Shown in pieces: positions 1 through 46,683 of a DNA stretch of 46,683 bases. A program made the translations under genes and the position numbers. The DNA lies in assembly GCA_038093515.1 (NCBI GenBank), contig JBBPSI010000191.1:1-46683 (forward strand), written 5' to 3'. The DNA comes from Butyriboletus loyo (taxonomy: Eukaryota; Basidiomycota; Agaricomycetes; Boletales; Boletaceae). The notes under the pieces are model-generated. The model saw nothing but the letters and a program-made list of their open reading frames with translations, was not told where the DNA came from and did not search any database. Within the stretch, counting starts at the first letter, position 1. Every line of letters begins with the position of its first letter.

Positions 1-489
1 TTTTTCCACATATACACTCCTGTCCATCTGACCCAATTCTATTTATTTTGGTCCCATCCAACCAAATAATCCTCTCACAGTCCTTATTGATACTTGAGAG
101 CAAAGGCAAATCATCTTTTTCTAAGGCTGATTGGAAGAAGACATTTCTTCTTCTTCATCACAGCCTTTAAATGCACCCTCCTTGAGGTCTTTTCTCACTG
201 TATGTGAGGGTATGGGAGGTTCAATGATGGAACTAATGAAATTTGTAGCCTGGACTGCATTTTTAGCCTTGCCAGTAATGATTTACTGGACAATAGCACA
301 TTTGTTGATAGGAGTAAGCTTAGAAGGACAGTCAGCATGAAGGTTCTCCTTGTCAGGTTGGATCTCTTGGAGTACCCTAGCCACAGTAGACTTCCCTAGG
401 CCAGTCTGGGAGGCAATCTTCCTAGTTGAAAGGCCAAGAGAGGAGAGAGAGATAATATTTTGTCTTAGAGAGGTGGAAATGGATTTCAT
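1..489 (-). pseudogene. Tc1-like transposase, N-terminal part, degraded
   Basis: The minus-strand frame starts at ATG 489 and encodes a helix-turn-helix segment (LSTRKIASQTGLGKSTVARV), typical of the DNA-binding domain of Tc1 transposases. An in-frame TAA at 283-285 ends the first open stretch. The same frame then continues with Tc1-like sequence (ITGKAKNAVQATNF, HTVRKDLKEGAF). A TAG and a probable frameshift fall near 120-130. After them a different frame reads LDGTKINRIGSDGQE, matching the family motif around the second catalytic region, where WSDETKIN is usual; here the usual D-E reads D-G. With a stop, a frameshift and a changed motif the copy is almost certainly inactive. The remaining DDE region lies outside the window. 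Confidence 0.8.
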
Positions 490-814
490 GGTGACAATGA
501 GAAAATGAACATAAGAGGATGGGGTTTATATATGTTGGCTGACACTCAGTTACATAAAGGTGACATAATAGGACCCTTGATGTATATATTACAGCATCTA
601 AGGTCTAATATATGTGATCAAAACTTAAAGTCAAAAAACTGTCTGCATGACCTGTCACTTTAAAATAGCTGACATTCCATCAAACCTTATCCATATTACC
701 TGATTCCTGGGCCAATAGAATGCCAAGAGTGGGTACCTTATTTCATACACCCACTGCCTAGGGTTAGGATCAGGGGTTATTGTGTTGAGTGATATTTAAT
801 GTAAAACATGCAAA

Positions 815-840
815 CATGCAGACAGTTTTTTGAGCCACTG
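815..840. repeat. Terminal inverted repeat of the Tc1-like element
   Basis: CATGCAGACAGTTTTTTGAG leads to the terminal CCACTG, followed by TA at 841-842. A partial inverted copy at 633-650 could form a ~165 bp loop within the element end. Confidence 0.7.
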
Positions 841-999
841 TACCTTCTCCTCTATTCTTGGAAGCTTTATTTAGTTCTGCTGCTGCTTCTTGTTGTAGAG
901 CCAATCCAAGATTGATCAGGTCCTCTTCATTATCACTTTGATAATCATGCTCTTGATGATGCCAATGATCCTCTGGTACTTGATAGGTTGCCTTCTCTT

Positions 1000-1510
1000 T
1001 GTTATAATCATAACATTTTATTCGTACACTTTCAATTCGGACTTAGTCGATTTCACTTTCAAAGGTCACGTGACATAGCACACATGATCGTGGGAACTTA
1101 CATGTGATCTCTTGCTGACTAAGCATATGATGTCATGGCCTAGACCAGGCCTAGACTCTATGACGTCACGACACATGTATTTAATCTCCGTTTACTTCTC
1201 TTCTTTTTGATCCCCGCGCCTCGTGTGGTTAATCACCGTTGCGCTTCTCTTCTTTAGTCTATCCATGTATAGTAATTCCTCACACGCACAGCATGGTCTG
1301 TGCGCATCCTTGTACAATATAAAAGGGCTCGTGGTTAGACTAGGATTCCCTAGTTTTAACCACTTGTCTATTCGCTGGCAACAGTTGAGGATTAAGTTGA
1401 AGCTCCTTGATTCCATCTTGCCAGGTCTTTGTGTAGACCTGCAACTGTAGTGGGACCTCGTGTGAAAGGGTACTACGTGCTAGCATTCGACTGCGCGTTG
1501 CCTCGCAACA
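1000..1510 (+). mobile_element. Solo LTR, family 1 (Element 1/3 type), TSD CTCTT
   Basis: 511 bp bounded by TGTTATAATC and CGCAACA and flanked by CTCTT on both sides (995-999 and 1511-1515). It matches the LTRs of Elements 1 and 3. Internal signals are an E-box palindrome GTCACGTGAC (1065-1074), a CRE-type TGACGTCA (1161-1168), the dyad around GGTCTGTGCGCA (about 1290-1303) and a TATA box (ATATAAAAGG near 1317-1326). It sits in the coding frame of helicase copy A and arose there by insertion followed by LTR-LTR recombination. Confidence 0.93.
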
Positions 1511-3382
1511 CTCTTTGCCTTTGTTTGAGGTGGTGGACTGATCTGACCTGTGAGAAGCCATGGCTTTGTCTACTGCATCCTGCACAAGTGTTGCTAACAT
1601 TGGTTGTAATCCTATGATCACTTGCTGTGCAATCTCTTCAGCTGATGGAATTGCTGTGCATGATGATGTTGATGTCTCCACGCATGATCCTGATTTGGCA
1701 GAAATATTGGGTATTTCTTTGAAGTCAGATGATCGTGCTTGCTTGTAGGGAAGTAGTGTTCCCCCTTCAATAGTCTTGTAGTGATGTTGCCATGTTATGC
1801 TCACCTTTAAATAGTGTGGTAGGATGTCCTCTGCTGCTCCAGCCAAGGCTTGTATACTTAGTCCATATATGTGATTCTCTGTAGACCTGGTATGACCTGC
1901 TTGTAGGGCTTCCACATGATCCACTGTGTCCACTTCCATGACCTCCTCATTAGAACATCTGAATTTATGTTTCCATGCTGTTTGGATGTGATACCAAGGA
2001 TTGATGGTCAGAGCATAGTTGAGGTGGGGTAGGCTATGCTTTGACATTGCTGCAGAAATATCTTCAGAGGTGAATAGCTGATTGAAGTTGACAAAGAGCT
2101 GTTCACGGTAGAGTTGCTTCACCTCTGGCTTGTCTGGAAAGAAAACTCCTGCAGCAATCTCTGCAAATGGTCTGGTAAGAACCAAGTCTTGGATTATAAT
2201 ATCACTGGTCACTGCATCCAAGGCATGTGGAATGAGTTTGTCGTGTCCTGTGAGAGCAGTGGTCTTGAGATACTGACAAAGAATGATGAGGTGCTTGCCC
2301 ATCATGACCAGACTGCATGTAGGATGTGTCTTGGTGTTGTGATATGTCATTCCAGTCAGTTCAGTACCACAACCAGGGAACCCACTGAGTATTTCTGCTT
2401 GAAGCAGCAAGAGTTGTTGCAACTCTGCATAGTCCTGTAGCCATGCTCTCAACGCACCCTTGTTCCACACTATCCTGTTCTCATGTAACATTGCATACTG
2501 GGCAAAGCCACCCTCTTCATTGACTATGGCCTATATCAAGTGATTGCATGTCTTGAACAATGGATTTCTGGAGTCAGACAAGAAAGAGTAGCCATAGTCC
2601 TTGTTGGTGATGTCATCCACAATGTTTGTATAGTCCATTCATAGATCCAGACCTTTGAGTATCTTGTCTTCCCATGTCTTTACCACCTTGGCTTCCATGT
2701 CCATAAACATGTTGCAGATGCTGTTGAAGTGAATCTCCTCTCCCTTGTATAGCAAGGACTTCCAGTGCATGTTTTCTGTCCACCAGATGTTGGGAAGATT
2801 CATGGTGTCATAAGAGATGGCTGATGCATAGTGCTGTAGAGAGTGAAGGTGGGCAAATGGTGAGTATGTCTTTTCTGTAAACCAAGATTGGAGGGCATCA
2901 CATGCCTTCCCCTCATCATGTGATGTGCTGATTGTGGCTTTTGCTCTGATTTCTCTGAAAAATGCTAGCTGCATGCAGTACTCAAACCTGGCTATGATGT
3001 TGGTCATATATTTTGGCTCCTTGAAAGATCCATCTCTTTGCACTGTGAGGAAAGCAAGACACCGCTTGGTAGGATCATTGATTTCCACAGAGGAAATATG
3101 CTTCCATAATGTGGTCCATGCTATCATAAGAATGTCATGAATGTGCTTGCAAATGATGGCCTTGTCTGATCTGTTCTCCAATTTATTCTTCAGAGCTTGT
3201 GAAGCTCTCATCATCTCATCATTGCTTGACTGGCCTTCTCTGATCAGCATGGCTAGCAAGGCCATAGTTGGCATCACATATTGATTGATGGTGGTTTCAA
3301 GCATATGCTTGTGCAGGGGTGTGTTGGATATGCCACTGTGCAGATAGGAGGTTCTGTATAAGATGTCGATATTACCATGCAC
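1511..3382 (-). pseudogene. Copy A middle region (conserved linker of OrsD/helicase family)
   Basis: Two long open stretches (2639-3382 and 1511-2491) are colinear with copy B. Shared blocks include GHDKLIPHA, ARPFAE/TRPFAE, YREQLFVN against YWTQLFVN, and YGLSIQALAGAAEDILP against YGLSPDALAGASEDILP. TGA at 2639-2641 separates KGLDL from MDYTNIVDDITNKDYGYSFL and corresponds to an arginine-type codon in copy B. The section between 2491 and 2639 contains a further TAG. The 3' side continues to the CTCTT duplication at 1511-1515. No catalytic motif was recognised in this part; its function is unknown. Confidence 0.65.
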
Positions 3383-3395
3383 ACTGATGAAATGC

Positions 3396-4178
3396 TTACT
3401 TTTTATCTGGATCAGGAGAGTTTAGACATTGCAACACCAACTCATCTGTGCTCTGCAATAGGGCCAAAGCCTCTTGAAAGTAAACATCAACTAAGGAGTG
3501 TAGACCTGGCATGGCTGGATCATTGTCCTTGGGTATGGCCACCTTTGACTGTAATGTTTGTGTGTTCAGGCCTGTGGCTGCAGTATATTCATGCCATTGT
3601 GTTGTCATCAACCATGGCATGATTAGGCATTCATCATTTCTTGACAGTAGAACATCCAGCTCCTCATCCAGCTCTTTGAGCAAAGCCTTCATCAAGGTCT
3701 CCTTTGGTGTCTGATCTTGAGACATCTCCACAACCTCCCAAAAGATTTGTTGAATGCCATGCCCTTTGGAATGTAATCTCTGAACTCTACATGGCCTCCA
3801 GGTGGCTGGCATAGAATAGTTGCCATGATGCTTGCCATGGTGTCTCTGCATAAGCTTTTTCTGTGATCCAACCATACTACAATGGCTACAGGCAAAGCCA
3901 TCACAGATGGGCACACCTTGTATGGGTTGTCTAGGTCCTGCCAGGCCTGTTGGCAGTGATACTGTGATGTTGAGGTCTTGTGCAATCTATGCAAGATGTT
4001 CTTTGTTGCAATCAAGAGCAGAATGTTTGTTTTTCAGATGATCCAGTATTTCATCCAGCACAATTCTGATTTGACAGGTCTCACAGATAAGAAAGCTGAA
4101 TTCCTCATTGACTACCAGGTTAAGAGTGTCCAGGTATGAATGACAAATCAGTCCATCAACTAGGTCCAGTGATTGCAT
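3396..4178 (-). pseudogene. Copy A OrsD-like double zinc-finger region
   Basis: Two C2H2-type fingers are visible. The first is LICETCQIRI followed by HLKNKH (about 4020-4130). The second is FACSHCSMVG followed by HHGKHH (about 3830-3900). The spacing and the hydrophobic stretch before finger 1 (LDTLNLVVNEEFSFL) match the OrsD/DUF3505-type N-terminus found on many fungal helicase-like proteins. The two fingers lie in different frames, so an intron or frameshift falls near 3920-3990. Downstream sequence aligns by eye with copy B around WLMTTQWHEYTAATGL in copy A and WLLTTRWHEHVTEYSI in copy B. The exon ends near 3396-3400; the intervening intron holds another half of the copy A palindrome motif at 3363-3381. 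Confidence 0.65.
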
Positions 4179-5025
4179 TAGAGGTGGTGGTGTGCCTGTT
4201 TGATGTGGTTGCAGTATGGACTATGCATGCTTGTCTGTCAGACCAATGTTGAATGATTTGTGTCTCCTTACCATAAGTGATGGTAAACTCTCTGGAATTG
4301 GTGACATGGACCTCATTGACCGTGGTGAATTCATGTTTGTGTCCTGCATTATTCATGTTAGCATGGGTGCATTGAAAGTGTTGTGCATAAGCACGTCAAT
4401 GTTGCCATGCACAATGTGTTGAATGTTTATAATACATAGGCCAATGTGGCCATACAGAACATGACTGTTGATGATGGTTGCTTACTTGGATTGATCTGGA
4501 CCCTGGGGACATTATGAGTTGGTCTTCTTCCATCCTATAGTAGTATTGTGGAGATTTCATGACCTGATCCCTTTCCAAGTTGGTTGGCATGACATTGATG
4601 TCTTGTATGCCATCAAGGGCTGATGGCTGAGATATGTGCAGATATGAGCTATGTGGCTATAATGCCCATATGGGAATTACTCACAATCATGTGCATTCCT
4701 GCTTGCACAGTGGGCTGTTCATTTTGTTTGTCATTGTTTGGCCTAATTTAAACTGGGTGTCACTTACCTTGTTGCCTGGTCCCAGCCAAGTGGACTTGAC
4801 CTTCTTCATGTGTGCTTTTAGAGCATCTACTGTACTATAACCTCTTGGATTGGGACAAGCTAGGTGAGAATAGTAGCAAAGAAATGTGCCAACTTCATTT
4901 CTCATTGCTGTGACTTGCTCTCCATTGAGATCCATGAATATAGATACTTTGATACACTTTTTGACAAGAGACTTGTAAAGGTTACTGTTGTCAAACTGTT
5001 GGCCACAAGTGCTGCAGGTGAACAT
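4140..5025 (-). pseudogene. Copy A 5' exons, including an N-terminal Cys/His finger
   Basis: ATG at 5025 opens an exon with FTCSTCGQQF and, about 60 residues later, a DALKAHMKK helix, together resembling an atypical C2H2 finger. It ends at a GTAAGTG donor near 4768. A second exon (about 4480-4600) carries NLERDQVMKSPQYYYRMEED and stops at a GTAAGC donor. A third (about 4270-4356) includes EFTTVNEVHVTNSREF and ends at GTAAGG. An acceptor CAG near 4195 leads into the OrsD exon. The intron near 4392-4411 contains half of the repeated motif TGCATGGCAACATTGACG. Copy B lacks a comparable N-terminal finger exon. Exon limits are approximate. Confidence 0.5.
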
Positions 5026-5051
5026 GGTGATTGATGATGATGGTTGCAGTG

Positions 5052-5874
5052 TGTTACAGTTTTACCCCTAAGCGTACCCCGCCACTCGTTTTCCCACGCT
5101 CACGCGTCCCCGCCACCCCCGCCGTCTCACGATGCCACCCATCACCCGCTCCTTAGTCGCCTAGTGGACGTCACCCACTTCCCTGGTCGTTCCGCAAGTC
5201 TCAGTAACGCTACACTGAGATAGCCCCTGTCACGTCGCCCCATCGGGCCAGACTCACAGCTGAGCTGTCGTGTCCTCTCTTTCGTTATCCAATGACATTC
5301 GTTACATCACGTGACTAGCACGTGATTAGATTATGACGTGTCGTACCTTCGCGTCGAGACCTGTATCCAAGGGCTCTGCCGTTCACGCACCCTTTGCCCC
5401 GTGGGCCACACCTCGAGGACATCGTCACTTCATCTTCTGACCTTCCTATTCGTTGACGATGTCGCCACCTTGCCCGGAGCATCACTCCCTTGTTACTGGC
5501 ACTTTGCCGCTCCGCATTTCATGGTTATGACTCGATGTGACTCATAACCCTCCACCCTCGCTGCCATGCACAGCTCGGTCTGTGCACCGTATCTATTTAG
5601 TATATATACCAGCGTACTTAGCATAGTACGACTTCCCTAGCTAATTCTACGCATCTACCAAGTGCATAGTAATCTAGCATTATACCCTTCATCTGCCGAT
5701 TGAGCCGATAAGTCTCTACTCGATCTCGACTGGTCGCCACCACTTGACATCTCGAAGACACTTGCTCAGCAGAAGCCCGATAGTGTCATCTACGCGAGTT
5801 GGCCACTTTCCTCATTAGGCTCGAGCCCCTAGTCAAGTGCTCGCTGCTAGTTATTGTGCGCTATCAGTGTAACA
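5052..5874 (+). mobile_element. Solo LTR, family 3, TSD CAGTG
   Basis: 823 bp with TGTTACAG at one end and GTGTAACA at the other, flanked by CAGTG (5047-5051 and 5875-5879). It does not match family 1 or 2 over its length. It shares the GGTCTGTGCAC motif (about 5568-5579) ahead of a TATA-like TAGTATATATACC (about 5597-5609). No internal domain of this family is present, so superfamily is unproven; the 5-bp duplication and TG...CA ends fit Ty3/Gypsy or Copia. It lies 27 bp upstream of the copy A ATG. Confidence 0.85.
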
Positions 5875-5979
5875 CAGTGAGAGGAAGGAAAAGGGAAACT
5901 GTTTTCTTGCAGAGTGATTGAAATATATATGACACCATTTTCAAGCTCCATTTCAAAATTGCTTCAATCATGAGAGCAA

Positions 5980-6140
5980 CTGTGGAGATAGCTTTCAGTG
6001 GCTGTCCAGTAGCTTTTACCCTCATATGCAAGTAGCTTTCTGTGGCTACACAGTCTCTTGACTAATGTGGAAGTAGCTTTTTCTGTGGCTGTTCAGTAGC
6101 TTTCTCCCTCATATGGAAGTAGCTTTCAGTGGCTGTGTAT
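5980..6140 (+). repeat. Degenerate GGAAGTAGCTTT/GTGGCTGT minisatellite
   Basis: Units of about 40-45 bp repeat the words AGTAGCTTT, GTGGCTGT and CCCTCATATG. The same words reappear around 6600-6625 and 7140-7160, on either side of a solo LTR. No coding potential was seen. Confidence 0.7.
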
Positions 6141-6224
6141 TGCCCCCTGCACATGGTCACCATTTGTGTACATATACTTGGAATAATAGTCCAAGTGAAT
6201 CAAGTTAAATTTAGGGGCTATTGT

Positions 6225-6252
6225 GCATGGCAATGTCAATGTTGCCATGCAT
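6225..6252. repeat. Copy A-type palindrome (TGCATGGCAA...TTGCCATGCA)
   Basis: A 28 bp near-palindrome with perfect 10 bp arms. Related copies lie at 4585-4612, 6326-6352 and 7274-7301. Halves or degenerate copies lie at 3363-3381, 4392-4411, 7257-7270, 7422-7447 and 7488-7514. The 3363 and 4392 copies fall in introns of copy A. Confidence 0.7.
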
Positions 6253-6440
6253 GATCTTGACATTACTTATTGGATGTCTACACTATTGCAGTGGGCATAG
6301 ACTAAAACTAGAAGATGTAGTAGCTTGCATAACATGTTGATATTACCATGCAAGGATTGGAGCATAGGCTGCATAGCACATTGATGTCATCAAGGTCAAT
6401 GATACTCTTGGTGCTTTCCAAGGACAGTGTGACATGATCC

Positions 6441-6620
6441 CAGAGTGGAAGTAGCTTTTGTGACATGACCCAAAAGTGGAAGTAGCTTTTTTCACATAAT
6501 CCCAAAGTGGAAGTAGCCTTTGTCACACAATCCCAAAGTGGAAGTAGCTTTTGTGACATGACCCAAAAGTAGAAGTAGCTTTTGTCACACAATCCCAAAG
6601 TGGAAGTAGCTTTCTGTGGC
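6441..6620 (+). repeat. 31-bp tandem repeat (AGTGGAAGTAGCTTTTGTGA)
   Basis: Six near-identical copies with ~31 bp period start at about 6445, 6475, 6507, 6538, 6569 and 6599. Each begins AGTGGAAGTAGCTTTTGTGA and continues with CATGACCCAAA or CACAATCCCAA. A second array of about four copies is at 7535-7650. Confidence 0.85.
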
Positions 6621-6626
6621 TGTCCC

Positions 6627-7139
6627 TGTTATAATCATAACATTTTATTCGTACACTTTCAATTCGGACTTAGTCGTTTTCACTTTCAAAGGTCACGTGA
6701 CATAGCACACGTGATCGTGGGAACTTACATGTGATCCCTTGCTGACTAAGCATATGATGTCATGGCCTAGACCAGGCCTAGACTCTATGACGTCACAACA
6801 CATGTATTTAATCTCCGTTTACTTCTCTTCTTTATGATCCCCGCGCCTCGTGTGGTTAATCACCGCTGCGCTTCTCTTCTTTAGTCTATCCATGTATAGT
6901 AGTTCATCTCACGCACAGCATGGTCTGTGCGCACTTCTGTACAATATATAAAGGCTCGTGGTTAGACTAGGATTCCCTAGTTTTAACCACTTGTCTATTC
7001 GCTGGCAACAGTTGAGGATTAAGTTGAAGCTCCAGTCTCATACCTGCCAGGTCTTTGTGTAGACCTGAAACTGTTGTATAGGACCGCTTGTGGCAACGGT
7101 ATTCGCACTAGCATTCGACTGTGCGTTGCTTGCGCAACA
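6627..7139 (+). mobile_element. Solo LTR, family 1, TSD GTCCC
   Basis: 513 bp from TGTTATAATC to GCGCAACA with GTCCC on both sides (6622-6626 and 7140-7144). It is very close to the 1000-1510 copy but differs near the 3' end (TCATACCTGCCAGG against TTCCATCTTGCCAGG). It interrupts the GTGGCTGT minisatellite. Confidence 0.93.
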
Positions 7140-7534
7140 GTCCCATAGCTTTCGGTGGCTGTGTATTGGCCCCTGCACATGTCACCATCCATATACCCTT
7201 GGATAATAGTCCAAGTATAACCTAGTGAGTGAATCAAGTAAACTTAGGAGCTACCATGCATGGTGACATTGAATGCATGGTGACATTGATGTCACCATGC
7301 ACAATCTTGACAAGTATAATGAATGTCTCACAGTTTGGGACTTGGACTAGACAGGTACAAATATACTGTAGGCCAGGATATAGTTGTGCAGTGGAGCATA
7401 GACTAAAACTAGAATGGCAGCTTCCATAACACATCGACATCACCATACACATACAAAGATTGGGATATTATGCTATAGTGCTATTACTGGCTTGCATCAA
7501 TGTTGCCATGCATGACAGTGTGACACAAACCCAA

Positions 7535-7650
7535 ATGTGGAAGTAGCTTTTGTGACACAACCCAAATGCAGAAGTAGCTTTTGTGACATGACCCAAAAGT
7601 GGAAGTAGCTTTCTGTCACAACCTGAATGGGAAAGTAGCTTTCTGTTGGA
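7535..7650 (+). repeat. Second array of the 31-bp GGAAGTAGCTTT repeat
   Basis: About four copies, starting GTGGAAGTAGCTTTTGTGAC and ending in ACCCAAA or degenerate forms. More diverged than the 6441-6620 array. Confidence 0.75.
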
Positions 7651-7683
7651 GCTACGTCACCTAGTCCCTGGTTTAGAATATTA

Positions 7684-8313
7684 GAAAGGCTCTCAGTGGC
7701 TATCCTTCTGGGATGATGCAGGCTATGTGATAGCATATCACAAACTGCTGGAGGAGCACAGTCAAGAAGAAGGATTTTATCTGAACGATGGTTTGGAAGC
7801 CATCTTCTCACAGCTTCACTGCCTTCCTGCAAGTCAAAAGGGGACACAGAAAAGCAAGGGATTTGTATGGCGGATCAAAGCAAACACCTTTGTGTTTCAC
7901 ATGAACCCTCTCTTTTACAAGGTGGGGGACTTGGGAAGGAGTCAAAGAAAGCAAGCAAGCATCAAGGGAAACTGGTTGCTCGTCGACCATTGAAGTCCAG
8001 AAAGGTGTTTGAAGAGGTTCTGTGGCGATCAAGTGGATTTAATGGTTTGGCCAGCAAGAAGGTAGAAACAGAGCGACAGACAAGGCATGCACGACTTGAA
8101 CATCTTGGTGCTGTAAGCAAGAACAAGAGAAGGCCCCCACAGTGAAAGAAAGCCAGGGTTACAGAACTGCGTGATCTGACTCCAGAGGATGGAGAACAGC
8201 TTGAGTGTTCATTGATGCAATTGATTGAAATTCAAACAACAAGTAGGAAGGAGGAGGAGGAGAAGGAGGAGGAGGAGGAGGAGGAGGATGGAAGTGATAA
8301 TGGAAATTAGGTG
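7684..8313 (+). pseudogene. Unrecognised gene relic, acidic C-terminus, frameshifted
   Basis: One plus-strand frame without a clear start reads QWLSFWDDAGYVIAYHKLLE and continues through FHMNPLFYKVGDLG to about 7945. A different frame then takes over (RPLKSRKVFEEVLWRSSGFN to GAVSKNKRRPPQ), hits a TGA near 8143, and continues as RVTELRDLTPEDGEQLECSL into a glutamate run encoded by the GGA repeat. Amino-acid composition and helix-like periodicity suggest a former coding region of at least 200 codons. It is divergent from copy A, echoing the divergent arrangement at copy B, but no similarity to the plus-strand gene there was seen. No domain was recognised. Confidence 0.4.
8247..8290 (+). repeat. 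GGA/GAG trinucleotide microsatellite
   Basis: About 14 mostly perfect AGG units with one interruption. They account for the polyproline minus-strand reading and the polyglutamate plus-strand reading. Confidence 0.9.
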
Positions 8314-8395
8314 GAAAGAATGGACTTACAAAATTGTAGTCAACATGTATCAAAAAGTGCAATAAAGTGTCATGTACAACAAAGTGTACCAAAAG

Positions 8396-8821
8396 TGTTA
8401 CGGTAGTGGTATACTTTTTCCATCCGCTACCACTTGGACTACTTCATTCGCCTAGCTTGCAGCTAGTTCCCTTTGAACGGTACCAACCATTCTAGCTTAG
8501 TCATCACTTCCCGCGCACGGACGCACTTTCCTTCATACTCCAGAATGTTCTAGAGTATCTCTTCCCCGTTTGTACTTTCCCTTCTCGCGGCTCGATTAGG
8601 GACATGGTCTGTGCGCAGACCCCAGTAGTATAAAGACCCAGCCTTTATACCATGTACAGTATCTAGTTCTACGCAGCCTACTGCTAGCAATTAGTATCAC
8701 TTCCAGACTCTTAGTGTGCGCACTAAGACATAGTCTGAGACTCACCCAGAATCATCTCTCGAGTCTCGAGGCCACTCCAGAGTGCCTCCTCGCTGTTCAA
8801 TTGTTAGCGCCCAGCGTAACA
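8396..8821 (+). mobile_element. Solo LTR, family 2 (Element 2 type), TSD AAAAG
   Basis: 426 bp from TGTTACGGTAGTGG to CCCAGCGTAACA, the same length as both Element 2 LTRs. AAAAG flanks it at 8391-8395 and 8822-8826. It carries the dyad GGTCTGTGCGCAGACC (about 8609-8624) directly before a TATA box (AGTATAAAGAC). It is inserted in the AGTGTA repeat array. Confidence 0.93.
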
Positions 8822-8883
8822 AAAAGTGTAGAAAAACAAGGGGAAACAGAGTGTAGAGAAAGTGTGGCAAAAAAAAGGGTAGT

Positions 8884-9387
8884 TGTTACGAGACAACAAT
8901 GTTATCAAGTCACACGGGGTTCCGCGACTGTTGCAGCTATACACAGTAACTGGCGAAGTGTAATGAGGATAGCTCAAGTCTTAATCTCTCAACTGTTGCC
9001 AGCGAATAAGACAAGTGGTTAAAGCTAGGGAATCCTAGTCTAACCACGAGTCCTTTTATATTGTACAGGGATGCGCACAGACCATGCTGTGCATGTGAGG
9101 AATTACTATACATGGATAGACTAAAGAAGAGAAGTGCAACGGTGATTAACCATACGAGGCGCGGGGATCAAAAAGAAGAGAAGTAAACGGAGATTAAATA
9201 CATGTGTTGTGACGTCATAGAGTCTAGGCCTGGTCTAGGCCATGACATCATATGCTTAGTCAGCAAAAGATCACATGTAAGTTCCCACGATCACGTGCAC
9301 TATGTCACGTGACCTTTGAAAGTGAAATCGACTAAGTCCAGAGTGGAAGTGTACGAAGTGTACAAATAAAATGTTATGATTATAATA
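8884..9387 (-). repeat. Element 1 3' LTR (family 1)
   Basis: 504 bp. The inner end reads TATAATA on the plus strand instead of TATAACA, so the terminal TG of the minus-strand LTR has become TA. The TGACGTCA and CACGTG sites and the TATA box are retained. Confidence 0.93.
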
Positions 9388-9400
9388 CTTCCCCCCCCCT
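9388..9400 (-). promoter_or_regulatory. Polypurine tract of Element 1
   Basis: Minus strand AGGGGGGGGGAAG abuts the 3' LTR, the expected site for plus-strand DNA priming in reverse transcription. Confidence 0.8.
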
Positions 9401-12400
9401 AGGACTCGTATTCCAGACGAGTTCCTGAATAGGAGGTTCTGTGTTCCGGACCAAATTCCTTAAATAAGGAAGAGAATTCCAACAGAGATAGGCCTCGAAG
9501 ACGACGAGAGGCGGATGGGTGGGCCTGGTGGTAATCACGAATGACGTCTTGTGAATTACCCAGATTTGATACTGGTTCCCATGTGTGGTCCATTTCATCG
9601 TATCCTCTCCAATGCACTAGATACTCTAATTGCTTTCGTTTCATCCGGGAAGTGACAATGTAATCCACTTCGAATTCCACGTAACCTTCGTTCGTGACGT
9701 TGACTGGGTCAGGACGTAAAACCGGTTGCCCGGGTAGGGTTTCCCAATAAGGTTTAATACGTGAAATGTTAACCACCGGATGTATACGCATGCTGCTCGG
9801 CAGCTGCAATTCCACAGCATTGGGTTTGAGTGATTTGATCTTGTATGGACCAATCCAATGCTGTGTGAGTTTTCGTGCAGTATACGGCAACTTCAAGTTT
9901 TCCGTAGACAACCATACTCTATCTCCAACTTTGTAATCGGGCGCATCCGATCGTCTATTATCGGCCTGCGATACCATGCGCTTTCTAGCTTCTTCTAATG
10001 CTTCTTTTACTTTCGCATGTGATTTCCCAGCAGCACGTGTGAAATCTCCGGCGAGCGTGTTGGAAGACTTTTCGAAACCGACCCGCGGATAATAGTTACG
10101 AGTGATAGAGAATGGAATGGTACCGGTGGCAGTGGTGAGAGAATTATTATGGTTAAACTGGGCGATTTTGATCCAATCGGCCCACGTTTCTTGTTTTTTC
10201 GCCATGTAGGTACGTAAATATTGTTCCATTTCCCTATTTATCCTTTCGGTTTGACCATCGGTTTGAGGATGATATGCCGTTGAGATTTTCTGGGAAATGC
10301 CAAGAAGCTTGCAAAGCTCTGTGGTAAAGTCCGATACAAATTGTGGACCTCGGTCCGAAACTATAGAAATAGGAAGTCCATGAATACACCAAACATTGTC
10401 TCTAAATATAATTGCTAACTCCTTGGAAGAGGTAGTCGTCTTGCAAGGGACGTAAACGACTTCTTTGGAGAAGCGATCCACTATTGTACAGATGGCGTCA
10501 AAGCCGTTCGAAAGGGGAAGTCCGGTGATGAAATCTACAGATATATCTTCCCAAGGGTGACTAGCCGAAGGAAGTGGTAATATTTTACCTGCCGGTGCAT
10601 TTTGCTTACCCTTCGTGAGGGCGCACGCTTGGCAAGATTCTACATATCGTTTAACGTCCTTTGTGACTCCTGGCCATGTGAAGTGTCGTGTGAGAAGGTG
10701 AGCCGTTCGGGCTTGACCCGAATGTCCGGCTATAGGAGAGTCATGACATATTTTAAGTATATCTATTCTAAGTGCCTCCGGCACGTAGACTTTTTTCTTT
10801 TTGTTAATAAATATGGATTGTTCTGAATCATAATAGAATCCTGGGTATTCTTTTGTTTTTTCTTTTTCGGATTCTTTTTGTAATGTTTTGTAAAAAGAAG
10901 AAGAAAGAGAGACTTTATTAAGGAAAAGGTTTGAGGGAAGTACCATAATATTGGTATTATGGTCCATAATGGCATCACCGTGGTCTGCTCGACGCAATAG
11001 TGCATCTGCTCTGCCATTGGTTGAGCCTGGTTTATAAACAAACAAATAATTAAATTCTTGAAGAAGTGCATGCCATCGAGCTTGTCTGCCAGACAGTGTT
11101 TGCGGCTTCTTCCAATATTCTAGGTTTTTGTGGTCAGTCCAGATTTCGAATCCTTCTCGACCAATAAGATAATGGCGCCATTCTTCCAGCGCATGAATAA
11201 CTGCTAATAGTTCTTTGTCGTAGATTGGGTAATTCCTTTCGGCAGCATCGAAAGAATGTGACAAAAAGGCACAGGGTCGCCACAGGTTGTCTGATCCTTT
11301 TACGGAAAGAACTGCGCCAACCGCTATATCCGAGGCATCCGTTTCTACCCGCATCTCCTTGTCTCGATCTGGGTAGGCTAAAAGCGGAGCCGAAGTGAAC
11401 TTTTTCTTTAGCGTGTCAAACACTCTTTGTTCGTCTAAGCCCCATTTGAAAGGGGTATCCTTTTTTGTCAAATTGTTGAGGGGTCGGGCAATCTCAGAGA
11501 ACCCTTCAATAAATCTTCGGTAATAATTGCATAATCCCAGAAACGCTTGAACTTGCTTCAGATACGAGGGCATAGGCCAGTCTCGGATGGCATCTGTTTT
11601 CTTCGACTGCATTTCAACACCGTTTCGGGATACAACCATTCCTAAAAAGTCCACTTTGTCCGAAGAGAATATGCATTTCTCCAGCTTTACAAATAAATCG
11701 TTTTCTCGAAGGCGCTGGAGTACTTCTTTGACTTTTTCCTCATGCTCGGCCCTCGTTTTTCCTTTCGTAAATATCATAACGTCGTCGATATAGATAATGA
11801 CGCATGCATACATATCGTTGAAGATGTCGTTCATCATGTTTTGAAATGTGGGAGGGGAATTGGTAAGCCCGAAGTACATGACCGTGGGTTCGTAGGCTCC
11901 AATGGGCGTGATGAACGCCGCTTTCCACTCATCACCTTCTTTGATACAAATATTATTAAATCCCCATCGGAGATCCAACGCTGTGAAGATGTCGGCTCCT
12001 TTCAACCGATCAATCAACTGCGGAATCAGGGGTAACGGGTAACCGTTTTTAATGGTTCCGTCGTTTAGATATCGGTAGTCCATGACGAGTCGCTTGTCTC
12101 CGGTCTTTTTCGGAATAAAGAACACAGGGGCCATCTGAGGTGACTTGGACAGTCTTATGTAACCCTTCTTGAGTTCTTTTTCCACAAAACCTCGGATTTG
12201 CTCCTGTTCTTCTTCGGACATGGGGATAACGCGACCCTTTTTTGGTACAAAATCGGGTTTGAGATCTATTGCGTGATCCCAGGGTTTCCTTTCAGGCATT
12301 CTTGCTGCCTCGTCCTCGGAGAAAACATCTAAATAATCGTGGTAAACCTCGGGTACCTTTCTGGCAACCTCTGGTTCTATAGTACAGCAAGAAGTGATGT

Positions 12401-13219
12401 TCGAAGATGAAATAGAGTCTCTGATAACTTTACAGTAAGGAGAACAATGATTGAAAGAAATTGTTTTAAAACGCCAATCAATGTCTGGATTATGGCGTGC
12501 GAACCAGTCGTAGCCAATAATCATTTGGTGAGAACCAAGAAGTGAAACGTAAGCCTCAATGGCTTCGTAATGTCCATCAATTTCCATAAACAAGGAAGCT
12601 TTGTGCATAATGCGACCTATTGCTCCTTTAGAGCCATCGGCATTAATAACTTCCATGGATTTTGGTAACGAAATCAAATCAATTTTGCGTGTATCACAAT
12701 AGTTTTTGTCAATGAAAGTGTTAACTGCTCCCGTATCCAGCAAAGCTTTAAGCGAACGAGTTCGCCAAGTAGCGTTTGACTGGTAAGTGATTTTCACCAC
12801 CGGGGAGTAATCTCCACCGAACATCAAGGAAGATTTTGTAGGGGCTTTATAATTAGAAGAAGAAAGCGAAGATCACGTGTTCATTTGTCTCAAAAGAGAA
12901 TTAAGCATGCTCTTTCCCGGCGCCAAGCTCCCAATTGGAGGCCCTCTTTCAGGTTCTATAGAAATATTTGTTATACATGGGAGAGGGTCATCGTCCCCTT
13001 CGTAGTCAACTAATCCGGGAATATCTACGCTTACATCCGAAGATGAATTCGTAAACACCGAACTAATCGACAACTCAGGTTCCTTATCTAAGAGTTCATT
13101 TTCGTCTACGCTAAAGTCCGAAAATGTGGATAGTGAGGAGAAAGAATTTCGAAAAGAAGAAAAAGAAGAATTGTTCCGTCCCTTAGACACCCCTGCACTA
13201 AGCGACTTCTCTATTTTAA
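9399..13219 (-). pseudogene. pol: Element 1 Pol polyprotein (one nonsense codon)
   Basis: Read by a -1 shift at the end of gag. The frame opens with a Ser-rich linker (13190-12876), meets TGA at 12873-12875, and continues open to 9399. From the methionine at 12827 (1142 aa) the domains are: aspartic protease DTGA (residues 31-34); reverse transcriptase with YIDD (346-349); RNase H beginning ETDASD (about 495); integrase zinc site H695/H702/C732/C735; catalytic D765, D825, E861 (DD35E spacing); a GPY/F-like segment; and a C-terminal chromodomain (LEYLVHWRGYDEMDHTWEPV, about 1060-1095). The stop lies where Element 3 reads through, and CGA to TGA explains it. All catalytic residues checked are intact, so one mutation seems to silence this copy. 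The chromodomain places it among the chromoviruses, which target histone-marked chromatin. Confidence 0.93.
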
Positions 13220-14392
13220 AGACCGCGCGGCCTTTTCCTTGGCTTCACAAGCAAACAAGTCCGCCCAGTAAGCTCTAGCATCTTCTCCCATATACGCGGC
13301 GCGCTGGGAGGTTTCTCCTTGTTGTGGTGCTCCAACCACAGGTGGTGCCGGTAAAGGCCTTGACTGATAATTGTTTGGAGGGGTTACCTCCGCGGAGTTA
13401 ACTGGAACCCATCCTTGTACGTAGGTCCCGTCGGCTTGCTGAATCCATTGCTGCCGTACTTTTGGACGAGTGTTGGAGCCGGCTTTGTCCCAACGGTTGG
13501 GGTTCTGAGGACAATTGGGGCGGATGTGCCCGACGTTGCCACAGCTGAAACAAGTCCGAGTTTCGGGACCTGATTGCTGGGCACTAAGATCCATCGGGGC
13601 GCCGCGCCCTGGTTGAGTCCCGACAGCAGTGTAGCCGGGAGGAGGTCCTTTTGGAGCCGGGTAATTACGTTGCGGCTGTTGGGAGTAAGGGCGCCATTGT
13701 CGGGTTTGCCCGTTTCCCCTCTCAGCCTGTATCTGTTCAAAGACTCGGCCCATCCTCCGAATTTCCTCTGTAAGGAGGGAGAAATCTGTCAACACGTCTT
13801 CGTCGACGGTTAAGCAGACCTGCTTGTATATTTCGTACTTCACAGCACGCTTGAGGAGTTCGACCGCATGTTTCGGTTCACACTCCGATTGACGATAGAG
13901 GACCTTAAACCTCTCGAGGAATCCATCGATTTGTTGTTGGCCCTGGGTGAAAGCCGTTAATTTGATCAACGCTTGATGTGCCAAGACGTCAATCTGGAAG
14001 TGGCTTCGGATGGTATCCTGTAAGGTTTCCCATTCGGGCCATGCCAAGTCCCCCTTCTTTCCCCTAGGCCTATTGTTGGGGTCGATATATTTTTCCTCGT
14101 CGATTACGTAGTCTTCTAAGAGGATTTGAGAAAAATCCTGACCCTTTCCCTTAATGTGGCTAAGAACCGCCACAGTCCGGAGTTTGTCAGTCTTCCAATT
14201 GTTAACGGAGACCCAGACCTTGAGGGAGGTCCACCAGTGGTGGAACTTTTCCCGATCGCCATCCCATTCTCCTGGGTCAGCAACCTTCTTTGAAATTCCT
14301 CCTTGCTGATCTTTTTCCATCCACTGCGCGAAGAGGGCGCGCAGGGTTTGGTCGTCGAGTGTAGGGGCATTGGAAGGTCCCGGATCTGACAT
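13211..14392 (-). CDS. gag: Element 1 Gag (nucleocapsid CCHC knuckle)
   Basis: 393 aa from ATG 14392 (MSDPGPSNAP) to TAG 13211-13213. The N-terminal two thirds form a helical retrotransposon-type Gag core (WTSLKVWVSVNNWKTDKLRT; FLERFKVLYRQSE). A Gln/Pro-rich linker follows, then one canonical knuckle CFSCGNVGHIRPNC (CX2CX4HX4C) near residue 280. The start is chosen because the same MSDPGPS start is present in Element 3 gag and upstream frames are closed by TAG at 14447. The protein should assemble the virus-like particle and package element RNA. Confidence 0.93.
   Translation of the reverse strand: MSDPGPSNAPTLDDQTLRALFAQWMEKDQQGGISKKVADPGEWDGDREKFHHWWTSLKVWVSVNNWKTDKLRTVAVLSHIKGKGQDFSQILLEDYVIDEEKYIDPNNRPRGKKGDLAWPEWETLQDTIRSHFQIDVLAHQALIKLTAFTQGQQQIDGFLERFKVLYRQSECEPKHAVELLKRAVKYEIYKQVCLTVDEDVLTDFSLLTEEIRRMGRVFEQIQAERGNGQTRQWRPYSQQPQRNYPAPKGPPPGYTAVGTQPGRGAPMDLSAQQSGPETRTCFSCGNVGHIRPNCPQNPNRWDKAGSNTRPKVRQQWIQQADGTYVQGWVPVNSAEVTPPNNYQSRPLPAPPVVGAPQQGETSQRAAYMGEDARAYWADLFACEAKEKAARSLK
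13214..13220 (-). promoter_or_regulatory. Programmed -1 frameshift site (TTTAAAA) at gag end
   Basis: The minus strand reads TCT TTA AAA TAG at the end of gag. T TTA AAA fits the X XXY YYZ slippery form and lies directly before the stop. Slipping back by one yields TTT AAA ATA, exactly the frame that continues into pol. The same heptamer and stop placement occur in Element 3 (43528-43534). No stimulatory pseudoknot was modelled. Confidence 0.8.
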
Positions 14393-14446
14393 TCTTTTTT
14401 CGTTGTCTATCGGGAAATCTTCCGAAGTTTCTGAACCCAGATTGTC

Positions 14447-14689
14447 CTAATTCCAGGTTTGTTGATCCCACTCGTGATCGGATAATTCACTGTCGCCTTG
14501 AGGGTGCTGTACGGTAGGGAAGGAGAGTTTGGCGGTGAATTTGTTTCGGTTAAAAGATAGGGTGATGGTGTAAGGTTGAGTTTGCTTCGCGACGATTGTG
14601 TTGAAAACTTTAAGCGCGATTACGAGAGTGGTGACGAAAACGATGTAGATGGCGATTGTGGTGAAGACGAATAGTCCGAAATAGTTCAT
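14447..14689 (-). CDS. Small ORF in Element 1 leader with one membrane-like segment
   Basis: An ATG at 14689 opens an 80-codon frame ending at TAG 14447, in the same frame as gag. Its start, MNYFGLFVFTTIAIYIVF, continues hydrophobic to about residue 28, long enough for a membrane span, then becomes polar. Element 3 has a different, Pro/Lys-rich sequence at this point and no such hydrophobic stretch, while flanking leader sequence is similar. It may be chance, a replaced leader, or an accessory peptide. No family was recognised. Confidence 0.35.
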   Translation of the reverse strand: MNYFGLFVFTTIAIYIVFVTTLVIALKVFNTIVAKQTQPYTITLSFNRNKFTAKLSFPTVQHPQGDSELSDHEWDQQTWN

Positions 14690-15309
14690 CGGCAAGTTTT
14701 TTTTAATTTTCTTCAGCAAGAACCGGTTTTTTCTTCGGCAAGTAAAAAAAAGCTACGAGATATAGGCTTCCTTACTGTCCCCTATCTTCCAAAGGAACTC
14801 TGGGGAATTCTACAGCAAGTAGGGCGAAAGAAATATTTTTTCGAATGGAGGTAGTATCTCCGACGAAGTTTGGTTCGGTAATGAACCGAAATGGGTAAAT
14901 GTTTTACTACGACTAATTGACAAATGATGACGTAGGGTTTTTTCTTCTACCTCCCGTGTTACCACAGGGACTACTCGGAGAATTGCTCAGCCACAGGGAT
15001 TTGGGGGTCCCTGTGTCGCACTTCACAAATCAGGCTCGACCCTGACGCGGACTAACAACTCCAAAGGGAGCGTCTGAGAATGAATTTTACAGGTGCTACT
15101 CCGAGACACAAAGACTGCTCTTCCGAGGAGCTCCCCTAAAGGTGCGGGGGTAAAACGAAAATGAAAACTGGCGAATGCCCAGTGACGATCCTTAACCCTG
15201 GATTCCAGGTATGGTTTCCTAAGCGGAAAAGCTGCCCCTTCAAGTGGTAGCGTACTGGTATGTGCGTGGAAATGAGACTATCCCTGCCCTGGGAACCGGG
15301 TGTGTATCA

Positions 15310-15324
15310 GAAGCTTTAACCAAG
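15310..15324 (-). promoter_or_regulatory. Candidate primer-binding site of Element 1
   Basis: Just inside the 5' LTR the minus strand reads CTTGGTTAAAGCTTCTGATA. Element 3 has CTTGGTTAAAACTTCAGATA at the same place. The TGG start, two bases in, is typical of pairing to a tRNA 3' CCA. The primer tRNA was not identified. Confidence 0.45.
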
Positions 15325-15828
15325 TGTTATGAGACAACAATGTTATCAAGTCACACGGGGTTCCGTGACTGTTGCAGCTATACACAGTAACTGGCGAAGT
15401 GTAATGAGGATAGCTCAAGTCTTAATCTCTCAACTGTTGCCAGCGAATAAGACAAGTGGTTAAAGCTAGGGAATCCTAGTCTAACCACGAGTCCTTTTAT
15501 ATTGTACAGGGACGCGCACAGACCATGCTGTGCGTGTGAGGAATTACTATACATGGATAGACTAAAGAAGAGAAGTGCAACGGTGATTAACCATATGAGG
15601 CGCGGGGATCAAAAAGAAGAGAAGTAAACGGAGATTAAATACATGTGTTGTGACGTCATAGAGTCTAGGCCTGGTCTAGGCCATGACATCATATGCTTAG
15701 TCAGCAAAAGATCACATGTAAGTTCCCACGATCACGTGCACTATGTCACGTGACCTTTGAAAGTGAAATCGACTAAGTCCAGAGTGGAAGTGTATGAAGT
15801 GTACGAATAAAATGTTATGATTATAACA
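15325..15828 (-). repeat. Element 1 5' LTR (family 1)
   Basis: 504 bp, TGTTATGAG to TATAACA on the plus strand. It carries TGACGTCA, GTCACGTGAC, the GGTCTGTGCGC dyad and the TATA box that should drive element transcription on the minus strand. Confidence 0.93.
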
Positions 15829-17250
15829 GTAGTAGAGTGTGTGGAAAGTGTAGCATCGCAAAAGTGCAATTCAAAATTATCATGCCAATACACCATTGGC
15901 AGGCAGTGCCAGTCGATAGAACATGTTTAAGAAAAGTGTACTCAAAGTGTACAAAATGCTTACCAAAAAGTGTAATCAAAGTCTACAAGAAGTGTAGGAA
16001 CATGTCCAGCTAGGTCTACAAAAAGTGTACAAAAAAGCGCAATGAATGTAGTGTACAAAAGTGTGCAAATGTATACCAAGGTGTAGGGAAAGTGTAGATA
16101 AAGTGTAGGAAAGGTGTTGAAACACTTTAAAACATCTTCGAACACTTTTGAACACTTCCGAACACTTTCGAACACTTTTGAAAACAATACCAAAAGTGTG
16201 TGCCAAGGTGTAGGGAAAGTGTAGCAAAAGTGTAGGAAAGGTGTTGAATCACTTTAAAACATCTTTGAACACTTTTGAAAACAATACCAAAAGTGTGTGC
16301 CAAGGTGTAGGGAAAGTGTAGCAAAAGTGTAGGAAAGATGTTGAATCACTTTAAAACATCTTTGAACACTTGACGAACACTTTCGAACACTTTCGCACCG
16401 CGTGTTTTGACTTATGTAAGCATCCGAAAGAGTCGACATGTACGCAAATCAGCCACAATTGGTACACTTTAGCTACACTATTGGTACACTTCACTGTTTG
16501 GCATTATGGATGTGGTCAGATGAATAAACAGTGATAAACAAAGTTGTAGGCAAGATCCCACGCGCAAAAAAGGTATAATGGTCATGTGACGAATTTCTAA
16601 ACTGGGTGAGATATAAGCAAAATAGTCGAAAAAAGCCAGGAATGTGTAGTTAAAAGTGTACAAAAAAGCGCACACGAAGTGTAGCAAAGTGTAGCAAAAC
16701 AAGGGGAGACAGAGTGTAGAGAAAGTGTAGCCAGTGAAAGTGTAGCAAAAAAGTGTAGTAGAGTGTATGGAAAGTGTAGCAAAAATGGTAGTAGAGTGTA
16801 GGCAATGTGTAGCCTAAGTGTAGCATAAGTGTAGAAAAAGTCTCGCAAAAGTCTAGAAGAAGTGTACTTAAAGTCTAGACAAAGTGTAGGTAAAGTGTAG
16901 CAAGCAGAGTGTGGTGAGGTGATGAAGCATTTTGTAGACATTTTACTCCGGTTTCTGTACACCATTTGGTACACTTTTTTGTAGAGTTTGCTAGACATGT
17001 TCCTACACTTTTTGTAGACATTTATTACGCTTTTTTGTAGACTTTGCTAGACATGTTCCTACACTTTTTGTACACTTTTATTTCGCTTTTTGTACACTTT
17101 TTGCAGACTTTGCTAGACATATTCCTACACTTTTATTACGCTTTTTTGTAGACTTTGCTAGACATGTTCCTACACTTTTACTACACTGTTTGTACACTTT
17201 TATAGCGCATTTTTGCACACTTTTTGAGGACATTTATTATACTCTATATG
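15829..17250. repeat. AGTGTA-rich satellite-like array with a strand switch
   Basis: Degenerate 10-13 bp words such as AGTGTAGCAAA and AGTGTACAAA fill 15829-16925 in the plus orientation. From about 16930 the complement (TTTTTGTACACTTT, TTCCTACACTTT) takes over. 16088-16400 contains about three ~100 bp units (CAAGGTGTAGGGAAAGTGTA plus TTTAAAACATCTT). 16970-17220 has ~60-75 bp units (TTTGCTAGACATGTTCCTAC) whose reverse complement appears at 15960-16060, so the region forms a long imperfect inverted repeat. The array continues left of Element 1 at 8340-8395 and 8822-8883. Minus-strand open frames rich in Tyr-Thr-Leu are translations of the repeat. No gene is seen. Confidence 0.8.
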
Positions 17251-17329
17251 GATAGCATTGCTCCTACCACTTTCTATGAACATACTTGCAGGGCTATTAT
17301 TGATTTAAATACACTGGCTATAAATAAGA

Positions 17330-18235
17330 ATGATGGTGTGCCTACCAATTACAGACCCTTGGAAGATGATGACAACACTGGCTAAGTCTCATAAAGCAAA
17401 CATCTTGCCACCCCATATGGACACATCATGGCATTCTTGTAGGGCTGTATCATTGCGTTCCTGGATAGTTATAGAGGTCCCAAACAACACAGGAACAACT
17501 CCCAGGGTCCCTGAGATTTTATTTCACATGACCTTCCTACCCTGCCTTCTGCTCCCCAGACAAAGATTGATTTTTGTAGCCTCAAATATGCTAGCCATAA
17601 AGAAGCATGAGGGTGCTCCTACAATTCTAACACCCTCTGGACATGATGGTAACACTGGCTGAGCCTCATAAAATCAGCTAAGTGAACATCTTGCCACCTC
17701 ATATGAACATGTCATGACATTCTTGTAGGGCTATCCCATTGCATTCCCTGAGCATTATAGAGATCCCAGACATCCCAGGAACAACCAACAGGATGTCTGA
17801 TATTTTATTTCACATGACTCTCCTACCTTGCCTCCTGCCCCCCAGACAAAGATCGATTTTTGTAGCCTCCAATACACTAGCCATAAAGAAGAACAAGGGT
17901 GATCCTACCATTCTAAAGCCCTCTGGACATGATGGTAACACTGGCTAAGCCTCATAAAATCAGCTAAGCAAACATCTTGCCACCCCATATGAACCCATCA
18001 TGACATGATTTTAAGGATGTTCCAGCACTTTCCCTGATGGTATTAGAGGTCCCAAACAACACTGGAACAACTCCCAGGGTCACTGGGACTTTATTTCGCA
18101 CAGCCTTCCTACCCTGCCTCCTGCCCCCCAGACAAAGATCGATTTTTGTAGCCTCAAATACGCTAGCCACAAATAAGCAGGGTGGTGCTCCTACCCATTT
18201 AAGACCCTCCGGACACGATGGTAACATTTGCTAAG
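17330..18235 (+). repeat. ~287 bp tandem repeat, about three copies
   Basis: Landmarks CCCAGACAAAGATYGATTTT recur at about 17558, 17844 and 18131, and CTGGCTAAG/GAGCCTCATAAA at about 17376, 17656 and 17942. Units also share CAAACAACACTGGAACAACT. The short open frames inside are not conserved between units, so this is treated as non-coding. Confidence 0.85.
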
Positions 18236-18592
18236 CCCAGGAAAATCAGTTGGGCCCGCAGTGCAACATTCTTCTCCTCCTCCAATATCCAAAAGGGTAT
18301 ACCGTGCCAGGGGACCTCTCCAGAACCATTCCAGCATTTTTCCTGGGGGCTATTGAACCCTCCGAATCCATTTGTGACACTTAGAAGTTCCTAAGAACTC
18401 GTCTTTATGGCCGTTCTTGACCTGTACAAAATACAGCCTTGTTTCATTTTTATCTCCACATCCCGACTGCCAATCTTGATGGGTAGGGGCTCAGAATGTT
18501 CCTACAGATGTCCTCTATCACATAGGAGCATCATTCAGGCGTTTGGAAACATTCCATTTTGTAACTTAATTCCAGGACGACCGAATAAATCC
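18152..18592 (+). repeat. 440 bp direct repeat, left copy
   Basis: From TAGCCTCAAATACGCTAGCC to GACCGAATAAA, this block recurs at about 32050-32488 in the same orientation with a few percent difference. Its first part is the last unit of the 287 bp tandem repeat. The two copies flank the 13.5 kb that holds copy B and its divergent neighbour. Confidence 0.88.
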
Positions 18593-18949
18593 TTGACCAG
18601 AAGCACCCAGATATGCTCTTTTTGATGGTATTTTTGTTTGATTTTTATTACAGAATTGCAGAAGCTCCATAATAATATTTAAATCAAGAATGGCTTATAT
18701 CTATGTGGGAATTGATGTAAGAGAGTCAAATGTCATCTTATATGGTCCCTGGACTGTGGGAGTTATATGCAGGCTCAGGGGCTCTATGCTAGTTTGCAAT
18801 TTGACTTGTTTTGTTGATCTATAAATGTGATTACTTATTTAATTCCAGGCCAATTTCCAAATATCATAATTATCGCAGCCAGATAGACAATATTTAGAGT
18901 ATTACCTAACTGATAAAAAATAAATCATGACAATCGGACTGTGGGAAGC
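18593..18949. other. Intergenic sequence with nothing recognised
   Basis: A/T-rich sequence without open frames, repeats or RNA genes that could be supported. Confidence 0.5.
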
Positions 18950-19560
18950 ATAGCAAAAGTGCAATCTAAAATTCATAGTGTAGTCAAACTGTACCATTTG
19001 TGGCGCTTTTTTGATTACCAAATGTGTTGTATCCACTGTGCCAAAACATAGCCAAACTGTACTCATTGTGGCGCTTTTTTGATTACCCAATCTGTTGTGT
19101 TACTGTGTAGATGTGGCTGCTTGACTCTTTTGGGATGCTTACATAAGCAAAAGTGCGCTGTGTCCACACGGGCGTCCTGGCCGCCCATAATTAGGTAGTA
19201 TAGCCACATTCAATTTCCACTTTCACTTTCACTACACTTTTTCCTACATTCCTTCTACACTTTTTTCTACACTTTTTTGCTACACTTTCACAACATTTTC
19301 ACAACACTTTGGCCACACTATTTTACTATGCTTTTTGCTACACTTGTCATACACATTATCATATAATTATGGCGCATTTTTCATTACCAAATGTCTAGTA
19401 TTGCTTGAGACAATATGTGTAGTCAGAGTGTAGTAGTTTTGTTGGATTTTTGTGCAAGTAGACTATTTGGGATGCTTACATAAGCAAAAGTGCGCTGTGT
19501 ACACATGGGCAGCCAGGACGCCCATTCTACTACAGCCACAATCTCAAAATACATTGATAC
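18950..19560. repeat. Mixed short repeats related to the AGTGTA array
   Basis: A ~90 bp unit with TGTGGCGCTTTTTTGATTAC occurs at about 18998 and 19067, with a relative at 19369. TTTGGGATGCTTACATAAGC followed by AAAAGTGCGCTGTGT occurs at about 19130 and 19468, and a partial inverted relative is near 16390-16425. Runs of CTACACTTTTT fill 19225-19345. No gene is seen. 19561-19740 shows nothing recognisable. Confidence 0.65.
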
Positions 19561-19740
19561 ATATTATTTCTATTTTTCTCATAACTTGATCAAATCATCA
19601 TAGATCCACAGTATATACCAATGATAATATTCATATTCAGAGTGGTGTTTCCATATAGCAAATCCTATTTCCTGATTGGGTCATTTTGGGTGTAGATCTG
19701 GGGTTCAGATTACCTAGGATTGGCTACCAAAGCAGGCTCA

Positions 19741-20710
19741 GAATCCTAAGATCTGTAAATGTTGCATGCAGTGTGTCACTGCAGCTTGGAACATGGCACC
19801 AATAGCATATTCCTTTGTGACGTCTGGAATATCAGATGGTTTTCTTCCACTCTGTTATGACAACAGAGTTATCAGAGCACATGGGGTTTGCAACTGTTGC
19901 AGTACTACACAAGTACTGGTGATGGTAATGAGGAATAGCTTAGATCTTAATCTCTCAACTGTTGCCAGCGAATAGACAAGTGGTTAAAGCTAGGGAATCC
20001 TAGCCGCAACCACAAGCCCTTTTATATTACAAGGGAATGCGCACAGACCAAGCAGTGTGTGAGACTAGTTACTATACATGTATATACGAAGGAAGTCATG
20101 AGTCAACGATGATGGGAAATAGAAGTCGACGGTGATCAAAAAGAAGAGAAGCAAACAGAGATTAAATACATGAGGTGTGATGTCATAGAGTCTGGGCCAG
20201 TCTGGACCATGACGTCATATGCTTAGTCAGCCTATGGTCACATGTATAATCCCATGATCATGTGTGCTAGGTCACATGATCTTTGAAAGAGAAATATGAC
20301 AAAGTCCAAATGCAAAAGATGGTTATAAGAGATACAATTATAACACACTCCAAAAGTACTGCAAAAGTTCCACCTATGCTTCTCAATGTTTTGCATTGAT
20401 ATAGTGCATGCTTGCAAATTATTGGTGTCTTGAGAGCATGGCATGAGGCACATCCATGATCCTTGACTGCATTCAATGCAGAACAAAGGTGATCCACTTG
20501 CAGGATATTTAAATGTTCACGTTCTATGCATTGTCGTTTGGCTTCATGAGCTGCTGTAACAAAACCATTTGAAAGTGTTGGTGAAAGTTGTTCTGTGCTT
20601 GGAATCACTGTGTTCATCACATCAAAGTTATGTTTGAGAACTGATATGGAACACTGATGATGTGTTCTGTTTTGTAGAGTTGTTGATGGAACACTTGGTA
20701 TAGAGATCAT
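19741..20710 (-). pseudogene. Copy B C-terminal region (interrupted by solo LTR)
   Basis: After the helicase core the frame at 20710-20346 is Cys/His containing (HLCSALNAVKDHGCASCHAL). It is cut by a family 1 solo LTR whose GAGTG duplication (minus strand) lies within the frame. Downstream of the LTR the frame reads KGICYWCHVPSCSDTLHATF after an early TGA. Such a cysteine-containing tail is usual for fungal RecQ-like proteins of this type. The final stop was not fixed with confidence. Confidence 0.5.
19853..20345 (-). mobile_element. Solo LTR, diverged family 1, TSD CACTC
   Basis: 493 bp from TGTTATGACAAC to TTATAACA with CACTC on both sides (19848-19852 and 20346-20350). It is clearly related to family 1 (CAACTGTTGCCAGCGAATAG, TATGCTTAGTCAGC) but much more diverged than the other copies, so it is an older insertion or a subfamily. 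It is inserted in the copy B tail exon. Confidence 0.9.
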
Positions 20711-20803
20711 GTGTGAAGGCTTTGAAATTTTTGCATTGGCTTGAGGCTCTGTGGGTGCTTATATAGTAATAATTCATTATTGAAGACTTTCAAAATATAT
20801 ATC

Positions 20804-22230
20804 TTAATAAAACATACCTTTGCAAATACTGCAATGAATATTTTCCTTGCAATCAACACATTTTGTCCCAGTGTTATCAATATACAAGGTCAATCCATAT
20901 TGTAGACATTGTCTTTTTTGAATATCATAGACATAGTCTTTGATATACTGTTGACCTTTGTGATCTTGATTCAAATGTTCAGGTGGATTGATTTTTGGAG
21001 GATTAGAGTTGGGAATAATAAAGCACTTGGCAGGTTTTCCATCTCGACCAGCACATCCTTGAGCTTGAATAAGCTCACTCATCTCCAAGGGAGCTTTGCA
21101 ATGAATAATCAGTCAAAGATGTGGATAATTATTGCCAGTGCTGAAGGCAGATGTGCAGATCATGATAGAAGAAACACCATTGCGCCAGTTGGTATAGGCT
21201 TGAAAACGGTCCTCATCTGTAATATTGATATCACCAGTATAAAATGGCCAGTTTGTCGGCAAATAACCCAGATTTAGCTGCTGAGGGTTAATACAAATTT
21301 CATCAAAAATACCTTTGCTGCCAATGTATGCCCATCTTGCAAATATGTTACAAATATTAAAGCCCGATCTTGTGTATTCCAAGATTTTTGCTCTTGTTGA
21401 ACAAGATGAACAATCTTTGGCATCATGGCTGGAGTGCCCATTGGTTGTTCAAGTATATACTCCAATTCAGGGCGATTGGATGACTGTTGAAAGATTTGTA
21501 TTTTTGGAACCAAAGCAAAAGCCTCCTTAATTGACAATTCTTTGCTGGGTGGAAGTGTGGCAGTCAATAAGATGACTTGTACTGCCAGTTCACGGAGTTT
21601 GAATACATGTTTGAGTGAATCCCAGAAATTGTGAGATAGCAGAACCAAATGTGCTTCATCAAAAACCAGGCAAGTGACAGGTGTGATTTCATGAAAGTCA
21701 GCAATTGCAGAACGCCAGGTTGGAAATTTTGCTTTATCAGCAGAGACAAGAATGAGATTGATTTGAGGATTCAGTTGGCCTAGATTAAGACTGGGATTGA
21801 AAACTTGATAGTCGACTTTCAATTCCATTAACTTGTATTCCCAGTCCATGAGTAGAGATCGCAGTGGTAAAACCACAATTATTGCCTCATGAGGAAGCAT
21901 AATTGCAGGAATTATGGCCAACATGGATTTGCCACCACCAGTCCTGAGCAAAGCCATGACATCTGTTTTGTGCTGGGCAATAGCTATTGCAGCCTCCTTT
22001 TGATATATTGAGATCCATGTTATACTTGTATTCTTCAAGACCTGCTGTAGTATTAAAAGGCAGGAAGATCCAACTTCTTCATTTGATCTCAGTGAAATGT
22101 CCATTTTTGACTGTATAGTATTTGTTGGAGAATCTGTAACACACATATGAATGAAATATTGCCATCCAAATATTGTTTTTATTACCTTGTATATTCTTTG
22201 TTGGGAGATTTGGTATAGTAGGAATTTCAT
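20804..22230 (-). pseudogene. Copy B RecQ-like helicase domain
   Basis: SF2 helicase motifs appear in order: a Q-containing start (WISIYQKEAAIAI), Walker A LLRTGGGKSMLAIIPA, motif Ia VVLPLRSLLMDW, Walker B VFDEAH, motif III LLTATLPP, motif V region ICTSAFSTGNNYPHL, and motif VI QAQGCAGRDGK. The family usually has GRAGRDG in motif VI; here the first arginine codon is TGT, one C-to-T change from CGT. TGA at 21113-21115 falls before LIIHCKAPLEM, where family members have V-R-L-x-I-H. Between ALIFVTYLQDGHTLAAK and QLNLGYLPTN the frame changes; a 32 bp GT...AG segment would join them, or it is a frameshift. An intron near 20770-20810 separates the tail. The product would be a 3'-5' DNA helicase if intact. 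Confidence 0.85.
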
Positions 22231-22277
22231 CTGAATTCGCTATTGGCATAGTATCTGAAAAGAAATCTTATGTGAGT

Positions 22278-22523
22278 TTATAAGTTTAATAAATAAGAAT
22301 CAGATGATTTACTGATTTGTGGATCTCTATGCTTGAGTTCATATCTCTTATCCCATTCATCTTGTTGAGCAGACAATTCATCATAGAGAGCATCAAGATC
22401 ATCCTCTTCATTTGTTGGAATTTTTCTACTAGATTGTGGGGTAGATTCTTGGATTCTGGTGTCGACACCAGATTTAGGAACTGATAGCTCTTGTAGAGTA
22501 CTGGCAATTGTGGTGGTGATCAA
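22278..22523 (-). pseudogene. Copy B hinge exon
   Basis: Low-complexity linker (STPQSSRKIPTNEEDDLDAL, YDELSAQQDEWDKRYE) corresponding in position to copy A 843-999, which is also acidic. It lies between the linker region and the helicase core, with an intron at about 22255-22310. A TAA near 22557 precedes it. Confidence 0.55.
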
Positions 22524-22556
22524 GGGTGTCAGAGCAGTGATCAGATGATTTGTGAT

Positions 22557-24290
22557 TTAAGTTTGCATGTCAGGAATCACTGTGGTTTTGAATTTTGTGA
22601 TCAGATGATCTGTAAATGCCTTTTCTGAGAAAGAAAAAGAATCATGTTTCTTGGATGAGTGGGATTCTTGTTGACTCTTGAGATCTAGTTGACCAGCTTT
22701 TGCCATTTCTTTAAAACGAGATGGTGTAATCTCTGAGTATGGCAATTTGATTCCACTTGGCATGGTATGCAAAATAATCTGCCATCGCTTGCTGGCCTCA
22801 AGGAAAAGTGGCAGGATATCTTCACTTGCACCTGCAAGAGCATCTGGGCTAAGTCCATATATTTTGTCCCCAACCGCACGGGAGTGTCCAGCCTGTAAAG
22901 CATCGATGTTGTCATTCTGATCCAATTCCAGCAACTCCTCTGCAAATTGACCCAGTTTGCGCTTGAAAGCAATGCTAATATGTCTCCATGAATTGACTGT
23001 AAGTTTGAAATCCAAATGGCCAAGGCTTATTCTGGTCAACATGTCACTGAGTTGATTGGTATTGAATAACTTGGAGTCATTGACAAAGAGCTGGGTCCAA
23101 TAAAGATGTTGGATTTCAGGATTGTCTGTGAAACAAAGATAGGCTGCTAGCTCTGCAAAAGGACGTGCAATGGCCAATGATTGGATCATAAGATCAGCAG
23201 TGAGAGCATCAATTGCATGTGGAATAAGCTTGTCATGTCCAGAGAGGGCACCAGATTTGTGATAGCAACGAAGCAGAGTCAGATTTGATCCTAGCATAAT
23301 GAGATTTCATTGGTGATAGTTGGTGTTATAGAAAGCAAGAGCAGTAAGCTCTGTTCCTCGACCTGGAGAACCACAAAGTGTTTCACAGCGAAGCAAGAGA
23401 TGACCCTGAAATTCAGCATAGTCTCGAAGCCAAACTCTCAAAGCACTACAATCCCAAACCATTTGGCCATTAATTGTTTTGCCAAACATGGATGTGATTT
23501 TTGGATTGGAAAGAAATGCTCTGCCCAATATATCTTTATCTGCAAAGCAAGTGTTGTGTTTGTCAGTGAGAAAGGAGTAACCCAATGATTTGTTGGTCAA
23601 ATCATCTGTGATAGATCTATAGTCAATTCGTAGACCAGAGATTCCTCGTAAGATCTTTTTCTCCTATATTTCTGTGGTGGTTTGTCCATGAGCTGCAAAC
23701 ATTTGTTGCAGACTATCCAAGCGAATATGATTTCCTTGATAGAGAAGCTCTTGCCAATGTTCTGTATCAATCCACCATATACGTGGAAGGGATTTGGTTT
23801 GATATGCTATTGCAGAGGCCAAGTGTTGAAGGGATTGAATGCGTGCAAAAGGATAGTTTGTGTTTTCAGTAAACCAATCTGATAAATACTCGCATGCTTG
23901 CTCTTCATTATTGTCATATTTGCGAGCTGCAAGCAGTTTGATTTCCTTGAGGCATGTTAAGCAGATGCAGTATTCAAATTTGGCAAAATACTGAGTGATT
24001 TCATGGGGTTGTTTGTGTGTTCCATCCTTGTTGAGAGTCAGGATTGCCAGAAGTCGTTCGGTTGGACAAGGAATGGTATTATCAGCCATTTTGTGCCATT
24101 TGGACAGCCAAACATTTGAGAGAACTAGGTGAATAGTCTCTGATACATCCACTTGATGCTTCAATGCGACTTCCAAGTCTTGAATGTAATCAACAAGCTT
24201 TCCAGGCAAAGGAATAGTGTAGCCTTCAGAGTATTGGACTTGCACAAGCAGTGAAAGCAAGGCAGTTACTGGCTCTGCATATTTTTTCAT
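22557..24290 (-). pseudogene. Copy B conserved linker region
   Basis: Several open stretches (24290-23664, 23600-23310, 23297-22560) colinear with copy A 1511-3382. Shared blocks are PFARIQSLQHLASAI/PFAHLHSLQHYASAI, RIWWIDTEHW/NIWWTENMHW, GHDKLIPHAIDALTAD and YGLSPDALAGASEDILP. TGA at 23307-23309 and TAG near 23655 break the frame. No known catalytic signature. Conservation between two decayed copies suggests this large region mattered to function before decay. Confidence 0.7.
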
Positions 24291-24392
24291 TGTATTTTTG
24301 TCTTGATGGCAGTGAAAAGAAGTATTATTATAACCACTTAAATCCAGATAAATGCCTCAGATGATTAGTTCACATGTGAATTGATCACTCAC

Positions 24393-25171
24393 CATTTTTG
24401 TGGATTTTCTGAATTTAATTTCTTCAGAATAAGCTCATCTGTAGAAGACAGCAAATCAAGTGCTTCATTAAAATATTCCAAAACTGCAGCTTGAATTCCA
24501 GGTATACAAGTGTGCTTTGAAGTGCTGCTGGAGCTTGAAATTAAAGTGTGCAGCTCTGTTATGGAATATTCTGTGACATGTTCATGCCAGCGAGTAGTTA
24601 AAAGCCATGGACTGATAAGTCGCCGATCAATTGGAAGAAGTCGATGTCCAAGAGCAGTGTTGGCTTTCATACAAAGGGATTTGAGAACATAGTCAATGGA
24701 GGAATGGCTATTGTCTTGGTAATGGTGGTCAACAACTTGCCAAAGTTGGTGAGTTGAGCCACCATTGTTAAGCTGTTGCATTTTGCAAGCATCTCATGTA
24801 GAAGGACATGCAAGATCTGGATGTGCAGAAATATGGTGTGCATGCAGATATTTGGTAGAACTGGTGACTTGGGAACAAAAAGAACATTTAAATCCATTGA
24901 AAATTTTGAGTCCTTTAAATGGGTTGATGTTATGGAACTGTGAAGTGTTTGGAAGTTCCAATGAGATACCATTGGCCTTTAGAATAGCCAATAAGTGTGT
25001 TGAATTATAAGTGAGATTTTTGTGATTGTCCTGGAGATGGCTTTTGACATGGGTTGGTTGAATAGCCACCATGCAAAGAGTGCAACATAAGGCTTTGAGC
25101 ACAGGATCAATAACCAGATTAATGGAATCCAGGTAGGGATGATGAGACAACTGATCCATCTCATGGTAGAT
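24393..25171 (-). pseudogene. Copy B OrsD-like double zinc-finger exon
   Basis: The exon opens at 25171 after a TACTAG acceptor and reads IYHEMDQLSHHPYLDSINLV. Finger 1 is CCTLCMVAIQPTHVKSHLQD-NH, finger 2 is FKCSFCSQV ... HAHHISAH. TGA at 24794-24796 interrupts the exon (PST-stop-DACKMQQL). It continues with QLWQVVDHHYQDNSHSSIDY to a GTGAGTG donor near 24391. The following intron carries a palindrome at 24362-24387. The double-finger arrangement with a hydrophobic lead-in matches OrsD/DUF3505-type domains. Confidence 0.75.
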
Positions 25172-25221
25172 CTAGTAATATGATATATTAGTTTCATATC
25201 ATGTGAATCAAAAATACCTAC

Positions 25222-25569
25222 AGCATGATTGTCTGATTTAGCAGATATATCTGCAATATCTAATGAAGGGACCTGCTTTGGAAAAGCATTTATAATTGGA
25301 TCACCATGCTGATTTATGATTTTACCTTGCTTTCTGCTTCTGAAGACTTTATAGAAATTAGATAGAATTAACCCAATGATTAGTTCACATGTTAACTAGT
25401 CATCTTACCTTAGCAGAGACCTATATAGCATGGATTGTCAGCAATGATTAATTCACATGTTAACTAGTCATCTTACCTCAGCATGTGGCTGTGCTGCTGC
25501 TATTTCCTTCAATTCTTGATCAAGAGTTTCTGAGAATGCAGCCAGCAAATCTTTAAGTGTTGTGGACAT
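25222..25569 (-). pseudogene. Copy B first exons, including a possible 12-nt microexon
   Basis: Exon 1 is 25477-25569 (31 codons, MSTTLKDLLAAFSETL...). The intron 25421-25476 contains a palindrome. A 12-nt exon VSAK (25409-25420) would follow, then a second palindrome-bearing intron (about 25309-25408), then exon HGDPIINAFPKQ (25222-25308) and an intron 25172-25221 ending TACTAG. All junctions keep phase. The two palindromes share the same ~33 bp including the GTAAGATGACTAG donor, so this is a local duplication. Alternatively the whole 25309-25476 is one intron. Confidence 0.5.
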
Positions 25570-25944
25570 CGTGGGAAATTTGTTCGCAAAAATGGCAATT
25601 CCTAATAGGGAAGGAACAAATGGAAGAACAAAAGGTTAAGCTTTTAAGTTTTGTAGCTTCTTTCATCTTCAAGGTTGTTTTAAACTCAGTTTTAAAATAG
25701 GAATGATTATATAACATACAAACAAGTAATGACAGTCATCACATAAGCATGATTAAGTAAGTATATCATATAATAAACTATAAAGTTGAATCAGGGCAGA
25801 AAGATAAATATTTAACAATATGTGTAAGTATTTGACACACCAGGTATATATACTGGCTGAAATGAAACAGATAACTTTTTCACCCTGACTCTTTACTCTC
25901 ACTATCAAGCTTTATTTGCTTTTTTGAAATTTCTTTTTGCACAA
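25570..25944. promoter_or_regulatory. Shared intergenic region of the divergent gene pair
   Basis: 375 bp between the two start codons. It contains a symmetrical TATA-like GGTATATATACTGG at about 25852-25865 and a pyrimidine-rich stretch just before the plus-strand ATG. It probably served as a bidirectional promoter. No palindrome of the intronic family occurs here. Confidence 0.5.
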
Positions 25945-28900
25945 ATGTCTACAAACATCAACAAAATCAAAGCTGTAAGCCCTATTTTTTATACACACAC
26001 ATATTTCTTGGCTAAATTAGTCATTATTTGATAGACCAATAAATCTCAGGTGGGTATTTGCTTATAATTTTCTATCATTTCTTTTTTGTGGTCAAATATG
26101 ATTGATTTCTTCTTTCTTCTTTTTTTTTTTACTCAACTGCCTTGATTGTGATCTGATTATTAGTTCACATGTGAACTAATAATTCAGATTTAATTGGAAT
26201 AAAAATCTAAAAGCTTATTGTTTGATGGCTCTGATATATTTGGATTTCTAACTGACTTGGTTATCTCTTTTCCATTACTAGAAAGCTGAGAAAGCAGCAA
26301 CTGAGAAGTTCTCCAATTATTTGGATAATCTTGCAGAAGTGTGTCTTGGTTGGGGGCTGGTTTTTGTTGGCAATGACAACAACCTTGGACTGGGACCTTT
26401 TCTTGGTCACCAAAACTTTAACACCCGTCCAGTCCAAATGGGGCTTATCAACAAAATGAAAAAGAATGCTGAATCTGCAGGTCTTGCAAACAGAGTTCCA
26501 GACCAGGCGATCCAGATCGGTGTCAAGAGCTCCTATATTGCAGGTGGTATTATCCCTGACCAGCTCAATACTTCCTATAGCAACCTAGTCCAGTGGACCG
26601 ATGAAGCGAAATCTCCCCAGGCCCAGATCGAGCTTATCGATGGGAATCATTGAGTAACCTTGTTGCAGTGTCGTTACGAGAAGAAGATATTTTTACTGCA
26701 GGATTATCAACAGAAGCTCCCACAAGCAAGTACCCCTTGTGAGCACAGTGACTTACAGAAGCACATTCACAACCTGGAGACAGAGATACGTACTGGAGGT
26801 GTATGGCTTGCAGAAATCTTTGACTTGGGTAAAATTTATTCTGATTATTAGTTAACGTGTTAACTAATCACTGACATCATAGACTTGATCAGAGCTAAAG
26901 AAGAACATGGCCTCATTTTCTTCAAGCTTTCTTCTAATCGCCTACAGCCACACAGAGAGGATACCGATACGCAACTGTTTAAAAATCTGTTGCACTGTCT
27001 TTGCATGGAGTCTGAGAGTCCTATTGATGATCCCCTATCTCTCACAGCTTATGAGAGCCTTGTTAAAGATTGGACCTCAAGTTGGACTCACCAGTCTTCT
27101 TGTCCGACGCTGATTTTGAAGAACAAGAAGCTTACATTCTGGCTTGCATGGCTGTTTGAACTCATCACATATGAATCCAGCGAGCTTATCAACATATCCC
27201 TGCCTGCATCCAACTTGCATCCATACTTTACTGGAGTAAGTTTCTGGTTATAATTTGCTGATTATTAGTTAACATGTGAACTAATAATCACTCTTTTATA
27301 GCAATTCCTTGCTATCTTTCAGCCTATGTGGTCCATTTTCCAATACCTCACCTCTCCATTCCTTATGCCTGAGGTGGACATAGCCTGCACAAAAGTCCTA
27401 GGGCACTATGTTCATCTAACACTTGGGTCTGATGAATGTTATGGTAGTGGTATACTTTTTCCATCCATTACCACTTGGACTACTTCATTCGCCTAGCCTT
27501 TTGCTAGTGCCCTTTGAGCGGTACGAACCGCTCTAGCTTAGTCACCATTTCCCGTGCACAGACGCACTTTCTTTCATACTCCAGAATGTTCTAGAGTATT
27601 TCTTCCTTGTTTGTACTTTCCTTCTCGCGACTTGATTAGGAACATGGTCTGTGCACAGACCCCAGTAGTATAAAGACTCGGTCTTTACACCCATGTACTT
27701 TATCTAGTTCTATGCAGTCTTCTGCTAGCAATTAGTTCTCTTCCAGACTCTTAGTGTGCGCACTAAGACATAGTCTGAGACTTCTCCAGAATCATCTCCA
27801 GAGTCCTGCGGCTACTCCAGAGTGCCGCCTCAGAGTTCTCGTTGTTAGCACCCAGCATAACAATGAATGCACTCAGGTAGTACAGGAAATTGAGAAAGAA
27901 ACAAGACCTTTGTACTCACGACACACCAGAGACTGTCCCAAGTCCATGATTTCAGTTTTAGAAAGTGGTGAACAGTGCTTCCTGGACCAGTGGCAAAACA
28001 CATTCTCTGAAATCCTCTCACCTGTTATGTATCTGTTTGGTTCCATAGAGCCCACAGAAGCTGAGATTTACAACAAAGCCTATGATCACTACTTCAAGAA
28101 AGTGATAGCTGATGCCAAGGAGGTAGTAAAGGAGATGCAGGGAGATGGCACAAACACACACGATATCACTGCGCCTGTCCTGGGAAATATTCTCATCAAA
28201 TTACAGTGGTTGCAGCTGGGCTATTTTCCTACTGACGAACCACAAGTCATTCCACGCACTCCATTCCCACTCTTCAGTCCCATTGCAATGCAGGTGTTGC
28301 AAAGTCTCTGGAACACCACCCAGATTACAGTTTTGCCAACACACTCACAGCTGTTGAATTATGGCCCAACTATAGCAGAGGTAAATATAATTTAAATGTG
28401 ATTATTAGTTAACATGTGAACTAATCATTTGATTCAATCAGTGCATAGATTGGATTTTCCCTTTAGGTCGTTATGGTTGGCTTGGGCAGAGAATCAACCG
28501 TGACTGGGAGGATTTATGGGAAGCAGTGGAGATATTCTTGCAGCATCGCATGAAAATACAAGATGCCCAACAACGTTGCTGGTGTGTTTGCAAGGTAAGG
28601 GTCTAGTATGTGCTAAAGATACTCACTTATGTCTATCACACTCTAGATCATACAGCTCTTTTTTGAACATCATCAACACACATTTCCAATTCTCCATGCA
28701 GCATTTGAGAAAGCCTTTCCAACTGTTGGAAAGGACACTTGGGAAGACCTGGCTCTCAAGGAGGCGATCATCATGAAGGATGAGAAGATTGGCGATGTCA
28801 AATGGGATCTAACTCTAACAAAATTCCTCATGGCCTATGCAAATGAGATTGCCAATGCTTCGCACTCCATTATTCGCCCCAAAGCCAGTACCCAGCTTTT

Positions 28901-30514
28901 GAATCAAACTTTGCTGGGATGTGTCACAGAAGAGCAAAAGGAAATGTTCTGGGACTTCTATTGTATTATTCGTGCATCTGTCTTCAATTGGGAGGCTTAT
29001 GGTGTCACAGGCATACATCGCCAATTTATTTCACAAAGCTTTGTGGATGCCATGCAACTCAATAGACGAGCTAACATTTTAGCCCTATTACCAATATGGA
29101 AATTCCGCAAACAGCTAGTCGAGCTATTTCAAGACATGATGGAAGAAGTGGGCATGGATGCAAATACCTGGTCTGGTTGGGATATTTATGAGCCCTCTGG
29201 AAAGCTAGCTCTCCAGGACACCTCCTATACTGTGTTGCTGCCCAAGGAGTATGAAGGCGAAACAAGTGGCACAGCAATGGAACGTGCTGCATTGGCACCT
29301 ACTGTCTTTGCCAAAGGAAAAGAAGCCATACATAAGATTATCGAGCTTGTCCAGTCCCCACAGCTAGGGGGCATTCAGACAGAAAATGGACTTTGCTTGG
29401 ATCCTACATTACATGCAGTTACCAGAAACTTCCTAACTGTAAGGATTTATTCTGATTATTAGTTAACATGTTAACTAATCATTCATCATAGGAGCTTGCT
29501 GTGCTTGTGAATAAACAGGTTCACAGAATACAGGATCCCACTGCAGATCTGACAGTTCCTATGCTGGCCCAGGACACAGTGCAAGCAATTTGATCTCTGG
29601 ACTTGGGCAGTGATTTTGAAGTGCTGGAATTTGCAAAATCTGAGGAAGCTGATAAACACTGGTGTGGACAGACTACAGATGAATTGCAACAATCCAGCTC
29701 ATTTCTGGTTTCTACTTCTACCACAGCCTTTTCTAAAATGGAAAACAACAAAAAGGACAAGGAAGGAAAGCATTATCAAAGGAAAATTGGCAGCTGGCTT
29801 AGAGCAAGTGAAAAGAAAACACATTGCCCAAAGCTCAAGGTCACAACTGATGGCTCAGCATCTGGTATGTAATCATTTGGATTATATGTTAACTTCAATT
29901 ACCCATTGAAACAATAATGAAGCTACTCCAGGATCCTCTAACCAGAGAGGATCTTATTCAGGATCTGCTGTTGCACACTCTGGTATTAGTGGTAAGTACA
30001 TTATTCCTTGATTATTAGTTAACATGTCAACTAATAATTATATTATTCAGACAAACACCCCACTCCTGATAGTGGATTCACTGGTACTTCTGCTAGTCCA
30101 GCAAAGACTACACAATTAACTGGAAATGATGACAACATCACTCAAATGCTCTTATTGTTACGGGCCCAGCAGATATCAATTACCAACACTCGTACTCCTG
30201 AAGAATGGCAGACTATTGTTGGCCACCTTACCAAATCTGAAACTCTGCCAGAAGACAACTGGCCCAGTTTGGTCAAGTCTCTGTTCACCATACACAACCT
30301 GTTCAATAAGCCCAGCCTCTCTGCCAACACCTTTTTATTGTGGCTTCATAATCAGGTCACTTATCCCACAGATCTTGAGTTGTGGAAGTGGTTGATGTAT
30401 AACTTGAAGGGTAACTCCACTGTGGGAGAAACAGTCATCAAGACATGCAAGAAGTGGGTGGATGATATGAGCAAAGATATGATTCAAATGCCAGCTGTGG
30501 AAGGTGCAGATTAA
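25945..30514 (+). pseudogene. Divergent nine-exon gene with ParB/sulfiredoxin-like motif, function unknown
   Basis: Exons: 25945-25974, 26282-26828, 26883-27235, 27302-28380 (minus a solo LTR and one duplication), 28442-28594, 28647-29438, 29492-29864, 29923-29991, 30051-30514. All junctions are GT...AG and phases agree. The exons sum to 3429 nt, or 1142 codons plus stop, strong support for the model. Two in-frame TGA codons (26651-26653 and 29591-29593) interrupt it; both fit CGA to TGA. Exon 2 has FNTRPVQMGLINKMKKNAES and, later, IELIDGNH followed by TGA then VTLLQCRYE. DGNHR-x-x is typical of ParB/sulfiredoxin-like folds, so the first stop may have replaced that arginine. The rest (helical, Trp-rich, with a Ser/Thr-rich linker near 29800-30120) was not recognised. 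Six of eight introns carry the palindrome. Confidence 0.7.
27437..27862 (+). mobile_element. Solo LTR, family 2, TSD ATGAA
   Basis: 426 bp from TGTTATGGTAGTGG to CCCAGCATAACA, flanked by ATGAA (27432-27436 and 27863-27867). Removing it and one duplication restores the frame of exon 4 of the host gene (GSDE-CTQVVQEIEKE). The ends show CG to TG/CA changes relative to the Element 2 LTRs. Confidence 0.93.
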
Positions 30515-32047
30515 GCTATGGATACTTTGTGATCTGCTAGTTGTGATGTATATTGTCTAGTGCTGTTAAGTGCATGTGTGTAAATGTACAATAGGACAAT
30601 ATTGTGGTGTTATATATCAGAATGACTGAAAGAAATTAGTCAATGAGCAAATTATGCAAAAAGAAAGCATAAATGATTGTAAAGCCTAACAGCCATGAGC
30701 CTCGCTCTTCCACCAATATTAGTGATTAGTTAACATGTGAACTAATCATTTACAAAACAAGCATAAAGTCTCACAAAGAGGTAAGTAATAAAGTGGGTGT
30801 ATAGCTTCAATTCCCAACTAATACAGGAGTGTACAGTGTACAAATGTGGTAAATAAATCATTTGTGCAGGTATCATGCCAGTTCTATTCACCTGAAACCA
30901 TTTGAAATGCTCTTATTTATTTGCAACTTGCCCACATTCACTTCTACTAATAATTCACCAAGTAGGGGTTCATGTGAGCATAGAGCAGAATGTCCTAGTG
31001 ATCATAAATTGAATAATAGATGATGGTTGAGAATAGTGATTAGTTCACATGTGAAGTAATCATCAAGCAGGATAAGGTAAGATAGTGCCATGTCCACTCC
31101 AACAAAACCACAACTATATCACATGAAGTATGACCCAGTGATTAGTTAACATGTTAACTGATCATTGTGAACAACAAGTAATTACAATGCCAAACAGTCA
31201 CCAAAGTGATCAGTTAACATGTTAACTGATCATCAACCACAACAAGTAGTCACAAAGCCAAATGACAACCAAAGTGAATAGTAGCAGGATGGCCTTGGTG
31301 TGATCAGTTGACATCCATGAAGCTGTGGACTACCATGGGATGATGACCCTAGTGATCAGTTAACATGTGAAGTAATCATTGACCTGATATTGACCATAAT
31401 AATCTCAGTGATCAATAATTCAAGTGGCAGGAACCAATCAAGAGTATCAGCACAAGCACATGGTATACAGAATGGCCCATGCACACTCTGAAGTGAGCAT
31501 TATTACATGGTATGCAGGATGGCCCAGTGATTAGTTAACACGTGAAGTAATCATCAACTGCAGGATGGGATAAACAGAGTGGCAAGTAACTGCAAAAGCA
31601 GTGAGGATGTGTGAAGCAGAGAATGAAAGATGTGTGTGGCAGGATGGCCCAGTGATCAGTTAACACATGAAGTAATCATTGACTGCAGAATGGGGTAAAT
31701 AGGGCAGCAAGCAACCACAAGAGAAGCAAGGAGAGACAAGGCAGAGTGTAAAAGATATGTGTGGAAGGATGGCCCAGTGATCAGTTAACATGTGAAGTAA
31801 TCATTGACTGCAGAATGGGATAAATAGGGCAGCAAGCAACTGAAAAAGAAGTATGGTTATGCAAGAGAGAGGGTGAAAGATGCATGTGGCAGGATGGCCT
31901 GGTGATCAGTTAATGTGTAAAGTGATCATCAACTGCAGGATGGGTTGAATAGAGTAGCAAGTGATTGCAAAAGGAGTGAGAACATGTTCAGCAGAGGGTG
32001 AAATGAGTGTTTTGCAGGATGGGTCATCCTGCCGAGGTAATATGGAT
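30515..32047. repeat. Intergenic palindrome array downstream of the divergent gene
   Basis: Nine further copies of the intronic palindrome: 30723-30748, 31037-31062, 31139-31164, 31207-31232 (perfect 26-bp palindrome), 31353-31378, 31528-31553, 31653-31678, 31778-31803 and 31903-31928. A degenerate half is at 31301-31315. Spacing is about 70-310 bp, settling to ~125 bp. Many have AGTAATCA in the right arm instead of ACTAATCA, so the branch-point form is lost outside introns. No gene is seen in this stretch. Confidence 0.9.
31515..32035 (+). repeat. ~125 bp tandem repeat containing one palindrome per unit
   Basis: Four units begin AGGATGGCCCAGTGATCAGT or a close variant at about 31517, 31642, 31766 and 31891. 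They continue through TGACTGCAGAATGGGATAAA, a GCAAGCAAC box and an AG-rich part. A partial fifth start (AGGATGGGTCATCC) is near 32018. Confidence 0.85.
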
Positions 32048-32049
32048 AG

Positions 32050-32488
32050 CCTCAAATACGCTAGCCACAAATAAGCAGGGTGGTGCTCCTACCCATTTAA
32101 GACTCTCTGGACACAATGGTAATATTTGCTAAGCCCAATAAAATCAGTTGGGCCCGCAGTGCAACATTCTTCTCCTCCTCCAATATCCAAAAGGGTATAC
32201 CGTGCCAGGGGACCTCTCCAGAACCATTCCAGCATTTTTCCTGGGGGCTATTGAACCCTCTGAATCCATTTGTGACACTTAGAAGTTCCTAAGAACTCGC
32301 CTTCATGGCTGTTCTTGACCTGTACAAAATACAGCCTTGTTTCATTTTTATCTCCACATCCTGACCACCAATCTTGATGGGTAGGGGCTCAAAATGTTCC
32401 TACAGATGTCCTCTATCACATAGGAGCATCATTCAGGCGTTTGGAAACATTCCATTTTGTAACTTAATTCCAGGATGACCGAATAAAC
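32050..32488 (+). repeat. 440 bp direct repeat, right copy
   Basis: Matches 18152-18592 with scattered, mostly transition, differences (for example GACTCTCTGG against GACCCTCCGG). It starts inside what is a tandem-repeat unit in the left copy and ends at the same GACCGAATAAA. Sequence on either side differs between the copies. Confidence 0.88.
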
Positions 32489-32680
32489 AAATGTTTATCA
32501 ATGAAGAAACAATGACAAAATCAAGAAAATGCGCAACAAGTGAGACTGGAAAGTTGCGCATTTTGTATGTTTTGAGCTCACAGAGTGATGGTATGAGGTG
32601 AGAACAAGAAACCGCACAACTTTCACAAAGGGCAAGTTGCATGATTTGCATGAAATAAATAAATAATATTAATATGTATG

Positions 32681-33033
32681 TAATTCAATTTTATGATAAT
32701 AGTATTGTTGCGCACAACTTGTTCAACAGACAAGTTGTGTGATTGATCTGATATACCATACAGTGCAACTTGTTCAATGCACATGTTGCGCGATACACTA
32801 TAGATAGCATCCCCAAACCCTCATTGTACCCTAACTTAATTACAAAAATGGAGGTATAATTCAATTTTATGATAATAGTATTGTTGTGCACAACTTGTTC
32901 AACATACAAGTTGTGTGATTGATCTGATATACCATACAGTGCAACTTGTTCAATGCACATGTTGCGTGATATGCTATAGATAGCATCCCTGAACCCTCAT
33001 TGTACCCTAACCTAATTACAAAAATGGAGGTAT
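32681..33033 (+). repeat. 176 bp tandem duplication with internal hairpins
   Basis: Two copies starting TAATTCAATTTTATGATA at 32681 and 32857. Each contains two imperfect inverted repeats: GCACAACTTGT...ACAAGTTGTG (first copy 32712-32739) and CAACTTGTTCAATGCACATG-TTGCG (about 32764-32790). Upstream 32489-32680 carries related GCGCAAC/GTTGCGC words. No gene is seen. Confidence 0.82.
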
Positions 33034-33040
33034 AATAGAA

Positions 33041-34231
33041 GGCCTCTGCTCACGTGCAGGCCACTGATGCGATCCATGTACTGGGACACCTCTTCATTGC
33101 TCCTCCACTGATAGTAGCCATTGGACCTGTGGCGTGACGTTAGTCAATGAGTGAGGTCTTCTTTGGAATGGTCACTGTTCCACATACCTGAAGTCGGTCA
33201 TATAGTCAACCCCGCCGAGTATGCAATCGTATTTCAAGATTCCAGAAAGCTCATCACTGGTTCCATATATCATTATCCTTTTGAAGTGCTTCCATTCCAT
33301 GTATGAAACATTGAAGTATTGAATGCGCCCTTCGCGGAGGCCAGACAACCAGTCCAGGATCCATAGCTATGGAGTGGTCGTTATTTGTGTATCTAATTTC
33401 AGAGTTCTATGCGGCCACCACGTACCCATTCTGATATCCTCACCTTCACCCACAGGCCCTCCATTTGGTGTGCCCCAACGTCCACAGTGCTGTTTCCGTG
33501 CCTTGGAAATATGTGTTGAGGTAATGCATTCTTTATTAGTTGGAAGGATGCCTTGGATATTGTGCGGTCGACGTGTGCCAGGTCTGCCTGTGCCTGCTGG
33601 AGGCTGTTGCAGGATCTGGATGGATCCAGGATGTAAAGAATTTGAAGGGCTGCTTGGACACTCTGTGGTTCCACTGGACAGTATGTAGGGTGCTCTGGCA
33701 GCCGGGAGCTGGTGCTGCCTCTGGATACGGTAGAAATCACAGATTGCCCACATCCATATCTCTTGTCCACTACCACATTGATATCCATATCGGTGTTAAC
33801 CCCCTGACTTCCCTGCCCCACCTGGACCACTGAACCATCCTCATTGTCTTCTTCTTCTTCTTCTTTTTCCTGATCGTCGTTTCCCATTTCCATGTTGCTA
33901 TTCAGTGGTCGGGATATACCTGGTTGAGCGTAGTGACATTGATATCCATGATGTATGCGAGGTAGTTGTCCTCAGAGAACCGGTCAATTTGGCGGACCTC
34001 CGGAATGTGGTCTAGAAGCTCCTCTCTCGTCACAGGGTGTGTCACGCATGATTCAAGCCCTTTGATCGTGCCATAACCAGGGCAGGACGACCTACATGTT
34101 TTGTGCCTCTTTGCAGCCTTTGCATGGTGTTTGCAGGACAATCCCTCCTTCAGCCAAAGTGGCGTTCCAGTCACAAGGTTGATGCATTCACCGGATGCAC
34201 CATTACCAGAAGCACATGTGTGTATACAAAC
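33041..34231 (-). pseudogene. Spliced unknown gene, 5'-truncated at a retroelement junction
   Basis: Four exons on the minus strand: 33920-34231, 33426-33869, 33188-33366 and 33041-33126. They are joined by introns of 50, 59 and 61 bp with GTATAT, GTACGT and GTATGT donors and consistent phase. Exon 1 is Cys/His-rich (LSCKHHAKAAKRHKTCRSSC; VTREELLDHIPEVRQIDRFS). Exon 2 starts with a Glu run and contains QAALQILYILDPSRSCNSLQ. Exons 3 and 4 are Tyr/Trp-rich (GRIQYFNVSYMEWKHFKRIM; SNGYYQWRSNEEVSQYMDRI). No stop was seen within the spliced frame. The 5' end runs directly into a fragment of Element 3 pol and the 3' end into the 176 bp repeats, so start and stop are missing. No family was recognised. 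Confidence 0.6.
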
Positions 34232-34254
34232 CTCGGTTTTCTTCGACTGCATTT

Positions 34255-34774
34255 TGTTGCGAGGCAACGCGCAGTCGAATGCTAGCACGTAGTACCCTTT
34301 CACACGAGGTCCCACTACAGTTGCAGGTCTACACAAAGACCTGGCAAGATGGAATCAAGGAGCTTCAACTTAATCCTCAACTGTTGCCAGCGAATAGACA
34401 AGTGGTTAAAACTAGGGAATCCTAGTCTAACCACGAGCCCTTTTATATTGTACAAGGATGCGCACAGACCATGCTGTGCGTGAGATGAATTACTATACAT
34501 GGATAGACTAAAGAAGAGAAGCGCAATGGTGATTAACCACACGAGGCGCGGGGATCAAAAAGAAGAGAAGTAAACGGAGATTAAATACATGTGTCGTGAC
34601 GTCATAGAGTCTAGGCCTGGTCTAGGCCATGACATCATATGCTTAGTCAGCAAGAGATCACATGTAAGTTCCCACGATCACGTGCGCTATGTCACGTGAC
34701 CTTTGAAAGTGAAAACGACTAAGTCCGAATTGAAAGTGTACGAAGTGTACGAATAAAATGTTATGATTATAACA
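34255..34774 (-). mobile_element. Solo LTR, family 1, TSD CATTT
   Basis: 520 bp from TGTTGCGAGG to TATAACA, flanked by CATTT (34250-34254 and 34775-34779). It is inserted in Element 3 pol between FLGMVVS and MQSKKTE. It is nearly the reverse complement of the 1000-1510 solo LTR, so these two are close relatives. Confidence 0.93.
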
Positions 34775-35101
34775 CATTTCAACGCCGTTTCAGGATACAA
34801 CCATTCCTAAAAAGTCCACTTTGTCCGAAGAGAATACACATTTCTCCGGTTTTACAAATAAATCGTTTTCTCGAAGGCGCTGGAGTACTTCTTTGACTTT
34901 TTCCTCGTGCTCGGCCCTCGTTTTTCCTTTTGTAAATATCATAATGTCGTCGATATAGATAATGACGCATGCATACATATCGTTGAAGATGTCGTTCATC
35001 ATGTTTTGAAACGTGGGAGGGGAATTGGTAAGCCCGAAGTACATGACCTTGGGTTCATAGGCTCCAATGGGTGTGACGAATGCCACTTTCCACTCATCAC
35101 C
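34775..35101 (-). pseudogene. pol: Element 3 Pol fragment: reverse transcriptase palm (YIDD)
   Basis: Encodes DEWKVAFVTPIGAYEP, then FGLTNSPPTFQNMMNDIF, then YIDDIMIF and EKCVFSSDKVDFLGMVVS. It corresponds to Element 1 Pol residues about 299-400. It continues the frame of 42231-43534 across the inserted Element 2 and is cut at the other end by the solo LTR. Confidence 0.92.
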
Positions 35102-35527
35102 TGTTACGCTGGGCGCTAACAATTGAACAGCGAGGAGGCACTCTGGAGTGGCCTCGAGACTCGTAAAGCGTTTCTGAGCTGGGTCTCAGACTATGTCTTA
35201 GTGCGCACACTAAGAGTCTGGAAGTGATACTAATTGCTAGCAGGAAGCTGCGTAGAACTAGATAAAGTACATGGTGGAAAGGCCGAGCCTTTATACTACT
35301 GGGGTCTGCGCACAGACCGTGTTCCTAATCGAGACGCGAGAAGGAAAGTACGAATACGGAAGGAACATTCCAGAAGACTCCGGAGTGTGAGGGAAAGTGC
35401 GTCCGTGCGCGGGAAGTGATGACTAAGCTAGAACGGTTGGTACCGTTCAAAGGGAACTAGCAGTAAGCTAGGCGAATGAAGTAGTCCAAGTGGTAGTGGA
35501 TGGAAAAAGTATACCACTACCGTAACA
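35102..35527 (-). repeat. Element 2 3' LTR (family 2)
   Basis: 426 bp. It contains the dyad GGTCTGCGCACAGACC before a TATA box (TTTATACTACTGGGG on the plus strand), to be read on the minus strand. Confidence 0.95.
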
Positions 35528-35540
35528 TTACCCCCTTCCC
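35528..35540 (-). promoter_or_regulatory. Polypurine tract of Element 2
   Basis: Minus strand GGGAAGGGGGTAA directly abuts the 3' LTR. Confidence 0.75.
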
Positions 35541-35578
35541 ATGGTGGAGACTCCGACTCCACAACTTGAAAACTCCCT

Positions 35579-36853
35579 TCATTGTGACGATCCCTCGTTG
35601 AAGTCGTAGTCGTAAGGATCATCGGCAGGGAGGTCTGCCCACGCGTCGTCCCGGAACGTGCAGTTGGCGACGATATGGCCAACGGCTCCACATAGGCCGC
35701 AGATGCGCTCTGGACAAAACTCCTGTATATGACCAGGGGCGATCCGATGGCAGAAGGGGCAGGCGTAGTTGGGACATTCCCTGCGGAAGTGACCGGCGGT
35801 CCCACACTCAAAGCAGAGTTGCGGGCGAACGAGGCGAGGTCGAGCAGAGCTCGTGCTGGGGTCAGGCGATCGGTCGTCGACGATGATAGGGGAATTACGA
35901 GTGCCCCGACCGGGGAGGTAGGGGGGCGGGGGTCCGTACGAAGAGTCGTTAGAGCTACCAGCTGTAGCGGCGGTGGTGGTGGTGACGTGGGGAATGAGCT
36001 GGATGGCAGGCGTGCCTCGTCGGGTAGACGGTTGGGGGGTGACGGAGCGGACGGCTCTGTTTGCGATTCTTCGTCCTGCGGCGGTAAGGGTGACGGATCC
36101 AGGGATTGCTCCGACCTGGAGTAGCGCCTGGCGAGGTTGGCGACGCACTGTACGAGGCGGTAGGGGGGAGTGTCGACGAGCGACCTGGGGCTCGTCGACG
36201 TCGGTCCGAAAGGACTCCAGGGACTCTCCTGTTGTCTCGCGAGACGAATCTGCTACCAACGTGGTTGCAGGAGAGCTTCGGACGGGTGGCGCTGGAACAG
36301 GTACAGGCGAAGGAGATCTTGCCGGGGGAGGACGAGGCACTGGATTGGGGCCGCGAGCCATGGGACGGAGGTAGCCGATGCGGTCGGCGGAATGGAGATA
36401 GAACTGCCGCTCTCTAGGAGCAAGCGCGATGAGGATAGGTCTAAGGACGGGAGCCAGAATACCTGGCAACAGCTGGTCAACCACGTAACCGAATCCTTCG
36501 GCGTGGAGGATGTCAAGGGTATAGCCCCTAGCCTCCATCAAGGACGACTCAAGGGCGGCGGCATAGACGGGGGGTTGGTTGTCTGGGCACAGACGTGTGT
36601 GGACGGTACGGGCGAGGGCGTACGAGCGGTATAAAGAGGCGAGGGTACGGAGGACGTAGTCTCCGGTGAAGTCCATGCGCTGTTCGAGCGCGTACGTGGC
36701 GACGGGGTTTTCGAGAACGGCGGCGTAGAGAACGCGGCGGGAAGAAACAGGAAGACGAGAAGAGCGGACTGGGGGTTGCGGCGGAAGGGGAAGGTTTTCA
36801 TTGTTGTCATTGGCAGCAGAGGAAGCGTTGTTTTCGACTGGGGAGATGGACAT
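35579..36853 (-). CDS. Element 2 ORF3: helical domain plus three zinc knuckles, downstream of pol
   Basis: ATG at 36853 lies 11 nt past the pol stop and opens a 424-codon frame. A longer frame from 37060 would overlap pol in another phase, so the ATG after pol is preferred. The N-terminal ~150 residues look helical (VLYAAVLENPVATYALEQRM; VLRPILIALAPRERQFYLHS). A long Pro/Ser/Arg-rich section follows. Near the C-terminus are three knuckles: CFECGTAGHFRREC, CPFCHRIAPGHIQEFC (CX2CX6HX4C) and CGLCGAVGHIVANC. The last residues are acidic. Element 1 has no such ORF. The layout resembles a second Gag-like RNA-binding protein placed in the env position; no membrane segment is seen, so it is not an envelope. 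Function is unknown. Confidence 0.8.
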   Translation of the reverse strand: MSISPVENNASSAANDNNENLPLPPQPPVRSSRLPVSSRRVLYAAVLENPVATYALEQRMDFTGDYVLRTLASLYRSYALARTVHTRLCPDNQPPVYAAALESSLMEARGYTLDILHAEGFGYVVDQLLPGILAPVLRPILIALAPRERQFYLHSADRIGYLRPMARGPNPVPRPPPARSPSPVPVPAPPVRSSPATTLVADSSRETTGESLESFRTDVDEPQVARRHSPLPPRTVRRQPRQALLQVGAIPGSVTLTAAGRRIANRAVRSVTPQPSTRRGTPAIQLIPHVTTTTAATAGSSNDSSYGPPPPYLPGRGTRNSPIIVDDRSPDPSTSSARPRLVRPQLCFECGTAGHFRRECPNYACPFCHRIAPGHIQEFCPERICGLCGAVGHIVANCTFRDDAWADLPADDPYDYDFNEGSSQ

Positions 36854-36863
36854 TTTCGAGTTT

Positions 36864-39800
36864 TTACTGCGAAGATGGGGAGGGAAAGTCCTTGGGGTGG
36901 CGCAGTTTATAAGCCTTGAGCAAGGCCTGCGCATGGACCAGGTTCCCGTTTGGTTCCCAGGTGTTCTCTGCTGCGGAATATCCTTTCCAGGACACAAGGA
37001 ACTGACGGCGTCCCTTCGAGCCGCGATGGGACAAGATCCGATCGATCTCGTATTCTTCATCTCCGTCTATTTCTTCCGGAGGGGGATTGGTAAAATTCGG
37101 GCCGTGTTCTGCCGTTTCACGATAAGGGGTCAGGAGGGACGCGTGGAAGACATCGTGGATCTTCCATGTCGGCGGTAGTCGGAGCCTGTACGCCACAGGG
37201 GAGATAACCTGTGCGATTTCGAACGGACCTTCCCGTCTAGGGGCGAGCTTCTTCGACGGGTACCTGAGTCGAAGGTTGCGCCCTTCCAACCAAACCTTAT
37301 CGCCAGTCTTCCACGGACGGAACTTGGACTGGATCCGTTCCTTCATCAGCCGCCGTGCCTTCTCGTGAGCTTCTAATGCCTCCGTTCGGGCTCCCGTGAG
37401 TTCCGAAAGTCTGGACTCGAGGGCGGGGAGGAATGTCTTTCCGATTGGAGGATAAGATCTCGGCTCATAGCCGACCATCAGAGAGAAAGGGGTCACGTTG
37501 GTTGATGAATGCGTCATCGAATTGTGAGAGAATTCGGCCATGGGGAGGAGTTCGGCCCAACGTTCCGGGTGTCCGTCACAGAAGATCCGTAGGTAAGTCT
37601 CCAACTCCTGGTTGACTCGTTCGGTTTCTCCGTCGGTCTGTGGGTGGTACGCGGAGGAGAGGGCGAGGTCATAGTCCAGGAGCCTTGCGAGTTCTCTGGC
37701 AAAGGCGGAGGCGAACTGAGGACCACGATCAGAGATGCAGCGAGAGTGTAGTCCAAAGCGAAGGAAAACCGTTTTGAAAAACAACTTGGCAACTCCTGCC
37801 GCATCGATGTCCTTGTTGCAAGGGGAATAAATTACCCCCTTCGTAAGCCCATGGTCTACCACGACCATGACTGAATCATAACCCAGAGAGGGAGGGAGAC
37901 CGGTGATGAGGTCGACCGAGACCTGTTCAAAGGGGCGAGAGGCCACGCTGGCCAGAGGGGTGAGAGGGGGCACGGTGGGATGAGTATTAACTTTATGCGC
38001 CTGACATACGGCGCAGCCCGAGACGAAACGGCGGACTAAATTAGCCATGCCTGGCCACCAATAATCACGTTGCACCAGGTTCTGGGTGCGGAATATGCCA
38101 CCGTGACCACCAGCGGGGCTCTCGTGCAAGGATCGGATGAGATCGACTCGTGCTGCCTCGGGGATATAGCGTTTCTTACGGAAATACAACTCCTTCCCGT
38201 CAAAGTCCCAATCGCCAGCATTCATTTTGGGGAAGAGAGGCGAGTCTTCGTAGAGGGCTTGCATGCACCGCTTAATCATGGGGTCGCTGGGGGTGGAGGC
38301 GGCAATCTTTTCGGCAAGGGCGACGTCAATCTTGCGAGCGAAGAGATTTTCGGGGAGGAGGGTCACTTCCTGGTTGTCGGCGGAAGTGTCAACGTCGTCG
38401 CGGCGGGACAAGGCATCGGCAGGGCCCATCTGAGTGCCCGGGATGTGATGGAAGTGCAGGTCGAAATCCTGCAGGAACATGAGCCAGCGTGCTTGCCGGC
38501 GAGACAACTTATTTGGTTGGCGGAAGTAGGTGAGATTCTTGTGGTCGGTGAGAATCTCCACCTGATGACCAGTACCTCGCAGGTAGTGGCGCCATTCTTC
38601 TAATGCGTGGATGACCGCGAGCAACTCGCGATCATAGATATCGTAATTGCGCTCAGCGGGCGAGAGCGTCTTTGACAAGTAGGCGCAAGGATGTAGGTCG
38701 CCATTGACATCCTTCTGCATGAGCACTGCTCCAGTAGCAGTGAGAGAGGCATCCGTCATCACGGCAAACGGCTTCGTGACATCGGGCATTGAGAGAACGG
38801 GTTGTCGCAAGAACGACTGTTTGATTGCTTGGAACGCCTGTTCGCAAGCCGGGGTCCAAGCCCATGGAGAGTTCTTCTTTGTCAGGTCGTGCAGCGGCTT
38901 CGCGATGTGAGAGAAGTCCTGTATGAACCTGCGATAAAAATTGCAAAACCCGATGAAGGACCTGACTGCCTTCACCGAGGTCGGGGGGTTCCATTCGCGA
39001 ATGGCTTTCAACTTGGTCGGGTCCATCTTGACCTGCCCTTCTCGGACCATCATCCCGAGGTATTCCACTTCTTCGGCATCGAACGAACACTTTTCCAGTT
39101 TGAGGAACAACTTGTGTTCGCGAAGTCGTTCCAGGACACGGATCGTTCGTGCCTCGTGTTCTGCAGAGGTGGCGGAGTGGATCAAGAGGTCGTCCATGTA
39201 GATGATCAACCACCCTTCTGCCATGAGGTCGCCGAAGATGTGGTCCATTAAAGCCTGGAACGTTGCTGGGGAGTTGCAGAGGCCGAAGAACATCACGGTG
39301 GGTTCGAACAGCCCTTGGGGAGTGATGAAGGCCGCTTTCCAGCGGTCGTTCGGCTTGATGAGGACGTTGTTGTATCCCCAGCGGATGTCCATCTTTGTGA
39401 AGATTTTGGACCCTTTGAGACGGTCGACGAGGTCGGAGATGAGGGGGAGAGGATAGGCGTTTTTGACCGTGTGCGAGTTCAGGTACCTGTAGTCCTGACA
39501 GGGGCGTAGCGAGCCATCCTTCTTTGATACGAAGAAGAAGGGGGCAGCCTGAGGAGACTTCGAGGGGGTGATCTTTCCCGACTTGAGGTGTTCCTCAACG
39601 AAAGCTTTACAGGCTTCCGACTCTTTCGGGTTCAAGGGGTAGACCTTAGCGACTTTCGGAACAAAGTCTTTGTCGAGGTCGATGGCATGATCGAAAGATC
39701 GGGACGGGGGAAGTTCCTCAGTGTTCTTCTTGTCAAAAACGTCCGCGAAGGCAGCGAACGGGGTAGGGAGAACTGCTTTCTCCTTGACGGCTTGGGCGGC

Positions 39801-40424
39801 GATTTCAGTCGCGATGGTTGCCTTTCGGATAGGGTAGGCGTCCCTTGCTGAAGCGTCTACTCGCTTCTTCCAGAGCTTGGCGATCTTGGAGTCTGGGTCC
39901 AAGTCAAGGTACCGTACCAGGTACCGTTGAGCGATTGCCCGAGGGGAGTCGTGTCGGGGCTTCTTGATTTGATCGGGGAGATCGATGTGGCCAGTGGCCC
40001 AATCTATTACCGGGTTGGCCTCTCGTAGCCACGGCAATCCCAAGATCATGTTCTCTTTTCCTATGTTGAGGACTAGGAAACTCCGTTCCTCCTCGGTTTC
40101 TCCAACTCTGATGGAGAGGGTGACCTTGTGTCGAATAACTCCTCCTTGATTGTTTGACCCGTCCACGTTCTGGGCACTGAGTGGTTTGGGTAGCCGTTCC
40201 ATCGGCAATTTCTTTCGCTTCACTAGATCGCGATCTATGAAGCATCCGCTTGCGCCGCTGTCCACCAGGGCGAATGTGTCGACGATTTGACCCCCTTCGT
40301 GCACGAATAAAGAGACGGGAACTCGAATTGATTGTGCATTGGGGTTTGATATAACTACAGGGGCGATTACAAGAGGAGGCGAAGACGTCGAAACTTCCCT
40401 CCTTTCTAAAAATCCTTTGGCCAT
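36864..40424 (-). CDS. pol: Element 2 Pol polyprotein with chromodomain
   Basis: 1186 aa, uninterrupted. Aspartic protease DSGA (residues 55-58). Reverse transcriptase with YMDD (409-412). RNase H with MTDAS (about 556) and later acidic residues. Integrase zinc site H767, H774, C804, C807; core D838, D899 and E935 (DD35E). GPF-type segment (EGPFEIAQVISPVAYRLRLP, about 1065-1084). C-terminal chromodomain (QFLVSWKGYSAAENTWEPNG, about 1125-1172). All catalytic residues are present, so the enzyme may be functional. It overlaps the end of gag by 19 nt in the -1 frame and has its own ATG. Translation could be by frameshift or termination-reinitiation; no canonical heptamer is at the overlap (GGATTTTTAG). 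Confidence 0.95.
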   Translation of the reverse strand: MAKGFLERREVSTSSPPLVIAPVVISNPNAQSIRVPVSLFVHEGGQIVDTFALVDSGASGCFIDRDLVKRKKLPMERLPKPLSAQNVDGSNNQGGVIRHKVTLSIRVGETEEERSFLVLNIGKENMILGLPWLREANPVIDWATGHIDLPDQIKKPRHDSPRAIAQRYLVRYLDLDPDSKIAKLWKKRVDASARDAYPIRKATIATEIAAQAVKEKAVLPTPFAAFADVFDKKNTEELPPSRSFDHAIDLDKDFVPKVAKVYPLNPKESEACKAFVEEHLKSGKITPSKSPQAAPFFFVSKKDGSLRPCQDYRYLNSHTVKNAYPLPLISDLVDRLKGSKIFTKMDIRWGYNNVLIKPNDRWKAAFITPQGLFEPTVMFFGLCNSPATFQALMDHIFGDLMAEGWLIIYMDDLLIHSATSAEHEARTIRVLERLREHKLFLKLEKCSFDAEEVEYLGMMVREGQVKMDPTKLKAIREWNPPTSVKAVRSFIGFCNFYRRFIQDFSHIAKPLHDLTKKNSPWAWTPACEQAFQAIKQSFLRQPVLSMPDVTKPFAVMTDASLTATGAVLMQKDVNGDLHPCAYLSKTLSPAERNYDIYDRELLAVIHALEEWRHYLRGTGHQVEILTDHKNLTYFRQPNKLSRRQARWLMFLQDFDLHFHHIPGTQMGPADALSRRDDVDTSADNQEVTLLPENLFARKIDVALAEKIAASTPSDPMIKRCMQALYEDSPLFPKMNAGDWDFDGKELYFRKKRYIPEAARVDLIRSLHESPAGGHGGIFRTQNLVQRDYWWPGMANLVRRFVSGCAVCQAHKVNTHPTVPPLTPLASVASRPFEQVSVDLITGLPPSLGYDSVMVVVDHGLTKGVIYSPCNKDIDAAGVAKLFFKTVFLRFGLHSRCISDRGPQFASAFARELARLLDYDLALSSAYHPQTDGETERVNQELETYLRIFCDGHPERWAELLPMAEFSHNSMTHSSTNVTPFSLMVGYEPRSYPPIGKTFLPALESRLSELTGARTEALEAHEKARRLMKERIQSKFRPWKTGDKVWLEGRNLRLRYPSKKLAPRREGPFEIAQVISPVAYRLRLPPTWKIHDVFHASLLTPYRETAEHGPNFTNPPPEEIDGDEEYEIDRILSHRGSKGRRQFLVSWKGYSAAENTWEPNGNLVHAQALLKAYKLRHPKDFPSPSSQ

Positions 40425-41404
40425 TCTTCGGCCACCTTGGTTGCTGCGACGGGCAGCTTTTCTTCATCTTCTTCATTGAAGCACGCCTTGAGGACATTCA
40501 AGACGTCTTCTTGTTGGGTGCCTCGACCCTTTAACTCGGACAGATAGTCGACGAGTGGGGAGGGCTTTGACTCGGGTTGCGTGACGACGGCGGCGCGTGT
40601 GCGCTGAGGGTTGCGAGGGGGACGAGAGGGCGGTCCTCGGGAGTTCTGCCCGTTGCGTGGGGAGCGGGGATGGTTGGTTGAACGACATCCGACTTGGTGG
40701 CAGATGAAGCATTTGTTCTGCTTCATGTACTCCGCGCGTTGTACGGGAGTAAGTCGGACGGCGTCAACGTCCATGGCGTTGGGGTCCCTTCTGTTGGACG
40801 AGGGCTTCGAGGAGGAGGAGAACGTGGGGATGTAGCGCTTCCCGGCGCGGAGGTCGTCAATGCGCTTGTGTTGCGCGTGGAATGCGGATGTTTTCTCTGC
40901 CCATCCGGCAAGCGTGGTAGGTGGCTTCTCGCACGAGAGGACAGACTCGGCGAGGCGGGGGTCGAGACCGCGAATGAACCACTCGATGAGCGCCTTCTCA
41001 TCTATGATTCCGGACTTGGCAGCGAGGAGCTGGAACTCCGTGACGTACGTGTCGTAGCCGTCCTTCTTGTTGGCTCTGTTCTGGTTTAAGTTTCCCAGGT
41101 CGATGCGAGCGCTCTCTCCTACGTCGAAGGGGTGGAAGACTCTGTGAAAATCTTCGCAGACGGTAGTGAACTCCCTTTGTCGTGGAGTAGGGGTTCCATC
41201 TAGGAGAAGGCCCATCCAGCCTTCGGAAAACGTCTTGCCTTTCCCTTCGCTCATTTTCATGAGGAGGGCGTTGATTTTGGACTCGTCGTCGGGGAATGCA
41301 TTTTGGTTGGCGGCGAAGTAGGTGCGCATGGCGAGGAGCCATCGCGAAGCATCCTCATTGAGACCAGAGAAGTCCTTGGGGACGATCTTTCCTTTGTCGG
41401 ACAT
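40406..41404 (-). CDS. gag: Element 2 Gag, with a C-C-C-H knuckle
   Basis: 332 aa from ATG 41404 to TAG 40406. The core has WLLAMRTYFAANQNAFPDDE and later ALIEWFIRGLDPRLAESVLS, typical of Ty3/Gypsy capsid-like domains. The single zinc motif reads CFICHQVGCRSTNH: spacing is CX2CX4-x-X4-x, as in retroviral knuckles, but the third and fourth ligands are swapped (C then H). The C-terminus is basic and Pro-rich. The leader 41405-41804 shows no ORF that is worth listing. Role: particle assembly and RNA packaging. Confidence 0.92.
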   Translation of the reverse strand: MSDKGKIVPKDFSGLNEDASRWLLAMRTYFAANQNAFPDDESKINALLMKMSEGKGKTFSEGWMGLLLDGTPTPRQREFTTVCEDFHRVFHPFDVGESARIDLGNLNQNRANKKDGYDTYVTEFQLLAAKSGIIDEKALIEWFIRGLDPRLAESVLSCEKPPTTLAGWAEKTSAFHAQHKRIDDLRAGKRYIPTFSSSSKPSSNRRDPNAMDVDAVRLTPVQRAEYMKQNKCFICHQVGCRSTNHPRSPRNGQNSRGPPSRPPRNPQRTRAAVVTQPESKPSPLVDYLSELKGRGTQQEDVLNVLKACFNEEDEEKLPVAATKVAEEWPKDF

Positions 41405-41804
41405 CTCGTCGTTGTCTTCGTCGTCAGAGGGGTCTGCGGGTGGGAAATACGGCGGGGAGGGAGAGCGGGAGTTGTGTGGGGAGACGTGGGGGGTTCTGTC
41501 AAGCCAATCGCTTTGATAACCGTCGTCGCTGGGTTCCGGTTCGTTTTCCTGCCCTTGACCCTGGTCCTCGGGTTGATAAGAGGGTTCGGGGTCTAGCTGG
41601 GGCAGAGGGGAAAACTGGGGTTCAGGGTTTGGCGGGGCGGGAGAGTGTGGCGGCGATGGGTTGTCGACGACGATGGGTTCCGGTTCGGGAGAAGGAACAC
41701 GGAAAGAACGACCGACGCGTCTGGGACGTTGGATGGAAATGTTGGGCGAGGGTGGGGCGGCTTTACTGCTGAAGAGCAGAAGCGAGGTGAAGATCTAGTT
41801 CTTT

Positions 41805-42230
41805 TGTTACGCTGGGCGCTAACAATTGAACAGCGAGGAGGCACTCTGGAGTGGCCTCGAGACTCGTTAAGCGTTTCTGAGCTGGGTCTCAGACTATGTC
41901 TTAGTGCGCACACTAAGAGTCTGGAAGTGATACTAATTGCTAGCAGGAAGCTGCGTAGAACTAGATAAAGTACATGGTGGAAAGGCAGAGCCTTTATACT
42001 ACTGGGGTCTGCGCACAGACCGTGTTCCTAATCGAGACGCGAGAAGGAAAGTACAAATACGGAAGGAACATTCCAGAAGATTCCGGAGTGTGAGGGAAAG
42101 TGCGTCCGTGCGCGGGAAGTGGTGACTAAGCTAGAACGGTTGGTACCGTTCAAAGGGAACTAGCTGTAAGCTAGGCGAATGAAGTAGTCCAAGTGGTAGT
42201 GGATGGAAAAAGTATACCACTACCGTAACA
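41805..42230 (-). repeat. Element 2 5' LTR (family 2)
   Basis: 426 bp, TGTTACGCTGGG to TACCGTAACA on the plus strand. On the minus strand the internal region after the LTR starts AAAGAACTAGATCTTC, without a TGG tRNA-type start, so the primer is unclear and self-priming is possible. Confidence 0.95.
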
Positions 42231-43534
42231 TCACCTTCTTTGATACGAATATTATTAAATCCCCATCTGAGATCCAGCGCTGTGAAGATGTCGGCTCCTT
42301 TCAACCGATTGATCAACTGCGGAATCAGGGGTAACGGGTAACCATTTTTAATGGTTCCGTCGTTTAGATAACGATAGTCCATAACGAGTCGCTTATCTCC
42401 GGTCTTTTTTGGGATAAAGAACACAGGGGCCGTCTGCGGTGATTTGGACGGTCTTATGTAACCCTTCTTGAGTTCTTTTTCCACAAAACCTCGGATTTGC
42501 TCCTGTTCTTCTTCGGACATAGGGATAACGCGACCCTTTTTTGGTACAAAATCGGGTTTGAGATCTATTGCGTGATCCCATGGTTTCCTTTCAGGCATTC
42601 TTGCTGCCTCGTCCTCGGAGAACACATCTAAATAGTCGTGGTAAACCTCGGGTACCTTTCCGGCAACCTCTGGTTCTATAGTACAGCAAGAAGTAATGTT
42701 CGAAGATGAAATAGAGTCTCTGATAACACTACAGTAAGGTGAACAGTGATTAAATTTAATGGTTTTAAAACGCCAGTCAATGTCTGGGTTATGACGTGCA
42801 AACCAATCGTAACCAATAATCATTTGATGAGAACCAAGAAGAGAGACGTAAGCCTCGATCGATTCGTGGTGCCCATCAATTTCCATAAATAGGTAGGCTT
42901 TGTGCGTAATGCGACCTATGGCTCCTTTAGAGCCGTCTGCATTGATAACCTCCATGGAACGTTCTAATGGTACAGTGTCTATTTTTCTCGTATCGCAATA
43001 ATTTTTGTCAATGAAGGTATTGACTGCTCCCGTATCCAGCAAAGCTTTAAGCGAACGAGTTCGCCAAGTAGCGTTTGACTGGTAGGTGATTTTCACCACC
43101 GGGGAGTAATCTCCACCAAACATTAAAGAAGATTTAGGGGATTTATAATTAGAAGGAGACGGAGATGAAATCGGGGATCTGGTTTTCATTTGTCTCAAAA
43201 GAGAATTAAGCACGCTTTTGTGCGCCGCGCTCCCGTTAGGAGACGCTCTTTCGAGTTTTTCTATAGATAATTCATTCGATTTGATACAAGAGTCAAGAAA
43301 TTCGTCCTCTTCACAATCAACTAGACCAGGAACATCCACGCTTACATCTGAAGACGAATTCGCGAATACTGATCCAATCGAAAGTTTAGATTCAGATGGT
43401 ACGTAAGAAAGTTCATCTGTGTCTACGGAATAGTCCACAAATGTAGATAATGCGGAGAAAGAATTTGAAAATGAAGATGAAATATTGTTCAGTCCTCCAG
43501 GTACCCCTACACTAGAAGACTTTTTTATTTTAAA
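42231..43534 (-). pseudogene. pol: Element 3 Pol, N-terminal part (protease and start of reverse transcriptase)
   Basis: Entered by the -1 shift at 43528-43534. Linker, then the protease with ALLDTGAVNTFIDKNY, then the start of reverse transcriptase (QTAPVFFIPKKTGDKRLVMD; NGYPLPLIPQLINRLKGADI). It ends at KEGD, where Element 2 is inserted. Unlike Element 1, this linker has no stop: it reads RQMKTRSPISSPS at the position of the Element 1 TGA. The remaining Pol is at 34775-35101. Confidence 0.92.
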
Positions 43535-44733
43535 GACCGCGAGGCCTTTTCCTTTGCTTCGCAAGCGAAGACATCTGCCCAGTATGCTCGGGCGTCATCT
43601 CCCATGTATGCGGCACGCTGGGAGATTTCTTGTGGCGGTGCTCCAACCGCTGGTGGTGCCGGTAACGGCCTTGACTGATATGAGGTATTAGGAGGGGTTA
43701 CCTCCGCGGAATTAATTTGAACCCATCCTTGGACATAGGTTCCATCGGCCTGCTGGATCCACTGCTGCCTTACTTTCGGGCGAGGAGTGGTACCAGCTTT
43801 ATCCCGACGGTTTGGGTTTTGGGGGCAGTTGGGGCGGATGTGTCCGGCCTGCCCGCAGCCGAAACACGTTCTGGTCTCAGGGCCAGATTGCTGTGCGGAA
43901 AGATCCATTGGGGCTCCGCGGCCCGGTTGAGTTCCGACTGGTGTAAAGCCGGGAGGAGGTCCTTTGGGAGGAGGGTAGCCTCTTTGGGGCTGCTGCGTAT
44001 ACGGCCTCCATTGCCGCGCTTGCCCCGTTCCTCTTTCTGCGTACATTTGTTCGAAGGACCTTCCTGTCCTCCTGAACTCTTCAACCAAATTGTTGAAGTC
44101 CTCTAACACGTCTTCTGAGCATGAGAGAAATACTTGTTTGTAGATCTCGTATTTGACAGCTCTTTTTAGGAGCTCGATGGCGTGTTTGGGTTCACACTCA
44201 GATTGCCGATAAAGGACTTTGAACCTTTCTAGGAAGGTGTCGATTTGTTGTTGGCCTTGGGTAAGGGCGGCCAATTTCCTTAGTGCCTGATGAGCAAGCA
44301 CGTCGATCTGGAAGTGGCCCCTGATCATGGCCTGTAGGTACTCCCATTCTGGCCATGCCAGATCCTTTTTTCTCCCTTTAGATCTGTCGAGAGGATCTAT
44401 GTATTTTTCCTCTTCCATGACATAATCTTCCAAGACCAATTGAGAAAAGTCTTGGCCTTTGCCTTTGATGCGGCTAAGAACCGCGACCGTCCGGAGTTTG
44501 TCTGATTTCCAGGTGTTGACGGACACCCAGACTTTAAGGGAGGTCCACCAGTGGTGGAACTTTTCTCTGTCGCCGTCCCATTCTCCTGGGTCAGCAACCT
44601 TTTTTGATATTCCTCCTTGCTGATCTTTTTCCAGCCACTGCGCGAAGAGGGCGCGCAATGTCTGATCGTCGTAGACGGCGGCGGGGGCATAGTCGGTGGG
44701 AGCGGGGGCGTAAGACGGACCGGGATCAGACAT
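43525..44733 (-). CDS. gag: Element 3 Gag
   Basis: 402 aa from ATG 44733 (MSDPGPSYAPAPTDYAP) to TAA 43525. It aligns along its full length with Element 1 Gag and has a canonical knuckle CFGCGQAGHIRPNC. An upstream extension in the same frame lacks an ATG and is not included. The frame is intact though the element as a whole is truncated, so it could still express Gag. Confidence 0.92.
   Translation of the reverse strand: MSDPGPSYAPAPTDYAPAAVYDDQTLRALFAQWLEKDQQGGISKKVADPGEWDGDREKFHHWWTSLKVWVSVNTWKSDKLRTVAVLSRIKGKGQDFSQLVLEDYVMEEEKYIDPLDRSKGRKKDLAWPEWEYLQAMIRGHFQIDVLAHQALRKLAALTQGQQQIDTFLERFKVLYRQSECEPKHAIELLKRAVKYEIYKQVFLSCSEDVLEDFNNLVEEFRRTGRSFEQMYAERGTGQARQWRPYTQQPQRGYPPPKGPPPGFTPVGTQPGRGAPMDLSAQQSGPETRTCFGCGQAGHIRPNCPQNPNRRDKAGTTPRPKVRQQWIQQADGTYVQGWVQINSAEVTPPNTSYQSRPLPAPPAVGAPPQEISQRAAYMGDDARAYWADVFACEAKEKASRSLK
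43528..43534 (-). promoter_or_regulatory. Programmed -1 frameshift site (TTTAAAA), Element 3
   Basis: Minus strand TCT TTA AAA TAA at the gag end; shifting back by one gives TTT AAA ATA and the pol frame. Conserved with Element 1. Confidence 0.8.
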
Positions 44734-45508
44734 CCTTTTTTGGTCGTCGTCTGGGAAATCCGTAGAGTATTCGGAACCCAGTTTGGTAAGCGGATTTAAA
44801 GAAGTTGGGGGCGGAGGAAAAGGGGTGATTCTTGAATCTTCTTCGGCAACCTTTTTCTTCGGCTGAACCGGCTTCTTCGGCAAAAAACAAAAAGAAAACT
44901 ACAAGGTATAAAGACCCTTACTGTCTCCTATCTTCCAAGGTGACTCTGGGGGACTCTACAACAAGTAGAACGTAAAAAATATTTCTTCGAACGGAGGTAG
45001 TATCTCCGACGAAGCTTAGTCCGGTAATGGACAGTTACGGGTAAAAACTTTTTTACTACTAGTTGACAAATTTTGAAATATTTTTTCTGGGTTCTACCTC
45101 CCGTGTTACCACAGGGACTACGGTTTGGGAATAGCTCAGCCAACGGGATTTGGGGGTCCCGAAGTCGCTCTTTGCAAACTAGGCACGACCCTAGCGCAGA
45201 CTATCAACTCCAAGGGAGCGACGGAGAATGAATTTTACAGGTATTTACGCGAGACACAAAATCTACCCTTCCAAGGGGTTCCCCTAAAAGCGGCGGGGGC
45301 AATCCGAAATGAAAACTGCGGAACGTGCAGTAACGGCTCTAAACCCTGAGCACCGGGTTATCCCGTAAGAGGGAAGTTCTGCTCCGTCAAGTGGAGGCCT
45401 ACTGGAAGTGCGGATAGGGAAACGAAACGGGTACGCTATTGGCCAAACGCCGACAAGCACGCTACCCCTACCCTGGGGACCGGGTGTGTATCTGAAGTTT
45501 TAACCAAG
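44734..45508 (-). other. Element 3 leader region
   Basis: 775 bp between the 5' LTR and gag, similar in blocks to Element 1 14700-15324 (CTACCTCCCGTGTTACCAC; GACCGGGTGTGTATCTGAAG). It contains the candidate primer-binding site (CTTGGTTAAAACTTCAGATA on the minus strand, about 45489-45508). No ORF is supported. Confidence 0.7.
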
Positions 45509-46027
45509 TGTTACGATAGCAACGCACGGTCGAATGCCAGTACGAATACAACGTCACACAGGGTCCACCACAGTTGCTGCGCTACACAAAGCACAGGCAA
45601 GATATGATCAAGGAGTCTTAGCTTAATCCTCAACTGTTGCCAGCGAATAGACAAGTGGTTAAAACTAGGGAATCCTAGTCTAACCACGAGCCTTTTTATA
45701 TTGTACAAGAATGCGCACAGACCATGCTGTGCGTGTGATGAACTACTATACATGGATAGACTAAAGAAGAGAAGCGCAACGGTGATTAACCACACGAGGC
45801 GCGGGGATCAAAAAGAAGAGAAGTAAACGGAGATTAAATACATGTGTTGTGACGTCATAGAGTCTAGGCCTGGTCTAGGCCATGACATCATATGCTTAGT
45901 CAGCAAGAGATCACATGTAAGTTCCCACGATCACGTGCGCTATGTCACGTGACCTTTGAAAGTGAAAACGACTAAGTCCGAAGTGAAAGTGTATGAAGTG
46001 TACGAATAAAATGTTATGATTATAACA
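45509..46027 (-). repeat. Element 3 5' LTR (family 1)
   Basis: 519 bp from TGTTACGATAGC to TATAACA. TGACGTCA, GTCACGTGAC, the GGTCTGTGCGC dyad and TATA box are all present. Confidence 0.93.
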
Positions 46028-46192
46028 GGATTCCCTAGTTTTAACCACTTGTCTATTCACTGGCAACAGTTGAGGACTAAGCTAGAACTCCTAGTTCATA
46101 CTTGCCAGGTATTTGTGTATACCTGCAACTGTAGTGGACCCTGTGTGACAAGGCATTCGTACTGGCATTCAACCGTGCATTGCTAGCGTAAC
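46028..46192 (+). mobile_element. 3' part of an older family 1 LTR
   Basis: GGATTCCCTAGTTTTAACCA to TAGCGTAAC matches the last third of family 1 LTRs in plus orientation. Element 3 interrupts it on the left and Element 4 begins at 46193. Its missing 5' part was not found in the window. Confidence 0.85.
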
Positions 46193-46603
46193 TGTTACGG
46201 TAGTGGTATACTTTTTCCATCCACTACCCCTTGGACTACTTCATTCGCCTAGCCTTTCGCTAGTGCCCTTTGAGCGGTATGAGTCGCTTTAGCAGTCATC
46301 GTTTCTAGGCATTGAGGCGCTCTTTATACTCGAAGGCTCTCTGAATATTCCTTACATTTGTAGTTTGGCCTTGCGACAGGTGAACTTGGTCTGTGCACAG
46401 ACCTCTGTAGTATAAAGACTCTGTCTTTACACCTTGTACTTTATCTAGTTCTACGCAGCTTTCTGCTAGCAATTAGTTCATTGCCAGACTCTTAGTGCGA
46501 GCACTAAGACATAGTCTGAGACTTCTCCAGAATCGTCTCCAGAGTCTCAAGGCCACTCCAGAGTGCCTCCTCGCTGTTCTGATTGTTAGCGCCCAGCGTA
46601 ACA
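46193..46603 (+). mobile_element. Element 4: 5' LTR of a family 2 element running off the window
   Basis: 411 bp from TGTTACGGTAGTGG to CCCAGCGTAACA. The next 80 bases (46604-46683) match the Element 2 leader (AAAGAACTAGATCTTC; CTCTTCAGCAGTAAAGCC), so this is an internal-bearing element in plus orientation, not a solo LTR. It is more diverged than the Element 2 LTRs. Confidence 0.88.
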
Positions 46604-46683
46604 AAAGAACTAGATCTTCCTCTCACTTCTGCTCTTCAGCAGTAAAGCCGCCCTCCCCTCGCCCACCATTTCCATCCAACGTC

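Follow-up and report, generated by a model that had tools for sequence, protein, structure and literature searches.

Palindromes in the introns and terminal array of a decayed fungal element suggest docking sites for an element-encoded protein

In the Arabidopsis VANC/VANDAL anti-silencing system, VANC21 sits on short motifs in the introns, intergenic regions and terminal regions of VANDAL21, while VANDAL6 carries motifs other than those of VANDAL21, as far as the available parts of the two reports go (PMC5735166, PMC10398659). TNPA-like proteins bind the subterminal repeats of CACTA elements, and these repeats, which can form palindromes, vary from family to family, according to the accessible part of their description (PMC2613891). 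The locus analyzed here, on contig C191 of the bolete Butyriboletus loyo, shares features with both. As in VANC/VANDAL, a motif occurs in introns and in terminal non-coding DNA, and it differs in concert between related families (here C191 and C250); as in CACTA (En/Spm), there are palindrome-forming subterminal repeats, in C191 at the right end only. Unlike VANC/VANDAL, the motif is a 26-28 bp palindrome that lies over likely branch points and belongs to a fungal, RecQ-bearing element; unlike CACTA, the palindromes are also intronic. The right terminus, the only one found, differs (..GGATAG), and no CACTA-family transposase was among the Pfam matches of the 10 open frames scanned, the genes being broken. 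Among the titles and abstract beginnings listed in literature searches, mostly without subscription papers and preprints, none dealt with such palindromes or such a gene pair.

The window, i.e., the whole stretch of 46,683 nucleotides analyzed, holds a divergent gene pair in which both genes are broken, and the locus is best read as a decayed, presumably once mobile element with two divergent genes. Introns were assigned from splice sites and comparison with a paralogue, not from RNA. The features are as follows.

20320..25569, minus strand: minus gene, ends approximate, with C2H2-like fingers, a tyrosine-recombinase-like motif and a RecQ helicase
about 22239-20840, minus strand: RecQ helicase of the minus gene
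about 23360-22857, minus strand: candidate tyrosine-recombinase-like motif of the minus gene
24362..24387, minus strand: minus-gene intron palindrome, decayed in C250
25377..25402, minus strand: minus-gene intron palindrome, in the intron after a 12-bp candidate microexon
25445..25470, minus strand: minus-gene intron palindrome, in the intron before the 12-bp candidate microexon
25945..30514, plus strand: plus gene, 9 exons and 8 introns, about 1140 amino acids
26156..26183, plus strand: palindrome of plus-gene intron 1 (intron 25975-26281)
26829..26882, plus strand: plus-gene intron 2, palindromic, centre 25 nt before the 3' splice site
27236..27301, plus strand: plus-gene intron 3, palindromic, centre 27 nt before the 3' splice site
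27437..27862, plus strand: solo LTR of a high-copy family, 426 bp, within plus-gene exon 4, flanked on both sides by ATGAA
28381..28441, plus strand: plus-gene intron 4, palindromic, centre 27 nt before the 3' splice site
28595..28646, plus strand: plus-gene intron 5, without palindrome
29439..29491, plus strand: plus-gene intron 6, palindromic, centre 23 nt before the 3' splice site, flanks like those of intron 2
29865..29931, plus strand: plus-gene intron 7, without palindrome
29992..30050, plus strand: plus-gene intron 8, palindromic, centre 26 nt before the 3' splice site
30723..31803, no strand: array of eight palindromes outside genes, in part 68-bp and 125-bp repeat units
32014..32032, plus strand: hairpin GCAGGATG-GGT-CATCCTGC, 17 bp before the right end of the element
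32033..32049, plus strand: right end of the element, ..GGTAATATGGATAG, reading ..GGATAG and common to five copies

The plus gene is disrupted by the solo LTR and by in-frame stops, at 26651 and within exon 7; the minus gene likewise carries in-frame stops. The plus-gene protein is colinear with its counterpart on C250 (44% identity) and is a near-orphan: it had no match in a Pfam search, and its one homologue outside the genome is P0055 of Pisolithus microcarpus. In the minus gene, as in its relatives, a RecQ helicase core was found. Subtelomeric fungal RecQ-like helicase genes are comparable, as the C191 gene too lies near subtelomeric-looking repeats; in the accessible part of that report, however, the helicase core is the sole domain, whereas in C191 fingers and a recombinase-like motif precede the helicase (PMC7473861).

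The catalytic set of tyrosine recombinases, as in Crypton- or Starship-like elements, is R-K-R-H-Y. Of 30 recombinase-like segments cut from relatives, 10 keep R62, K97, R188 and Y230 without exception and H221 almost without exception; in the full set of 30, the catalytic H is missing from P0028 and P0031 and the second R from P0036 and P0038, and P0036 is also without the stretch holding the first R. Profile searches gave no match in Pfam (two segments) or in the PDB, and PHROGs returned weak matches only, of unknown function. The first structure model (P0023) did not contain the catalytic stretch, so its fold search is no test of a recombinase; searches with a second model against PDB and viral structures returned mostly helicases, which filled the results, with no recombinase among the matches listed. 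The minus-gene motif is called tyrosine-recombinase-like, a resemblance in residues that neither profile searches (Pfam, PDB) nor fold searches confirm.

With ≤2 mismatches allowed, the window contains 36 occurrences of the half-site TGATTAGTTMACA, where 3.06 are expected (in the palindrome pattern search, 4 of 21 C191 matches, all with 4 mismatches, were dropped before counting; shuffle mean 3.4). A preliminary description of this DNA had reported nine palindromic introns on both strands, and these were recovered: three copies on the minus strand and six in the nine-exon plus gene, in introns 1, 2, 3, 4, 6 and 8 of its eight. The near-identity of introns 2 and 6 that it pointed out also held beyond the palindrome: their flanks scored 17.5, and the highest of 5000 shuffles reached 15.5. 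Five plus-gene introns have the palindrome centre 23-27 nt upstream of the 3' splice site, a near-constant distance, so that the branch point is likely supplied by the right arm, where the preliminary description had placed it. Since the site covers the likely branch point, one half-site probably also serves splicing. Among the dropped matches are one at 22273, between minus-gene coding stretches, and one at 25936, at the plus-gene start. The preliminary description did not include the eight non-genic palindromes at 30723-31803 or the copies elsewhere.

A genome-wide search found 32 near-exact sites in the 30.3-Mb genome, all of them on C191, C250 and C89, which carry gene pairs, or on C86 and C128, which carry array fragments; a reversed control pattern gave 0 matches. 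Contrary to what had been supposed, the palindrome is thus not confined to one locus, and many copies are not intronic. With the looser C250-type pattern (3 mismatches), the reversed control gave one match per strand. No relatives with DNA were found in a viral contig set (53 pattern matches) or a genome contig set (70 pattern matches).

Arrays like that at 30723-31803 recur on four other contigs (C86, C128, C304 and C175) with one end in common, so that the array resembles a mobile-element end. The five copies have a single terminus and four kinds of flank, the C128 and C175 copies lying at one shared position of a related repeat; element-free sites were also seen. The left end of the C191 element was not found.

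In the paralogous pairs on C250 and C89 the same introns are palindromic, but the palindrome has a different sequence. C250 introns 2, 3, 4, 6 and 8 lie at the same positions as in C191, each with a palindrome of the other sequence, which places these introns before the C191/C250 split. At half-site position -5, T stands in 68/68 C191-type versus A in 36/36 intronic C250/C89 half-sites, and at -11, A in 68/68 versus T in 27/36, counts that are not independent because the copies share ancestry; the search pattern left -5 unspecified and did not extend to -11. The substitution is identical in both half-sites of every intron compared. All C250 matches were used (15/15, of which one or two could be random given a shuffle mean of 1.9), 5 of 12 C89 matches, all with 4 mismatches, were dropped before counting, and both splice sites were checked for part of the sites called intronic. 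Four sites, carrying 0 to 3 mismatches, also follow the plus gene of C250. Two of the dropped C89 matches are the two sides of a single site that an LTR interrupts, C250 intron 3 has lost its GT donor, and a copy on C284 is a C250-type relic cut inside the palindrome and little informative.

These comparisons bear on the idea that palindromic units inserted in exons and became introns, bringing their own branch point. Near-identical introns at unrelated positions are a feature of introner-like elements (PMC4457414, PMC9860276) that C191 shares in introns 2 and 6, and the palindrome sits at a near-constant place in five plus-gene introns of 53-66 nt. Such elements would, however, be recent gains, absent from relatives and with copies in many unrelated genes, whereas the C191 unit was found in one element family only, with no near-exact site outside element copies, and introns 2, 3, 4, 6 and 8 are common to the 44%-identical paralogue, on which ground we rejected recent gain for these five, contrary to the preliminary description. 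The unit is missing from introns 5 and 7, and eight C191 sites lie outside introns. We regard an introner-type origin as unlikely; if true, it would be ancient. The symmetrical stwintrons of Hypoxylaceae likewise combine symmetry with a short palindrome in fungal introns; unlike the C191 introns, they spread to new gene positions, and the accessible part of their description contains no element-wide array (PMC8469720).

Could the palindromes instead have been homogenized by conversion or template switching, with no function? The flanks of C191 introns 2, 6 and 8 are alike beyond the palindrome, as conversion would give (3 of 10 C191 pairs, P 0, 0.001 and 0.002; 1000 shuffles, uncorrected for 78 pairs), and copying between introns would explain this without function, which counts against the binding-site reading. 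Within C250, by contrast, 0 of 10 pairs reach P 0.02 on their flanks, yet the palindrome is common to all; among the five orthologous C191-C250 pairs, intron 6 alone does so (0.015), again with the palindrome in all. The spacing from the 3' splice site is preserved, and selection better explains a uniform change across introns and array. Such concerted evolution seems improbable to us.

A third possibility is that the palindrome folds into an intron hairpin that masks the branch point and controls splicing. The site does cover the likely branch point. Folding is stronger than in shuffled sequences for introns 3 and 8 (z -3.67 and -2.53) but not for introns 2, 4 and 6 (z -0.15, -0.14 and -0.83), and with only two of five short palindromic introns beating shuffled folding, a simple RNA hairpin was rejected. 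At half-site position -4, the halves are alike in 14 of 18 C250/C89 sites (expected 7.3), an excess that speaks against the binding-site reading and leaves room for a symmetric constraint, e.g., an RNA stem. Conversely, they are alike in 7 of 17 C191 sites (expected 7.8), and in five of the nine C191 introns they differ, breaking the pair (4 alike, expected 3.8). Moreover, the array is non-genic, and sequence is kept, not pairing alone. Control at the RNA level is, in our judgment, very unlikely.

Together, the recurring palindromes and their altered form in the sister copies suggest sites at which an element-encoded protein docks, not newly inserted introns. The explanation that we favor, and consider fairly probable on sequence comparison, is that the palindromes are family-specific putative binding sites co-evolving with such a protein, in the manner of VANC/VANDAL or TNPA/CACTA. 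It rests on the sites themselves, their restriction, within the reach of the search, to element copies and array fragments, the conserved paralogue introns and the concerted substitution. One gene encodes a protein that combines C2H2-like fingers, the tyrosine-recombinase-like motif and a RecQ helicase, and the other a protein almost without known relatives; introns and right-hand terminal array carry the family-specific palindrome throughout. A candidate binder made by the element would most likely bind the palindrome as a dimer, protein and sites would have changed together between families, and binding would serve regulation, anti-silencing or transposition. A bolder version, which we offer as speculation and hold to be doubtful, is that a previously undescribed fungal element sets the half-site of its own protein on intron branch points, so that protein and branch sequence change together (AACTAAT versus TACTAAA) and binding links expression of the element's own genes to transposition or anti-silencing.

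The locus also shows a way for introns to come to resemble one another without having been gained recently. If the favored explanation is true, the co-evolution of protein and motif in mobile elements would extend from plants to fungi, with the co-evolving motif placed on splicing signals, and two diverged site types in three gene-pair copies of one genome would make its specificity testable.

In the window, which is all of contig C191 in a 30.3-Mb genome of 420 contigs, the introns of the divergent gene pair hold nine copies of the palindrome TGATTAGTTMACATGTKAACTAATCA, as the preliminary description had it, and an array to the right of the plus gene holds eight more. Within the plus gene, 6/6 palindromes were intronic, while introns make up 17% of the gene (p ~4e-6). 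When the whole genome was searched allowing ≤1 mismatch to TTAGTNNRCATGYNNACTAA, at least 32 sites were recovered (C191, 10; C250, 10; C89, 7; C86, 4; C128, 1), counts that can be lower bounds; a reversed control pattern gave 0 sites in the same search. Looser searches added sites only on C304, C175, and the already-known contigs, with one match per strand for the reversed control in one of them. The palindrome type, first taken to be confined to one locus, is also found on other contigs, and the eight C191 array copies lie outside genes. At locus L055 (C89:84770-85200), a solo LTR-like insert flanked on either side by ACATG splits a palindrome.

Both genes are also present on C250, where they are again divergent, and on C89. 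The plus proteins of C191 and C250 are colinear over most of their length (44% identity); the C250 gene is truncated at its end. Introns 2, 3, 4, 6, and 8 lie at the same places in C250, where intron 3 has lost its GT, and in the part of C89 covered, introns 2, 3, and 4 do so. C250 also carries palindromes in intron 1 and in the two adjacent minus-gene introns; at the minus intron at 24362, its palindrome has decayed. In the window, the two adjacent minus-gene introns (25361-25480) begin alike, carry one and the same palindrome, and are separated by a 12-bp candidate exon.

The near-identity of C191 introns 2 and 6 was confirmed, the likeness running past the palindrome and extending somewhat to intron 8; in C250, no intron pair was similar outside the palindrome. 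This likeness had been tentatively ascribed to intron gain by insertion. Since C250 has introns 2, 6, and 8 too, copying from one established intron to another at a later time fits better than gain.

In the five short palindromic introns of the plus gene, the palindrome centre lies 23-27 nt upstream of the 3' splice site in C191 and 25-26 nt in both C250 and the three C89 introns covered; 0.44% of random placements were as tightly spaced as C191. The right arm (AACTAAT or TACTAAA) places a likely branch A 13-17 nt upstream of the splice site. This supports the proposal that the arm supplies a branch point, at a near-constant distance in the plus gene. The distance is not kept in minus-gene introns (about 37-43 nt, counted by eye).

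The half-site consensus was TTAGTTMACA in the C191 type versus TTAGTAMACA in C250 and C89. Position -5, left unspecified in the search pattern, was T in 68/68 half-sites (C191, C86, C128, C304, and C175, of which C304 and C175 were originally found by a pattern with T at -5) and A in 36/36 intronic half-sites of C250 and C89. At the four C250 sites lying downstream of the gene, the base was A in 5 half-sites and G in 3. Position -11, outside the pattern, was A in 68/68 of the C191 type versus T in 27/36 for C250/C89. Since the copies are related, none of these counts is independent, but in C191 alone the agreement extends over nine introns at as many separate places.

At position -4, the two halves were independent in C191 (7/17 alike, 7.8 expected) and alike too often in C250 and C89 (14/18, 7.3 expected). 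Introns 3 and 8 folded better than shuffled sequences, while introns 2, 4, and 6 folded no better. Because the array is non-genic, action of the site at the DNA level is favoured; the palindrome may have an additional role in RNA.

The array recurs on C86, C128, C304, and C175, and all five copies terminate at the same base, with flanks of four kinds beyond it. The C128 and C175 copies sit at one and the same position within a related repeat and C86 at another position in that repeat; the C304 and window copies lie in others. Element-free sites show that the final AG of the element also occurs in each of the four targets compared. Judged from these junctions, the array looks like an end of the element. 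This right end, at 32014-32049, has an 8-bp hairpin followed by ..ATATGGATAG; the hairpin is perfect and lies 17 bp inside the end. The C304 copy looks truncated on the left, since its start falls within the array; no left end of the element was found. A repeat at 32047-32487 also lies at bases 12281-12721 in all of contigs C189, C176, C99, and C117, identical coordinates that suggest a chromosome-end structure in common. Left of the C86 array is a ~1.5-kb tandem repeat (locus L024, 1-3971).

The minus gene, broken by stops in the window, encodes a RecQ helicase and two C2H2-like fingers, the latter recognised in its translation. Among the 7995 best candidates, 50 proteins were related at E ≤ 0.001, including some unnamed metagenome proteins and, as the weakest, mostly ordinary helicases; mushroom-forming fungi, among them Suillus, Pisolithus, Leucogyrophana, and Botryobasidium, supply most of the named ones. 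For the fingers, OrsD (PF12013) matched in 5/5 relatives scanned. One stretch carries an R-K-R-H-Y set typical of tyrosine recombinases, the motif from which the putative recombinase assignment derives. Neither Pfam nor PDB profile searches confirmed the assignment, and fold searches were filled by the helicase. A second copy of the recombinase-like part lies at 1706-2311 (49% identity, stop-free over that stretch).

In the window, two in-frame stops and a solo LTR disrupt the plus gene. Its protein had no Pfam match and, as a single query, no relative among 6409 candidates, while a two-sequence profile with the C250 protein retrieved a single relative, the Pisolithus microcarpus protein P0055 (35% identity over 52%). 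As P0055 and the helicase P0009 come from the same strain and the longest contig given for both measures 342,576 bases, the gene pair is probably kept together in P. microcarpus.

Recurring throughout the non-coding DNA of the element and changing in concert from one family to another, the sites resemble those of VANC/VANDAL (PMC5735166, PMC10398659) and of TNPA/CACTA (PMC2613891). The likeness is one of way of working, not of membership. If upheld, what would be new is the long palindrome, its location on branch points, and a RecQ-bearing fungal element.
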